Part shown: positions 1 to 64,000 of the stretch, one piece after another | Layout: the number at the start of each line of letters is the position of its first letter | Numbering within the stretch: position 1 is the stretch's first letter | Origin: Thraustochytrium sp. TN22 | Taxonomy: Eukaryota; Sar; Bigyra; Thraustochytrida; Thraustochytriidae | DNA: 64,000 bases | Direction of reading: 5' to 3' | Assembly (NCBI GenBank): GCA_013306675.1 | Contig: JABLUY010000023.1 | Span: 1 to 64,000 of the forward strand | Translations under genes and position numbers: made by a program | Notes under the pieces: model-generated | Databases searched by the model: none | What the model saw: the letters and a program-made list of their open reading frames with translations, nothing else | Told to the model about the DNA's origin: nothing

Positions 1-34
<34 letters not shown>

Positions 35-54
35 GCGGCGGCGCGCGCGCGCGC
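1..54. repeat. GC-only trinucleotide/dinucleotide tract
   Basis: An uninterrupted GCG/GGC triplet array that turns into a CG dinucleotide run. It is low-complexity sequence at the window edge, upstream of ARPC1. Nothing coding is supported. Confidence 0.9.
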
Positions 55-123
55 GGCGGCGGCGGGCGGCTGCGTAGGCGCGGCGGCACAGGCGCAGGCT
101 CTGGTCGGGCCGGGTCGTGCGAA

Positions 124-171
124 GCTCGCTCGCTCGCTCGCTCGCTCGCTCGCTCGCTCGCTCGCTCGCTC
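124..171. repeat. (CTCG)n microsatellite in the ARPC1 5' flank
   Basis: About twelve tandem CTCG units end roughly 90 bp before the ARPC1 start codon. The same tetranucleotide recurs just 5' of other genes in the window, for example before the start at 8829 and in the flank of the LRR gene near 23.77 kb. Confidence 0.9.
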
Positions 172-259
172 AAGTTTCTTTCGACTGCCTCCCTCGCTCG
201 GGCCCGGTCGGTCCGTGGCGCGGCGACAAGGGCGGGCGGCGCGCGGGCGCGCGAGGAGG

Positions 260-1408
260 ATGGGGCTGCTCAAGGTGAACACGGTGGGCGTGACGTGCCA
301 CGCGTGGAGCCCGGACCGCAAGCGCATCGCGGTGTGCGAGAACACGGAGAAGGTGTACATCTATGGCAACGCGGACCGGCCGGACCCGCAGGACTGGGTG
401 AAGGAGCACGAGCTGGTGGGCCACGACCTGGTGGTGACGGCGATCGACTGGTCACCTGTGCACAACAAGATCGTGACGTGCTCGCACGACCGCAATGCGT
501 TCGTGTGGTCATACGCGGACGGCGAGTGGAAGCCGTCGCTCTCGATCCTGCGCATCAACCGCGCGGCGCTGGACGTGAAGTGGTCGCCGGACGGCAAGAA
601 GTTCGCCGTGGCGAGCGGCGCCAAGGTGGTGCCGGTGTGCCACTATGAGACGCAGAACGACTGGTGGATCTCCAAGATGATCAAGAAGCACAAGTCGTCG
701 GTCACGAGCGTGGCGTGGCACCCGAACTCGCAGCTGCTGGCCACGGGCAGCACGGACTTTCGTTGCCGCATCTTCTCGGCGTACATCTCGGACATTGAGA
801 CGGGCGTGGACTCGATGCTGGGCGACACGGGCAAGACGTCCTTTGGCGATGTGCTCATGGACTTTGACGCCTCCAACGGCTGGGTCATGGACGTCGCCTT
901 CTCCCCGAGCGGCAGCCGCCTCGCCTTTGTGGGCCACGACTCGACGGTGTCCTTTGTGTCCTTCGATGGCGGGTCTCCGGTCTGCCAGACGCTCAAGTCG
1001 CGCAACCTGCCAAACCAGGTGGTGGCCTTTCTGAGCGATGACGTGGTGGTGGCGGCCGGCCACGAGTTCAATCCGGAGATCTACCAGTTTGGCGCCGGCA
1101 ACTCGTGGTCCTGCCTCGGCTTCGTCGAGCAGAAGAGCTCTGGCGGGTCCTCGGCCGCCAAGAAGGCGGCCTCCAACTTCAGCGCCGCGCGCAACATCTG
1201 GGCCAACAAGACCACGCGCGGCACGGAGGGCAACGACGGTGCGCAGGACCTCTGGACGCGCCACCACAACGCCATCACGGACATCCAGATCTACACCGAC
1301 ACGCTCACGCACCACTCCTTTGACACCTTCTCCACCTCGGGCCTCGACGGCTGCATCGTCATTTGGGACGCCGCCGACCTCGGCAAGGTCTCCGGCCTCT
1401 CCCTCTGA
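260..1408 (+). CDS. ARPC1: Arp2/3 complex subunit 1 (ARPC1/p40), WD40 protein
   Basis: ARPC1 is the WD40 beta-propeller subunit of the seven-subunit Arp2/3 complex, which nucleates branched actin in the cytoplasm. The product is 382 residues, the family's usual length. Blades diagnostic for ARPC1 are visible: VTCHAWSPDRKRIAVCENT at the N terminus, IDWSPVHNKIVTCSHDRNAF, LRINRAALDVKWSPDGKKFA, NDWWISKMIKKHKSSVTSVA and CRIFSAYISDIETG. The propeller closes with LDGCIVIWD. The chosen ATG gives MGLLKVNTVGVTCHAW, matching the family start. An in-frame ATG at 215 would only add a basic Arg-rich leader encoded in the GC-rich flank. No intron is needed. ARP3 of the same complex lies at 58.8-60.0 kb. Confidence 0.95.
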   Translation: MGLLKVNTVGVTCHAWSPDRKRIAVCENTEKVYIYGNADRPDPQDWVKEHELVGHDLVVTAIDWSPVHNKIVTCSHDRNAFVWSYADGEWKPSLSILRINRAALDVKWSPDGKKFAVASGAKVVPVCHYETQNDWWISKMIKKHKSSVTSVAWHPNSQLLATGSTDFRCRIFSAYISDIETGVDSMLGDTGKTSFGDVLMDFDASNGWVMDVAFSPSGSRLAFVGHDSTVSFVSFDGGSPVCQTLKSRNLPNQVVAFLSDDVVVAAGHEFNPEIYQFGAGNSWSCLGFVEQKSSGGSSAAKKAASNFSAARNIWANKTTRGTEGNDGAQDLWTRHHNAITDIQIYTDTLTHHSFDTFSTSGLDGCIVIWDAADLGKVSGLSL

Positions 1409-1987
1409 TGATGCTCACGTTCAGGCCGTCTTTCTCTTCCTTTTGCCACCCCTGCGCGCGCGGTGCGGCGAGAAGGAGGAGCTTGTGCCGCGCCGCCATC
1501 CCCGCCGCCGCAGTAGCAGCAGCGGCTGCTGCTGGCTGGGCCTGCAAGTAGAGCGCGAGCTCAAGCGCCCGCGAGCGTGCACGTAAGCGAGAGACGCCCG
1601 TTGAGGGCGCGCGCGCGCGCCTGCGCGCACGCACGCACGCACGCTCGCCCCGAAAACGTAGCTACTGCACTCCGCTCGCCTGACACATGTTCGATTTACT
1701 CCTCCCTTTTCCAAGCCTTGCCGCGTCGGAGCTCATGACGGTCATGACGTCTTGGTCCGGCACCTCGAAGGGGTGACCGGACAAAGATCAAGACCCGGCC
1801 CTCGGTGCGCCTGCGCAGATCGTAGACGGCGCAGCGCATCGCAGCGCCGTCCGTGTGGCGTGGCGTGGTGCGGCGCGGCGCGGTGCAGCAGGTGCGGCTG
1901 GCGCGCGGCGGAGCACAGCGCAGCACAGCGCAGCACAGCGCCGCGCATATCGGTGCAAGGCAGCAAGCAGCGCTGGACGTCACGACC

Positions 1988-2854
1988 ATGATGATGAGGA
2001 TGATGGCGGGGCGGTGCAGCAGCGCCGCCGTCGCGTGCAGACGGCTGCTGTCCACGACGACGTCGCGCGCATCGGGCGGAGAACTCAACGTGCAGCTCTC
2101 GCACGAGGACAGCGTAGCATTGGTGAGCTTGGAGCGGCCGAGCCGCATGAACGCGCTCAGCTTTGAGATGGGCGGCGCGCTCCTGGAGCTGGACGCGAAG
2201 CTGGAGGACTCTGTGAAAGCGATCGTGCTGACCGGGTCGGGCGGCCGCGCGTTTAGCACGGGCCGCGACCTAAAGGATAGCAAGAGCCACACGGAGGAGC
2301 AGGCCAAGGCGTACATGCAGCTGGCGCGCGACACGGTGCTGGCTTTCCGCGCCGTCTCGCGGCCAACGGTGGCGGCGGTGAACGGCTTCGCGTTCGGCTG
2401 GGGCATGGAGATCGCCCTCGCCAGCGACCTGCGCGTAGTGAACGCGGGCGCCACGCTGTGCTTCCCGGAGTGTGGGCTGGGCATTTTCCCCGGTGCCATG
2501 GGCACGGTGCTGTTGCCGCGACTGGTCGGGCCGGCAGTGGCCAAGGACCTGATCTTTACGAGCCGGCGGTTCGACGGCAAAGAGGCCTTCGAGCTCGGGC
2601 TGGCGAATCGCGTGGCGGATGGGCCGGAAGCGACCGTGCAGGTCGCTCTGGAGCTGGCTGCCAAGGTCGCTTCGAACGCGCCGCTTGGCGTCAAGGGCGC
2701 TCGCACTGTCATCGACGAGGGCCTGGATCTTACCTTCGACCAGCACTGCGCTCTTTCCGACAAGTACCGCTTCCCGCTCAACGACACGGAAGACTTCAAG
2801 GAGGCGCTCGCCGCTTTTGCGGAGGGCCGTACGCCACGCTTCCAAGGACGCTGA
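1988..2854 (+). CDS. Mitochondrial enoyl-CoA hydratase/isomerase (AUH/ECHS1-like)
   Basis: This crotonase-fold enzyme adds water to a 2-enoyl-CoA in fatty-acid or branched-chain amino-acid breakdown. The 288-residue product starts with a basic, Ser/Thr-rich leader (MMMRMMAGRCSSAAVACRRL...) typical of mitochondrial targeting. The crotonase core follows: SRMNALSFEM, oxyanion-hole residues in GSGGRAFSTGRDL, and then both catalytic glutamates, E141 (GWGMEIALASDL) and E161 (FPECGLGIFPGA), with the same 20-residue spacing as in rat enoyl-CoA hydratase. The upstream in-frame ATG at 1853 lies in repetitive GC sequence, so I chose 1988. The substrate cannot be told from sequence: short-chain, methylglutaconyl-CoA and related hydratases share these motifs. 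Confidence 0.9.
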   Translation: MMMRMMAGRCSSAAVACRRLLSTTTSRASGGELNVQLSHEDSVALVSLERPSRMNALSFEMGGALLELDAKLEDSVKAIVLTGSGGRAFSTGRDLKDSKSHTEEQAKAYMQLARDTVLAFRAVSRPTVAAVNGFAFGWGMEIALASDLRVVNAGATLCFPECGLGIFPGAMGTVLLPRLVGPAVAKDLIFTSRRFDGKEAFELGLANRVADGPEATVQVALELAAKVASNAPLGVKGARTVIDEGLDLTFDQHCALSDKYRFPLNDTEDFKEALAAFAEGRTPRFQGR

Positions 2855-4878
2855 AAGGGCAGGGTCGCTCGAGCCTGAGTCTGAGCCGCCCTGCGCGCGT
2901 AAGGATGCCACAAAGGCCGTGCAGTGCCAGTAGGGCCGAGCAGCGCAAGGCTGGCAAAGCAGTTCCGCCCAGGCTGCCAGGCCGCTTCCGGAAGCTGGCG
3001 ACGAGCTCGAGCTCCCCTGTCTGATCGTCACACCCTCATAATCATCATGGCCTGGATGTTGTCAACTGTCGTGCTGCTCAGCGCTTGGGCTGGCTTCCAA
3101 GGCTGCAATGCTGCGGGCTAGGCCAGCCCTGGCCGGGCAAATGCTGCCGAGGCTGGATGGGCTGGTAGGGCAAATGTTGCCGACTCCTTGTTTCAAGAGA
3201 CTTCCCGAGGGAATACCTTCCGGTTAGCTTCACGGCTTGCGGCGGCGGCGGCCGCAGCTGCCTTTTGCATGTTGAGAAGGCCAGGAATGCCGGGCTGGTG
3301 GCCATGGTGGCAGTGAGGGGACCGCTCCAAGGTCAGCCTCGCTCGTCGACGCAAGACACGGGACGCTGACCGTCGACGCCTGCCATTGCCATCCATGCTG
3401 GCCAGCAGCCAGCCAGACTGGTTTGCGCGCACAATAGGTGGTAGCCCCTAAAGAAAGAGAAAGAGAAAGAGAAGGAGAGCTGGGCTGAGCTGGTGAGACC
3501 AGCAGCCAGTGGCAGTTAGTATGCTTCGCGACCAGCGTGGCTGGCTGGCTGTCGCTGGGTGTCGCTGGCTGCTCGGCTGGAAGGTCGCCTGCGGCCGCTG
3601 GCACGCGTCGCTACGCCTCACAGTCAGTGTCAGAGGTGGACGCAGCCGCCTGGGAGTCGGCAAGCAAATGTGGCAGGGCTCAGCTCGTCACAGATATCAC
3701 CGCACCTCTCTCGTCCAGCTGGGTCCCAAGTTCGTGCGTCCCACACCGGCAAGCTGCCAGCTCTGGACTTGGTCGCTCGGCGTTGCTGCCACTGCAGCTT
3801 GTGAGGCGCCACAGTTAGCTTGCAGCCGCGCGCGGTCAGGCTTCCGCGCGCGGCGCGCGCGCGGCGCGCGCGGCGCGCAGCATCGCGCAGCAGCACCCCT
3901 CACCCCCACACGGCACAAGACATCATCGCCGTGCGCAGCATGAGGGCGCTCGCAAGAGCGCAGCCTCGCTCGCCGATGCGGCGGCGGCCAGCCAGGCGGA
4001 CGCCACGCGGCGCGGCGCTTGCGACGCTTGTGGCGCCGCCTGCCGGCCTGAGGGCGCCTGCGGCCGCGGAGCCGGAGAGGGCCTACGCAAGCTGAGCCTT
4101 CAAGGCGCGCGGGCTTGACTGACCGCGGCGACAGAGTGAACTTGAACGCGCTCGCCTGGCCTCCGCTGGCGCCAGCCGCTCTAGGACAGGAGACGGAGGA
4201 GAGGGAGAGAAAGAGCGGGCAATGCAAGCTTGCGCCGGCGGCGGTGGCTGGTGGCTGGGTGGCGCCCGACTGGCGCAAGCCGACCGGACAGCCACGTCGT
4301 TCAAGTTGACGAGGCCTGTCACTGGTTGGTCGCGAACGGCACCCGGGATTGTCCACAGCGAAGCAAGGGAAGAAGCAGGGCAGAAGCAGCTTGCTCGTTG
4401 TGGCGAGGCGGTGGAACAGCAGGGGAAAGCAGCTTGCTCCCCGCACGGGCCCACGCAGCTTTTGGAAACGTGCCTGGCGGTCGCCACAGCGGTAGGCGCG
4501 CAACAAGGGCCGGCGGCGCACTGCGGGACGCCGACCACACTGAGGGGGAAGATGAGGGGCCAGCCCCGCACAGGCCCGCACGCAGGCCTGTGGCGCGACG
4601 CGGAGCGCGGCGAAAAGCGGCGCTCAACTGGACGAGCGGGCAGTCAGTCCTTCAAAAGCCCGCGCGGGTCGAGCGCTGGCGCTAGCGCTAGCGCGCGGGC
4701 CCGGGCGCGGGCGCGGCACGCGCGCGAGCGGGCGCGCGAGCGGGTGCGGCGCGGCCCGGCACTGCGCGGCCAGCCAGCCAGCTGGGCGGGCGCCGCCGTG
4801 GGCGACTGGTTGACAAGGCCGGCCGGCAGGGGGGGGGGAAAGGGGGGCCCACGGGCACGCGGTGCTCATAACAGAAGG
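2855..4878. other. Gene-poor interval between hydratase and histidine kinase
   Basis: Two kilobases with no supportable gene. Open frames on both strands are compositionally biased (Ala/Arg/Ser-rich) and match no family. A purine run of AAAG-type units lies near 3450-3478. A GC-rich stretch around 4680-4860 directly precedes the kinase start. It probably holds the 3' UTR of the hydratase and the promoter/5' UTR of the kinase. Confidence 0.6.
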
Positions 4879-5476
4879 ATGGCGTCGGCGCTGCCGCCGA
4901 ATGATGGCATGCTGGCGTACGCGAACGAGATGTCGGAGCTGGTGATTGCGCTCTGCTACTTTATCATCCCGTCGATGATGTTCTTGTGGATGAGGGACAT
5001 CAAGGTGGCGTCGGTTTTTTTGGAGATTAGGGTGTGGTTCATGCTTTTCATCGTGTGCTGCGGCCTCACGCACCTGCTCGGCTTCCTCGGGTGGTGGTGG
5101 AAGGCGCCCGCCCTAGTGACGCTGTGCAAGCTGGCCACCGCCGTGGTCTCGGTTGGCACGGTGATCGTCCTGGTGCGCCACATGAAGGCACTTGACGCAC
5201 TCATGCGCCGCGCCGCGGAGCTGGAGCGCAGCGTGCAGTCGTCGCTGGACCAGCTCGCGTCGCTACGCAGCCGCAACCAGGAGCTGGCGCGCCTCAAGGA
5301 GGAGGCCGTCAACATCGCCAAGCTGCGCCAGGAATTCATCTCGACCGTCTCGCACGAGGTGCGCACGCCGCTGCAGAGCATCATCGGCTTCGGCGAGATC
5401 CTCGAGCAGAGCGAGCTGGACCCTTCGCAGCGCCAGATGCTGCGCACGATGCTGGAGAGCTCGCGCATGCTCTGCA

Positions 5477-5508
<32 letters not shown>

Positions 5509-6912
5509 TACCAAAAGGAGAACTTCGTGTTGGAAGACGAGCCCTTTGCCCTTCTGGACGCCGTCACCTCGGCGCTGCGCATCTCGTCGAGCCGCGCGGC
5601 CGCCAAGAGCCTCGATCTGCGCTACCGCGTGTGCACGCCTTTGCCGGCCGTTGTGCGCGGCGACATGACGCGCGTCGTCCAGGTGCTCTCAAATCTCGTC
5701 TCGAACGGCGTCAAGTTCACGCAGACCGGCTCCGTGTCGGTGCTCGTCAGCAGCGTGCCCACGGCCGAGGATCGTGAGCGCTGGCTAGCCGCCTTCCGCG
5801 CGCGCCCTCACACCTTCTCGCCACTCGATGACGATGAGGCCAACGCGCGCGCCATTCTGGCCGGCCTCGGTACATCGGAGTCCGAGAGCGAGCAGCCTCA
5901 CGGCGAGCAGCCGCAGCAGCCGAGCAACGGCGCAGACCGCATTATCTCGGAGCGCACGGCTCTCCTTGGCGCCAACCGCGACGTGGCGCCTGCTATCATT
6001 CGCCAGGACAGTGACGCCCAGGGCGCTGGCGCGCCCTGGGGCATCATGCTCCAGGTTGTCGATACGGGCGGCGGCGTCGCGCCGGCCTCCTTTTCGCGCA
6101 TCTTCCGCCGCTTCATGCAGAGTGATACCTCTACGACCCGAGTCTTTGGCGGCACCGGCCTCGGGCTTTCCATCGTGCAGCAGCTTGCCATCCGCATGGG
6201 CGGCTCGGTGCACCTGGAGAGCCGCCAGGGCCACGGCGCCACATTCACGGTGTTCTTGCGCTTCACCGTGGTCCGCGACGCGCCGCCCATCGAGCCCAGC
6301 TCGGGCTTCGTTGTGCTGCCGCCGCCCTCGCTGCTCCCGCTCGAGCCCGCCTCACCGGTCCCGGCCAACGAGGCGGCCTCGGCCCTGGCAGCAGCGCGCG
6401 CCATCCCGACCAGCATTCCGCCCACGCCCGGCGGCACCAACAGCCCTGCCATCACGCACCGCCTTCGCGTCTTGCTGGTCGACGACAACGAGATCAACCG
6501 TGCCGTCACCAAGCCCATGCTGCTCCGCTCTGGCGCAACCTCCGTCGACCTCGCCAGCAATGGCCAGCAGGCCTACGAGAAGGTGCTCGCTGCCTCGCAC
6601 TCCAGCAAGGAGCCTTATCACGTGATTCTCATGGACCTGCACATGCCTGTGCTGGACGGCTTCGGTGCCACACAGAAGATTCGGCTCAACCTGCGCCAGA
6701 TCGACAACACGCCGATCCTCGCCTTTACTGCCGCCGCGTTCACGGCCGAGGAATCCGCGAATCTGCGCGCCAAGGGCTTCAACGGGATGCTTTTTAAGCC
6801 CTGTACCCTGGCGCGCATCAAGCAGACACTCTGCATCGTCGACGCCTACCTGTGCGGCAAGACCGTGCTCGAGGACCTCTTTTTGCAGACTGAGTCGCTT
6901 TACCAGCGATGA
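4879..6912 (+). CDS. Ethylene-receptor-type hybrid histidine kinase
   Basis: A membrane sensor kinase of 677 residues. Three hydrophobic segments (about 18-36, 50-72 and 78-100) match the ethylene-binding domain of plant ETR1. IALCYFIIP parallels ETR1 IAIAYFSIP, and IVCCGLTHLLGF parallels IVLCGATHLINLW, so the copper-ligand pair is kept as C61 and H65. A Glu (E20) sits where ETR1 has Asp25. No GAF domain follows. A short coiled coil leads straight to the HisKA box (STVSHEVRTPL, phospho-His H159), then HATPase boxes (NLVSNGVKF; VVDTGGGVAP; GGTGLGLSIV) and a receiver domain from about 526 (LLVDDNEINR, phospho-Asp D586 in MDLHMPVLDGF, FTAAAF, LFKP). The kinase looks active and passes phosphate internally before any HPt partner. 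Ligand identity is inferred, not shown. Confidence 0.9.
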
Positions 6913-7109
6913 TGTTGCTGTGCTTGGATCACCTGCCCGTGACCACACGCCAGTTTTTTGTTACCATCATCGCATGTCGGTTCGCCGCCGACACTGCCGC
7001 AGAGCGCACGCAATGCAAGCACACGCCAGGACAGGTTGGCGCCTAGGTTTGCCTGTCTTGGAGAGGTGTAGGCGCGCGGAGTCCGCGTCGGAATGTCTTC
7101 TCTCGCCTA

Positions 7110-7115
7110 CACACT

Positions 7116-7151
<36 letters not shown>
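7110..7151. repeat. (CA)n-(GA)n dinucleotide repeat
   Basis: A compound microsatellite about 200 bp past the histidine kinase stop, between its 3' end and the 3' end of the minus-strand gene at 7241. Probably non-coding. Confidence 0.85.
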
Positions 7152-7240
7152 TATACCAGCCACACCCTTTCTGAACACTTCAGTTCCTTTTTATCAGTAA
7201 AAGCAAGCGTATACAACCTTCTTTGAATGGTGCGTTCCCA

Positions 7241-8008
7241 TCAGTCCTCGCCACCCATGTCAGCTGCATCGTCCGCGGCTGCGGCTGCATCGGCCGCGGC
7301 CTCGGCCGCGGCCTCGGCAGCCGCGTCGCTCGCGGCGCTGGCGGCCGCGCCCGCCTCAGCACCCAGGCCAATGCCCTTGTCGTCCGCAAAGTGTAATGGC
7401 GCCACCTTCAGCACCAGTTGCAGGTTCACCAGCAGAATGTACACGAAGAGCACGAAGCCGAAGAGGAAGAGAAGCTTCACCATGGTCGAGTCACGGCTGC
7501 CCAGAACATCCTGCATCGCCTCGCGGAGCGTCTCGCGCCAGCCGCTGCCGCCGGCGCCGGCGCCGGCGCCGGTGCGCGACTTGCTTTTGGACGACTTGAC
7601 CGGGATGGACACCTCATCGTCGGACCCCTTCTTCACGCGGGCGCCCGACCTCTCCTTGGCCTTGCGCGACGTCACGGACTTGCCCGTCTTGCCGGTCTTG
7701 CTGCCGTCGCCGCGCTGCCGCGCGCCGGGTGCCTGCTGCTGCTGCACCTGCTGCTGCGCGTCGGCCAGCACCAGCGCAGTCGGCTCTGTCCCAGGCGCCC
7801 TCCCCTCGCCGCCGGCCTCCGCCTCGCAGCTCCCGTCGTACGTCGGCAGTGCGACCGCCGCCGCCTCGCCCTCGCTGCCCGCCTCGCTGCCCGCGCGCGC
7901 GCCTGCCTTGCGCGAGGCCCTCAGGCGCGCCGCCAGCAGCAGCCGCAGCTGCGCCGCCGACGGCGCCGCCGCCGCCGCCGCCATGGCCACCGCCGCGGCC
8001 GGCGCCAT
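7241..8008 (-). CDS. Uncharacterised single-pass membrane protein
   Basis: I do not recognise this protein. The 255-residue frame starts at MAPAAAVAMAAAAAAPS; an earlier in-frame ATG at 8131 would add 41 Arg/Ala/Gly-rich residues that look like flank. A Gln-rich stretch (about 85-100) and a basic Ser/Lys segment precede an amphipathic WRETLREAMQDVLGSRDS and one strong membrane span (KLLFLFGFVLFVYILLVNL, near residues 185-205). The tail is Ala/Asp/Glu-rich. The sharply hydrophobic segment flanked by charged residues argues for real coding. The poly-Ala tail could instead be compositional. It is convergent with the histidine kinase. Confidence 0.45.
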   Translation of the reverse strand: MAPAAAVAMAAAAAAPSAAQLRLLLAARLRASRKAGARAGSEAGSEGEAAAVALPTYDGSCEAEAGGEGRAPGTEPTALVLADAQQQVQQQQAPGARQRGDGSKTGKTGKSVTSRKAKERSGARVKKGSDDEVSIPVKSSKSKSRTGAGAGAGGSGWRETLREAMQDVLGSRDSTMVKLLFLFGFVLFVYILLVNLQLVLKVAPLHFADDKGIGLGAEAGAAASAASDAAAEAAAEAAADAAAAADDAADMGGED

Positions 8009-8828
8009 GCTGGCTGGCTGGCTGCCCGCCCGGCTGCCCGCCTGGCCGCAGGCCCGCCCGCGCGCCCGCCCCGCGCGCCGCCGCAACCGCGCCGCGCCAC
8101 GCAGCCTGGGCCGCGCCGGTTCTGCCTGCAAGGCGGCAGCAGCCTAGCTAGGCTGCCCGCGGCGGAGTCGACGCCGTTGCTCTCCTCGTTGAGCCTGGGC
8201 TTGCTTGCCAGGCCTGCCTGCTCACAGGAGAGGAGAGCAGGGGAGAGGAGGGGAGAGAGCATGAGCGACCATTCAGGCTCTGGCAGGGAGGAACACGCTA
8301 AGAGCTTCGCCTAGCTGCCTCTGCCGTAGCACAGTGCATGCGTGCGTGAGCAGCCTCGCATCAGTCAGCCTTAGCAGGCAGGCAGGCAGGCAGGCAGGCC
8401 GCGCGCTCTGATCTGACAGCATGAGCAGTCGCATGGCTGTCAAAGACACGCTTGCATGGAATCGACTCTACTTCGCCGCTCGATGCCAACAGGGGTCTGC
8501 TCTACTCACCCTCTGCCCTGGTCTGATCAAATCCGCTGTCCGGACCGGACAGGCCAGGCCAGGTTCCCCACGATGCACTGCAGGGAGGGGAAATTTGTAA
8601 GACAGAAAAGCCGTTGGGCCCATTTTCTGCACTACCTGCGCTACAGCTCAGCGTTGACTGCCGTCATGTGTAGTACCTGCCTTGGCTGACAGTGAGCAGC
8701 TCGCTCGCTCCCTCGCTCGCTCGCTCGCTTGCTTGCTTGCTTACTTGCTTGCTTACTTGCTTGCTTCAAGTTGCTTGCACGCTTGCAGCGCGTGGCAATT
8801 TCGCACCAAGCGCGGCGCGGCGGCAAGC
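8009..8828. other. Intergenic, simple repeats
   Basis: Divergent promoter space between the minus-strand gene ending its 5' side at 8008 and the plus-strand gene starting at 8829. It holds a (GGCA)n run near 8376-8399 and a CTCG/CTTG tract at 8698-8767. No gene is supported. Confidence 0.6.
8698..8767. repeat. (CTCG)n to (CTTG)n microsatellite
   Basis: CTCG units pass into CTTG units immediately upstream of a start codon at 8829. Read in frame it would give a Leu/Ala/Tyr-rich false signal-peptide-like leader, so it decides the start choice of the following gene. Confidence 0.85.
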
Positions 8829-10913
8829 ATGGAGGAGGTGGTGCAGTCGGCGGTGCAGGAGCTGCTGCAGGCTGAGAGCGACCCGTTGCCAGCGCTAGGC
8901 GTGCTGGCGCGGCAGGCGGCAAGCTTGGAGACCGCTGCGGCCTTGCCCGCGGCACTCTGGCAGCTGGAGCGCCACGAACCGCGCGTGAGCAAAGCGGTGC
9001 ACCGCGTCGTGCGCGGCTTCGTGCGAGCGCGCGTGGACGGCGCGGCGCAGGTGGCTCGCGCGTGCGACTGGCCAGGCTTGGTGCACGGGACAACCTTCTT
9101 CTACTATGTACCGCACGGAGTGCTGCGCGAGGCATATGCACAGAAGCACGTGGGAGCGCTGAGCGAGGCGGGCTATGCGAGTTTCGTAGCGCAGCACGTG
9201 GTGGAGAATGCGCACGAGCTGGGCGTGCCAAGCGTGCAGCTCGCGAGCGCGGACGAGGCCGAGCGCGTTCGCGAAAGTTGCAGCAGCAAAAGCGTTGCAG
9301 AGGCCTGCAAGCTGTCGACCCTATTCCGGCACTTTGTGGCGCTCCGCGCGCAGGGCGTGGCGCGCGTTGCGGAAGATGACCTTATCCGCGCGCTGGTGAC
9401 GCTGCCGTGCGGCGGCCCGCCGCCGTCGTGGGCAGACCTGCGCGAACGGTTTTTCTATCAGGCTTACGCCGAGCGTATGGCGCCTGCGCCAGCGGGTCTT
9501 GTTCGCGACGACATTACGCTGCTGGAGGACGTGCACGTGCAGCTGGAGGAGGCGGAGGCGCGGGTGACGCTGCGTAATCTACGCTCCGCGGGCCCGGCCA
9601 GACTCGCGATCCGCGCGACGCTGCGTGGCGGTGCCATTTATTACGCGGAACTCTCGGTTCGCGGCGTGCCGGACGCCCTCGCGCTGAGCGATGATGCGAT
9701 GCACGCGCTCTTGCAACGCTGCGTTTTGGCACCAAGTGCAGAGCCCGCATCCCCGATGTCCGCCCTGTCATCCTCGTCGTCCTCCACCACCTCTTCATCG
9801 TCGTCCTCGTCGACCTCGTCGTCTTCGTCGCCAGAGTCTCCGCGGCCGAGGGAGTCTGCACGACAACGAGAGCCGGCGCAACAACGACCCATCGTGCTTC
9901 GGCTCCAAGCACGAGGAGATCATGGCGTCTCCCGGCAGGCGAGCATGGAGGAGGCGGTGGAGCAGCTTCGCGAGGCCATGACGCTCGTGGCAGGCGCCTG
10001 GAACCGGGGCGACCGCGAGGCGGTTGGCCAGCTCCTTGTGGAGCGCGCGACCCCCCTGGTGAGCAGCCTGGCGGGGCAGCCGGAAGCCCGTGCTGAGCTG
10101 TGCACGGCCATCAGGGCGGTTCGCGTGCGGCCCAAACACGCGCGCAGGGTGCTGGAGCTGTGGCGTCTTTGCGAGGCCATTCTCCTGGAACGCGGTCAGG
10201 AGGACGTCCACAAGACACCAGCCACGGGGTGCTGCCGAAGCCCGCGCGGCTCTGGCGAGCTCAGCCACGCGCTGGCGCGACAGAATCGCATTGCAAAGGA
10301 TGCTGCAGCGGAGCAGGAGCGAGTGCGCAAGTTGGAGGCGCACGAGGAAGAGCGGCGAGCGCTGGAGCGACGCGAGCGCGAGCGCCACGAGGCGCGGCAG
10401 CGCCTGCGCCAGGAGCGCCACCTCGAGGCGCAACACCGGGAGCGCGAGCGCCAGGCGCAGGCCGAGGTCGTTGCACGCGAGGAAGCGCAGTGGTTCCGGG
10501 AGCAGTCGCGGCTGCAGCAAATCAACGCGCGCATTCGTGAGGAGGAGCGTCGCCGCGAGCTGCAGCGCCGCGCCCGCGCCCGACGTCGTAACGAGCTGCA
10601 GCGCGAGCGCCACCGGGCCACCGAGGCCGACCGAGTCGCGCAGCCGCCCCGCGAGCCTCGACGCGCCCAGCGGACTGTCGCGGCGGCCTCGCGTGCTGGC
10701 CGGCAGACGACGTCGACGCCGACCAAGCTGTCCAAGCCAAACACCAAGATTGCCGTGAAGTTGGACGAGGAGAAGGAGGAGGACCAGAAGAGGAAGAAGA
10801 ACAAGAAGAACAAGCGGAAGGAGACCTCCTCGCGGCCTGCCAAGAGCCCGTCCCTCTTTGACCAGGTCGACTGGGAGCGCGTCTGCGACTGGCCCGCCCT
10901 GCCACGGCCTTGA
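8829..10913 (+). CDS. Uncharacterised 694-residue protein with charged coiled-coil region
   Basis: No known family recognised. Residues 1-330 look globular, with well-mixed composition (for example YYVPHGVLREAYAQKHVGAL and DLRERFFYQAYAERMAP). A Ser-rich linker follows (about 305-340), then a second folded-looking segment (MEEAVEQLREAMTLVAGAWN). Residues about 490-600 form a long Glu/Arg coiled coil (ERRALERRERERHEARQRL). A Lys-rich stretch near 660-680 resembles a nuclear localisation signal before the C terminus SLFDQVDWERVCDWPALPRP. The start is taken at MEEVVQSAVQELLQAE because the 49 codons upstream are a translated simple repeat. Confidence 0.6.
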   Translation: MEEVVQSAVQELLQAESDPLPALGVLARQAASLETAAALPAALWQLERHEPRVSKAVHRVVRGFVRARVDGAAQVARACDWPGLVHGTTFFYYVPHGVLREAYAQKHVGALSEAGYASFVAQHVVENAHELGVPSVQLASADEAERVRESCSSKSVAEACKLSTLFRHFVALRAQGVARVAEDDLIRALVTLPCGGPPPSWADLRERFFYQAYAERMAPAPAGLVRDDITLLEDVHVQLEEAEARVTLRNLRSAGPARLAIRATLRGGAIYYAELSVRGVPDALALSDDAMHALLQRCVLAPSAEPASPMSALSSSSSSTTSSSSSSSTSSSSSPESPRPRESARQREPAQQRPIVLRLQARGDHGVSRQASMEEAVEQLREAMTLVAGAWNRGDREAVGQLLVERATPLVSSLAGQPEARAELCTAIRAVRVRPKHARRVLELWRLCEAILLERGQEDVHKTPATGCCRSPRGSGELSHALARQNRIAKDAAAEQERVRKLEAHEEERRALERRERERHEARQRLRQERHLEAQHRERERQAQAEVVAREEAQWFREQSRLQQINARIREEERRRELQRRARARRRNELQRERHRATEADRVAQPPREPRRAQRTVAAASRAGRQTTSTPTKLSKPNTKIAVKLDEEKEEDQKRKKNKKNKRKETSSRPAKSPSLFDQVDWERVCDWPALPRP

Positions 10914-11341
10914 GCGCCGCCTTGGATGAAAGTGGTGACGGTGCAGCTGGAGCTTGGGGATCAACCCTGCGTGCCTGGCCTGGCTTTCGACAAGCATATC
11001 GTTGCGTCCCCCCTCGAATCGGAGCACGCGCACAAGCTCCTGTGGTGTCTTGAGCTGGACTGCTTCATGAGAGCCCAGACCACGGAGCATTGTGACATAA
11101 CCCAAGTACGCGCGTGAGCGCAATTCTGGCTTTGCTTCTTCGCGTCGCGCGTGCCGCCTGGGTGGCCCTGCCTTGCTTTGCCTTGCTTTGCCCTGCCCTG
11201 CCCGCTGCGTTGCTGTGGCTTGCTCTGGCGGCCGTCCCTGGCGAGCTTCGGCGTGGCCCTCGCCGCGGCGCCGCAGTCCGGCAACGCGAGCGCGGAGAAA
11301 GAGCAGAGGCGAGCGAGCAGCCGCGGCTGCGGCACAGGAGG

Positions 11342-12139
11342 ATGCTGCGCGCGGCGGCGGCGCGCGCGGGGCAGGCGGGGCTGGCGGGGCGCGCGGCGGC
11401 GCCCGCGGCGCGGCGGCGGCTGCTGTCCGGGAGCACGGGCGGCGGCAGCGGCGGCGGCGGCTGGTCGTCGGCGCCCGGGCGCGGGCCCATCTCGTGGGCG
11501 AGCTTCGCGGTCATGGCGGCCGCAGGCGCCGGCTTGGTGACGTACTACGTGCGCGAGAAGGAAGCCAAGGTGCAGCGCGTCAAGGCGAAGAACTCGCGCG
11601 TCATTGGCAAGCCGCTCCTGGGCGGCCCATGGACGCTCGTGGATCAGGACGGACGCCCCGTGACGGACGCCTCGCTGCGAAGCAATGGCCACACGCACGC
11701 GCTGCTGTACTTTGGATTCACCTACTGCCCAGACATTTGCCCCGCGGAGCTCATCAAGATCACGGACATCGTCGAGCGCCTCGACGCGGACCCGGAGATT
11801 GGCCCACGCGTCGTGCCCGTGTTCATCTCCGTCGACCCCAAGCGCGACGGCGTGGAACAGGTGGCCCACTACATCAAGGACTTCCACCCGCGCATGGTCG
11901 GCCTCACCGGCACGCCGGGCCAGGTCGAGCGCGCCTGCAAGGCTTTCCGCGTCTACCACTCGGTCGCCGATCAGGACCAGGAGAACGAGGACGACTACCT
12001 TGTCGACCACAGCATTGTTGCCTACCTCATTGGGCCGGACGGCAAATTCATGGACTTTTACACGCAGATGACCACTGCGGACGAGGCCGTCAAGCGCATC
12101 AAGGATCAGATCCTCGCTCCGCCAGAAGACGAAGAGTGA
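11342..12139 (+). CDS. SCO1: SCO1-type copper chaperone for cytochrome c oxidase
   Basis: SCO proteins sit in the mitochondrial inner membrane facing the intermembrane space and deliver copper to the CuA site of cytochrome c oxidase. The 265-residue product has a basic leader (MLRAAAARAG...), one membrane span (about 51-68, SWASFAVMAAAGAGLVTYY) and a thioredoxin-like domain. The copper ligands are present: CxxxC at C129/C133 in FGFTYCPDICPAEL, and H223 in LVDHSIVAYLIGPDG. FISVDPKRDG is also typical. The ATG at 11342 opens the targeting peptide; an in-frame ATG at 11114 would add an unlikely hydrophobic/Arg-rich leader. Part of the 3' end is duplicated downstream at 12.4-12.7 kb. Confidence 0.93.
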   Translation: MLRAAAARAGQAGLAGRAAAPAARRRLLSGSTGGGSGGGGWSSAPGRGPISWASFAVMAAAGAGLVTYYVREKEAKVQRVKAKNSRVIGKPLLGGPWTLVDQDGRPVTDASLRSNGHTHALLYFGFTYCPDICPAELIKITDIVERLDADPEIGPRVVPVFISVDPKRDGVEQVAHYIKDFHPRMVGLTGTPGQVERACKAFRVYHSVADQDQENEDDYLVDHSIVAYLIGPDGKFMDFYTQMTTADEAVKRIKDQILAPPEDEE

Positions 12140-12315
12140 AGACGAAAAAGGAATAAGCAACAAGAGGCAAAGAGACGGAGCGCATGCAAATGAGAAGCCA
12201 AAAAAACCAAAGTCGGATAGTTAGCGCAAGGGGAGATCGAGCGCCAGACGCTAGGCCTAAGCTTGGGTAGGCTGCGCCTCTCCTTTTCTCCGCAACCTCA
12301 AAAAGAAAAAAAGTT

Positions 12316-12401
12316 TCTCGCCTGCCGGAGTCGAACCAGCGACCAAGAGAAGTTCATACAAACGCTACAATCTCTCGCTCTACCAACTGAGCTAAAGCGA
12401 G
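12316..12401 (-). tRNA. tRNA-Tyr (GTA) with 13-nt intron, copy a
   Basis: The minus strand folds as a cloverleaf. The acceptor stem pairs CTCGCTT with AGGCGAG, giving the C1-G72 pair that marks eukaryotic tRNA-Tyr, with discriminator A. The D arm is GCTC/GAGC, the anticodon stem AGAGA/TCTCT and the T arm GCTGG/CCGGC around TTCGACT. The anticodon GTA is followed at position 37/38 by a 13-nt intron, as expected for eukaryotic tRNA-Tyr. A T7 run lies just 3' (complement of 12306-12312). Only about 20 bp of 5' flank is shared with copy b; beyond that is SCO1-derived sequence, so it lacks the TATA-like element of the other copies. Confidence 0.95.
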
Positions 12402-12407
12402 GAAACT

Positions 12408-12534
12408 TGGTTGGTGGGACCGGCCAGGTTGAGTGGCCCTCCAAGGCCTTGCGCGTCCACTGCACCACTACATCGCCAATCAGGACCACAAGAACGAGGA
12501 CGACGAGGACTAGGTAGGCGGCTAGGCCTACTGC

Positions 12535-12566
<32 letters not shown>

Positions 12567-12660
12567 CTTGCACCACAGCTTTCTTGCCTACCTCATTCGG
12601 CCAACGGCAAGGACCAGAGCCTCGCTCCGCCGGAAGACGAAGAGTGAAGACGAAGAGTGA
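12408..12660 (+). pseudogene. Degenerate duplicate of the SCO1 3' end
   Basis: Two blocks align with the last 230 bp of SCO1. Block 12413-12510 resembles SCO1 around 11917-11995: GGCCAGGTYGAG, then AAGGCYTT.CGCGT, then AATCAGGACCA.AAGAACGAGG. Block 12569-12660 resembles 12005-12147: CACAGC.TT.TTGCCTACCTC, then CTCGCTCCGCC.GAAGACGAAG, including the stop and a repeated GAGTGAAGACGA. A heptanucleotide array is inserted between them, and the CuA-domain middle part is missing. With the adjacent tRNA and spacers of nearly equal length (176 and 174 bp) this is a tandem duplication of [SCO1 3' end - spacer - tRNA-Tyr]. It cannot encode a working protein. Confidence 0.85.
12531..12568. repeat. CCTACCG heptanucleotide array
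   Basis: Five or so head-to-tail CCTACCG units sit exactly where the SCO1 copy is interrupted, next to a GGCTAGGCC palindrome. It looks like repeat growth inside the decaying duplicate. Confidence 0.85.
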
Positions 12661-12834
12661 AGACGAAAAAGAAATCAACATGCAAATGGAAAGCGCACAG
12701 TGCCACAGCAAGAAAAAGAAAGTACCAGGGGTAGCAAAACGCAGGGGTAGCAAACAGCAGAGATCTTGCTTTGGCTGGCTGCACTCTCGTCCACTGGTAA
12801 ATCGCACTGCAACACGAAAAAGGAAAAAAAAGTT

Positions 12835-12920
12835 TCTCGCCTGCCGGAGTCGAACCAGCGACCAAGAGAAGTTCATACAAACGCTACAATCTCTCGCTCT
12901 ACCAACTGAGCTAAAGCGAG
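12835..12920 (-). tRNA. tRNA-Tyr (GTA) with 13-nt intron, copy b
   Basis: Identical in body and intron to copy a, including C1-G72, anticodon GTA and discriminator A. A T8 run (complement of 12824-12831) provides a Pol III terminator and a TATA-like box lies 56 bp upstream. This is probably the ancestral copy of the duplicated pair, because its upstream element is intact. Confidence 0.95.
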
Positions 12921-12975
12921 GAAACTTGGTTGGTAGGACCCTATTCGGGTCTTGGTCCGCTTTGTCCCCCTTGCG

Positions 12976-12983
12976 TTTATAAA
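12976..12983 (-). promoter_or_regulatory. TATA-like element upstream of tRNA-Tyr copy b
   Basis: TTTATAAA, a palindrome, lies 56 bp upstream of the tRNA 5' end. The unlinked copy at 20207 has TATATAAA at almost the same distance (54 bp), suggesting a shared upstream Pol III promoter element. In this GC-rich sequence such AT-rich octamers are rare. Confidence 0.5.
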
Positions 12984-13581
12984 TGTTTATTCCGAGGGCC
13001 AGCTCTCCTTGCCTTGGCGCGCGTGGCGCGTGCACAGCTCGCGCTGCGTCACCTGCGGACCCTCGGAAGCTCCTTTGGCAGGGCGACTCGGAGGCCGCGC
13101 GAGACGGGCGCGCGCGACGGCGCTGCACTGCAGCTAGGTCTCGCCTACTACTATGCAGTGCTGGCGGCGCGGGCCTTGACAGAGGTGCACGAGGGGCCCA
13201 GCGGCGACACCAGTGGTGGCACGCGGCGGCATCGTCCACCACCACGTCCGCCAAAGTTCCTGCTCTTCGTGCTTGGCAAGATGCAGTAACTATGTTCAGG
13301 TCGGGATCGCACTGCCGCGCTGCGACCAGTGTGTGCAGCGTGTGACCGAGTGGCGGCATTGCTACGGAAGGACCTACAAGTACCAGGCGGCAGACCTGCA
13401 AGAGCTTGCAAGAACGGGCAAGCTAGAGCAAGCACCGCGAGCACGCGTGAGCACGCGTGAGCGGAGAGCGGTAAGGTTGCCAAGGCGCAGCGCTGTACTG
13501 CGCTGCGCTGTGCTGCGCTGTGCTGCGCTGCGCGGCGCGGCGCGGCGCGACTTGGCGCAACGCGACGGAGGGGCCGCGAGC
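12984..13581. other. Intergenic, no gene seen
   Basis: The 5' flank of the first channel gene. It has GC-rich low-complexity sequence and a CTGCG/GCGCGG run at about 13498-13550 that is probably 5' UTR. No feature beyond the tRNA upstream element is supported. Confidence 0.6.
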
Positions 13582-14757
13582 ATGGCGCCAGGGCCAGATG
13601 AGGTCTTCATACGATTCAAGGTGACCATGGTGGAAGTGGACGACGTGAACCAGGTGCTCAAGCCGTCTGTGGATATCTTCTGCTACTGGACGCCGGCCGA
13701 GTCCGTTCGCGCACCGCGCGGGGGGAACGCGTCGCGGTACCAGAACCTCAAAGAAAAGCCGGCGTGGGTGCCGCACCTGGACTTCAACAACGAGGTGGCG
13801 GAAGCCGTCGTGACGGACGAGAGCTACTGGCTGGACGCGGAGGACAACCTGGTGTTCATGCGCTACACGGTGATCCCAACTGTTCAAGACCGCTTTGACC
13901 ACGCTGCATTCCCGTTCGACCGGCAGATCCTTGACCTTCAATTCATGAGCAACAATTCGCAGCTGCGCGCGTGGGAGCGCCGCGAGGCGGGCAGTTTCCC
14001 AGTGGAGTGCTCCATGCAGGAGGCCGACTGGGTTGTGCAGTGCGAGCTGGCCGCCGTGGCGGACATGTGGGACCTCGAGGACGTCCAGCTGCAGACCATC
14101 AATGACCCGGACGCTTGGAGCGCGTCTGCGCATTTTCAGGTCTTTGTGCAGCGCTGCTCGGACTACTACCTGTGGAACGTCGGCTTCGTGTACGCGCTCA
14201 TCATTGGCGCACAAACGTGCATGGTGATCTTTCCCTACAATGAAGCGCGCATTGAATTCACCATGACGCTGGCGCTCACGTCCGTGGCATTCCTCTTCGT
14301 CTCCAGTTCCATGGTCCCCAAAACCTCATATTTGACGCACCTGGACAAGTTCTTCCTGCTTGGTCTAGTCCTGCTGGCACTGCGCTTTCTGGCAGACACC
14401 ATCATGCAGCTGTCCTTTGAGGTGCCTGTCGGAACGGAGGGCTATCGCGGCGAGTGCGATCGCAACGACGGGGTGATGGACATTTGCACCATGGACGAGA
14501 TTATCACCGGTCTCTTCTCGGGCGTCTGGGTGACGGCTTGCGTCGTCTTTTTGCTGCTTGGCAAGCACATTTTCCGCCCCACATGGGATTCCATGAATCG
14601 CCTGCTCGAGCTGGGCACCACCAAGAGCCACATTGAGTTCGAGATCAAGGGTCGCGCCAATGTACCATTCACCAACAAGTCCATGGGTTACCTCGAGGTC
14701 CAGAACTCTGTCTCCATCGCCGTCGCCAATGAGCAGCTCCAGCAGCTGAAGGAGTGA
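13582..14757 (+). CDS. Cys-less pentameric ligand-gated ion channel subunit, paralogue A
   Basis: A 391-residue subunit of the Cys-loop receptor superfamily (pLGIC), expected in a cell membrane. The extracellular beta-sandwich ends with the signature region VQDRFDHAAFPFDRQILDL. It holds the FPFD motif (about 110-113) but lacks the two cysteines of the animal Cys-loop, as in bacterial members. Four membrane spans follow: YYLWNVGFVYALIIGAQTC (about 194-216), TMTLALTSVAFLFVSS (pore-lining M2, about 226-245), FFLLGLVLLALRFLADT (M3) and GLFSGVWVTACVVFLLL (M4, about 306-330), plus a cytosolic tail ending NEQLQQLKE. The start MAPGPDEVFIRFKV matches the start of its neighbour. Ligand and ion selectivity cannot be read from this. 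Confidence 0.85.
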   Translation: MAPGPDEVFIRFKVTMVEVDDVNQVLKPSVDIFCYWTPAESVRAPRGGNASRYQNLKEKPAWVPHLDFNNEVAEAVVTDESYWLDAEDNLVFMRYTVIPTVQDRFDHAAFPFDRQILDLQFMSNNSQLRAWERREAGSFPVECSMQEADWVVQCELAAVADMWDLEDVQLQTINDPDAWSASAHFQVFVQRCSDYYLWNVGFVYALIIGAQTCMVIFPYNEARIEFTMTLALTSVAFLFVSSSMVPKTSYLTHLDKFFLLGLVLLALRFLADTIMQLSFEVPVGTEGYRGECDRNDGVMDICTMDEIITGLFSGVWVTACVVFLLLGKHIFRPTWDSMNRLLELGTTKSHIEFEIKGRANVPFTNKSMGYLEVQNSVSIAVANEQLQQLKE

Positions 14758-14879
14758 GGTATGCTCAACGCGCACGGCCCGCGAGCGACCGCGGCTGTCG
14801 TTTCCCGACCACGATCGTGGGTGACAACTAACTAACAATTACGCCTACAAGCTCTAACTAGCTAGCTAGCTAGTTACTG

Positions 14880-14895
14880 GCTGCTGCTGCTGCTG

Positions 14896-14964
<69 letters not shown>

Positions 14965-14972
14965 GCTGCCGC
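14880..14972. repeat. (CTG)n trinucleotide repeat
   Basis: About thirty CTG/CAG units with few interruptions lie in the spacer between the two channel genes, 120 bp past the stop of the first. It sits outside any supported coding frame. Confidence 0.9.
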
Positions 14973-15094
14973 GACTGCGCAATTAACGTACCGGGAAACA
15001 GCTCACCAGACTCGGCTCTCCAAGCATACCACTTGCAGCTGCTGCGGTCGCTGTGGCTGCGGCTGCTGCGGCTGCTCACTGCAGCCCAGCCACC

Positions 15095-15205
15095 ATGGCC
15101 AGCGCGCCGGGATCCAGGTCGCCAGACTCTAACTTGAAGCGCCTCCAAGCCCGCCTGTTGGAGATCATGATCGAGGAATCCTTGACCACGGTGACGTGCA
15201 ACTAA
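15095..15205 (+). CDS. Possible 36-residue small ORF
   Basis: An ATG in an ideal context (CAGCCACCATGGCC) opens 36 codons: MASAPGSRSPDSNLKRLQAR then LLEIMIEESLTTVTCN. The middle could form an amphipathic helix. It ends at CTAAC, which also resembles a branch point, and GTGACG lies 14 nt before the stop, so this could instead be a first exon. There is no homology evidence. It is in the spacer between the two channel genes. Confidence 0.2.
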   Translation: MASAPGSRSPDSNLKRLQARLLEIMIEESLTTVTCN

Positions 15206-15546
15206 CAAACTGCAAAGTTTTTCGCGCAAACTCGTGCAAGGCGCCGTGCAAGGCTTGCAAGTCGCTTGCTAACTAACTTGCCACTTGAGCGGTGGCGGGC
15301 ACGCGCCGCGACTCACCAGTGCCGTGCACACTACACACAAGGGCCGGCCGGCGGCGGCGCAGGTGCAGTGCAGCGAAAGGACCAGCGCGGCGCTCTGGGC
15401 AGGCCAGCGCGGCGGTGGGGTACCTCTCTCTCCCCGGCCCCGCGGGCGGCCGTCCCAGCCGCAGCAGCAAGGCCAGCAGTCCCGCAAGGGCCGAGCGCGG
15501 CGCAGCCAAGGCCAGGCCAGACGGCAGGGGAGACTGGACAACAAGC

Positions 15547-16710
15547 ATGTCCGGGCCGGATGAGGTGTACATCCGCTTCAAGGTGACCATGGTGGAGGTG
15601 GACGACGTGAACCAGGTGCTGCGGCCGTCCGTGGACATCTTCTGCTACTGGACGCCGGTGGAACCAGTGCGCAAGCCGCGCAGTGGCAACGCGTCGCGGT
15701 TCCAGAACCTCGAGACGAAGCCCTCCTGGGTGCCGCACCTGGACTTTAACAATGAGATCGCAGAGCCTGTTGTCACGGACGACAGCTTCTGGTTCGACGA
15801 GGACAGCAACGTCATCTTCATGCGCCACACGGTCATCCCGACCGTGCAGGACCGCTTCGACCACGCGGCCTTCCCGTTCGACCGGCAGATCCTTGACGTG
15901 CAGTTCATGAGCAACAACTCGCAGCTCCACAGGTGGGCGCTGACTGAGCCCGACACCTATCCGGTGGAGTGCTCCATGAAGGAGTCCGACTGGGTGGTGC
16001 AGTGCGAGCTGGCGTCCGTCGCGGATATGTGGGACCTCAAGGACGTGCAGCTGCAGGTCGTGAACGACTCTGATGCGTGGAGCTCGTCGGCGCACTTCCA
16101 GATCTTTTTGGAACGCTGCTCCGACTACTACCTGTGGAACATTGGCTTTGTGTACGCGCTCATCATCGGCGCGCAGGCGTGCATGGTGGTCTTTCCCTAC
16201 AACGAGTCGCGCATCGAGTTCTCCATGACGCTGGCGCTAACGTCCGTGGCCTTCCTCTTCGTTTCCAGCGCCATGGTCCCCAAGACCTCGTACCTGACAC
16301 GCTTGGACAAGTTCTTCCTCCTGGGCCTCGTCCTGCTGGCGCTGCGTTTCTTGGCAGACACCACCATGCAGCTGGCCTTTGAGGTGCCCGTGGGCGAGGA
16401 GGGCTACCGCGGTGAGTGCGACTACACGGACGACGAGATTGGCATCTGCCTCACGGACCTCTTCGTAACGGCCGTGCTCTCGGGCATCTGGTTCGCCTCC
16501 TGCGTTGTCTTTCTCCTCTTTGGCAAGTTCGTCTTCCGTCCGTCGTGGGAGAGCGTCAATCGTCTGCTCGAGGCGGGCACCAGCAAGAGCCATGTGGAAT
16601 TCGAGATCAAGGGCCGCCACGATGTCGTCTTTCAGAAGCGTAAGATGGGCTACCTGGAGATGCAGAACTCCGTGTCCATTAGCCTCGCCAACGAGCAGCT
16701 CAAGCAGTGA
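15547..16710 (+). CDS. Cys-less pentameric ligand-gated ion channel subunit, paralogue B
   Basis: A tandem paralogue of the gene at 13582, 387 residues and very similar along its whole length. The opening GPDEV.IRFKVTMVEVDDVN, the FPFDRQILD.QFMSNNSQL loop and the four membrane spans are nearly identical. Differences concentrate in the outer-domain loop (YWTPVEPVRKPRSG) and the linker before M4 (ECDYTDDEIGICLTD). It has no Cys-loop cysteines. The two subunits could form homo- or heteropentamers. MSGPDEVYIRF is the only start aligned with paralogue A; an upstream in-frame ATG (15292) adds unrelated Arg/Ala sequence. Confidence 0.85.
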   Translation: MSGPDEVYIRFKVTMVEVDDVNQVLRPSVDIFCYWTPVEPVRKPRSGNASRFQNLETKPSWVPHLDFNNEIAEPVVTDDSFWFDEDSNVIFMRHTVIPTVQDRFDHAAFPFDRQILDVQFMSNNSQLHRWALTEPDTYPVECSMKESDWVVQCELASVADMWDLKDVQLQVVNDSDAWSSSAHFQIFLERCSDYYLWNIGFVYALIIGAQACMVVFPYNESRIEFSMTLALTSVAFLFVSSAMVPKTSYLTRLDKFFLLGLVLLALRFLADTTMQLAFEVPVGEEGYRGECDYTDDEIGICLTDLFVTAVLSGIWFASCVVFLLFGKFVFRPSWESVNRLLEAGTSKSHVEFEIKGRHDVVFQKRKMGYLEMQNSVSISLANEQLKQ

Positions 16711-16992
16711 GTGAGCAAGTGAGTAGGTGAGTGGGTGGGTGCGCAAGGGCGCCAAGCAGAGCACGCGCGTGCCTTGTGCCAACCTTGGAAGACTAGCTAA
16801 AAAGGAAGGTTTCTTTCGCTTTGCATTTTGGTTGGCTTGGTCTTGCTTGCTTGCCAGCGAGCAGGATCGTGAGTGCGGCCGAGCGAGACAAGCCCTCGCC
16901 GTCATTATCACAACATGATTTACCTCAAGAAGGACCCGGCTCGGGGTGCCTAGGTATACACGACGAGGCGCGGCGCCGGGCGCAGCTAGTGC

Positions 16993-17787
16993 TCATGCCG
17001 CCTGCTTCGCCTGCTTCTTCTGGAAATCGTCGGCAAACTCGTCAATAAGGACGGGCCATGCCTCGTTCTCGTCGTAACCCTGAAGCTTCTCGTCGACGGA
17101 GCGCGCGAACTGGAGCAGGAGCTGCCACTCATCGCGCGAGATTGCGTGCGTGCGGTTCTCTTCCACGTAGGTGACCCACGGCTCGAGGAGCGCGAACTTG
17201 CCCTGCAGCAGCAGCCTCCAGAGCGCGACGGCAGTGTCGGGCTGCATGGACTTTTGGCCCGGCGGGCACGCCCAGCCAAAGGCGAAGTGGTAGATATCCT
17301 TGAAGTGATCCTCATCGTCCAGCTCCGCGCGGAGGCGCGGCAGCGCCTCCTTGAGCTTGTCGAGCGAGTCTGTGCCGAGCGCAGCCATGCCCTTTTTGAA
17401 CTCCGCCTGTGTGTACTCCAGCATGTTGGCGGCGCCAAAGTACTTGGAGATGACCACCAGCAGCACGTCCTCGGGACTCACGCCCAGGTCCTCGCAGAAG
17501 CGCACGATGCCGTCAATGCCCATCTTCTCCGCGTCGTCCGGCTCCGCGTACCGCTTAAACCACTCCTGCACCTTGGCCTCGTCGATGGGCGCCGCAGCTT
17601 GCTGGCCGCTGCCGCCGTTACCTCCGCCCTGCTGCTCCTGCGACAGAATCAGGTAGCCGGCGTACTCCAAGCTCCAGTCGGCCGTCTCCAGCGCGTCCAC
17701 CGCGGCCTGCCTCGACGCCGAGCAGAACTGCTGCAGCTGCTGCACCAGCCGCTTCTTGCGCGCCGGCAGCTCCGCGTACGACGGCAT
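16993..17787 (-). CDS. DCUN1D1: DCN1-like (DCUN1D1) cullin neddylation co-E3
   Basis: DCN1 proteins bind the cullin WHB domain and acetylated UBC12 to promote NEDD8 transfer. The product is 264 residues, close to human DCUN1D1 (259). An N-terminal UBA-like helix bundle is seen in QLQQFCSASRQAAVDALETA. The PONY/cullin-binding domain holds MGIDGIVRFCEDLGVSPEDV, YTQAEFKKGMAALGTDSLDK, DIYHFAFGWACPPGQKSMQP and the C-terminal patch YDENEAWPVLIDEFADDF that contacts cullin. A Gly/Gln-rich linker separates the two parts. It is divergent from the MYND gene, about 0.8 kb away. Confidence 0.93.
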   Translation of the reverse strand: MPSYAELPARKKRLVQQLQQFCSASRQAAVDALETADWSLEYAGYLILSQEQQGGGNGGSGQQAAAPIDEAKVQEWFKRYAEPDDAEKMGIDGIVRFCEDLGVSPEDVLLVVISKYFGAANMLEYTQAEFKKGMAALGTDSLDKLKEALPRLRAELDDEDHFKDIYHFAFGWACPPGQKSMQPDTAVALWRLLLQGKFALLEPWVTYVEENRTHAISRDEWQLLLQFARSVDEKLQGYDENEAWPVLIDEFADDFQKKQAKQAA

Positions 17788-17823
17788 CTTGTCGTCCGCT
17801 GTCGATCGAGAGCACGCCCACCT

Positions 17824-17860
17824 AGCTTGAGCTTGAGCTTGAGCTTGAGCTTGAGCTTGA
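17824..17860. repeat. (GAGCTT)n hexanucleotide repeat
   Basis: Six GAGCTT units start 37 bp upstream of the DCN1-like start codon, inside the shared divergent promoter region with the MYND gene. Confidence 0.85.
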
Positions 17861-18601
17861 CTGTGAGCGAGAGTGACTGACAGTGAGATCGACAGGGAGG
17901 GAGAGGACCGCCGGCCCGGCCAGCGGCCGCGGGCGCAGGCAGGAGCGGTCCGGCCGTGCGTGTAGCTGCCGCCGCCGCTCCCACCGCCACCGCTGCCTCC
18001 GCCGCCGCCGCCGCTGCCGCTGTCGCCGCCGCCGCCGTCGCCGCGTCCGCGCTTCTGGTTTGGAGGCGCGCCTCGAACGTCGTCTTTCGATCGAGCATCC
18101 TTGGCCGCACCCTGTGTTCCCCATCATCCCAGGCATCAGCGGCGGCGCTGTTCTGACCGTGAGCAAGCTGTCTGCGCGTCGCCGGTCTCGTCTCGATGCC
18201 TTTCGTGCTCCGAATCAGGCTGCCAGCTCTCGTCCTTGCTTTGCTGTGACTCCAAGTTCGAGCTCCAAGCGTCGGTCGCGTTCTCCACAATCTTTGGAGA
18301 AGCCATTCGAGTCATCGTCGTGGAAAGCGAGCATGGGGTGTGCACGCAATGCACGCAGGGCGACCTTGCGGACAAAGGCTCGGCATGAACGGCTCAGCGG
18401 GAAGGCCGCAGCCGCCCCTCGATGTATTTCCGCCTCCGCCTCCAAGTCTACCTCCACCTTCAACACCAGTGACAACAACACCAACAAGTGTCTGAGTCGT
18501 GCACGAGACCAGCTACCGCCGCCGCCGCCACCACGACGCGACCTCGGTGGTGCCGGCGCAGAACGGGGTCGTGCTCGTCTGGCCGCGCGGTAGCCACGAG
18601 G

Positions 18602-19516
18602 ATGGCGGACCTGGCCGCAGCCATCGGGGCGGAGGGCGCCGCAGCGGTGATCTGGCACTTCGAGGAGGACCTCAAGTTCGCCGTGCAGGCGCCCGGCGAG
18701 GAGTCGTCCACGGCGGCCGCCCCCGCCGCGAGCGCGAGCGACGGCAAGGAGGGCTCCCAGGACGACCAGGGCAAGGGCGATGCCGAGGACGGCCATGGAA
18801 AAGCCGGCGACGCTGGGCCGCAGGGAGACGCTGAGGCGGACGGCGGCGAAAAGGATGGCCTGGCCGCGACCGTGGTGGACGGCGTGCGCTGCGCAAACGC
18901 GGGCTGCGCATCGCGCGGCGAGGCCAAGAAGCAGCTGCGCTGCGGGCGCTGCGGAGCGTGCTACTGCTCGGCGGACTGCCAGCGCCTGAGCTGGCGCAAG
19001 GGGCACAAGCTCGAGTGCCCGCTCGTGGCAGCCGCGACCAAGGCTGACGGCCTTTCGCAGGAGCAGCGGCACCTCGTGGTCGAGGACGCCCTGCGCAGGG
19101 TGCGCATGTATCTGTGCCCGTACGCCGCCGGATTCTACATGGTACAGGGCAAGGGCTTTGTCTGGGTGCGCTCCAACGCCACCGTGCGCGAATGGATTTA
19201 TGAGGCGAGCCGCGACGCCGACGGCCGCCTGCTTCAGCGCCACTTGCGGCTTCAGTACCTGACGCTGGGGGAGTTTGACGGTCTCGCATTCGAGGACAAC
19301 TTTGAGCTCGCCGTGGCGCGCCCGCACCTCGAAGCCGCCATCGACGCCTGCGACCCACAGACCCAGGTCGTTGTCCTCATCCTCCTGCGCTGTGGCCTCT
19401 ACGCCTGCCTAACACTTCCCATGGTGCCAGAGATGCGCATCAGCAAGCAGCTCGCGGCAATGTACAACTACGTCGAGATGGAGGGCCCTCTGCAACTGAA
19501 CATTGACGAGGAATGA
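18602..19516 (+). CDS. MYND zinc-finger protein
   Basis: A 304-residue protein with one MYND-type zinc finger, a protein-interaction module. The metal ligands are visible in CANAGCASRG, LRCGRCGACYCSADCQRLSW and RKGHKLEC (about residues 96-138). An acidic Ala/Asp/Gly-rich N-terminal linker precedes it. The C-terminal part (LVVEDALRRVRMYLCPYAAG; FEDNFELAVARPHLEAAID) looks folded and resembles uncharacterised C-terminal regions of other protist MYND proteins. No SET domain is present. The chosen ATG (MADLAAAIGAEGAAAVIW) is the first that avoids an Arg/Thr-rich leader. Confidence 0.8.
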   Translation: MADLAAAIGAEGAAAVIWHFEEDLKFAVQAPGEESSTAAAPAASASDGKEGSQDDQGKGDAEDGHGKAGDAGPQGDAEADGGEKDGLAATVVDGVRCANAGCASRGEAKKQLRCGRCGACYCSADCQRLSWRKGHKLECPLVAAATKADGLSQEQRHLVVEDALRRVRMYLCPYAAGFYMVQGKGFVWVRSNATVREWIYEASRDADGRLLQRHLRLQYLTLGEFDGLAFEDNFELAVARPHLEAAIDACDPQTQVVVLILLRCGLYACLTLPMVPEMRISKQLAAMYNYVEMEGPLQLNIDEE

Positions 19517-19568
19517 TTTTCTTGATTGCTACTTGAAGCGCTTCATCCAGGGCGTGACACGTGCACCG

Positions 19569-19858
19569 GAGCGTCTTGCCGACGCGGAGCGTCTTGCCGA
19601 CGCGGAGCGTCTTGAGGTGGAGCGTCTTGACGTAGAGCGTCTTGACGTGGAGCGTCTTGACGTGGAGCGTCTTGACGTGGAGCGTCTTGACGTGGAGCGT
19701 CTTGACGTGGAGCGTCTTGACGTGGAGCGTCTTGACGTGGAGCGTCTTGACGTGGAGCGTCTTGACGTGGAGCGTCTTGACGTGGAGCGTCTTGACGTGG
19801 AGCGTCTTGACGTGGAGCGTCTTGACGTGGAGCGTCTTGACGTGGAGCGTCTTGACGC
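19569..19858. repeat. 15-bp coding-period minisatellite (GAGCGTCTTGACGTG)
   Basis: Two 18-bp units (GAGCGTCTTGCCGACGCG) pass into about seventeen nearly perfect 15-bp units. Because the period is a multiple of three, several frames on both strands stay open through it; this is an artefact rather than a gene. It starts 53 bp after the MYND stop codon. Each unit holds TGACGTGG, an ACGT-core sequence of the bZIP-site type. Confidence 0.95.
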
Positions 19859-20145
19859 GTGCTATCTGCACAAAGTGGCGCGTCACCGCCTCTCGGCACC
19901 TCGCCAATTCACCTTTTCCTACAGCATCCCGTAAGGACTCAGCTTCTCTTCACTCCCGAGCCACTGCTTGAGCGAGGGTGCCGAAGTGTGGCTCAAATGC
20001 GTGCCCTGCCAGTTGGGAAAAGGTGCCTTGCTTCAGAAAAAAGCGTCACAGAACAAGCTGCGTTTCGTGCAATTTGCACGCGTCAAGCTTGATTGCTTTT
20101 CTCCGCCTCCCGGCTGCAGCACTCTTGATCAAATGGGCATTACAT

Positions 20146-20153
20146 TATATAAA
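20146..20153 (+). promoter_or_regulatory. TATA-like element upstream of tRNA-Tyr copy c
   Basis: TATATAAA ends 54 bp before the tRNA 5' end, at nearly the same distance as TTTATAAA upstream of copy b. Confidence 0.5.
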
Positions 20154-20206
20154 TTCCTCGGCATGACCAATCGTTAACCTCCCATCTTCAAACGATGGAG
20201 GATTTC

Positions 20207-20294
20207 CTCGCTTTAGCTCAGTTGGTAGAGCGAGAGATTGTAGCGTTTCTCTATGAGTTTCTCTTGGTCGCTGGTTCGACTCCGGCAGGCGAGA
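20207..20294 (+). tRNA. tRNA-Tyr (GTA) with 15-nt intron, copy c
   Basis: The mature sequence is identical to the two copies near 12.3-12.9 kb (C1-G72, GTA anticodon, discriminator A). The intron is 15 nt rather than 13 and differs in sequence after its first five bases. A T10 run follows directly. Confidence 0.95.
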
Positions 20295-20297
20295 TGA

Positions 20298-20307
20298 TTT
20301 TTTTTTT
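20298..20307 (+). terminator. Pol III terminator of tRNA-Tyr copy c
   Basis: Ten consecutive T residues start 4 nt after the tRNA discriminator base. Copies a and b carry T7 and T8 runs at matching positions. Confidence 0.85.
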
Positions 20308-20483
20308 CAATTTCACTTTTTGCAGTGTCTCTCTGTCAGTTGACATGTGCGGGCTTGCCTTTTTTTTTTCTTTTTTGCTCCTGTCACGGCCTCAGGCTCT
20401 GGGATTGGTCATTCTGTCGAAAATGTGGTTTTGATCGAAATTGTATGTTACCTGGTGTACAGAAGGGGGTTCACGGCGGAACG

Positions 20484-23150
20484 TCAGCTGGTGGTGAGCA
20501 TGGGGTCGAACGGCAAGGTGCAGAGGTAGGGGCCGAGCAAAGAGCAGGCGTCGGTGAGACGCTTGATCTGCGAGCGGTAAGCGCGGATCTGCTTGGACTG
20601 GACGTGAAAGCGTACTGCTTTGTGATCGTCGCGGTGCTGACTTTGAGCGGCGTGGTTGTGCGCGTGGTTGAAGCGGCGCAGCTTGGAGTTGGCCTTGGCA
20701 CCAGGCTCGTCCTCCTCCTCTTCGGCCTTCTTGGCGTCATGCTCGCGCACGTCGTCGCGCTCGTGACCAAGAGGGCTGTCAGGGCTTCCCTGGCTCTCCG
20801 AGGAGGGCGACTCGACACGAGGGCTTGCTGCCTGCGACTGGATGCTGCAGCGGCGGTGGAAGGGGAGCCCGAAGCGCTCCGAGACCTCGAGCGCACCCTG
20901 CAACTCAACGATGGTCTGCTTGTAGCGCTCCAGGTGGTTGGGGAAGAAGTGGTACACGGCTCTGGTCTTGCAAATCTGGAGCATGGCGCGCGACTGCCAC
21001 GGCGTATCGCCGCAGGTCAGGTACGCCACCGACGTGTTGGTCATGAGCGCGGTCACGAGCGCGTCCGCGGCCTCCTCGGCAAGGTCCTCGTCCTGCGAGC
21101 TCTCGATGCTGCGTCGGGTCAGTCGGCCGGCCAATTTGTCGCAGGAAGTATGAACACAGGGGCGAAACGTACTCGAGATCGGTGAGACCCTTGTTGACCG
21201 TGATGGCGTCCGCAAGCGCCATGGCGGCGTCGTCGTCCAGGGCACAGCCATTGAGACTGTGGGTGCAGGCAATGCGCGCCTTTTTTGTCAGTTTTCTCCT
21301 GGGTCCAGCACTGAAATGCCGCAGGCGGTGCAGCTGCGCGTGCATGGCAGGCCAAGCCAAGCCAAGCCAAGCCAAGCCAAGCCAGAAACGTACTCGAGGC
21401 GCTTGAGCGTGCTGTTGGCGTGCAGGGCGCCGGCCAGCGCCTGGACGCCGCTGGAGTTGATGCCCGTGCCGGAGAGCCTGTGTGCAAAAGGTCGTCAGCA
21501 GTCAGTCGTTGCCTCCCTACTTGTGGGCGCCGCCCGCGTACGCGCGAGAAGCGAGAAGCGAGGACACGAGGCATGAACGTACAGAAGCTCGAGGAGCGTC
21601 GTGTTGGTCTGGAGCACGGAGGCAAAGGCCACGGCGCCCTCGTCGCCGAGGGGGTTGTCAAAGAGGTCGAGGTGCGTGAGCGTGGAGTTGGCGCGGAGTG
21701 CGAGCGCGAGTGCGACGGCGCCGCGCGCGTCAATCTCCGCGGAGCTGAGGTCAAGCGTGGTGAGCGTATCGTTGGTGCGCAGCGCATCGGCGAGGACGGT
21801 GACGCCCTCGCTGCCGAGCTCGTTATCGGCGAGCTCGAGCGATTGCACCGTCTTGTTGTGGCGCAGCGCCTCGGCGAGCACACGCATATCGGAGGAGTCG
21901 AGCAGGTTGTTGCGCAGCGAGAGGTTGCGCAGCGAAGTGGTGGTCCGAAGCGCCTGCGCGAGCGCCTGTGCGCCCTGCGCGGCGAGCGTGACGGCCCAGA
22001 GGCGAAGACCGCGGAGCGTGGTGTTTTTCTCGAGCGCCTTGGCGAGCGCCTCGACGGAGTCAGCGCCAACCTCGTTGAGCTCAAAGGCGCAGTCGAGCAG
22101 GGCGTGGTTCTCCTGGAAGGCGGCGGCAAGCGCGCAGGCGCCGCGGTCGCCGATGGCGTTGGAGCGATAGCAAAAGTCGGAAAGCTTGTCGTTGACCTTG
22201 AGCGCCTCGGCGAGCGCCTCCATGCCGGCCGGGCCAATGGCGTTGTTGACGAGGTTGAACCAGGTCAGCGTGCGATTCTCGTGGAGTGCGGCGGCGAGCG
22301 CCTCCGCGCCGGCGTCGTCAATCTCATTCCCGTAGAGATCGAGCTTCCAGAGACGGGTGCCGGGCGCCGCCAGCATCTCCTCGGCGATGGCCGCGGCGCC
22401 CTCGGACTGGATGCCGTTGGCCGTCAAGTCCAGCACGCGCAGAAAGCGGAGGTTGCCGTGCGCCAGCGCGCGCGCGCCCTCTGGGCCCACGCTGTTGTCG
22501 GCCAGGTCCAGGTCGCGCAGGTGGACGGCGGCGGCCAGCGCGCGGGCGCCCTCGGGACCGATGCTGTTGTTGGCGAGGCCGAGGCGCTGCAGCGTCGTGT
22601 TGCCGCCCGCGGCGGCGCCCTCGGCGGCAGGACGCAGCGCCTCGGCCAGCGCCTCGGTGCCCTCGCACTTGAGCTTGTTGTCGGCCAGCTCAAGCTGCCG
22701 CAGCGTCGAGTTGCGCGCGAGCGCGTCCGCCAGCAGGCGCACGTCGGCCAGCCGCAAACGCGTGGCGGCCAGGTTGAGCCGCGTCAGCGGCAAGCTGGGG
22801 TGAGGGGCCAAGAAGGCGCCGTCGTTGCCGGTCAGGTCGAGCTCGCGCAGCGTTCGGTTGGACATGAGCGCCTCAAGCAGCGCCTGCGCGCCGCCCGCGC
22901 CGATGGCGTTGCGCCCGAGATCCAAGCGCTCCAGGGTAGCGTTGCGCTCCAGGGCGGTGGCCAGGGCCACTGCGCCGGCAAGCCGCACGCCCTTGTCGCG
23001 CAGCCCCAGTTCCACGAGCGTCCGGTTCGTGGCCAGCTGCTCCGCGAAGGCCTCCACGCTAACGCCGAGCGTCTGCTCCCAGACCTCGAGAGAGGTCACC
23101 GGAGCGCGCATCCCATACTCCACCACGTCGCTCATGGAGTGGAAGAGCAT
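20484..23150 (-). CDS. Ribonuclease-inhibitor-type LRR protein, four exons
   Basis: Exons 21583..23150, 21394..21477, 21173..21256 and 20484..21108 join into 786 residues. Introns are all phase 2 with GTACGT donors and CAG acceptors. The joins restore the LRR consensus (…TLLELLLSGTGINSSG and STLKRLDLNGCALDDD), and the total length is divisible by three. The protein is built from about 19-20 LRRs of 28 residues (for example TLERLDLGRNAIGAGGAQAL), the NLRC3/RI class. Exons 2 and 3 encode exactly one repeat each (84 nt), while exon 1 holds about 17 fused repeats. The tail (HFFPNHLERYKQTIVELQGA, then Ser/Glu-rich) is unknown. No NACHT, signal peptide or membrane span is seen. It is likely cytosolic; partner unknown. 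Confidence 0.85.
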
Positions 23151-23162
23151 CCTGACTATGGC

Positions 23163-23253
23163 CTAGTCTGTAGCCTAGCCTGTAGCCCAGCCTGTAGCCC
23201 AGATTGTAGCCCAGTCTGTGGCCCAGCCTGTGGCCCAGCCAGTGTAGCCCAGC
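23163..23253. repeat. 12-bp imperfect repeat (AGCCTGTAGCCC)
   Basis: Seven or so imperfect copies of a dodecamer lie immediately 5' of the LRR gene start codon, in its promoter or 5' UTR. Confidence 0.85.
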
Positions 23254-23936
23254 TTGCGCTTGTATGCTTGCTTGGAGTGCGCCTGCTCACTCCTTACCTC
23301 GCCTCGCCTCGCCTCTCGTCCGCGGACTGGGCGCCCGGGCCGGTGGCCGGGCGCGTGCGGTGGTGGCGTCCGCGGCCAGATGAACGCGAAGCGGGCTCTG
23401 CTCTGCCCGCGCTGCCCAGTGGAGTCCGCTTGGAGCAGGCAATGCCCGGCGTCGGCGGGACGGAGGCGAGCGGAGGCGGGCCTGCAGCGCCTTTTCCCTC
23501 CGCGTGGGAGCTTCGACCTCCCGACGGGCCGACGCGAGCCTCGCACGCCGCCGCCGCCGCCGCCCACCACCCCTCCGCCGCCGCCGCCGCCCGCCGCCGC
23601 CGCCGCCCGCCGCCTGCCCGCCCGCGCGCGCCCGCCGCCGCGCCGCGCACGGGGTCTGCGCCCGCTCAGCTCGGCTCGGCTCGGCTCGGCTCGCGCGGCG
23701 CGGCTCGCCGCGGCGGAGAAGAAAGCGCCGTGGAAGTCGCGAGGCGGCCAGCGAACGAAGCTTGCTAGCTCGCTCGCTAGCTAGCTCGCTCGCTCGAGCT
23801 GGCCTGGCCAATCTACTTCCTGGCGGCGCTAGCCTGGCCAATCTACTTCCTGGCGGCGCTGCTCCTGCTGGCGAACGAGGCTAGCTAGCTAGCTAGCTAG
23901 CTAGAGCGAGCCTGGCAACCTACTTCGTGGCGGCGC

Positions 23937-23984
<48 letters not shown>

Positions 23985-25600
23985 AGCTCCCGGGCCCGGG
24001 CCTTCTGGCCGCCGGCGATCGCGCTCTAGGCTGGCCGGCTGGAGAAGAGCTTGAAAAGTTGCTGCTGCAGGTGCCCGACCAGCTCGGTCACTGCAAGCCA
24101 AGCGTGCTTGACTCCAAGTCCGCACCCCGGCGCGGCGCAGCGCGGCGCGGCGCGGCGCGGCGCGGCGCGAGGCTGGCCAAGGCCGCCGACCACGGCGAGC
24201 GATGCAGGTTTGCTTCTGCTTGCGCTTCCAAAGCTAGGGAGCTCGGTCGCTCGGTCGCTCGCGCCGCTCGCTCGCTCGCGCCGACGTGCTCGCCTCGCTC
24301 CCAGGATGCGCGCCAGCCTGATCCCCGCCGAGGCCGCCGAGCGCCGCCGAGCGGTGGACCGGCGTCCAGTGCCCTGACTGTGAGTGCCGAGGCTGCGAGC
24401 TGCGAGCTGTCGCGCCTTGCCCTGCCAGCTTTCCTTCATGCAACCAATCCACCTCCGCCGCGGCCAGATCTGATCTGCGCCGCGTCGGTCGCGCCGCAGA
24501 CAGAGTCCGCCGCGCTCGCCGGGCCCGAGGCGCTGCAGCCTGGCCGCCTCTGATCAAGCGTCCAGGTCGATGTCCTGGACCACCTCGCAGCCAGGCCAGG
24601 CCAGACGGAGCCCGATGAGCTGATCCGATCCGACCGGGACCGGGCACGCAACCTGGCTCAAACCGTGGCACGCGGAGCGGCGAAACTTGAAGGGCAGGCC
24701 GGCGCTCGCAGGGGCGTACGCCGCCACGTCCCAGGTCGCTGGCGCGAGGCCGAAGGCCCGAAGAAGGAAGTCTGCATTCGCCCTCACTGTCAGACAGTGT
24801 CAGTCAGTTGACGAGAAAGGCAGCCTGAGGAAGGCCGCGCCGCTCCTCCCTGCCCTGCGGCGGCTCCAGCGCAGCCGACGTGCGGACTGCGTACGAGCGC
24901 GGCCAGCTCCACGGCGGCGCCATCGCGAGGCCGCACGGCGCGCGTCGTGGCGAAGCTCTTCGGAAGCTGAGAAAGTACCAAGGCCGCAAGCGGCGCAAGC
25001 CGTGCACGGCGAGCACGTGCAATGCCAGGCAAGTGCGCCAAGTAGCAGTGTAAGTAACTTAGCAAGTACCACCGCCCGGCGCCTGGAAGTAACTAACCTG
25101 GAAAGGCTGGAAGGATGTAAGCTACGCACAGACGGGCTGCGCAGAAAGGAGCGCCGCTGCGGCAGCGCCGCAGCCGGTTGGCCGTGAGCAGCTCCGCCGA
25201 GAGGCTTGCCAGCTGCGCGTGCACGGCACGGAGCGAAGGAAGGAAGGCTGGACCGCGTGGCGGTGATGGCCCGGTGGTCCCAGGAGGTCATCAATCCTGT
25301 GGAGCCTGGAGTCGAAAGGGCAGTTGGTGAGCAACGCAGCGGCACGCGGATCCGATCGATCGAGTCCGGCTTGGTTGGCTATAACGGCCTGCGATGACTG
25401 GACCCATGGCGATGGCGTTCCTGCGGCTAAACGTTAATGACTAAGCTTTACGAAGCAGACGATGCGAAACTCGGCTCGAGGCTCGCGCTGGCCGTGTGGT
25501 CGCGCAACACCCACCGAATTGCAGACCGTGATGTAACAGCGGTAGTAAGTAGTGCCGCCTGACAGCCAAAAAGGATGAACTTCCGGTGTTTTTTATTTAA
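23254..25600. other. Gene-poor low-complexity region
   Basis: Contains GGCTC pentamers (about 23667-23695), CTAG/CTCG runs (about 23762-23800 and 23880-23905), a CGTGCT hexamer array (about 23938-23985), GGCGC runs (about 24128-24165) and two near-identical 28-bp direct copies around 23806-23860. Apart from a weak minus-strand frame at 24554-24787, no gene is supported. Confidence 0.6.
24554..24787 (-). CDS. Weak hypothetical ORF, possibly a terminal exon
   Basis: 77 codons with less biased composition than the surroundings (MRANADFLLRAFGLAPATWD; PVGSDQLIGLRLAWPGCEVV). No family recognised, and there is no supporting partner exon that I can prove. It could be chance. Confidence 0.2.
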   Translation of the reverse strand: MRANADFLLRAFGLAPATWDVAAYAPASAGLPFKFRRSACHGLSQVACPVPVGSDQLIGLRLAWPGCEVVQDIDLDA

Positions 25601-27526
25601 TAGGCCATCTCCCCCTCAAGTGGTCCAAAACAGGCCTCAGAATGGGCGGGTCCTTGCATACATCGACTCTTGTGCGAAACGTCTCGGCTCATCCGGGCGT
25701 GCGGGGGGCAGAGGACACGGAGGAGGCCCTCTGGCGCCTTCTTCCTCGGTCGACGGCGGCATGGTCGGCGAGAACGAGGCCTCCAAAGTCGCCTCTCGCA
25801 GAAGCGGCTGGAGGCGACGGAGAGCTGCGACAGGCCACGCCAGACCGTGGGGAGCCTCGGGCAGGCCCCGGGCACCTTCTAGAGCCTTGCTTGATGGCTG
25901 GAAAGCGCGGGAAGAGAGCGTTGAGTGTCGATCCGGGCGATGGCGCGATGAGATGCGGATGCGACGGGGAGGTGGAGACCGACACAGAGGGCCGCGGCGC
26001 GGTCAAGGCGGCTCCAAGCGGTAAGAACGTGCGCCAGCTCACGCTGCGCGCAGCTCCGAGGCTTCCTAGCCTCAAGGACATGGTGCATGCTCGTGGAGAA
26101 GTGAGACGTTCATGGGACAATCGTGTTCTGTCAGGTGGCGACCTGGTGCCTGTTCCTAGCAGCGTCGAGGCGTTCTTGAGCCGCGAGTCGGTCATGCTCT
26201 TGCTGTTCACGCCGATGAGGTCGGCGAAGATCGCTCTGATCTGTCTCTGTGCTCCCTGCCCACGTGCAGTGGTCCTCGTACAGGATGCTCTCGGGTCTGC
26301 TTGTGGACCAGGACGGGCGACTCGACCATCTCACCTGGTCAGGCGCGCACGTCTCTCGCACCCCAGACCATGGTGCCGACATTCTCTGCCACCAGCATGA
26401 AGCGGGCGGCGACGCGTGCGTCTTTGTCGAAGCTCTCCAGCCTGCGCTCAACCGTGGCAAGGACCTCGCCATTAGCGCACGCGAGGTTGTGATGTTGCGC
26501 CTTTGGCCGAGTCTTCCCGCTAAGGATGACCTCTCTTGCCTTGCGCAAGTCCTCCGGCGTCTTCCTTAGGACACCTTTCACGAGCAACGCCCGCTCGGTA
26601 CGGCCTTGACTTGAGCGTTTCGAGGCTGCCTGGTGACCGTGGTTGCCACCTCGATCAGGCTGCACAGCTCGCGGGACTTCTCGCCGACGCCAGTGAGCCT
26701 CTGGCCAGCAAGCGGCTGAATGATGCCCGTCTTGCCAGGATACATGAGCTCCGTCATTCGCACGGTCGCGGCCAAGACGTCGCTGACCACCGCTCGCACC
26801 CGTGAGTGGTCCTCCGGCAGCTCTCCCTCCTCACGGTCCTTCTTGCTGGGCGGCTTCTTGCGAAAGCTCTCTCCAAACCCAAAGGCTGCAAGAAGGTCCG
26901 GAATGTCCTTGATGAGACGATCGTCCTTGCCCCTCTCCTTCGCATTGTCCTCCAGCTCCACGCTCGGCGCCGCGTCTGCCCTGATCGCCTGTGAAGCCTC
27001 GAGCGCTGCGCCACGATGACGCTTCGCCCGCGGTGGCAATTGCAGGATCTTGCGCTTGCCAGGCTATCCACCAGGCTTGCGCCCGCCTCTATAATGCAGC
27101 GTGCCACCGCTGTCGTCGCCCTTGCTCGCGCCGTCCCGCGCCTCGTCGTTGCCCTTGTCCCCGCCTTCACATGCTGATGGAGATGAGCCATCCTTGGTGG
27201 GGCGCCCCGCCTCCTAGAGCGCAGCCCAGCGCCTGTTTCGCCGTCTGCAAGCTCCCAGGGGAGCCCCTAGCGCCTCCAGCGCGTGGCGCCGCCGTCGCGC
27301 GCCTCTAATCCGGCCTGCTCGACACCGTGCTCGAGCCCGTCACCAGCATGCTCAAGTCGCTCGTTCTCAACGACCAAGCCAGCTACGTCCAAGCCACTTG
27401 GTGGGCGAAACCCTGGCCGGGTCGGCTTCCCTACGCACGCCCAGGCGAGCAGAAAGCCATCGCACGAGAATCGATAATTCGATTTTCCGCCCGTTTTGGT
27501 GGTACACTTAAGGGTGAGATGGCCTA
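25601..27526. mobile_element. DNA element with ~35-bp inverted repeats between TTAA sites
   Basis: The left end TAGGCCATCTCCCCCTCAAG and the right end (minus strand) TAGGCCATCTCACCCTTAAG match, with the similarity continuing to CCAAAAC about 35 bp in. Each end abuts TTAA (25597-25600 and 27527-27530), the target duplication of piggyBac-type transposons. Length is 1926 bp. The interior has coding-like minus-strand sequence in more than one frame (for example KTPEDLRKAREVILSGKT; LIKDIPDLLAAFGFGESF), but no transposase motif that I can recognise. It is a non-autonomous or decayed copy. The ends and TTAA are directly seen; the piggyBac assignment is inferred from TTAA alone. Confidence 0.75.
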
Positions 27527-27580
27527 TTAAAAAAAAGCAAGGAGGAGGAGGAGGTGACTGGCACCGTGACTGGCAGCGAA

Positions 27581-28606
27581 CTACAGAGTCACAGGCGCCA
27601 AATTGTGTTTGGCACGGTACCAGCGGGTCGTGGCGCGAAGAGCCTCATCCTCTGGAGTAACGCGGTAGTCAGGAAAGCGAGCGTAGAACTCGGAGGAGTC
27701 CACAGTGTAGTCGCTCCGCCACATGTAAAGCATCTCCTTCATGCCGTCAACGTTCTCGATGAAGAGGGAGAGCACCCTCATGAGGATGCCGTCGAGCTTG
27801 AGGTAGCGCGGCTTGGAGTCATCGAGGCCGTTGGAGCGAAGAATGAGGCGCAACCAGTCGTACATGGTCTTGTCGGGCTGCGTGGGCGCGTGCCAGGCAC
27901 GACCCCAGGTGTCCGGGTTCTCGGCAAGTAGCACGAGAGCGCGGCTGGCGTCCGGCACATAGGTCTGCGCATGCAGCTTGTTCGGGTCGCTCGGGACGGT
28001 TGCGCGCTTCCCGGCGAGGATGTCGTCATACATCATCCCGATGCTGCTCCAGTAAACGCGCGGACCGAAGAAGTCAGTGACACGCAGGAGCACCGCCTTG
28101 ATCTCGCCGGCTTCGCAAGCACCCAGGATCCGGCGCGTCATGGCAGCGCGAATGTTCGGCTTGGACTGGTCCCCGTCCGGCACCAGGTCTGTGTCCGATT
28201 CGCGAAGGGGCACGCGCTGCATGCCTGGCGCCCCGAAGGCGTAGAAGTTGTCGGCGAGGACGAGAGGGACCCCTGTGGCGCGGCACGCGTCGATCATGCG
28301 ATCAGAAGCCTTTTTCCACGAGGGTGCCCAGTACCGCTTGTGGTATCGCTTGAAACCGAGGCAGCAGAAGAGCACCTCGGGGTTTTCCTCCTGCAAAAGC
28401 TTGGTCAGATCCTCCGGCTCACCGTCCACCAGGTCAAGGGACGCCACACGGATGCTGGTCTTCTCGCTGTTCTCCGGTAGTCCGCTCATCGTGGTCCCGC
28501 GGGTCGTCACCACCACCGTGCGCGCCTTTTCCGACGTCATGAGGACGTCCACTAGCGCCCGGCCTACAGCGCCACTCGCCCCTACGATGACGACCTTGTC
28601 CCACAT
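27581..28606 (-). CDS. NAD(P)-dependent epimerase/dehydratase-like (extended SDR)
   Basis: 341 residues. An N-terminal Rossmann fold is marked by VVIVGASGAVGRALVDVL (GxxGxxG). Then follow LADNFYAFGAPG, a Pro/Glu segment (VPLRESDTDLVPDGDQSK) and IRAAMTRRILGACEAGEIKA, the layout seen in bacterial and protist atypical NAD-dependent epimerases, with VLLRVTDFFGPRV after it. No canonical YxxxK dyad is obvious, so the reaction is unknown. The start MWDKVVIVGASG is typical for the family. An inverted copy of the last codons and 3' flank lies at 29217-29337, and the TTAA-flanked element ends 54 bp past the stop. Confidence 0.8.
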   Translation of the reverse strand: MWDKVVIVGASGAVGRALVDVLMTSEKARTVVVTTRGTTMSGLPENSEKTSIRVASLDLVDGEPEDLTKLLQEENPEVLFCCLGFKRYHKRYWAPSWKKASDRMIDACRATGVPLVLADNFYAFGAPGMQRVPLRESDTDLVPDGDQSKPNIRAAMTRRILGACEAGEIKAVLLRVTDFFGPRVYWSSIGMMYDDILAGKRATVPSDPNKLHAQTYVPDASRALVLLAENPDTWGRAWHAPTQPDKTMYDWLRLILRSNGLDDSKPRYLKLDGILMRVLSLFIENVDGMKEMLYMWRSDYTVDSSEFYARFPDYRVTPEDEALRATTRWYRAKHNLAPVTL

Positions 28607-28960
28607 TTTTTTTTTCTGAAGGCTGGCAACTTTTTTGGCTCCGGTTGCTTTCGATGACTGGATCGTTTGTGGTCTGCTGCCTTGGTGAGGCGGAGTTGGG
28701 GAGATGCGGAGTTGGGAGATGCGGAGAGATCAAAGAAGGCTTCGGTCCCTCGTAGGCGCTGGTGCAGCTTAGCAAGAGCTAGCTAGCTAGCTAGCTAGCT
28801 CGCGGGATAGATCCAGCAGCTTCCAGCTAGGCCTGGCCGACCCTCCTACAGCCTTGCTCTGAGTCCGGCGGGGCTGTCAAGCGTCCGTGCATCCACACCT
28901 CGCACGCCGCAACAAGCCGCCTGCCACTATGGCCTACTTGATCTTCTTCCTAGCCCTCTT

Positions 28961-29057
28961 AGCGGAGGAAGCGCTTCGTTGATCGCTAGGAGGGACATGT
29001 CCCGCGAGGAAGCGGAGGAAGCACTTCGTTGATCGCTACGAGGGTCATGTCCCGCGA
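28961..29057. repeat. Two direct 47-bp repeats, 50-bp period, with palindrome
   Basis: Copies 28961-29007 and 29011-29057 differ at only three positions or so. Copy one contains the perfect palindrome GGGACATGTCCC; copy two has one arm changed (GGGTCATGTCCC). Intergenic. Confidence 0.85.
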
Positions 29058-29216
29058 TTAGGCCTTAGGCCTAACCACCGTCGGTCCAATCCAAAGTCAT
29101 TCACCAGCGACTCCTAGCAAAGCTTATGTGATTACTAGGCCACTGGCAGCTCTTGCATTCAAAATTAACGGCGGTCGGTAATAAAGGTCCCGGGCCTAGG
29201 CCTAGGCCTAGGCCTG

Positions 29217-29337
29217 CACTGTGGACTCCTCCGAGTTCTACGCTCGCTTTCCCGACTACCGCGTTACCGCAGAGGACGAGGCACTTCGTGCCACGACCCG
29301 CTGGTACCGTGCCTGGCGCCCAACGATGCCTCTGTAG
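29217..29337 (+). pseudogene. Inverted 3'-end fragment of the SDR gene
   Basis: The 31 codons from VDSSEFYARFPDYRVT to WYRA match the C-terminal coding sequence at 27.6 kb in inverted orientation. Only six base changes are seen, five of them synonymous. After that the frame diverges but reaches CTCTGTAG and shares TAGTTCGCTG and ACCTCCTCCTC with the parent 3' flank. No start or Rossmann part is present, so it is a dead fragment. The synonymous bias suggests a functional paralogue or the parent gene as source. Confidence 0.9.
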
Positions 29338-29400
29338 TTCGCTGACCTCCTCCTCACATACCAGCGAGTTTTTAAAAAAGAAGACAGCGGTACCTGCTAC

Positions 29401-29478
29401 CCTGGTACGTCCTGGTACGTCCTGGTACGTCCTGGTACGTCCTGGTACGTCCTGGTACGTCCTGGTACGTCCGGGTAC
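29401..29478. repeat. 10-bp tandem array (CCTGGTACGT)
   Basis: Seven perfect decamers plus a partial one. GGTACGT resembles the 5' splice site consensus used in this genome. About 55 bp from the 3' end of the glycosyltransferase gene. Confidence 0.95.
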
Positions 29479-29532
29479 TAAGGTAAGTATCGCTGGCGGT
29501 TCGAGCTGCCTGTAGAAAACAACCTAAATTAC

Positions 29533-30875
29533 TTACGAGTGGGTGCTGGTGTTCTTGTCCAAGAACTCAGCAACAGCCTCGCATAGCAAGCAGCCCAGCG
29601 GTGCGCGCGCAAGCTGTGCCAGATCCTGTAGAACGTCCGGGAGCTGCGGTCGCATCCGCCACGCAAGGTGGCGGTCAACGAGCAGCTCCAAGTCCCCGCT
29701 TAGCTTGTGCAAGTAGGCGGCGAGCGCTGCAGGCGACTCATAGTCGCTCAGGTGAATGGCCGCGTCGCGATCCGGAAGAAAGTCCACGATGTTGGGCGCC
29801 CCCAAGTAAATGGGCACGCTGCCGACCTTGAGTACGTTGTAAACCTTCTCCGTGACGTAGTCCTGCGCGATGGAGTTTTCCAGCGCATTGCCGAAGAGGT
29901 GCTCGCGCTGCAGCTCAAAGTGGACCGGCGCGCCGTTCTTTCGGCTTCCCCCCTTCGCGCTGCCGCAGCTCCTCATGCAGCGTCTTGTTCAGCAGTGCAG
30001 CGCCGTATGAATTGACCTGAAAGCCCGCCTGCTGCACTCCTCGCCAGACTCCACGCGCCGCAGCACGATGTGCGCTTTGTCGTTCGAAATAAGCATAAAC
30101 ACGGCACGCTTTCGCATGCGCACGTCTTCAAGGAGCTCCTCCCGCGTTGCGGGCCGGAAGCCAGCCACGAAGCTCGCCACGTCCGGGTACGGGTATGGAA
30201 TGTCCGCGTCCAGCTCATACGAGGCCACCAGATTAGGCCGATGCTTGTGCGGAAGGCTCAGGTCCACTTGTTGCCGCACGCTCGAGGTCGGCCCAAGCCT
30301 TTGTCGGAGGTTTCCCTCGCGTGTGTGCCCAATCAAGGTCTCCCACGTGATGCCCACCCACGGCTTGCCGACCGGTGGTGCCGGCTCTGGGTTCTCCAAC
30401 ATTGACATGAGGGCGTCTGCTTCCTCTGCGCCGTCCTCTGCCAGCTCGCACGGGACCCCGCACCCCCGCTGCTCCCCATAGTGGACCCCGCCGAACCAGA
30501 TCGGTGTGGACCTGCTCCACTTGACGAGCTTCACCTTGCGCTTTGCCGCCGCGCCTCCTGCCGATGCACGTGGAACGCAGTGAGAGCGCGGACTCGTGCC
30601 GAAGGCATTTTCCAATGAATGTCCAGCGCCTCCCTCCAGCTTCCTGGCACGACCTGGTTGTTGGTGCTCGCCATGCCAACCGCGGCCATGCCCTTCTTGG
30701 TCAAGCTGTGCACGGACCTCCCGGTCACCGAATCGCTCTGCTCGCTCTGCCACAGCACGAGTACGAGGGCATTCAGGCACACGGCGACGAGCAACAAGCT
30801 GAGCCCCACGCAGGTTGTCGCGCGCCGCCTCGCCCCTGATGGCGAGCAGCTCCTCGCGGGCTTGTCTCGCTGCAT
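29533..30875 (-). pseudogene. GT10 alpha-1,3/4-fucosyltransferase, frame-disrupted
   Basis: GT10 enzymes are Golgi type II membrane proteins that transfer fucose from GDP-fucose. The N terminus (from 30875) has a signal anchor, VGLSLLLVAVCLNALVLVLW. The acceptor half holds TPIWFGGVHYGEQ and PNLVASYELDADIPYPYPD. The donor half holds the family hallmark ENSIAQDYVTEKVYNVLKVG and VPIYLGAPNIVDFLPD. These parts lie in different frames: one change around 30.55-30.60 kb, then a compensating pair around 29.95-30.03 kb flanking VNSYGAALLNKTLHEEL. No splice sites of proper size explain them. It is either a recently decaying gene or a gene with sequence indels; intact motifs in every segment favour errors or very recent loss. 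Confidence 0.75.
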
Positions 30876-31366
30876 AACTCTGGTGCAGTGTAAGTTCGAG
30901 CTCGCGTCGCCGGCGGTCGTGCCACGAGCCTCCGAGCGGCAGCCGCTGGCTGGAGCTAGCTAAGTTTAAAAGAGCCAATTAAGAGCTAGTAGGCCTAGAG
31001 CGCGACCACGTGGTCGCCGAGCTCGCCCAGCCCCGGCCGCCAAGGTCCAAGGCGAGGTTGGCGACTCGCGGAGCCGCCGCGGCCCCGCGGCCGTCGACGC
31101 TGCAGTCGCAGTCGCAGCCGCAGCCGCAGCCGCCCCGCCCCGCCCCGCCCCGCCCCGCCCGCCGGCTTTGTAGGTCTGCTGCGCGTCAACGGCGGCCGGG
31201 TGCTTGGCCAGCTGGCTGCAGTTGTTCGCGGCGGCCGCGACGCAGACCCAGTACTTCCACTCCTACGTCAGGCTCCGCTCGTGCCAGCGAGCCGGCGCCC
31301 GCTCCCTCCACCCCTCCCTCCGCTGCGGAGGCGCGAGGCCGGCGGCGGCGCGCGAAGAGGGAGGGC
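30876..31366. other. Divergent promoter region, GT10 / syntaxin
   Basis: GC-rich spacer with a CCCCG pentamer run (about 31130-31160). No gene is supported. Confidence 0.6.
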
Positions 31367-32542
31367 ATGGACCGCACGGGCGAGCTGGCGGCGGCCGCGG
31401 CGCTGTGCGAGCAGCAGCTGCTGCGCGACCCGCAGCGGGCGGCGGACGTGCAGGCGGCGCAGGCGCGCAAGCGCGGCAGGCACGAGGATGAGCGCCAGCG
31501 CAAGCAGCGCGCGGCCTTCGTGAACGGCTCGGCCTTCCTCTCGCGCGAGCTCGACGCCCTGCAGCTGCAGGTGACGGCCTTCGCGCGAGACGCACAGCGT
31601 CGCAGCCTGCACGAGGACACGGGCGTAGCGCTAGCGCGCAGCACGGAGGACATTCGCCGCAAGACAAACGCCATCCTCAAGGGCATCGACGGCCTCAAGT
31701 CCATCGTCGAGGACAGCGCTTCGCGCCAGCTGCGGCAGCACTTCGCCATCATCCTCGACACGCTGCAGAAGCGCTTCCGCACCGTCGCCAAGACCTTTCA
31801 GGACTGTCTGGAGACCCGCACCAAGGCGCTCACCTCGCGCCAGGCCGAGCAGGCACGCCAGTTTGGCGCTGCGCGTGTCCAGCTCTCCGCGCCGAGGCCC
31901 TCTGTATACAATCCTGCCCGCGCGCACGCCCCGGTCAAGCCCAACGCGAGCCCGGGTCTTGGCCCGCCGCCCCCGCCTGCGCCCTCCGCTGCCGCATCCT
32001 TCTCGCCAGCGCCAGCATCCACGCCAGGGATTCGCCGCCGTGGCGGCGGTCCACCACCGCCTCCCGCGCCGTCGACTGCCGCCGCCGCAACTAGCGCAGC
32101 GCCGCAGCACGCCGGACACGACCACCACCAACAGTACCAACAGCAACACAACCCGTACGCGCCGCACATGGACGCGGGAGCACCCAGCGGCGCGGACCAG
32201 GGCGGCGCCTCGCCAGGCGCCTACTTTGGCCAGCGCCAGCTGAAGCAGTACGACCGCTCCGCCATGGTCCAGCGCCAGCGCGCCATGGAGATGCGCCACG
32301 TCGAGTCCATGCTCACGGACATTAGCCAGGCTATGGGCCGCGTCGCCACCCTTGTCGCCGAGCAGGGTGAGGTCGTCGACCGCATCGACGCGGATCTCGA
32401 CATCGCCGGCGCCAACGTTGAGGCCGGCCAGAACGAGCTCCTCAAGTACTACAACAATCTCTCCAAGGAGCGCGCCTTCATCCTCAAGATCTTTCTCACC
32501 GTCATCCTGCTCGGCTCTTTTTTTCTCTACTGGTGGCGGTAA
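31367..32542 (+). CDS. STX5: Syntaxin-5/Sed5-type Qa-SNARE
   Basis: A t-SNARE of ER-Golgi and intra-Golgi fusion, 391 residues. The N-terminal MDRTGELAAAAALCEQQLLR and the Habc-like helices (FLSRELDALQLQVTAFARDA; LRQHFAIILDTLQKRFRTVA) are followed by a Pro/His/Gln-rich linker. The C-terminal SNARE motif is VESMLTDISQAMGRVATLVA, then EQGEVVDRIDADLDIAGANV and EAGQNELLKYYNNLSKERAF, with the zero-layer Gln in VAEQ. A C-terminal anchor ILKIFLTVILLGSFFLYWWR ends the protein. SNARE and tail match Sed5 closely. The chosen ATG follows a long Pro/Arg-rich in-frame leader judged to be 5' UTR. Confidence 0.9.
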   Translation: MDRTGELAAAAALCEQQLLRDPQRAADVQAAQARKRGRHEDERQRKQRAAFVNGSAFLSRELDALQLQVTAFARDAQRRSLHEDTGVALARSTEDIRRKTNAILKGIDGLKSIVEDSASRQLRQHFAIILDTLQKRFRTVAKTFQDCLETRTKALTSRQAEQARQFGAARVQLSAPRPSVYNPARAHAPVKPNASPGLGPPPPPAPSAAASFSPAPASTPGIRRRGGGPPPPPAPSTAAAATSAAPQHAGHDHHQQYQQQHNPYAPHMDAGAPSGADQGGASPGAYFGQRQLKQYDRSAMVQRQRAMEMRHVESMLTDISQAMGRVATLVAEQGEVVDRIDADLDIAGANVEAGQNELLKYYNNLSKERAFILKIFLTVILLGSFFLYWWR

Positions 32543-32622
32543 GGCTGATAGAAAGAGAAGACTTGCAAACTTTCGCTCTTATTCTTCAAGAACAAGAATC
32601 GCAAAAGTGTCCATCACAGGCT

Positions 32623-33381
32623 TCACAATACAATCTGGACGCACCCACAGCTGCCGCACTCCATCACAAGAAGCTCGATGCCCGCGAGGTGACTCTTGAG
32701 CGCGAACCGAGGCTGACCCGTGCACCGCGGCGTGCTCTGGCTGGCATGCGCCTCCATGACGTGCGCCAGCCGCTGCCGTAGCTGGTCCAGCGAGAAGCAC
32801 TCATTGCGCGCGTCCAGACGGAACCCGCAGGCGCAATGGAAGACCGTGCCCCGCAAGTGCAGCGGTAGCGCCATACAAACGGGGCAAACCATCGTCGCCC
32901 CCGCCTCCGCCTCGTCCGCCTGTCCCGCATAATGCTCCAGCTCCTGGGCGCGCGCGCGCTCCTCGGCCTCCAGCTCGCGCAAGAACCGCTCCTCGTCTGC
33001 ATACACCTCGCGCAAAACGTCCTGCTCCAGCCGCAGAATGTCCTCCTCCGACATTGGCTCCTCCAAGGAACCCATCTCCTCGCGCATTACCTGCAGCGCC
33101 TCGGCCCGCAGCTGCTCCGCGGACACCGCCGCAGCGGCCGCAGTCGCGGCCACGGCATCGTGCCCGCCCGACCGCCGCTGCCGCAGCTTCTCGCGCCGGC
33201 CCTGTTTGAGCCGCTCCACGCACCGCTGCGCGAGCCGCTTGCGCCGCTCGGACCTCGCCTCGGCCGCCGGCGACCGCGTCCAGGCCGGGCTCCGCGCCAC
33301 GCCCAGCAAGTTCGTCTGTCCCGGCGCCTCGCCCTGCGACCTTTCCACGTCCTCCATCATCGCCTCGCCGCCCTGCTGCAT
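32623..33381 (-). CDS. RPAIN: RPA-interacting protein homologue (RPAIN/RIP)
   Basis: RPAIN carries the single-stranded DNA-binding complex RPA into the nucleus. The 252-residue product has the basic N-terminal RPA-binding helix (SERRKRLAQRCVERLKQGRR), an acidic middle (MSEEDILRLEQDVLREVYAD) and the C-terminal zinc-binding part. The latter runs from VCPVCMALPLHL through FHCACGFRL to LLVMECGSCGCVQIVL, three Cys pairs as in the family. It is close to human RPAIN in size. The frame is open far upstream (to 34251) but that part is antisense to the next gene and Arg/Pro-rich. The 3' end faces the syntaxin gene 80 bp away. Confidence 0.85.
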   Translation of the reverse strand: MQQGGEAMMEDVERSQGEAPGQTNLLGVARSPAWTRSPAAEARSERRKRLAQRCVERLKQGRREKLRQRRSGGHDAVAATAAAAAVSAEQLRAEALQVMREEMGSLEEPMSEEDILRLEQDVLREVYADEERFLRELEAEERARAQELEHYAGQADEAEAGATMVCPVCMALPLHLRGTVFHCACGFRLDARNECFSLDQLRQRLAHVMEAHASQSTPRCTGQPRFALKSHLAGIELLVMECGSCGCVQIVL

Positions 33382-33878
33382 GGCGACGCGCTTAACGACC
33401 ACCTCCTCGGCCACCTCCTGCGTGGAGCGCCGCGTCCCGGCTTCCTCTCCGCCCAGCCGACCAGCGGGCGGGCGGGCGGGCGGGCGGGCGGGTATGCGGG
33501 CGCCTGACGCGACGTCCGCGTGCCGCCGTTGCGCCCCGCGCGCTCGTCGCCCGCCGCCGTCCCGCCGCCGAGGTAGTAGCTGTCCTCCTCCTCCTCCTCG
33601 GCCGTGCGCGCCTGCCTGCCTGTTTCCTGGCCGAGCTCGAGCGCCTCGAGTCCGCTCAGGCGCGGGCCGCCAGCGGCATGGAGGGGCTGCGCGCGCCGCT
33701 CCCCGCCGCGCGGCCTCGCGTGACGGTTTGCTCGCGCGCCGCCGCCCTCCGTCGCGGAGCTTTGGGTCTCTGGCCGGCGGCAGCGAGCCTTGCAGCAGAT
33801 CGCCAACTGCGCGCGCGGCGCCCGGCCGGCCACAGCCCCCCCCCGCCTCCCTCGCTCGCAGCCGGCCGCGCGGCAGCG

Positions 33879-35360
33879 ATGAGCGCGGCGCCTGCGGCGG
33901 GCGCGGCGCGCGGCGCGCGCTGCCCCGCCGCGCGGCGCCCGGCCCCCGAGCGCGTCGCCGCGGCCGACCTCGAGGACGAGGACCAAGACGAGGACGACGA
34001 GCTCGGCCACGAGCAGAACCTCGTGGATAACGGCAAGCGCGACGAGGAGCTCTCGCGCCGCGGCCACGACCCCGCGAGGAGGCGCAAGCGGCGCCGGCGC
34101 GAGGGTGGGCGCGCACGCAGAGGCGCCCTGCCGGACCGCCGGCCGCGCGACGTCGAGGAGGAGTGCAGCGAGGAGGAGGACGACGACGAGGTGGAGGAGG
34201 AGGAGGAGGAGGAAGAGGATAACGCCATCGTATTTGTGGACTTTCGAGCAATCAAGCGCGAGGATGGGGACGGGACGCTCGTGCGCAAGGCCCTGGCTAC
34301 CGCATACGGAGGCTTTGGCTGCTTCGCGGCGGCCGACACGTGTCACAGCAAGATGAGTCGTGGAAAAGGACGCCGCGAGCGCCGCGCGAAGCGACGTGCG
34401 AAGCGTCATGCGAAGCGGACGCTGCGAGCCGCACAAAAGCAAGGCGCTAAGGAGGTGCACGACGCCGACCAGATGGGTGGCGCTATGGGACGCGCAAGCG
34501 CAGGAACGCGTACGTGTCACGTGCGCCGCACTGCTGACTTCATCTTTCCAACCGTGCATGCTTCGCTCAAACGTGCCCCCTGCGAGCGCCGCCGCTCCTG
34601 CGTGGAAGATGACGACCTGGAGACCGACTCGGACGTGGACGAGGGCCACGTTCTCAAGAGTGCGGCCAAGCCCTCTGGGTCTGCCCACCAGGCCAGGTTC
34701 GCCTCACCTGAGCCTCGCCACAGTACGGACGAGGTGCGCTCCGCTGAGCAGCAAAAATTCTCTCCGCCCGGCCGTCACGCCAAGCGCACATTTCTCCAAG
34801 CTCGACGCGTTGACTCGGACCCGAACCCGGACCCGGATCAGGTTCGCCTGGTCAAGAAGGCCAAGCTTGCACCGCCGGAGGTCCTCCTCCACCCTCCTCC
34901 CTTTTGCCGCCACTGCGCCTTTTGCAGCCATTGCGGTCGGGGTGCACCCTGGCGCATGCGCGAGTGTGGTATTCCCAGCCCCCCAAAAATCGACGCTCTG
35001 CCCTCGAACGAGGGGCTGCGGCTCAAACACGAGCAGCCCAGCCCGCCCCGGGCACAGCTGGAGGGGGTGCAGTTGATCAAGAACTGCAACAAAGCGAATT
35101 CCAGGAGCAAGGGCAACATCAAGAGGGAGGACCGCCGCCGCGATCGCAAGTGTTCAAGTGCTGACTCTCGACGCCCGAGCGAGGATGCTCGACGCAATCC
35201 GGCATCACCGCCCTGGTCGCCACGCAGACATCGAAGCGGCTTTGTCAACATCGCCGCGACGTCGCCTAGCGACTTGGGTGAAGACTTCGATACGCCCGCG
35301 GCGCGCGTTCGCGTTCGGCGGCGCTATCCGATTCGCTCAACCCAGCACCCTGCCAAATGA
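33879..35360 (+). CDS. Uncharacterised basic/acidic, probably nuclear protein
   Basis: No family recognised. The 493-residue frame from MSAAPAAGAARG has an acidic stretch (DLEDEDQDEDDELG; a second Glu run near residues 88-110) interleaved with Arg/Lys clusters (RRRKRRRREGG; GKGRRERRAKRRAKRHAKR), then a disordered Ser/Pro/Lys tail. A Cys/His cluster (FCRHCAFCSHCGRG, near residue 345) could bind zinc. The less biased piece NAIVFVDFRAIKREDGDGTL argues for real coding, but much of the rest is low complexity. It is divergent from RPAIN. Confidence 0.45.
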   Translation: MSAAPAAGAARGARCPAARRPAPERVAAADLEDEDQDEDDELGHEQNLVDNGKRDEELSRRGHDPARRRKRRRREGGRARRGALPDRRPRDVEEECSEEEDDDEVEEEEEEEEDNAIVFVDFRAIKREDGDGTLVRKALATAYGGFGCFAAADTCHSKMSRGKGRRERRAKRRAKRHAKRTLRAAQKQGAKEVHDADQMGGAMGRASAGTRTCHVRRTADFIFPTVHASLKRAPCERRRSCVEDDDLETDSDVDEGHVLKSAAKPSGSAHQARFASPEPRHSTDEVRSAEQQKFSPPGRHAKRTFLQARRVDSDPNPDPDQVRLVKKAKLAPPEVLLHPPPFCRHCAFCSHCGRGAPWRMRECGIPSPPKIDALPSNEGLRLKHEQPSPPRAQLEGVQLIKNCNKANSRSKGNIKREDRRRDRKCSSADSRRPSEDARRNPASPPWSPRRHRSGFVNIAATSPSDLGEDFDTPAARVRVRRRYPIRSTQHPAK

Positions 35361-35752
35361 CTTCTTTCAGAACTCGCAATCGAGACTTGAACCGGTTTGT
35401 ACTCCAGCCGTGCACGCTGGGCCCGTCCGGGCCCGCCCGACCCCCACCAGGTCTCCTTGACATCAAGCTGGTGCCCCTCTTGCTTGCTTGCTTAGTAGCT
35501 ACAAGCTAGACTGCCTGCTCAAGGCTCAAGGCTGTGCAATGGAAACCAGACGCCCGCCACCCCGTGCCTCTCGGCCGCCGCCACTGGCGCTGGCAGGCCC
35601 GAGGCGCCACTGGCAGCGTCTTGCAGTCGTGCGTCTCAATTGACCGTTCAACGCCTCTTGCTCGACGCTTGTATGTATTGCACGGCCCAAGTCACTCTGC
35701 CAAGTCGTGGGCTCGTCCTCTGTAGAGCCCGCGCGCGCGCAGGCAGTGGAGC

Positions 35753-38119
35753 ATGCGGCGCAGCGGCGGGCGCGCGGCGGCGCAAGCGGCCGGCGCGGCG
35801 GCGGGCCTGCGCCTGGCCCTCACGGCACTGGCCTGCGCGACGACGGCGTCCGCGGCCGCCTCATCGACGTGCTACGCTGTGGGCGGCGCCACGGAGGTCA
35901 CGACGCCGTGCGAGCTGCCCTTCTTCGTGCAGGGACAGGTCGTGAGCGGTGGCACCAAGGTGGTCGTGGGCAAGGCGTTCACGGCCTGCGCGCCGGTCGC
36001 TGAGCCGTACCTACCGTACGAGCTCTCCATCGCGGAGGATGGTTCTGTGAATCACACGCTGGCGAGGGCACCGGATCGTAACGGGACCAACATGGCCTAC
36101 TGGTGCCCGGTGGCATCCTTTTACTCCACCTTTGACGCCAGTTTCCGCCCGGCGTGGGGCTACTGCTGGTGCGGCGGCGATGACTTCGAGTGGCCGACAC
36201 CTGCGCCGACGAAGGCCCCAACGACACGCACCCCGACGAGGATGCCGACTACGTCCTCGCCTACCGACGCGCCTTCGCAGGATCCTACGCTGGCGCCCAC
36301 CGGGGTCCCGACAGCGCCGACGACGCAGGGCCCCACCACGCCGTCGCCATCGAGAGAACCGACACAAGCGCCAACCACAGCTAGCCCAACACACGCACCG
36401 ACCAGGGCGCCCACAGAAAGTCCAACGCCGGCACCCTCGCGGGCTCCCACCGACGCACCGTCAAGTTCTCCTACGGACGCGCCGACTCCGATTCCGTGCA
36501 AGATCACCGACGGGCCGGCCGTGGCTGACGGCAAGGAGCGGAATTGCACCTTCCCCTTCCAATGGAATGACGCAGAACACACCTCGTGCATTCCCTTCTC
36601 GAACTCTTTTGACGATCCTCGGCCAGAAGGCTCAGACGAGTACGTTGGCTCTGGCCAAGCATGGTGCAGCACCAGAAGGGACTACAAGGGCTCAGGGAGG
36701 AACTGGGGCCTTTGCGAGTGCTATACGCCCGCACCAACCAGTGAGCCAACGGCTGGGCCCCTCACCATAGCCCCGACGCAAGACGACCCAACGCAACTTC
36801 CTTCCACGGCGCCCGTCCAGGGTCCAAACACCGCACCAAGTTCGAGCGCCGCACCAACGTCGACGCTTGAACCTAGCGCTGCGCCGACCTCATCTCAGGG
36901 TCCGAGCACCGAGCCGCCGAGCACCGCGCCATCGAGCACGGTGCCATCGAGCACGTTGCCACCAACAACTGCACCATCAGGCACTTGGCCACCAACTACT
37001 ACTGCGCCAGCAAGCACTTTGCCACCAACTACTACTGCGCCGTCAGGCACCGTGCCGACCGGTACCGGATCACCGAGCGGTGCAGGCGCAACCTTGGCAC
37101 CATCTTCATCGTCGCAGGCCCCAAGCGCGTCCGCGCCCATCCCGCAGCCCTCTGCGGTGCCAACAAGCGCTCCAGATTGTGCCGCGAACGGGATACGCGA
37201 CGGGCAGGAGACGGACGTGGACTGTGGCGGGCCGGCGTGCGAAGCTTGTGGCCTCGGGCTGGCCTGCGAAGTGGACACGGACTGCGTCACAGGCGCTTTC
37301 TGCCTCGGAACCGGCTCGTGCGAGCTCGTTGCGAGTTCCACCCTTGCGCTGCACACGGGTGAGGACGCACTCCGTCACATCGACCCGCAGGTGCTCCAGG
37401 AACACCTGGCGCAGACCTTGGTGGAACAGGAGGCTTTGTTCGCGCTGGCGGATTTCGTCGTCGAGGGCTGGGACGCCGCGCAGACCGCGGAGCAGCTATG
37501 CATCACAGATGGCGGCTGGGCGGCAACTGGGACGGCTTGCGTGCTGCCATTCACGTACCAAGGAAGAACCTACGAGGAGTGCATCGACGTGAGCGAGGCG
37601 AGACCGTACTGGGGGAATGCCTCCGCCACGCCTCCCGGCAGCCCGCCAGCGTTTTACAAGGTGTACTGGTGCGCAACGACGCCGGACTACGCCAGCGAGG
37701 ACGAGGTCGTTCGTGAGAGTTGGGGCTTTTGCGACTGCGGCGACACATGGCCCACCGCCTTTCCGACACAGCGACCAACCACGGCCGCGCCCACCGCTTC
37801 GGCCACGGGCGCTCCGTCGTCCTGCGCCACATCGGCTCGCGCCGAGGAAGCCGCCAACGCCTTGCGCAGCGCACTCCTCGGTGCCCTTGACTCTACCGAC
37901 CTGTGGCTCAACATGCGTGGGCCCACGCACGGCATCGTGGACTCCGACCCGGATGCCGACGTCACGCATGGCACTGCCATGGCGCTCTGGCTCGAGCTGG
38001 CCGAAGCACAGGCCTTCGAATCGCGAGCGGCGGCGCGCGACGCAATTATCACGGCCATGCGCACGGCGCTCTCCGTGCCCTATTACAATCAGACGCTGCA
38101 TGCGATCTGTGACGGATGA
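35753..38119 (+). CDS. Secreted Pro/Thr-rich protein with fibronectin-II-like modules
   Basis: 788 residues with an N-terminal signal peptide (LRLALTALACATTASA, cleavage near 35). Three Cys-rich modules of the fibronectin type II/kringle-like kind each end in an aromatic-C-x-C motif: about 40-140 (WGYCWCGG), 249-323 (NCTFPFQWNDAEHTSC ... WGLCEC) and 582-660 (ACVLPFTYQGRTYEEC ... WGFCDC). Pro/Thr/Ser linkers (APTDAPSSSPTDAPT) separate them and are likely O-glycosylated. A compact Cys module (NGIRDGQETDVDCGGPACEA, about 476-523) of a kind common in protist surface proteins lies between modules two and three. A cell-wall or extracellular, possibly carbohydrate-binding role is inferred. Confidence 0.8.
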   Translation: MRRSGGRAAAQAAGAAAGLRLALTALACATTASAAASSTCYAVGGATEVTTPCELPFFVQGQVVSGGTKVVVGKAFTACAPVAEPYLPYELSIAEDGSVNHTLARAPDRNGTNMAYWCPVASFYSTFDASFRPAWGYCWCGGDDFEWPTPAPTKAPTTRTPTRMPTTSSPTDAPSQDPTLAPTGVPTAPTTQGPTTPSPSREPTQAPTTASPTHAPTRAPTESPTPAPSRAPTDAPSSSPTDAPTPIPCKITDGPAVADGKERNCTFPFQWNDAEHTSCIPFSNSFDDPRPEGSDEYVGSGQAWCSTRRDYKGSGRNWGLCECYTPAPTSEPTAGPLTIAPTQDDPTQLPSTAPVQGPNTAPSSSAAPTSTLEPSAAPTSSQGPSTEPPSTAPSSTVPSSTLPPTTAPSGTWPPTTTAPASTLPPTTTAPSGTVPTGTGSPSGAGATLAPSSSSQAPSASAPIPQPSAVPTSAPDCAANGIRDGQETDVDCGGPACEACGLGLACEVDTDCVTGAFCLGTGSCELVASSTLALHTGEDALRHIDPQVLQEHLAQTLVEQEALFALADFVVEGWDAAQTAEQLCITDGGWAATGTACVLPFTYQGRTYEECIDVSEARPYWGNASATPPGSPPAFYKVYWCATTPDYASEDEVVRESWGFCDCGDTWPTAFPTQRPTTAAPTASATGAPSSCATSARAEEAANALRSALLGALDSTDLWLNMRGPTHGIVDSDPDADVTHGTAMALWLELAEAQAFESRAAARDAIITAMRTALSVPYYNQTLHAICDG

Positions 38120-38617
38120 TTTGCACGTGGCTCTGGCTAAAGTCTTCTTCGGAGCCGGAAGTCGCATCAGCACGAACCTGTACCAAATTTGACCATGATG
38201 ATTTGCCGAAGCCTCTGTGTGTGACTTGAGGCCATCTATGCGCGCGCAAAGATCAAGTGAATGGCACCTGACCGGCAGCCCCGCTTCGTCGAAAGCTTCT
38301 GCACAACACCAGGCGTTTTCGTGATTGACGACGACTGAAGGCAGCAGCGGAGGACTCGAAGAAGATGCCTTCTGCCATGCTGCCGCGTGCCATCGCGGGT
38401 CCCGCGCGGCGCCGAGTCGGATGCGCGCATGCTGCGAAGTGGCAACGCTGGCTGGTCCCGAAGCCAACAAGGCCAGACCCAACCGCTTGCACATGGCACG
38501 TTTCCGGTGACGTGATGGCGGCAAGCTGCTCAGGCTGGTGGTGGTGGGGCCAGAAGGCCCAAGCTTCACTGGCAGCAGACCCGGCGCGAAGCGAGCGTCC
38601 TCGCTCGAGCGAGCCCC

Positions 38618-39478
38618 ATGCGGCGGTCGCTGGCCTTGGCGCGGCGGTCGCTGACCGTGAGCTCCGCGGCCGAGGGCGTGCGGCTCAACGCGTGGCTGGC
38701 CAAGCAGGGCGTCTGCTCGCGGCGCGAGGCGGACACGCTCATCGAGCAGGGCCTGGTCCAGGTGAACGGCCAGCGGGCGGCGCTCGGCGTCCGCGTTGGG
38801 CCCGAGGACGATGTCAAGGTCCTGCCGGCAGGGATCAAGGCGCAAGAGGAGAAGCTGACCATCTTGCTGCACAAGCCGCGTGGCTATGTGTCGAATTTGC
38901 CGTCGCAGGACGAGGTGCCGGCCGTGCGCCTGCTGGAGGACCTGGAGCGCTGCCGCGCTCCACCGGAGGACCTCAAACGCCTTCGGGAGATGGGGGCCGA
39001 GAGGTACCTGGCAGGAATAGCGCCGTGCGGGCGGCTGGACAAGGACTCAAGCGGGCTGCTCGTGTTCTCGCAGGACGGCCGCGTTGCGAGCGAGCTGCTG
39101 TCGCGTACCTTGGAGAAGGAGTACGTGGTGCGCGTCAAGGACGCGCCGGTGACGGCCAAGATTCTGCAGCGCCTGCGCTCCGGTCTCATGCTGGACGGCG
39201 ACATCCTGTGGCCGGCTGTGGTCACGCGCATGGAGAGGCCGGACGAGCTGCGCTTCGTGCTCAAGCAGGGCAAGAATCGCCAGATCCGGCGCATGTGTCG
39301 GCTTGTCGGGCTCCGCGTAAGCGAGCTCCACCGCACGCGCGTCGGGCGTGTCGAGCTCGGGGACCTGCCGTCCGGCGCGTGGCGCCTCTTGAGGGCTCAC
39401 GAGACCTTCGCTGCGCCCGGGGACCGCGTCCGGGCGCCGCGCAGGGCGCCCCCCCAAAAGCGGAGATCGCATTCATGA
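38618..39478 (+). CDS. RluF/RsuA-family rRNA pseudouridine synthase, probably organellar
   Basis: 286 residues. An S4 RNA-binding domain (VRLNAWLAKQGVCSRREADT, about 20-80) precedes the catalytic domain. The active-site Asp is D141 in CGRLDKDSSGLLVFSQDG; the LDKDS form resembles RluF rather than RluB (LDxNTSG). Later motifs LEKEYVVRV, LKQGKNRQIRRMCRLVGL and LHRTRVG fit. The N terminus MRRSLALARRSLTVSSAA resembles a mitochondrial targeting peptide, so an organellar rRNA target is likely but inferred. The 3' end overlaps the flank of the convergent gene, 113 bp away. Confidence 0.88.
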   Translation: MRRSLALARRSLTVSSAAEGVRLNAWLAKQGVCSRREADTLIEQGLVQVNGQRAALGVRVGPEDDVKVLPAGIKAQEEKLTILLHKPRGYVSNLPSQDEVPAVRLLEDLERCRAPPEDLKRLREMGAERYLAGIAPCGRLDKDSSGLLVFSQDGRVASELLSRTLEKEYVVRVKDAPVTAKILQRLRSGLMLDGDILWPAVVTRMERPDELRFVLKQGKNRQIRRMCRLVGLRVSELHRTRVGRVELGDLPSGAWRLLRAHETFAAPGDRVRAPRRAPPQKRRSHS

Positions 39479-39591
39479 TCAAGCGATAAGAGTATCACCA
39501 GGGCTGGGCTAGTAGAATAATAGGGCGGCGTTCCGCGTTTGCCCACGCGCCAAACGTGGGGGGCTCGCGGCGTTGACGCAGCCACAGTCAA

Positions 39592-42500
39592 TCAGTTCCA
39601 CAGCCGCACCGTACGGGCCCAGCGATCAAAGTCCCGGACGCCGGCTTCCCCGCCGAGGACAGCGCGCACGAGGCGCACGGGCGCCACGGCGTCCAGCGCG
39701 GCGTACTGGACCTGGGCCTCCTCGAGCGGGCGAGCGGACCACTCGCTGCACTGGTAAGACTTGTCGAGGCGGACACGGAGCAGGAAGCGGCACCACATGT
39801 CGAGACTGAGAGAGAGCGGGTCGCCCCAGTGGTCGCGAGAGCGCTCGGCAAAGAAAGCCGAGGTGACCGTGAGGCTGTCGACCACGCGCATGGCCAGGTC
39901 TGCGGACTCCTCGCGCGGAAGGCCCGCTTGCAGCATGCCGCGCAGGCGCCAAAAGTCCTCGTGCACGCTGAAGCCGGTCATGAGCACCTTGCTCGCATCG
40001 ACGAGGTCCTGCAAGAGGTCGAGGGCCGCGCGGCCCAGCGGCGACGTCGGGTCCGCCAGCAGCGTCTCAAGGTCCAGCAGGAAGACATCGCGGTCCTCGA
40101 TGGCCACCTGCCAGAGCGCCAGGTACGAGGGCACGTCAGCGCGCTCCTCGTCAAGCGAGGACGGCTGCTCCAGTGCCGCGCGATCGCCGCGCTTAAATTG
40201 CAGCGTGCCCCATTCCGCGTCGACGCCGATGATAATGGGCCGACCGTCCGCGCGCCGCAGCGCATCGCTAAAGATGCGGCGTGCCTCCGCGAGCGAGTCC
40301 TCCGCGTCCACGAAGAGCACGCGCACGTCCTCGTCCCAGGACACCGTCGAAGCCATGAGGGGAACTGCGTCGCCATCGCGGTCCACCTCGCGCAGGGTCG
40401 CGTGGTCGAGCGGCGGGAAGCTGGCGTCTACCACAGCGTGTGCGCGTCGCAGCCGCTGCGCGCGCTTGTAGTTGCGCCCCTCCGCCAGCAACGCGCGGTA
40501 CATGGCACAGACCAGAGTTTCAGGATTGCCTGCCGTGGCGAGGAGCGTCTCGGCCGCATCGTAATGGCGCAGCTCCACCAGGTACATGAGCATGCGCTCC
40601 AGCTCTGGCTCCGTATAAACGCCCGGCGTGGCCTTGAGCAGCCCGGTCGCCGCGGCCGCCTCAACGGCTGAGAGCGCGCCGCCGCCGCCGCTGCCGCTGC
40701 CGCCGCTGCCGCCGCCAGTGACACTGCCAGTGCCGGTGCGATTCAAGAGACGTTTCCGTACATACGCCTCCACCAGGGCACGCGCCTCGCCGTCAAGGTC
40801 AAGCGTCATCTCATCGCCGCCCCCAGGCGAGATGCCGCGGCCGCTAAAGAGGAGAAGGTGCAGAAGCTCCATGTCCTCGTTTGCCACGCAGTGGCGCACA
40901 AAGTCCGCAACGGCGCTCGGGGAGGCCTTCTCCTCGGGGCCTGAGGCGAGCGCAGAGGCGCGCATCAGCAGGCGGCACATGGTCCGCAGCTCACGCGTCT
41001 CCAGGTGGAAATCGGACGACTGAGACACGCCGACGGCGGCGCGCAAGGGAAAATCGGCGCTGGCCGGTGAGCCGCGCAGGTGTTCTGCCACAGCCTGCAC
41101 CACGTGGCGCGCGTGGTCATTCGACCTAAGCTGCGCCACCTCGCCGTTGTCGTGCACGAGGAAGAGCGCGCGTACCAGGGCGCCTAGGTCGCCTTGCACA
41201 GCGGCACCCAGATCCTGTGCCTCGCAGTGCTCGCAGCCTGGACGACCGGCAGCAGCAGCGCCGCCACCGCCACAAGGTGCGGCCGGCACAGCCGTGTCTG
41301 CCGAAGCCGCACGTGCACCAGCGAGAGCGCTCTCGTCGCCATTGTGCTCTTCAACGCCGTCAATGAAGCGGCAGATGATCTGGTCGCTCTGGTGCACCTC
41401 CAGCACGCCTGGCTCATTCGGCACGCCCTGTCCGGACCTCTCCGACTCGAGGAGCGGGGCGGCGGTCCACTGTCGCCCTAGGATGAACCCACGCGTCACT
41501 TCGACCCAGATATCCTCGGCAGCGTCGTGCACCAGCAGCGCCATCATGAGCGGCGACGGCCCGCTGTTGCCGGCCTGGCGCGCGCGGCGTTGCTCACGCC
41601 GCGCGCGCGGCGTGCGCGCGGCGTCTTTGTCCGCGCCGACGCCCGGGCCCTGCGCCCCGGACTCCTCCGCCTCCTCATCGTCCTCCTCCTCCTCCTCCTG
41701 TGCCTGCGCCTGCTCCTGCTCCTCCTCTCCCTCATGTTTTCCTCCGCCACCAGCTGCCGCTCCACCTCCTCGTTCTTCCTCGTCTAGCCCCTCTTCTACC
41801 CACACATCATTATAGTGCGTGCGAACGATTCCGACCATGTCCTCGCGCGAGAGCATGGGCAAGCTGTAGGCATGGAGGTTGTTCGCGGGCAGGCGCAGCG
41901 GCGCCAGCCAGTAGAGCTTGGGCAAAATCGTCCAGCGCTCCTCGCGGCCCGGCTGCGCGAGCCGGCGTGCCGCTTGCCCAAAGTCCAAGGCGTACCAACG
42001 CTTTTCGTGGTGCGGCAGCAGGTGCTGGCGGTGCCCCACAATGGTCGAGGCGTCGAGCTCCGCCCGCGACGGCGACTCACTCGCGACGTGCGGGCTGCCG
42101 CCGGCCGCCAGGTAGTCCTCCAAGGCGTAAAACACATAGCCCTGTATCTGCGCAAGCGAGAGTACCTTGGCATCGGTCCCGTAAGCGCGGCGCAAGGCCG
42201 TACCCGCGGCGTGTGCGACACCGATCTTTCGCTCGGCGAAGCGGAACCGGGTCAACAGCGTCTCGGACAGGTGCGGGCCGACGAGGTAGTCCTCGATCCA
42301 GCAGAAGAACTTGATAGAGCACTCCATGTGCATGAGGCGGCCGCGGTAGTCCCAGACGTACTTGAGCGAGCCCAGCACGGTGCCGCGCTCCTGCACGACA
42401 ACGGAGGGCTGCAGTGCATGGATCCCGAGCGCTTCGCAGTGGCGCAGCCAGTACTCGATGAGGAGCCCAAAGTAGGCGCCCAGGACGAGGCGGCCGCTGC

Positions 42501-42876
42501 GATTCCGCCGGCGCTCGAGGAAGTCGTTGAGGCGCGCCTGCTCGGCCGGATCGCGCTCGACGCGCTGCAGCCAGGGCTGGCTCGCCTCGCGCGCGTGCGC
42601 GAGCCAGGCCTGGACCTCGGTGACCGCGTCGCGGTCCTTGGCGGCGGCCTCGGCGGCGGCCTCGGCGGCGGCCTGACGCAGGCCGATGCGCACGGGCTCG
42701 TTCTCACGCTGCACCCAGAGCGCGTACGGCAGGCTGCGCACGGCGAAGGCGAGGTCCTGCGCCTGGCGGTCCGCCATCGGGAGCTGGCGCGCCACGGGCC
42801 CGTGCGCGGCCTTGCTGACCAGGTGGTCAAAGTCGCCGCGCCGCACGGCGTCCAGCCCGTGGATGCCGTGCATCAC
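39592..42876 (-). CDS. DUF1853 fused to a DEDDy 3'-5' exonuclease
   Basis: 1094 residues with two recognisable ends. The N-terminal third resembles bacterial DUF1853: GRLVLGAYFGLLIEYWLRHC, LMHMECSIKFFCWIEDYLVG, IQGYVFYALEDYL and WTILPKLYWLAPLRL. The C-terminal 250 residues are a WRN/Mut-7 type exonuclease: D-x-E in IIIGVDAEWGTLQ (about 882), ASKVLMTGFSVHEDFWRL, and ARPLEEAQVQYAALDAVAPV with the YxxxD Tyr/Asp. An acidic linker (Glu/Asp-rich, about 370-410) and helical repeat-like sequence (ERMLMYLVELRHYDAAETLL) join them. It probably processes nucleic acid; substrate unknown. The start MMHGIHGLDAVRRGDFDHLV is clean, with a divergent gene 405 bp upstream. Confidence 0.8.
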   Translation of the reverse strand: MMHGIHGLDAVRRGDFDHLVSKAAHGPVARQLPMADRQAQDLAFAVRSLPYALWVQRENEPVRIGLRQAAAEAAAEAAAKDRDAVTEVQAWLAHAREASQPWLQRVERDPAEQARLNDFLERRRNRSGRLVLGAYFGLLIEYWLRHCEALGIHALQPSVVVQERGTVLGSLKYVWDYRGRLMHMECSIKFFCWIEDYLVGPHLSETLLTRFRFAERKIGVAHAAGTALRRAYGTDAKVLSLAQIQGYVFYALEDYLAAGGSPHVASESPSRAELDASTIVGHRQHLLPHHEKRWYALDFGQAARRLAQPGREERWTILPKLYWLAPLRLPANNLHAYSLPMLSREDMVGIVRTHYNDVWVEEGLDEEERGGGAAAGGGGKHEGEEEQEQAQAQEEEEEDDEEAEESGAQGPGVGADKDAARTPRARREQRRARQAGNSGPSPLMMALLVHDAAEDIWVEVTRGFILGRQWTAAPLLESERSGQGVPNEPGVLEVHQSDQIICRFIDGVEEHNGDESALAGARAASADTAVPAAPCGGGGAAAAGRPGCEHCEAQDLGAAVQGDLGALVRALFLVHDNGEVAQLRSNDHARHVVQAVAEHLRGSPASADFPLRAAVGVSQSSDFHLETRELRTMCRLLMRASALASGPEEKASPSAVADFVRHCVANEDMELLHLLLFSGRGISPGGGDEMTLDLDGEARALVEAYVRKRLLNRTGTGSVTGGGSGGSGSGGGGALSAVEAAAATGLLKATPGVYTEPELERMLMYLVELRHYDAAETLLATAGNPETLVCAMYRALLAEGRNYKRAQRLRRAHAVVDASFPPLDHATLREVDRDGDAVPLMASTVSWDEDVRVLFVDAEDSLAEARRIFSDALRRADGRPIIIGVDAEWGTLQFKRGDRAALEQPSSLDEERADVPSYLALWQVAIEDRDVFLLDLETLLADPTSPLGRAALDLLQDLVDASKVLMTGFSVHEDFWRLRGMLQAGLPREESADLAMRVVDSLTVTSAFFAERSRDHWGDPLSLSLDMWCRFLLRVRLDKSYQCSEWSARPLEEAQVQYAALDAVAPVRLVRAVLGGEAGVRDFDRWARTVRLWN

Positions 42877-43281
42877 GACGCGGTGCCGTGTCCACTGCGA
42901 CGCCGCCCTGGCCCAGCACCTTTGGCTCGTACGCGGCGGCGCCCAGGCGCAGGGCGCGCCGCGTCGCGCCGCCCAGGCGCGCGCCGCCGCCTCTACCGCC
43001 GTCGTGGCGCGCCGCCGCCGCGGTCAGGACCCGCGCGCGCGGCCGCCGCGGCCTCTGCGGCCACCGCGCCGGCGCCCGCGCCCGCGCCCGCGCCCGCCCG
43101 CGCGCGCGAGCGAGGCAACGCGCGGGTTTGCAGCTTGCCGCGGCCGCCGCGCAGGGCAGAAAAATTCAAAATTGCGGCTCTCGCGGCCACGACGACGCCA
43201 CGCGGCGCGGCGCAGAGCCGGAACTCGTGCGCGGCGGCGGCGGCGCGGCGCGGCGGGCAGGCGGGCGCGCGGGCGGGCGGC

Positions 43282-44060
43282 ATGTCGGGCGCGCTGCCGA
43301 GCGGGTTCTTCGACGCGGGCGTGGGCGCGCTCGATGGCGACGCGCCGGCGGCCAAGCGGCAGAAGCGCGGCGCCGTGAAGGAGGGCGACGACGGCGGCGG
43401 CGACGAGCGGCAGGCCGCCGCCGCGGACGGCGCCCCTGCCGGCGGCGGCAGCAAGCAGCAGGACGACGAGACCGACGTGGCGCAGAGGCTACTGGAGCTG
43501 GGCAAGGGCACGCCCCCCGCCGCGGCACCGGCTGCCGCGGCCAGGGAGGCCAAGGCAGAGGGCGACGGGGATGATGACGCGGCGCTCGCGGAGATTATGG
43601 TGCGTGGATTGCGATGTGGACGCCGCGCTGGCGGCGGTGCTGTTCGGCGGGGCGGTGACTGACGGGTTGCGTACGGCGCGCGCAGGCTCTAGAGGCAAAG
43701 GTCCCCGAGGACGCAGGCGCGAGAGAAAAGCGCGTAGCGGATAGAGTGACCGAGGATGAAGGCGAGGACGAGGAGGGGAACGAGGGCGAGGACGAGGAAA
43801 CCCGGGCGGGCGCCGAGCTGGAGGCGGGCGGGCTAGACGCCGGCGAGGACTCCGAAAAGACCGAGGCGGAGAAGCAGCTCGACTACGCCAGCATGATGAT
43901 TCGTGTCACGGAGCGACGACTGCACCGGCAGGGCAGCTCGCGGTCGTCCGAGGTGAGCGGCGCGGCGAACGCGCAGGTGCTCAAGAGCCTGATGGACGCG
44001 CGGCGCAAGCGCGTTTCGGAGCCAGACTCCACGCTGATGCTGGAGAACCCATGGGAGTAA
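43282..44060 (+). CDS. Small acidic two-exon protein, probably nuclear
   Basis: Exons 43282..43599 and 43686..44060 join in phase 0 (ATG|GTGCGT donor, GCGCGCAG acceptor, 86-nt intron) into 230 residues. The first exon starts MSGALPSGFFDAGVGALDGD. The LPxGFFD opening recalls segments in ZNF830/CCDC16-like splicing-associated proteins, but no zinc finger is present, so I give no name. Exon 2 is strongly acidic (EDEGEDEEGNEGEDEETRAG), then helical (EKQLDYASMMIRVTERRLHR; LKSLMDARRKRVSE), ending LENPWE. The frame agreement on both sides of a canonical intron supports the model. Confidence 0.65.
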
Positions 44061-44157
44061 AACATCGAGGAAGCGGAAGAAGCTATGTGTACTAAGCTTA
44101 TCGCGCGACGTCTCCGCGCGCCATGGAGTGAAATCAATCCACGCATTCAACTCACTG

Positions 44158-46548
44158 TCAAGCCGATGTGGATGATTTGGTGCAAAGCGAGTGCAGCGGC
44201 GGGAAGGCACCGGCCTCGAGGCGCGGCGTGCACTTCGCGTTGCGAAGGAAGCGGCAGAGCTGGCGCCAGGCGTCCCCGCTAGGGCCAGCGCGCGAGAGGT
44301 CGATAATGAGGACGCGGTCAGGCGGTAGCCCAAGCAGACTCAGCAGGTGATCGCGGTATCTGCGCTTGTGCAGGAAGTCGCGCGACGGGTCGTCGGTACC
44401 AAAGACGAGTCGGTGGTAGTAGGACGAGGTGGAGCCACGCGCGCGCACCGCCTTGCGCGAGCCGGCCTGCTGGCGCTCCACCGTCCGCATGCGGCAGCGA
44501 ATCTCGCGCCACCACGGCTCGAGACTGCGAACAGTAAGTACGATCTTTGCATCTGGATTGAAGCGCGCCACTTCTTGAACAAGCAACGAGGCCGGCGAGC
44601 CGACAATGGCGTCCACACCGTGGAAGACGCCGTTGTAGCCAAAGTTGGCCGGACCGCGCGCTGCGCCCGTCAGCAGGTCGTGCAGGTTCTGCGCCACCTT
44701 CTTGCATTCGCTGCAGGCCCCAGAGGTGTCTTCCCACTGACTGGCCACCTTGTAGCCGAGTTTCTTCAGCGCCTGCGCGAGCACGGCGCCGCCTGTGGCG
44801 TCCAGGCCCGCGCCGATCACGCGCAGGGTGCCGAGGTCCACGGATGGCTGTACCACGCTGGCGGGCATGTGATGCAGCTTCGCGAGCGGGTCGGCCACCG
44901 TCGCGCCGCCCCGCAGCTGCAGCGCCAGCTGCCGGCTCGGGGGCAGCTTGGGCGGTCGCCACGAGGAATCAGGCGTGAAGGCCGCGCCCGGCGGCGCGGC
45001 CATCAGGTAACGCCCCAGCCAGCTCCACTGCTCGGCTTCATCCGAGTAGACACAGATAAGCTTGCGCCGCTCACGCGGCACGACGTGCAGCACGCGGTGG
45101 TAGAAAAGTGCGTACTGCTTCTTCCACACAAACTCATTGGCCGTGAGGTTGCCCAGAAGCACCTCGTACACCTCACGGCGCAGCATGAAGCTGCGGTCGT
45201 TCGCGAACCGCTCGAGCACTAGCTTGAACGACTCGTACCACTCATCGGCCGGGCGCACCGTGATGACCACCTTTGCGCGCGGGTAGGTGGCGACGATCTC
45301 CTCAAAGAAGAGCGCCGCCGTGTCGTCCACGACCGCCTCGTGCTCGTCGAACTTGTCAAAGCTTGGGAGCCCGGGCCGTGACATGAGGTCGCGCAGGGCG
45401 GCGCCCACCTCGTCGCGAGGCGCCACGGCCCATCCGAGCGCCTCCTGCATGAAGCGGTGCACCTGATCGAGCCCGGTGCCGGGAAAGCCGATGCCGATGG
45501 CCCTGACCTTGCCGCGCCCCACCGCTGCGGCGTCTGCGCCGCCCAAGCCCGCGCCGGTCTGTTCATCGTCGTCATCAAGCACGCGAAGGCCGTCTTCCAC
45601 CTCGTGACTCACGTCAAAGGCGGCGTCGGGGGCCAGGTCTGTGCCACTGTCGTGATCGCTGTCGCTGTCGGCAGGCTGTCCGCTTGTGACCTCCTCCTCC
45701 TCCTCCTCCCCCTCTCCGTAAGGGTCCGCCAGATCAACCACGACGGGCCCGTTTCGCCTCGGCGGCGCGGCGTCCGCATGCTGCCGCGTCCTCGCGGGCC
45801 AGCCCTCCGCATCCTCCTCTTCCTCGCCCTCCTCGCTGCCACTGAGGCCCGAGTGGAAGCCTCCGTCGCCCGCAACCAGGCCCTCGTCTCCATCGCTGTC
45901 GTCTCCTTCTTCCTCCATCTCAGAGTCCATCTCTTCCTCTTCTGGATCTTCTCCTTGCTCGGGTTCGTCATGCGCGGCCCGCGTGGCACGTTTTCGCCTG
46001 ACCGGCGCCGCCTTGAGGACCGGGTCGCCATACTTCTTCTCAAGCTTAGCAAAGAGCTCCTTCTCTCTGCCTGCGTACCGCGCTAGAATCATGGGCACGT
46101 CGCCGAGCAGCTTGGGATTGTGCTTCTTGTAGTACGCGTGCAGGCGCTCCGGGTAGTCCAGGTCGTCATCGTCATCGTCATCGTCCACTGAGAGCTGGCT
46201 GGAGAACGCCAGGTTCTCCGCCGCGGCCCTTGGCTCTGCGGGTGACGACGAGAGAGCATCGGCCAGCGTCTCGCCGCCCTGGAAACCCAGGTACAGCACG
46301 AGACAGGCGACGGCCAGCAGCGCCACCGCACGCACGCTCAGCGACCCGCCTGCGCGAGCTCGCTTGCGCGAGCGGCCTGACTCCAGGTCTGGCCCGCGCG
46401 CAGCGCCGTCACTTTCGTCACCTTCCTCGTCCTCGCTGTCGTCCTCGCTGTCGAGGTCCTCGTCCTCGTCCTCGTCGTGGTCGTTGTCCTCCTCGTCGCC
46501 ATGGCGACCGACCTTGCGGCGCGCGAGCCCGCTCGCCGACGTCCGCAT
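44158..46548 (-). CDS. Membrane-anchored protein with two P-loop sulfotransferase-like domains
   Basis: 796 residues of type II topology: an acidic cytosolic tail (about 1-68), one membrane anchor (about 73-90, AVALLAVACLVLYLGF) and a large lumenal part. An acidic stalk leads to two homologous alpha/beta domains. The first (from about 348) has VRAIGIGFPGTGLDQVHRFM and ATYPRAKVVITVRPADEWYE. The second (from about 574) has LRVIGAGLDATGGAVLAQAL and FNPDAKIVLTVRSLEPWWRE. Both follow the sulfotransfer_4 pattern (PAPS-binding loop, later xVxTVRxxxxWW). The first loop lacks the usual Thr/Ser run, so activity is uncertain. The reading frame is open to 47070 but that part is homopolymeric, so the ATG at 46548 is chosen. 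Confidence 0.7.
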   Translation of the reverse strand: MRTSASGLARRKVGRHGDEEDNDHDEDEDEDLDSEDDSEDEEGDESDGAARGPDLESGRSRKRARAGGSLSVRAVALLAVACLVLYLGFQGGETLADALSSSPAEPRAAAENLAFSSQLSVDDDDDDDDLDYPERLHAYYKKHNPKLLGDVPMILARYAGREKELFAKLEKKYGDPVLKAAPVRRKRATRAAHDEPEQGEDPEEEEMDSEMEEEGDDSDGDEGLVAGDGGFHSGLSGSEEGEEEEDAEGWPARTRQHADAAPPRRNGPVVVDLADPYGEGEEEEEEVTSGQPADSDSDHDSGTDLAPDAAFDVSHEVEDGLRVLDDDDEQTGAGLGGADAAAVGRGKVRAIGIGFPGTGLDQVHRFMQEALGWAVAPRDEVGAALRDLMSRPGLPSFDKFDEHEAVVDDTAALFFEEIVATYPRAKVVITVRPADEWYESFKLVLERFANDRSFMLRREVYEVLLGNLTANEFVWKKQYALFYHRVLHVVPRERRKLICVYSDEAEQWSWLGRYLMAAPPGAAFTPDSSWRPPKLPPSRQLALQLRGGATVADPLAKLHHMPASVVQPSVDLGTLRVIGAGLDATGGAVLAQALKKLGYKVASQWEDTSGACSECKKVAQNLHDLLTGAARGPANFGYNGVFHGVDAIVGSPASLLVQEVARFNPDAKIVLTVRSLEPWWREIRCRMRTVERQQAGSRKAVRARGSTSSYYHRLVFGTDDPSRDFLHKRRYRDHLLSLLGLPPDRVLIIDLSRAGPSGDAWRQLCRFLRNAKCTPRLEAGAFPPLHSLCTKSSTSA

Positions 46549-47156
46549 GACGCCGCGGCGCGCAGTCTCTGCGGCGCGCCTCGCGCTGCCGCCCGAGTGC
46601 AGCGCGTCCTGCGCGAGGCGGCGAGCACGCTTTGGCGCACCGAAGCAGAGCAAGCTTTGCGTTTGCCGACTCCAGGGACGAGCAACGATGAGGACCTGGA
46701 CGAGGACTTGGATGATGTGGACGGTGAAAACTTGGAGAAGAAGAGGAGGAGGAGGAGGAAAACCAAGAAAAAGAGGAAGATGCAGAAGCAGAAGAAGAAG
46801 GCGCTGAAGGAGGGGTGGTGGGAAGTGCAAGCACGATGAGGACGACGAGACGAGTACGCCGACAAAGACAACGACGACGACGACGAGGAGGAGGAGAACG
46901 ACGAGAACGAGGTCCAGAGAAGGGAGGCGCGAGGAGGCCTCCCAACTTGCATAGCACCGCAGCTTCAAGCAGCGCTTGAGCAAAGCCAAGGCAAGGATGG
47001 GGCTTTGTCCTTGCCGGCTCCAAACGCCGACATGGGCAGGTCGAGCCTTCGTGAGCGTGCGACATGGCAAAGACGAATTTGAGAAACGTACGGAGGATAG
47101 TTTCGGTAGTGGAACACAGGAATAGCTACGCGCGCCGAGGGATCAGCAAGAACTCA
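46549..47156. other. GA/GAG-rich spacer
   Basis: Purine-rich plus strand (GAGGAGGAGGA, AAGAAGAAG) at about 46680-46930. Lys/Arg/Glu frames on plus and Leu/Val frames on minus are compositional. No gene is supported. Confidence 0.6.
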
Positions 47157-48167
47157 TCACGGAGAGAGAGGCTGGACCTTGCCGACGTCGACGAGGTCGG
47201 CGAGCGCTTGGCCGGCAAGGCGGCGCTTGAGACGAGCGAGAAGGGCTACGAAGGCAAAGAAGATGCAGAGAACGATGACAAGGCCAATGAGCCAGGCCGC
47301 GAGGAGCGGTGACTCGGTGGACATGAAGCCGTAGATGGGTTCAAGAGGCTGGCCGAGCAGGTCGCGCGCCAGCATGCGCAGGCCGTGGAAGAGAGCGTAG
47401 AGCGAGGCCCAGGCGACGAGGAAGAGGACGTGGGAGCGCTCGACAACGTAGCCGCAGAGAAAGAAGTCGATGCCCATGAGCGGGACGTTGACGGCATGCA
47501 TCATGATGGAGTCGGGGTTGACCACAATGTACTCCTTGCCGATGGCCTGGAGCGAAGGCAGAAGCACGACCCAGACAACCAGCATGATGAGGATGGTGCT
47601 TGTAAACTCAACTTGTGAGAGGACCCAGTGCACGCGCTCGAGCGAGCGCATATCGTGTGAAGGCGGCTCGCTGCGCGCCCGGAAAGACAGGTAGGTGCCG
47701 ATGCCAAAGTAGGTGAGGAGCATGTAGGAGTTCCAAATGGTGAACGCCTGCAGAACGCTGGCGCCTGACTTGTTCTGCGTGTACGCAGCCAAGGCGATCC
47801 AGCCCGCAAAGACCACCGCGCGGTACGCGAGGATGACCTGCGGACCACACCAGCTCCAGGGCGACTGCGTGCAGACCGCGGCGGAGACATCAAAGGTGCC
47901 ACGCGCATAGCGCCGCGCGCCCAGCACGCAGGCGGCGAGGAAGACGAGCGGCAGGCCAATGGCCGCGACGTAGTTGGCGTCAATTGGCTCAGCCTCGCGG
48001 TCGCACAGCTCGTCGCGCCAGCCGGCGTCACACACGCACACTGCGCTGCCCGAGACCACCGTACAGTCGCCCTGCACGCAGGCGCCTGACAGCACATCGG
48101 AGGCATCATTCAGGCCCGGCAGCAGATTTGCGCAGAGCGAGCCCGTCAGTCCGCAAGCGCACGACAT
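47157..48167 (-). CDS. EGF-like domain plus multi-pass membrane protein (Rolling-stone/AIG1-like)
   Basis: 336 residues. An N-terminal Cys-rich module (CVQGDCTVVSGSAVCVCDAG then WRDELCD) resembles an EGF domain and would be extracellular. Six or so membrane spans follow: VAAIGLPLVFLAACVLGA, VILAYRAVVFAGWIALAA, LQAFTIWNSYMLLTYFGI, STILIMLVVWVVLLPSLQ, HVLFLVAWASLYALFHGL and LIGLVIVLCIFFAFVALL. The loop MMHAVNVPLMGIDFFLCG and the later IYGFM fit the FAR-17a/AIG1/Rolling-stone fold, in which the conserved His is functional. No signal peptide precedes MSCACGLTGSLC, so an upstream exon may be missing. Confidence 0.6.
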   Translation of the reverse strand: MSCACGLTGSLCANLLPGLNDASDVLSGACVQGDCTVVSGSAVCVCDAGWRDELCDREAEPIDANYVAAIGLPLVFLAACVLGARRYARGTFDVSAAVCTQSPWSWCGPQVILAYRAVVFAGWIALAAYTQNKSGASVLQAFTIWNSYMLLTYFGIGTYLSFRARSEPPSHDMRSLERVHWVLSQVEFTSTILIMLVVWVVLLPSLQAIGKEYIVVNPDSIMMHAVNVPLMGIDFFLCGYVVERSHVLFLVAWASLYALFHGLRMLARDLLGQPLEPIYGFMSTESPLLAAWLIGLVIVLCIFFAFVALLARLKRRLAGQALADLVDVGKVQPLSP

Positions 48168-48908
48168 GTTTGCTTGGATGCTTGGTTGCTTGCCTCCGAG
48201 TCGTGACTGCCTAACAACTGTAGTAAACCCGAGACCGAGGCCGAGATTGAGGCCGAGGCCCTCTAGCTAGGCCCCCCCGAGTCGCGACGGCGTGCCTGCC
48301 AGCGGAGTTGAAGATTTGCCTGCCTTGCAGCAGCGCGCTACTTTTAAATGCGCGTGCGGCGTCGGAGCAGCAGCCGGCAGCCGTCCGGCTGTGGTAGTAC
48401 TTGCAGCGCAGCGTGCGTGGCTCGGCTGGCACGAGCGTCGTGCCACCGCCGGTGCAGAAACTGCACTGCGGCAGCCAGTCAGCCGGCTGCTGTCAAGGAC
48501 CGCCTCGCCTCGCCTCGCCTCGCCTCGCATCGCCTCGCATCGCATCGCACCGCCGCGCTTCGCGCCACCTCGCGCTCAGGCTGTGGCCGCGCGCCGCTGC
48601 GCGTGGCGTGCGCGAGCGGCATGGGCGAGCAAAGCCCATGGTCTGATTGACAAGCGAGACTCGAAACGAGCAGTGGGCACCACCGAGGTGGCCGGACTAC
48701 ACGACTGCACGCGCGCGCGTACGGCCGGCACTCACCCACCGGGTGACCTTTGCTGGTCCGAGTCACCGGCGGTCCGGGCGGCCGCCGGAAAAACCCGGAA
48801 AAGAGAACAGAACTTGAACGTCTTCTTACGAGAGTCAGGGCTCGTCGCCGCGCTTAATTCGGACTAGCCCAGCCTGCCAGTGAGAATGTCTCATCGATTG
48901 TGCGTGTC
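48168..48908. other. Intergenic, (TCGCC)n repeat
   Basis: Holds CTCGC pentamers with CATCGC variants at about 48494-48550. No gene is supported. It separates the EGF/TM gene from the 3' end of the LRR-kinase-TIR gene. Confidence 0.6.
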
Positions 48909-51900
48909 TCACGTACGCGGCGCAGACACTGCGCGAGCGCAGAGCTCGTCGACTAGAGCGTGCAGCTCGTGCTCCACGGCAAAGCGCTTGTCGCCGTTGT
49001 GGTCACGTGGCCTCCACATGAGAGCCTCTTGATCAAGGAGCCGCTCAAGGTGGCTCGCGAGCTTTGCATGGTAGGTGATCTGCAGGTCATGCTGGCCATC
49101 GCTCGCGGGGGTGGTGGCCTGGAGGTCGCTCTGCAGCTTGCGAAGTGCCGTCACCTCTTCACCATCAAACCTCCAGTCGGTCGCATGCGCCACAGCCAAG
49201 AGACGGAGACCTCGGTCCCCATCGCTCTCAGCGTGCGACTGCGGCAGCGCTTCCTCGAGGGCATCGTTCAGAGCAGCCACGACATCGTCAACGCAACGCG
49301 GCTCCAGAACGACGATGACGACCGTGTCCTCATCAAGCGGCCCGGAACGCGAGGGGAGCTGCTTGCGGAGCTGAGGGACGGTGGTGGAGTCCTTGCCGCC
49401 GATGAGAAGGATTGCTGGGGTGGACTCGCGTTGCGTGGGCTGCGCGAGGGCCCGAACCGTGGTGAAGCGGGGAGTCTTCGACTTGGGCGCCGTGCCAGCC
49501 TTGTCAGCGAGCGCCTGGAGCATGGCGTTCTCCTCGTACTCGCGTCTGCGGTAGGGAATTTTGATGCACTTCTTGAGCGCCTTTTGGGCGGCCTGGAAGA
49601 TGTCCGTGTAGCCCTTCGCCCCAGTGACCTTGAAGTCCTCGGCATTCGGTCTCGCCATGAGCATTTGCGTCTTGGCCTGCTGTCGAAGGTGCCTGGCCTC
49701 CTGCCGAAGGCCCGCAGCCTGCGACCGCAGTTGCTGTGCCTCGTCAGCGAGACTCTCTTGCTCATGGAGGTCAAGAGCATCCTTGCCATCGGCGTCGCAC
49801 ATTCGTGCGTTCTTCTCCAGCTCGGAAGCTTCTTGCTCGAGCCCGGCAGGGTCTTGGAAGTGCCCGTCCTGGCTTTGATGAACCCCACTCTCGAAAGTCC
49901 AGGGCTCATCCTCGCCTCGCGTCCACGGATAGAAGCGCCCGTCCTCCTCCACGATAAAGAAGATGCGCTCCGCCAGGCGGTCCCTGTCGCCGCCACGGCC
50001 CTCGAAATGCTTCACTGCAACGTACAGCTCCGCGAGGCAGTAGGGCCGGAAGAGTACGTCGGCCGTCAGCACCATAATGAAACAGTGCGAGTCCCGGACG
50101 CCTTGCATCATCGTCTTGAGCGTGATTTCCTTGGCGCGCATGTCGATCCAGGAGTGCATTTGGTTGCGCGCCAGGCCGGAGTCCAGGTCTTTGACAATGC
50201 CGGCAGCCTCCTTCTGGTAGTGCGACAAGAAGAAGTGGTACGTGAAGCTGAGGTCACCGTGCTGCTCCATGAACCTGGCCAGAGACGGCGAGGCAGCCGT
50301 AGAGGCAGGCGGTGTGGCCAGAGAAGCTTCGAGCTGCGAAGCGGGCGGCACGAGGCGAGCACCGAGGGACCACCGCAGGAGGGAGCGCCGCACGGCCGTC
50401 AGAGATGACTCGTCAGGGCCTGGCGGGGCCTCGAGCTCGAGCTCGAGCTCGCGCCCGGTCGCGTCTGGAGGCCCCGCGTTCTCCTCGTCGAAGAAGGGGT
50501 GCGCCAGCACATCGTCCAGATGGATGCGCTTGTCGGGCTCGCCGCGAAGGCAGCGGCGGGCGAGGTCCTGCGCAGCGGCGATCTCCGCTGGCGAGCCGTT
50601 CAGGTTGTGCGCGATACGTTCAGTGCGCTCCACGTCGAGGTCGAGCCAGTTCATCAGCTCTGCCTCGTCGCGGCTGTGCACGAGGTTGTCATCCGCCTCA
50701 TCCACCATGAAGAGCTTGGTGCCGGACAGCATCTGGTAGAGCACCACGCCAAAGCTCCAGACGTCCAGCGCCGGGGATGCCCTGAGAGGGGGCGCATTGG
50801 CGGATGCCTCGGTCCGAAAAATCGTACGAGCTAGCTCGGGAGCCACGTAGCCGGAGCTGAACTTGTTGCTCAGAGGTTCGCCAACCTTGACGGAAGCGTC
50901 CAGGTCAATGAGCTGCCAGTCCTCGTGCTGGTTCACGAGGTTGGTCTCGGCACCTGCCGAGTCGCCAGCGACGTGCCCAACGGCTTCCGACGTGCGCGGC
51001 GTGGCCGTGGCGATGTCGGTGCCCTCTGGGAGGAGCCAGCCCTTGCGTAGGCTGGGGGCGCCATGGCCTTGGTCCTCCAGAATGGAGTGCGCGGTCTCCG
51101 ACATGCGCATCACGTTGCGAGGCTTGATGTCGCCATGAATCTGCTTGCGCTTATGAAGGTCGAGGAGCGCCTCCCCGATGGCCTTGGCGATCATGCGGAT
51201 CTTGATGAGGTCGCGTCCGGCGAAGCGCTCTGTATTGATCGCTTCGAAGAGCGACCGCGAGCCGCGCTTCATGACGAGGCAACGCTGCCTCTCCTGGTCC
51301 CTGCGCTCCTCGGCATCCTCCGGCCACCACAGACTCACGCAGCCCTGGGGTTGCGCAGCGCGAGCCGTCTGCTCTCGCCTGTACTGGCCTTGGTCGCGCA
51401 TCAGCTTGAGAGCGACCTGGCGGTCCTCGTTCAAAACGTCGATGGCAAAGTAGACCGCGCAGGACTGAGAGATATGCACCGGCGGGCCGGGCTCGAGGGT
51501 GTAGCGGCCAAGGAAAGTCCCGTAGGCTCTGGCCCACGCCTGAATGTCCGTCCGGGACAACATGAGCGACCGCACAGAGCGACCGCCGGGATCCCCTGCG
51601 CGCATGAGCTCGAGGCCTTCGTCGAGCGAGAGGAAGCTGAAGATCTTCTTGCAGAAGCTCGTGGGCAGCGCGAGCGCCCCTTCGACTCGGCAGGACAGCA
51701 ACGCGTGCATCAAGGGCAGCGAGTCGGGCCACGGCGACTCGCGCCAGTGGCTCTGATTGACAATGGCGAGACCGTCGTACCGCCACAGGAGCTCGACGAA
51801 CGCAGCGAAGACGTCCGCGTTATCGCGCGCCAGGGTGCAGGCAGCTGACGTCCAAAAGTCCCCCTGGCTGCCGCACAGCATGTAGCCCCGGATCCGGCTC

Positions 51901-53748
51901 AGGCGGCCTGCAAGATTTTCTTCGGCCCACAGATCTCCGTAGTCGAGGCCCTCCGGCATGCTCGGGAGGCCGCTGAGTAGAGAGCGGCTGCCCCTGTCAG
52001 ACATCGCATCCTCGAGGCCGAATTGGGGAATCCAACTTACGCCAGCGACTCCAGCACATGGTTCGACTGGAGCGTGAGTACGAGGACATGATTTCCGCTC
52101 GGGCCCACCTGGTTCTTCTCGATGCTGTCACACTCGTGAGTTTTGCCTGCATTGCATTGGGATGACACGCGGGCGCGAAGATGGGACTCACTCCAGCGAC
52201 CTCAGCGCGCACTTGCCGCTCTCCAGGGCTCGCGCAAGCGACGCCGCACCTGCCGGGCCAATCTCGTTCTCGAAGAGACTGTGCGTGTCGCGCCCGGAAG
52301 GTTCTTGTAAGCCTATGCCGTGTGTGTCTCGCATACATGTGCGCATGCCAGGAGGTCGCGCGCTTCTCGACGACTCACCTCAACGTCGTCAGTGGGCAGT
52401 GACCGCTCTCCAAGGACTGCGCCAGCGCCTCAGTGCCCAGTGGGCCAACGCCGTTCCAGCGGAGGCTGATGGGTGTCGGCACGGATTCTTTGTGAGCCTT
52501 CGTCTCGTCTTGCGAGAGCGCATGAGCGGACCTGACTCACTTGAGCGTCTCGAGCGTACACCGGTCGCTCCCCAGGGCGCGCGCCAGCGACACAGCGCCT
52601 GCATCGCCGACCTTGGCGTCGCGAAGACTGTGTTGCTCCGAGGCGATTTGTCTGTGAGACTCCTTCCTTGTCTCCCATGGAGTGGGTGGAGTGCCTCCTG
52701 GCACGCTCCGACTCGGACAGCGCCGAGTAAACTTGCATCGAGAACTCACTTGAGCCACGTCAGCGCGCACTCGCCGGACTCCAAGGCTTGTGCGAGAGCT
52801 TCAGCGCCCTCCGGGCCGACGTCGGCCCACCGGAGGCTGTTGCAAAAAAACACAAGGTCATCGTGAGTCTCCAGCGTTGGCTCGCTGCAAGTTGTGAGCG
52901 ACGCAGATGCCCGCGCACCAGAACTCACTTCAGCGACGTCAGCGAACACTCGCCACTTCCAAGGGCTCGCGCGAGCGAGACCGTGCCTGGATCGCCGATC
53001 TTGTTGTCGCGGAGACTGTGTTGTTGTTTCAGCGGTGCGCCGTCCGTGAGCCACCCTGCCACCCTGCGCACGGAATCCTGTCGTTTGGGCCGCGCTGTAC
53101 CACGGCGCTGATCAACAGCCCGGTGGATCTGCCCAGCAAACTCACTTCAGCGAGGTCAGCACGCTCTGCCCGCTCTCGAGGGCTCGTGCAAGTGACTCGG
53201 CACCCTTTGAGCCGATCTCGTTGTTTTCGAGACTGTTGCATGTCTGGGGTCAGGCTGGCTCGCACACCGCGACCTGCCTCAGAAACCTACTTGAGCTCGA
53301 GAAGAGAGTAGCCGCACTTCTCCAGTACCTGGGCCAGCGCCTCGGCTCCCGTGTCACCAATGAACTTTCGCGTGAGGCTGCAGGTCGCCGTCCTCCAGAG
53401 TCAGCACGCACCGACCGCGCCGGCCCCTTTTTCGTCCTTTTCTCAAACGTACTCGACCTTCTCCGCGCCCGCTTTGATGTCCTTGATCGCCTGCTTGACG
53501 GCGCGCAGCACGGCCTCCTCGTCCTCGCCCTGCTCGTCTTCGGTGCCGGCCGCGTCCCAGTCCACTTCCTCCACCTCTTCCTCGTGCGGGTCTTCAGCGC
53601 CGATGGCGTCGTCCGCGCCGTGCGTCGTTTCGCGCTGCTCGCCCTCGCTGCGAGGCTGGCTGCTCTCGCGCGCGCCGCTCTGCAGCGGCGCCTGCGTGCG
53701 GCTGGCGCGCCGCCATCTCCCGTGCCCGTGCTTGACCCAGGGCCACAT
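48909..53748 (-). CDS. LRR - protein kinase - TIR receptor-like protein, ten exons
   Basis: Exons 53453..53748, 53291..53377, 53146..53232, 52929..53015, 52750..52836, 52541..52627, 52379..52465, 52192..52278, 52041..52124 and 48909..51993 give 4074 nt, 1357 residues. All introns are phase 2; donors are GTACGT, GTAGGT, GTGAGT or GTAAGT; acceptors are CAG. An acidic start (98 residues) precedes eight exon-encoded LRRs (for example LRDNKIGDPGTVSLARALGS). The last exon holds a kinase (VALK Lys at 526; HGDIKPRN, Asp 618; LIDLD for DFG; GYVAPE) and a TIR domain at about 912-1016 (FFLSHYQKEA; CLAEL keeps Glu 985, the NADase position). The C-terminal 340 residues are unknown. An alternative is two genes: a kinase-TIR start at 52004 and an LRR stop at 52037. 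The 47-nt GTAAGT...CAG intron in frame argues for one. Confidence 0.75.
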
Positions 53749-54516
53749 GCTGCGCTGCAGTGCAGAGCCTTGCCTCGCCGCGACCCACGGCGCGGCGCTC
53801 GATCCCGGTCTGCGCAGGGCAGGCTGCCGGCAGTGCCGACGGCGACCGAGCGCGCGACGCCGCGCGACGGCCTGCTCCAAGTTCTCGGTCTGCACTCCGG
53901 TTTGGACACCACTTGCACTTGGATGTCGAACTTGGAGTCGAAGTTCCGCCCGCCGCAGAACGGGAACGGTGGGGAACGGCCGTGGCCTGCCAGCGCGCCC
54001 AGTGGTTGACTCGAACTGACCACTCGCCTTCACCATTGCTGCCCGTCAGTGCAATCAACAGCCTGATCATCGCCGTGCGTGTCCGAGTCCACCATTCGCC
54101 TTTGGCCCTGCCACTGCGGGCTGGGCTCTCACAGCAGTCAGTTAGTTTGCCGCAGCAGTCAGTTAGTTTGCCGCAGCAGCCTGCAGTGCAGTGCACTGCA
54201 GCACGAGGTGGCCACGGCACACAGTTGGTTGCCTGGTTGGTGGGAAGTAACGTTTTTGACGTTATCAACACACGCCGCTGGCGGCCCCAAACTTGGCGCA
54301 AACACGTGCAGAACCGAGGACGCCGGACGCGTGGAGCTGGCGCGCGAACTGGTGAGCCGTCTCACTGGCAGCTAAAAGCTGCGTGCGGCGTAGTGCAGCG
54401 GCCAGCGAAGGTGGCCACGGCACGTGCTCGAGGAGGTGGCCACGGCAAGTGCTCTGCCAGTGGCAGAGAGGCTCGGAGCACGAGAAAAGAGATGCCTGCA
54501 ACTCGACCCCGTGCAG
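53749..54516. other. Upstream region of the LRR-kinase-TIR gene
   Basis: Minus-strand frame stays open to 54036 but is Arg/Ala-rich. A 22-bp direct repeat (CAGTCAGTTAGTTTGCCGCAG) lies at about 54137-54180, and AGGTGGCCACGGCA occurs at about 54208, 54408 and 54435. No gene is supported. Confidence 0.5.
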
Positions 54517-54663
54517 ATGGACCCCATCACCTACAGCAACCAGATACTTACGCCCACCTTCAAGGCCATGACATGCGAGGCAGTGCAGGAGATCGTGGAC
54601 AAAGTCTCCGCGCGGCGCGCCGCCTTCCTCGAGACCCCGCCACCTCACGTCGGAGGCGACTGA
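54517..54663 (+). CDS. Possible 48-residue protein or terminal exon
   Basis: The short frame MDPITYSNQILTPTFKAMTC then EAVQEIVDKVSARRAAFLE has balanced composition and an amphipathic helix, unlike nearby noise. The ATG directly follows CCCGTGCAG, a good acceptor, so this may be the last exon of a spliced gene. No family recognised. Confidence 0.3.
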   Translation: MDPITYSNQILTPTFKAMTCEAVQEIVDKVSARRAAFLETPPPHVGGD

Positions 54664-55193
54664 CTGTACAAATCAAACAAATGCGCCCAAACCCGGCCCG
54701 CCCCTTGCTTTGATTCAATCTACCATGGTACTCTCTCCGCGCGCGCAACGCAACGCGACTGCACGGTCACGGTGTCGATGTGCCTTTGAACAAAGTAAGA
54801 AGTGAGCGCGATGAAGCGGCGCAGCGGCAGTACTACCTAACCCGGGGGCAGAGCGTATGTCGTGCAAAGCGCCAGCGAGAACGGGCTGCAGGCGCCGGCG
54901 AGCGCCCGGCGAGCGAGCGAGCGCGCAGACCCGCAACCAAGGCCGCCGCCGAGCCGCTCTCGCAAGCGTGGCGACCATGTCGATCCTGGTACCATCGCTC
55001 GACCGTTGGTCTCATCGTCCTGGTCCTGCTGCTCATCCTGCTCATGGTCCTTAGCGGTCTTTGCTTGCGATTTCGAGACGAGGTCAACAACTTCTTCAGG
55101 AACAAACCAAATTCACTCAGGCCTTGAGTGAGGAGAATCTCTGCAAGACCCACCTGTGGGTGGGTGAGCGAGCGAGGAGCGAGAATGGCGTAG

Positions 55194-55676
55194 TTTCTCA
55201 CCGAGGACGTGGACCACGTGTCGGTCGCTTGGGTCTTTGGATACTTTGTAATTTGCCTCGTGGTCATCCACCTGGTCTTCATCCTCTCTCGCTTCCTGAT
55301 CCTGCGCTACCGCTACGGCGAGTCCATGACTGCGCTCGAAGTCTCTGGCGGCGTCTCGCGTAGAAGCGCGGCAGAGCGCCTGCAGGGCGAAATTGTGCGG
55401 CAGCGCGTCGCGGACGACGAGCGCGAGCAGCAGGCAATGCGCGAGAAGTACCACAAGTGGCTGGCCAAGAAGAAGGCCAAGGAGGAGCAGCAGCACCCTC
55501 CCGCGCCGCCAAAGGCAGCAGCGGCACACCCGCACAACCACCAGGACGGCAAGGAGGCGGCGACAAGCGTCAAGAGGAAGATGAAGCAGAAGAAGGCTAC
55601 TGGCAAGAAGGCCGAGGCCATAGAAATGTACGCCAAGAAGATGGTTGGCAAGGAGCGCGAGCTGATGCGGCACTAG
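55194..55676 (+). CDS. Membrane-anchored coiled-coil protein, 5' end unresolved
   Basis: The frame opens right after a stop/acceptor (GCGTAG) without an ATG. It encodes FLTEDVDHVSVAWVFGYFVI then CLVVIHLVFILSRFLILRYR, a strong membrane span, and a charged helical region (REKYHKWLAKKKAKEEQQ; EAIEMYAKKMVGKERELMRH). About 160 residues are visible. A first exon carrying the ATG is expected upstream. A hydrophobic frame at about 54967-55127 (STVGLIVLVLLLILLMVLSG) could belong to the same or a neighbouring gene but ends in its own stop. Confidence 0.5.
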   Translation, partial: FLTEDVDHVSVAWVFGYFVICLVVIHLVFILSRFLILRYRYGESMTALEVSGGVSRRSAAERLQGEIVRQRVADDEREQQAMREKYHKWLAKKKAKEEQQHPPAPPKAAAAHPHNHQDGKEAATSVKRKMKQKKATGKKAEAIEMYAKKMVGKERELMRH

Positions 55677-55678
55677 TC

Positions 55679-56142
55679 TCAGGTGAGCCTGACGCCGTTG
55701 ACCTGACACACGGCCAGGGCCATCTCATCAGGGCTTGAGAGCAGGGGAGGTCGCGCGGCCCGGTGCAACCCGTGGGCGTACGCGAGGGCCTGCCCGAGAC
55801 CGTGCATCCAGTCCTCGGAGGGCTTGACATCGACGGCCTCGTTCGGCGCGACGCCAGACGGGAGGCAAGTCTCGGGCACACCGTTGCACTCCCGCGCGAG
55901 CCGCAGCACCGCGGCGTCGTGCCTGCTCACCTCGTCGCGCTGTGCCGCCGCCTCCTGCAAGTCCAGCAGCAACACGCCGCTGCCTCCTTGTGCTCGTGGT
56001 AGGCCTGCGGCAGCTTGACGCGCGCGTCCTCGAAAAGCTGAAAGTTGGCGAAAGTGAGCTTGGTGAGGAAGGTGACAAGCGCCGTGGGCTCCTGCGTCCT
56101 GGTGAAGGCGAGGAAGCGGGCGAAGCTGCGCGGCGTCATCAT
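55679..56142 (-). CDS. Uncharacterised small protein, frame uncertain
   Basis: Two coding-like segments lie in neighbouring frames: MMTPRSFARFLAFTRTQEPT then ALVTFLTKLTFANFQLFEDA, and downstream DLQEAAAQRDEVSRHDAAVL then CNGVPETCLPSGVAPNEAVD. A single frame change near 55.97 kb, or a missed intron, would be needed to join them. No family recognised. The 3' end nearly touches the convergent gene's stop at 55676. Confidence 0.35.
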
Positions 56143-56157
56143 GATGAGGCGTCTATT

Positions 56158-56778
56158 CTAGCCCCCTTGCTGGCCCTCCCGCCGAGGCGCGATCTGGGCC
56201 ACGAAGTCCACGCCCTCCTCGAAGGTCAGCGGGTTGGACGTCATGGTCCGCACCGCCGAGTCCTTGAGGGAGTAGCCAGTGACGCGCCAGGCGACGTCAA
56301 AGCCGATCTCGAAGCCGCCGTCCAGGTTCACGGCTGAGTGCCAGAGCGCGCGTGCGGCAAGTGGGCAGAACTTGCGACCGAAACATCGTGTCAACCATGC
56401 ACAGTCGCTCACTCGCTTCAAGTTCCCATTTAGTATGAGACTCACTTCATCCATGGCATGCAAGAGAACCAATCTCTTCCCCTTGAGCCGCCTTGAGCCC
56501 ACGAGCGCTTCTCTTTGAGCCAACAGCGCCCTGCACACTCGATCTTTCGTTCGCTCGCTTGCTGGCTTGAAGTTCCCATTCTGTATGACAGAGAGGCCCG
56601 GACGCTTGAAGAGCAGTGCACTGAGTGCAGCGGTCCAGACTGTGGCAGGAGGTGGTGACTTGGAGCGCCTCGCTGCGCGGCGTGGCGCCGTCGACGCAGA
56701 CAGCCTTCTGCGCGAGAGCAGCTGGGGGGGCGAGGGCAGCGGTCGCGGCCGCGCGGTGCGGCGGCCCAGGTCTCGCAT
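56158..56778 (-). CDS. Uncharacterised gene, probably with two short introns
   Basis: The terminal part (DGGFEIGFDVAWRVTGYSLK; VRTMTSNPLTFEEGVDFVAQ) looks genuinely coding. Upstream, ATGGATGAA|GTGAGT and GGTCGCAAG|TTCTGC bound a likely 75-nt phase-0 intron. A second intron ending GTGTGCAG near 56.53 kb shares about 35 bp with the first (AATGGGAACTT.AAGC). Exon 1 would start MRDLGRRTARPRPLPSPPQL, a basic leader. The first donor is unresolved. No family recognised. It is divergent from the dehydrogenase gene, 24 bp away, so they share a promoter. Confidence 0.4.
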   Translation of the reverse strand: MRDLGRRTARPRPLPSPPQLLSRRRLSASTAPRRAARRSKSPPPATVWTAALSALLFKRPGLSVIQNGNFKPASERTKDRVCRALLAQREALVGSRRLKGKRLVLLHAMDEVSLILNGNLKRVSDCAWLTRCFGRKFCPLAARALWHSAVNLDGGFEIGFDVAWRVTGYSLKDSAVRTMTSNPLTFEEGVDFVAQIAPRREGQQGG

Positions 56779-56802
56779 AGCTGCGGCGCAGAGGCGGCCG
56801 AC

Positions 56803-58083
56803 ATGGCGACGCGACGCGCGACGCCGGCGGGCCTGCACGGCGACGAGGCGCAGCAGCACGAGCGCGGGCAAGCGGGCGAGGCGCAGCACACGGCGCCGCA
56901 GCAGGACAAGAAACAGCAGGTGACGGAAGGAGGGCGCGCGCCGGCCGCGAAGCCGTCGAATGCGCCGGAGCTGACGCTAGTGGCGGTGCCGAATGTGCTG
57001 GGCGGCTTGGTGCTGCTGTACGTGCTGTACACGGCGGGCGAGCAGGCCGGGCCGGTGAGCGCGGCGCTCTGGGTGGGCGCCTTGGTGGCCTTCGTTGTGT
57101 TCACGTACTTTAACGTGGGCAAGGCTACGCGGGGCAAGATGGTGGACGGGCGATCCGCCACGTGGAGCGCCGTGCCGCAGTGCAAGGTGGCCTTCCTTGG
57201 GCTGGGTACGATGGGGTACAAGATGGCGGCAAACCTGCAGGCGCACGGTCGGCTCAAGGTGTCGGTGTGGAACCGCAACGTGGACGTGGCGAACAAGCAC
57301 GCCAAGGAGTACAGCACGCGCGCGTGTGCGGATGTGGCGGACGCCGTGAGCGGGTGCCAGTACGTGTTTTGCTGCCTGCCGACGACGGCGGTGGTCAAGG
57401 AGGTGCTGGCAGCGGTGAACCAGGAGACAACGGTGCTGGACTGCACGTCGGGCGACCCGGCTGCCTCGCGCGAGCTTGCGGAGGAGCTGGCGAAGCGCGG
57501 GATCCGCTATGTAGACGCACCCGTGAGCGGCGGGCCCAAGGGCGCGCGCGACGCGACGCTCACCATCATGGCGGGGTGCAAGGACGAGGACGTCTTCGAG
57601 GAAGTGCACCCGCTCTTGGAGGTGGTGGGCAGCAACGTTGTGCACGTGGGGCCGATCGGCGCGGGGCACGCGGTCAAGGCTGTAAATAATGCCATGAACG
57701 CCACTGCACTTTTGTTGAGCGCGGAAGGTCTCATCACGCTCAAGTCGCTGGGCGTGCAGCCGGACCTGGCGCTGCAGGTCATCAACAAGTCGTCAGGCCG
57801 CAATCTATCCACGGAGGTGCGTATCCCGCAGCAGGTGCTGACGCGAAAGTTCGCGCAGGGCTTCAGCCTGGGGCTCATGACCAAGGACAATGAGATCGCC
57901 GAGAGCCTGCTGGATGAATCGCTGAGCGACGGATACTTTCATCGCACCACGGAGCTACTGCGCGCGGCGCGCGAGGAGTTTGGTGAAAACGTGGACTTTA
58001 CCTCTTGCGTGCGTCTGCTCGAGGGTCGCACGGGTGTGGAGCTGCGCACCTCGGCGCGCGACACGCCCGCCTCGGAGGGATAG
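56803..58083 (+). CDS. 3-hydroxyisobutyrate-dehydrogenase-like enzyme with membrane hairpin
   Basis: A beta-hydroxyacid dehydrogenase (HIBADH/GLYR family, NAD(P)-linked), 426 residues; the family norm is about 290-340. The Rossmann motif is VAFLGLGTMGYKMAANL (from about 126), followed by DAPVSGGPKGARDATLTIMA, the substrate-binding signature, and VGPIGAGHAVKAVNNAMNAT with the catalytic Lys. The extra N terminus (about 1-120) has a Gln/His-rich segment and two membrane spans, LTLVAVPNVLGGLVLLYVLY and ALWVGALVAFVVFTYF, with no organellar leader. This suggests a membrane-tethered enzyme. The substrate is not determinable. Confidence 0.85.
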   Translation: MATRRATPAGLHGDEAQQHERGQAGEAQHTAPQQDKKQQVTEGGRAPAAKPSNAPELTLVAVPNVLGGLVLLYVLYTAGEQAGPVSAALWVGALVAFVVFTYFNVGKATRGKMVDGRSATWSAVPQCKVAFLGLGTMGYKMAANLQAHGRLKVSVWNRNVDVANKHAKEYSTRACADVADAVSGCQYVFCCLPTTAVVKEVLAAVNQETTVLDCTSGDPAASRELAEELAKRGIRYVDAPVSGGPKGARDATLTIMAGCKDEDVFEEVHPLLEVVGSNVVHVGPIGAGHAVKAVNNAMNATALLLSAEGLITLKSLGVQPDLALQVINKSSGRNLSTEVRIPQQVLTRKFAQGFSLGLMTKDNEIAESLLDESLSDGYFHRTTELLRAAREEFGENVDFTSCVRLLEGRTGVELRTSARDTPASEG

Positions 58084-58172
58084 AATAGCGTCTGCTGCGA
58101 CATGGAGAGATGAGTGTGGCGAAGAGCGCGACGCGTTCGCTTTGGAGCGAGCGTCAAACGGAGAGGCAGAAT

Positions 58173-58440
58173 AGTAAAGTTTCCAATGACATGGGCGCTT
58201 TGAAAGAAAAAGGGTTGGAGAGAAGTGGGGGCTTGGAGTCAGTCAGTCGGCTGTGGCGCACGGCACATTGCGAGTCTTGCAAACAGCGGCGAGGAGTGCG
58301 ACGCGCTCCAAAGCAGAGAGAGGTACTTAAGGGTAGTAAAGTTTCAATGACATGGGCGCTATGAAAGGGAAAGTTAGGGGGAAGTGAGAGGAAGGAAAGG
58401 GGCTTGAGGTTGGCTATGGCGCGCGGCTCACTGCGAGTAT
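58173..58440. repeat. Two imperfect ~105-bp direct copies, 162-bp period
   Basis: Both copies start AGTAAAGTTT.CAATGACATG and continue through GGGCGCT.TGAAAG and GGGGCTTG.GGT to GGC.CACTGCGAGT or its variant. They start at 58173 and 58335, in the 3' flank of the dehydrogenase and the 3' side of ARP3. A further GC-rich run (CGACG) lies at about 58500-58545. Confidence 0.8.
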
Positions 58441-58789
58441 AGCAGGTGTGAGCGAGCGCGCCCTGTGACGTTGAAGATGGCTGACTGGATGCGCACTACG
58501 CGACACGACGCAACGATACGCGACGCGACGCGACGCGACGCGATGAGTTGCGAAAAGATGCTGACCGCGGCACCCATCGCAAGTCCAGGACACTCGCTGA
58601 CCTGGCGCCCGCCCGCTCGCTCGCTCATAGTGGCTTGCATGCTCACGTTTGCTCGCTCTCGCTCACACGCTAGCTAGCTCGAATGTGCTCGCTCTCGCTC
58701 GAGGGGGGCAGCAAAGCAGCCTTGCTACAAAGGTCGAAGAGGGAGGTCAGCGCAGGCGCGCAGGCGCGCAGCGCAAAGGCAACCGGCAC

Positions 58790-60049
58790 TTAGATCTGCG
58801 CGGAGAAGACCGGGTTGTGGCGGGCGATCCGCGGGCCCTCCTCGAGGTAGGCCTCGCGGGTGTGGCAGACGCGGTAGAACTCGGCGGTAGAGGAGAGCAT
58901 GCTGCCGCCAAACCAGACGGCGTAGCGCTGGAGCGCGTGAGAGACCACCTTGACCTCCATCTCCGAGGTGGCACCCTTCTTGAAGCGCGGGTTCTGCGCC
59001 CAGTTCTTTTCGAGGCGGGTGTCGACGATCTTCTTGATGTCACGCTGCAGGCGGCGGCCAAAGTCGCGGAAGAGCGTGGAGCCGCCCGAGAGCACGATGT
59101 TGCGATAGAGGCCGCGGCGCGTATCAATGGGGCAGGAGAGAATGGACTTGTCGACGACCTCAGGCAGCGGCGTGGAGTACTGCGGGTTGAAGATCTCGGG
59201 CGAGAAGAAGATCTCGGGGGCGAGAAAACGCTCGTAGCCGACATCGCACTCCCAAGGCTTGCCGGTGCGCGAGTGCGTGCCGGAGAAGGTCTTAAAGTAC
59301 TTCTCCGGGTCGACGTCGTACTTGCCGAACTCGCGCACGAGGTCCGGGCACGTGTAGCAGTGGCGCTCCTTGAGCGACTTGGACACGAGCAGAATGTCCT
59401 CGGGCGGGATAGGCTCCTTGCGGTCGCGCAGCATCTGCGAGATGAAGTTGGTCACGTCGCGGCCGGCCAGCGGGATGTGCTTGATGCTCGAGCCGATGAC
59501 GTAGCCGTCGGCGACCGGGATGACGTGCGTGACGCCGTCGCCCGAGTCGATGACCGTGCCGGTGAGGGTGCGCTCCTCGAGCTTCTTGCTGGTCCAGCTG
59601 GCGGCCAGCGCCAAAATGGCCTGCACCGCGATGTACAGGCCCGGCACGTTGAAGGTCTCGAACATGACCTCGGCCGTGTACTCGCGGTTCTCCGGCGTGT
59701 TGAGGGGCGGCTCCGTGAGCAGGAAGTAGTGGTCCTCCGGCTCGCACTTGAGCATCTTGAAGATGCACCGCTGCCACATCTTCTCCATGTTGTCCCAGTT
59801 CTCGATGATACCGTGCTTGATGGGGTAGTTGATCTGGTACGACGCCGCGTGCGCCTGCGCCTCGTTGCCCACGTAAAAGTCCAGGTCGCCCAGGCCCTCC
59901 GAGTTGCGCACCGTGCCGCGGCCGGCGTCGCTCGTCGGGTTGGCGATCAGCGTCGGGATGATGTAGTTCGGCTCGCAGTTGCCGGCGTACCCCATCTTCG
60001 TGTACCCGGTGCCATTGTCGATCACCACGGCCGGCTTCTCCGGCGTCAT
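58790..60049 (-). CDS. ARP3: Actin-related protein 3 (ARP3)
   Basis: ARP3 is one of the two actin-like subunits of the Arp2/3 complex. The 419-residue product starts [20 protein letters not shown] (phosphate-binding loop 1) and has [20 protein letters not shown] (loop 2), the ARP3-type insertion region [20 protein letters not shown] and [20 protein letters not shown], ending [17 protein letters not shown]. It is intronless and full length (human 418). ARPC1 of the same complex is at the other end of the window. Confidence 0.97.
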
Positions 60050-60483
60050 CCTCCCTGCCCGCGCCTGCTCTCCTCCTCCTCCTCAACGACGACGACGACG
60101 ACGACCGCCTGGCTCGATCCCGTTCAAACGCGCCGCTGTCCACGCGCGGCCGGCAACGCGCGGCGCGGCGCGGCGGGGCGCGGCGCGGGGCGGGGCGGCG
60201 GCTGCCTGCGGCGCGCGCGCTCCCTCTCGCTCGCGGCTCGCGGCGGCGCGGGTCGGGGCGCGGGCGAAGGCGACTGCCGCGGCGTCGAGCGCGATCGATC
60301 CTCGCTCGCCTTCGCTCCCTCTCCCTCGCTCGGCCCGCCGCGCCGACTTGCGCCGCGCCCGCGCAAGTGCGCCTCGCCGGCCCGCAAGTGCGCCTCCGCC
60401 CTTTTCCCCACTTGCGCGCGCCGCCGCCACTGCCGCCCAGGATACCCAGATAGATATCCCAATCCCATCGCCCTAGACGGAGT
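60050..60483. other. ARP3 5' flank
   Basis: GC-rich promoter region with GGCGC and CTCG runs. No gene is supported. It ends at the TTAA bordering the piggyBac-like element. Confidence 0.6.
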
Positions 60484-60487
60484 TTAA

Positions 60488-62704
60488 TCAGGATAGCCAT
60501 ATTATCCCTAGTAAATCGGCTCTCCTGCTTGCGCTCGACTGACCTGTTGCTATCATGATTCTAATCATTTTTGGAACTTTCAACTACTGGGTTTGTATGG
60601 AAGCGTAAAGTGTTGGTCACTTCCGACTGGCCTGTGCGGATGCTGAGGCCAACTTGGGCTGCATCAAGGGCACGATGGACTCGTGCTGAGGCTGCTGCGA
60701 GAGGATCTTGAACTATGGCTTGATGGGGTGTCGGTGTAGCTGGCTTGGGCTACGTGGTCGTTCCTGCTCTGCGCTGTAGGGGTACCGGACGAGGCACTGG
60801 CGCTGCTCGAATCGACATGATCGAGGCAAATGGGCGAAGGTGTTCCGTTGACGTTTGTCTTGCGCTTCTTGAAGCCTTCGTGAGGCTCGACGCGCACGCG
60901 CGTGTGCCACTTGGAAAAGCAGGTTGTGCGTTCATTCTTTCTCATGAACACGTGCAGAGGCACACCGCAGATGGTGCAACGACGGTGCGTTTGCTTGCCG
61001 CAGATGACGCAGAGCCGCTTGGCGGGAATCCTCTTGTTGTTGGCGTTGAAGGATGCCTTTCCCGCTGCCTCTGAGTCATGTTGCAGTGCGGCATCGAGGC
61101 GGATGTCGCGGGCTTGGCCGTGGTTGAAGAACTTCTGCAACTCGGGGGTTCGCTTGCGCTTACCGGCGGTCACGAGGTCCCTCGCCGCTTCCCTGGTGAG
61201 CCCAGTGGGCTTGGGCATGCTTGGCTGCATGTTGAACTCCACCTGCGCCGTATCGAGCTGCCTGCTCCTGTAGACGTGACGGACCATGTCGACAGTGAGG
61301 CGGAACGAGACAGTGCTGAGCGCTTCAGAGCGGTTCACCTTGTCGCGGAGGGCCTTTAGCCCGTCGCTGTCTTCGAGGTTGCTCTTCCTCGCAGCCTGTA
61401 AGTAGCGGTAGACCACGATGGCGTTGACAACGAGCTGCTTGTACGTGCGCAACGCGATGTTCTGGTCGCAGCTCAGATTCATGCACTGCGTGTTGGTGAT
61501 CTGCTCCACGTACTGTGTGCTTCCGTCGACGCCGCCCTTTGCGACGTTGTATAGCTCCTGCGGTAAGCACTTGATGACATGCACGGGCCGCATGGGCCCC
61601 TTCAGAGCGACAAGCTTGCGCATGGCGCGCCACAGCCGGAAGTGCGAGCTCAGCACCGCCCCCTCCTCCTCGCCGAAGATGGCAGGTGGCTTGGGCGGCG
61701 CACCCGCTGTCGATGCTCTGGTGCGCCCATGTCGTGAGCTTGTCCGCCCACGGTTTCAGAGCGCGCTCCATGGCGAGCCGGGCGTCCGGAGGCACTTCAA
61801 CGAGGCAGGCGTACAAACACGAACTCGTGCTGGCAGCAACGTAGAGCACGTGATCGATTTGGAGGACCACAGCTTGGTGCAAGACTTGCGCGCGGTGCTC
61901 GGCAGGTATGGCCTTCCACCAAGTCTCGTCCCCCACGTGTTCATCTGGGTGCTCACGATACGTGCGTCTACCGCGCCTCCAGGCGCGACGCGCGTCTTGA
62001 TCTCGACGCTGCATAGTACTGACGATGCGTCGCACTCCGCGCCTGGAAGCCGGACGCGAGCGACTCCATCCGGCGAGACTGCGAGCCCCGGAACGGTCTT
62101 GTGCTGAATGAGGCCGACCTCGAACATGCACTCGCACCACGCGTCGGTTCGTCGACCAACGCAAGTATGTCTTCGAAGTCTTGCTGCGCAGCGGCCTCAG
62201 CACGAGCATCCTCGTCGCCAAGCTCCTCTCCTTCTTCGTCTTCGTCCCCTGTGTCCCGCTTGTCCAGGGGCACGAACTCGCTGTCGCTGTCGCTGTCGCT
62301 GTCGTCCTCCACGCGGTGGTTAGGCCTCGCCGATGCCATGATGTCGCAGTGCGGGCCCGACTCCACGTCCAAGCGCTGCGGCAGGGGCGTGCGAGCTGAG
62401 AGCAGGCACAAGGCACCCGCCAGGGCCGCCTGCAGCCGCGCGCCGCAGCGCCTGCGGCTCCAGCGCGCTCCGCGACGAAGTCGCGCGCGAGCTCCCCCCA
62501 AAGCCGCTCTGGGCGAACTGCCGAGCTCATCTCATCCTAACCACCACGCCTTCGGCCAAAATGAATAGGGGGCAGGAGCCTTGGGTCGCTTCGAGTGGGC
62601 CTCTTCAAGCTCGGCCCCATCGCTGCGTTTTTGATCGAATGCGGAACTAACTTCGCCAGACTCTAGGCCACTTTTTTGGAGCAAATCGGGAGTAAAGTAC
62701 CCTC
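60488..62704 (-). mobile_element. piggyBac-like DNA transposon with nuclease-like segment, broken
   Basis: TTAA borders both sides (60484-60487 and 62705-62708). The ends are only weakly similar (CAGGATA versus GAGGGTA, then TTA.TCCC). Minus-strand coding starts with an acidic segment (MASARPNHRVEDDSDSDSDS). A YqaJ/PD-(D/E)xK-like core follows (VPGLAVSPDGVA ... VEIKTRV). The C-terminal part resembles piggyBac transposases: LPQELYNVAKGGVDGSTQYV and a Cys/His finger, LCVICGKQTHRRCTICGVPL followed by TCFSKWHT. The frame is interrupted at least twice, so this copy looks dead. The piggyBac link rests on motifs and TTAA; the nuclease link on the SPDG/ExK pattern. Confidence 0.65.
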
Positions 62705-62708
62705 TTAA

Positions 62709-63330
62709 TACGCTTTAGTGCCCCCTGTGCCGGGCGTCACCGAGGGACCCCCGCGTGGTAGGCGGATACGAGTAAGCATAGAGGTGTGATTGGGATATGC
62801 GCGCGGGCAGGCCAACGTTGGCCGACTTGGGCCGACTTGAGCCGACTCAAGTCCACTTGCGCCGCCCGCCGCTTGGGCCCCCGCCAGTGCGCGCGGCGCG
62901 CGCAAAGTAGGCCAACCGCGGCTCGCAAGTCGCGCGCGCCGCCGGGGAAGGTCCGCCCGCGGGACGCGCGCGAGCACCCCCGCGGCGCCGTCGGCCGAAC
63001 CGCGGCCAGGCGCGGGGACGAGGGGGCGGCCGCGCCGCGGCGGGAGGAGGGGGGCGCGGGGGGAGTCTGCGCGGCGAGCCGGGGCGAGGCGGCCAAGCAG
63101 AGCACCACGAGGCGGAGGTGAACTTGAAGCGCGAGGGGCAAGGCGCGAGGCGCAAGACGCAGGGCGCGACTTGGGACGGAGTTCGAGCCAGCATGGCGAT
63201 AAATACATGTGGTTGACTGTGAGGGAGCGCGAGAGAGCTGGCTACGTTTGGGGCCCAGGGCATTGCGGCTGGTCGCTTGGTGATTTGGGGGGGGATCGAG
63301 GGCTCTCGCGCCGGTCGGTCTCTGGGGCCG
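62709..63330. other. Intergenic, nothing recognised
   Basis: GC-rich spacer with a GCCGACTTG-type short repeat (about 62820-62845) and a G8 run near 63291. No gene is supported. Confidence 0.6.
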
Positions 63331-64000
63331 TCATGTGCTGGCACTGGCAGCGACAACCTCCGAGCGACGCTCGCTGGGAGCGGCTGCAGGGCCGTGCTCG
63401 TGGGAATGCGGCTTAGCGTCGTCCTGGACGTCGCCGTCGCGAAACGGAGCTAGATCAGCGAAGCAGGCGGCGAACTGGTCGTCCACGCAGGAACGGCCGG
63501 TCTTGGGAAAGACGGCAGAGACGCTTAGAGAGGCAAAGTGCTTGGCGCAGGCCTCCTTGAGCTTGCGACAGATGAGGTTGTCCTGATCGTCGTCAAACGG
63601 GCTGGCACGGACCACGCCCTTGCAAAAGAGCTCGCCCATGGGCAGGTAGAAGTTGTCCCGGCACTCGGCCTCGCGCGCCGCGCGGATCTCCGAACAGGCC
63701 AGCCCGTAGCTCTCGGCGAGGTCGCGCCGCGACACGCAGTGGTCAAAGGCGTGCACGAGCTCGTGGCGCAGCGCCTCGCGCACCTCGGCGCGCGAGCGCA
63801 GCGCGTTCGCGCACATGACAATACGCGGCTGCTCTTCGGACTCCACATCCTGAAGGTTGGGCGCCGCAAAGTACCTGCGTTGGTTCGGGCGAGGGCGAGA
63901 ACGTCATTAACAAGCGCCGTCCGCGCGGAAACTCGGCGGCGCACGGCCAGCATAACGTACGCGCGGGCGAAGGTGGCCGCGAGCCCCTCCTGCTTGGAGC
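63331..64000 (-). CDS. ATP23: ATP23 inner-membrane metalloprotease, 3' part (runs off window)
   Basis: ATP23 is a zinc protease of the mitochondrial intermembrane space that matures and assembles subunit 6 of ATP synthase. The visible exons are 63331..63874 and 63961..64000 (continuing), joined by an 86-nt phase-2 intron with GTACGT donor and CGCAG acceptor. The join reads FARAYFAAPNLQDVESEEQP. The HExxH active site is in EALRHELVHAFDHCVSRRDL. GLACSEIRAAREAECRDNFY, a Cys-rich stretch and CVDDQFAACFADLAPF complete the family pattern. The N terminus lies beyond the window. A His-rich tail (KPHSHEHG) is unusual. Confidence 0.88.

What the first reader, a model, noticed from the sequence alone, without database searches (positions are those of the whole stretch)
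48909..53748. LRR-kinase-TIR gene hidden by one-repeat-per-exon structure
Seen: eight consecutive 84-87 nt phase-2 exons each encode one 28-29 residue LRR and are invisible as open frames. They splice in frame, through a 47-nt GTAAGT...CAG intron, into a 3.1-kb exon that encodes a kinase with HGDIKPRN and a TIR domain retaining the CLAEL glutamate. Known: TIR domains of immune receptors can be NADases, and LRR-kinase and TIR-LRR receptors are innate immune modules in plants and animals. Inference: this is a protist immune or self/non-self sensor that combines LRR sensing, phosphorylation and possibly NAD cleavage, an architecture I do not know from characterised systems.
Basis: partly seen in the sequence, partly recalled or inferred. 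Interest (0 to 1): 0.92.

Follow-up and report, generated by a model that had tools for sequence, protein, structure and literature searches.

The report
Split LRR-kinase-TIR gene of a protist
A single-celled eukaryote's DNA holds a convincing split gene for a protein that joins a repeat-built sensor, a protein kinase and a TIR signalling domain; it resembles receptors proposed in choanoflagellates and is probably an immune-type sensor, but nothing here shows that it is expressed or what it does.

Summary
On the minus strand eight exons (seven of 87 nt, one of 84, all phase 2) each encode one RI-type LRR and can be joined in frame to a 3.1-kb exon with a protein kinase and a TIR domain (Pfam: LRR_6 1.4e-32, Pkinase 9.5e-21, TIR_2 2.3e-7). 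Introns 1-8 all carry a CTNAC branch-like motif with its A 12-31 nt before the 3' end. A 68-nt intron ending at 51973 fits better and is also in frame, so the fusion stands, seven residues shorter: about 1350 aa, candidate TIR glutamate at 978 instead of 985. No transmembrane-like segment was seen, so I read it as a cytosolic protein. The architecture is not wholly unknown: choanoflagellate 'Kinase TLRs' (LRR-TM-kinase-TIR) and 'Kinase TIRs' have been described (PMC6040629, passages), and one-LRR-per-exon genes are known in brown-algal ROCOs. What differs here: RI-type LRRs, no TM, and repeat-bounded introns in a window that also holds a single-exon LRR gene. Expression, function, NADase activity and species are unproven. 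New variant of a known kind.

The parts
53453..53748 (-). exon 1: acidic N-terminus (MWPWVKHG...AEKV); no signal peptide recognised by eye, no predictor run
   Evidence: open frame that joins in phase 2 to LRR exon 1; positive codon score, 42.5, at 53449-53709; start codon choice is inferred
53291..53377 (-). LRR exon 1 (87 nt, phase 2)
53146..53232 (-). LRR exon 2 (87 nt, phase 2)
52929..53015 (-). LRR exon 3 (87 nt, phase 2)
52750..52836 (-). LRR exon 4 (87 nt, phase 2)
52541..52627 (-). LRR exon 5 (87 nt, phase 2)
52379..52465 (-). LRR exon 6 (87 nt, phase 2)
52192..52278 (-). LRR exon 7 (87 nt, phase 2)
52041..52124 (-). LRR exon 8 (84 nt, phase 2), the most divergent repeat by eye
51973..52040 (-). 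intron 9, revised to 68 nt (GTAAGT ... CTGAC ...
48909..51972 (-). last exon: linker, kinase, TIR, long helix, C-terminal region, stop
   Evidence: open frame; second-highest codon score in the window, in a scoring that used this ORF among its four training ORFs
50490..51512 (-). protein kinase region (5' limit set by eye); HGDIKPRN at 51137-51114; VALK, DLD in place of DFG, APE; no GxGxxG loop seen
   Evidence: Pkinase E 9.5e-21, two stretches; PDB matches, best DYRK3 E 2.4e-9, then CLK kinases
50007..50234 (-). TIR domain, part matched by the profile; candidate catalytic Glu codon GAG at 50030-50028
   Evidence: TIR_2 E 2.3e-7, 31.7 bits against cut-off 28; 8.9e-9 for the isolated stretch, profile positions 1-79 of 122
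49668..49850 (-). long helix after the TIR match, coiled coil by inspection (no coiled-coil predictor run)
   Evidence: only confident part of a poor single-sequence model: pLDDT 94-96 over model residues 151-190

Best explanation
A nuclear gene of an unidentified GC-rich protist encodes one soluble protein of about 1350 aa: acidic N-terminus, eight RI-type LRRs, linker, protein kinase, TIR domain, long helix, C-terminal region. I think it is an intracellular sensor. The LRR arc binds a ligand or a partner; binding, with the long helix, brings copies together; the kinase then phosphorylates itself and partners while clustered TIR domains recruit other TIRs or cleave NAD. Shown: gene structure in frame, domains by profile. 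Inferred: single transcript, cytosolic place, every functional step. Because each LRR exon is symmetric 2-2, a multiple of three long and begins with a pyrimidine, exons could be skipped, copied or swapped without breaking the frame, so the repeat array could change easily.
For: Exon lengths and phases. Coding-type divergence between repeats. CTNAC motif with its A 12-31 nt from the end in 8 of 8 introns, about 8% chance each by simulation (A 11-36 nt from the end), with the motif chosen after looking. Last intron in frame with any of four AGs, at 47, 53, 68 and 80 nt. LRR_6 1.4e-32; Pkinase and TIR_2 above cut-off. Highest Kyte-Doolittle mean over 19 residues is 1.59, so no TM helix is likely. 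Choanoflagellate proteins with the order LRR, TM, Pkinase, TIR were proposed to couple sensing to a kinase directly.
Against: No RNA evidence. No relative was confirmed in IMG/VR, GTDB genomes, plasmids or phages; these are collections where a eukaryotic relative is not expected, and the first two start from six short peptides per query. The kinase lacks a recognisable glycine-rich loop and has DLD for DFG, so activity is not sure. The TIR match covers only two thirds of the profile, and PDB sequence matches of the TIR are weak (best E 0.09). The AlphaFold model is useless for fold recognition (mean pLDDT 43.6). A window-wide count of donor-branch-acceptor patterns is barely above chance (35 against a mean of 24.7, range 12-34, in 20 simulated sequences).
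Confidence: 0.6

Rival explanations
1. Two genes: an LRR-only protein ending at the TAA just after LRR exon 8, and a kinase-TIR protein starting at the ATG at 52004.
For: An in-frame TAA (52039-52037) and an in-frame ATG (52004) do exist there. Kinase-TIR proteins are known in choanoflagellates.
Against: Only 32 nt separate stop and start, little room for a transcript end and a promoter. A GTAAGT donor sits at the same repeat boundary and phase as the other LRR donors, and the AG at 51973 with a well-placed CTGAC keeps the frame.
Confidence: 0.1
2. One gene with regulated splicing of intron 9: retention gives an LRR-only protein, and an internal start gives kinase-TIR, beside the full-length form.
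For: Intron 9 holds both an in-frame stop and an in-frame ATG. Alternative splicing of an LRR exon alters NLRP3 activity (PMC6642158 passages).
Against: No transcripts to test it. Stops in short introns are common (general knowledge).
Confidence: 0.15
3. A signalling or developmental scaffold kinase unrelated to immunity, with the TIR acting only as a self-association domain.
For: RI-type LRRs also occur in non-immune proteins (recalled). The TIR glutamate does not by itself predict enzymatic activity (PMC7075850 passages).
Against: The only paper I found that pairs kinase with LRR and TIR treats the proteins as receptor-type.
Confidence: 0.25

Closest known systems
Choanoflagellate 'Kinase TLRs' (Richter et al. 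2018, PMC6040629; passages read)
   Same: Order LRR, Pkinase, TIR in one protein
   Different: They have a transmembrane helix between LRR and kinase; here none is seen, and the LRRs match LRR_6 (RI type). Sequence relatedness could not be tested.
Choanoflagellate 'Kinase TIRs' (same paper)
   Same: Kinase followed by TIR, no transmembrane helix
   Different: Defined there by kinase plus TIR without a transmembrane helix; the passages do not say whether any carries LRRs. This gene has an N-terminal LRR array.
Brown-algal LRR-ROCO genes (PMC11378527; passages)
   Same: One LRR per exon, phase 2, proposed exon shuffling and alternative splicing
   Different: Their exons are 72 bp and their LRRs of another type; a ROC-COR GTPase stands where this protein has kinase and TIR
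Human NLR genes with modular LRR exons (PMC6642158; passages)
   Same: RI-type LRRs with frame-keeping exons that follow the repeats
   Different: Their exons hold one or more repeats (171 bp for an NLRP3 exon). NLRs have a NACHT domain; none is found here.
Plant TIR-NB-LRR receptors (PMC7075850; passages)
   Same: TIR plus LRR, soluble
   Different: No NB-ARC found here; TIR at the other end; added kinase

Membership tests
Choanoflagellate Kinase TLR | LRR, then Pkinase, then TIR in one protein | tested here: met
   on in-silico splicing; needs cDNA
Choanoflagellate Kinase TLR | transmembrane helix between LRR and kinase | tested here: not met
Choanoflagellate Kinase TLR | N-terminal signal peptide (stated in the paper for animal and choanoflagellate TLRs) | tested here: inconclusive
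   N-terminus MWPWVKHGHGRWRR is not signal-like by eye; no predictor was run and the start is uncertain
Choanoflagellate Kinase TLR | common descent (sequence relatedness) | not testable with these tools
   no eukaryotic collection was at hand
TIR domain family | match to a TIR profile above curated cut-off | tested here: met
   TIR_2 31.7 bits against 28; only profile positions 1-79 of 122
TIR NADases | catalytic glutamate in helix C | tested here: inconclusive
   Glu of CLAEL aligns with the Q of WCKYQM in TIRAP (E 0.59); that NADases carry Glu there is recalled; activity untested
Protein kinases | match above cut-off and catalytic residues (VAxK Lys, HxD Asp, DFG Asp) | tested here: met
   Pkinase 74.8 bits against 31.7; VALK, HGDIKPRN, DLD present; glycine loop not seen
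NLR / NB-LRR receptors | NACHT or NB-ARC domain | tested here: not met
   no such Pfam match up to E 1 in the last exon or the N-terminal 527 residues

The most novel reading that the evidence does not exclude
A single-celled, possibly algal eukaryote builds soluble LRR-kinase-TIR receptors whose sensor arc is diversified by skipping, copying or shuffling interchangeable one-repeat exons, a cytosolic counterpart of choanoflagellate Kinase TLRs that arose independently.
Probability: 0.2. Interest if true: 0.8.

Novelty: new variant of a known kind. Interest (0 to 1): 0.5.

Why it matters
It shows that a gene of this kind can be missed by open-frame annotation, and it adds a soluble form with RI-type LRRs to the kinase-with-TIR proteins that their describers reported as unique to choanoflagellates in their data set. 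If the organism is not a choanoflagellate, which could not be settled here, the combination arose more than once or is older than thought. The interchangeable exons make repeat diversification directly testable by RNA-seq.

Tried and rejected
Relatives: no match confirmed in IMG/VR for the last exon, the TIR or the kinase (21, 2 and 3 stretches matched a peptide pattern, none confirmed), in GTDB genomes for the TIR or the kinase (33 and 6, none confirmed), or in plasmids and phages for the TIR. No eukaryotic genome collection is offered, so paralogues outside the window and the species could not be sought. Within the window no second kinase-TIR copy appeared.

Structure: AlphaFold on the TIR plus C-terminal part without an alignment gave mean pLDDT 43.6; I ran no fold search on it. 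I did not submit the spliced LRR part, because the tool states that it takes only sequences read directly from the window. The second structure job was not used.

Duplication history: exons suggested a two-exon repeat (L3 like L5, 75%; L4 like L6, 69%), but the introns do not bear it out: of 36 intron pairs (with the 47-nt intron 9) I6-I7 ranked first (z 5.7), the next at 3.1, I4-I6 at 2.3, and I3-I5 was not among the eight printed. I make no claim on the order of duplications.

Defence-system profiles: PADLOC gave 27 families (25 shown), whose best stretches lie in the kinase region, best mad6 3.9e-19. NCBIfam gave six, five in the kinase and one weak match to the long helix (E 0.44), all far below cut-off. 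I read these as general kinase similarity.

Chance: the CTNAC motif was picked after reading the introns, so the 8 of 8 count overstates its weight.

Full report
What was checked. The stated region was read on the minus strand and exons were joined in a script. Every internal junction is phase 2 and all nine introns start GT and end AG, with lengths 75, 58, 130, 92, 122, 75, 100, 67 and 47 nt. Differences between repeat exons L2-L7 fall most often at codon position 3 and least at position 2 (198, 152 and 115 for positions 3, 1 and 2, my sums over the 15 pairs, which are not independent; the six pairs with L1 give 120, 72 and 72; L8 was not compared). This is a coding pattern, not a chance reading.

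Domains. The frame of the last exon (read from the ATG at 52004) gives Pkinase (9.5e-21) and TIR_2 (2.3e-7), both above Pfam's cut-offs. The joined N-terminal 527 residues give LRR_6 (1.4e-32; six stretches pass E 1 on their own). The kinase matches DYRK3 (2.4e-9) and then CLK kinases best among PDB sequences. It keeps VALK, HGDIKPRN and APE, but has DLD for DFG and no clear glycine loop. The TIR match covers profile positions 1-79 of 122 and contains the CLAEL motif. PDB matches of the TIR are weak; alignments to TIRAP (E about 0.6) set the glutamate opposite the Q of WCKYQM; that NAD-cleaving TIRs have Glu at this place is recalled. [quoted passage not shown] The highest 19-residue hydropathy mean is 1.59, so no transmembrane helix is likely.

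The last intron. Introns 1-8 each hold CTNAC with its A 12 to 31 nt before the 3' end (8 of 8; about 8% expected per intron in a composition simulation). AGs giving 47, 53, 68 and 80 nt are all in frame. The 68-nt choice has a 24-nt spacing, a pyrimidine first base as in the eight LRR exons, and a pyrimidine-rich stretch before it. I therefore place the last exon at 51972-48909, the protein at 1350 aa and the candidate glutamate at 978 (by subtraction of seven residues). The motif was chosen after seeing the introns, and a window-wide count of donor-branch-acceptor patterns was 35 against a mean of 24.7 (range 12-34 in 20 simulations), so this is support, not proof. The fusion itself is in frame with any of the four AGs.

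Surroundings. The window is nuclear DNA of a eukaryote, 59-74% GC in 2-kb blocks, with genes such as actin, SCO1, a cullin-binding protein, a SNARE-domain protein, a sulfotransferase and a hybrid histidine kinase (28 open frames of this window besides the gene itself were scanned, not the whole window). Some of these have whole or nearly whole Pfam domains in one open frame, for example SCO1-SenC 1-134 of 134 and Cullin_binding 1-116 of 118. Another LRR gene, at 21543-23150 on the minus strand, has seven LRR_6 stretches that pass E 0.01 in one 536-residue frame. So one repeat per exon is not the rule for LRR genes here. Whether introns lie elsewhere in those genes was not examined. The species was not identified.

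Relation to known systems. Richter et al. 2018 (PMC6040629, passages read) describe choanoflagellate 'Kinase TLRs' (LRR, transmembrane, Pkinase, TIR) and 'Kinase TIRs' (Pkinase, TIR, no transmembrane), reported as unique to choanoflagellates in their data. The present protein has the order of the first and the solubility of the second; the passages do not say whether some Kinase TIRs carry LRRs. A search for those two names with 'choanoflagellate' returned only that paper. Other searches for such combinations (the longer lists were capped at 15 of 22, 35 and 21 papers) showed no description of a soluble LRR-kinase-TIR protein that I recognised from titles and abstract openings; most of those papers were not opened. 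Two results bear on novelty: the TIR survey speaks in its discussion of one plant TIR group as belonging to protein kinases, although it elsewhere calls the partner a P-loop NTPase (PMC7075850), and TIR and LRR domain proteins, without a stated fusion to a kinase, are mentioned for Emiliania huxleyi (PMC4236053, passages). LRR exons that follow the repeats and keep the frame are reported for human NLRs, with one or more repeats per exon (PMC6642158, passages), and one LRR per 72-bp phase-2 exon for brown-algal ROCOs (PMC11378527, passages).

How it may work. All functional steps are inferred. The RI-type LRR arc would bind a ligand or partner; assembly, perhaps through the long helix after the TIR (the only confident part of a poor model), would bring kinases and TIRs together, giving phosphorylation and TIR-TIR recruitment or NAD cleavage. 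All eight LRR exons are symmetric and begin with C or T, and five of them (L1-L5) end in AA, which then gives Asn whichever LRR exon follows; exon loss, gain or skipping would leave the frame, and largely the repeat pattern, intact. Whether this happens is unknown.

Verdict. A real and probably single gene with a rare domain combination, preceded in print by choanoflagellate proteins of the same order. Interesting as a soluble variant with modular repeat exons; its immune role is a hypothesis.

Noticed in passing
window 21543-23150, minus strand: A second RI-type LRR gene with at least seven repeats in one open frame; a single-exon contrast to the gene studied.
   Followed up: partly
window 12316-12401 (-), 12835-12920 (-), 20207-20294 (+): Three tRNA genes, which ARAGORN gives with a four-base 'gtag' anticodon and no amino acid; perhaps tRNA-Tyr (GTA) with a short intron (only the first was read).
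   Followed up: no
window 4222-6912, plus strand: Hybrid histidine kinase with an ethylene-receptor-like N-terminal domain (ETR1_N), HisKA, HATPase and receiver in one frame.
   Followed up: no
window 39592-42876, minus strand: One frame holding DUF1853 (1.9e-14) and a 3'-5' exonuclease domain (7.1e-10).
   Followed up: no
window 35753-38119, plus strand: Fibronectin type II match (2.5e-13, best stretch profile 1-21 of 42) in a protist gene, with a PT-repeat match below its cut-off.
   Followed up: no
window 19581-19857: 15-bp tandem repeat, 18.3 copies, 96% matches, unit length a multiple of three.
   Followed up: no
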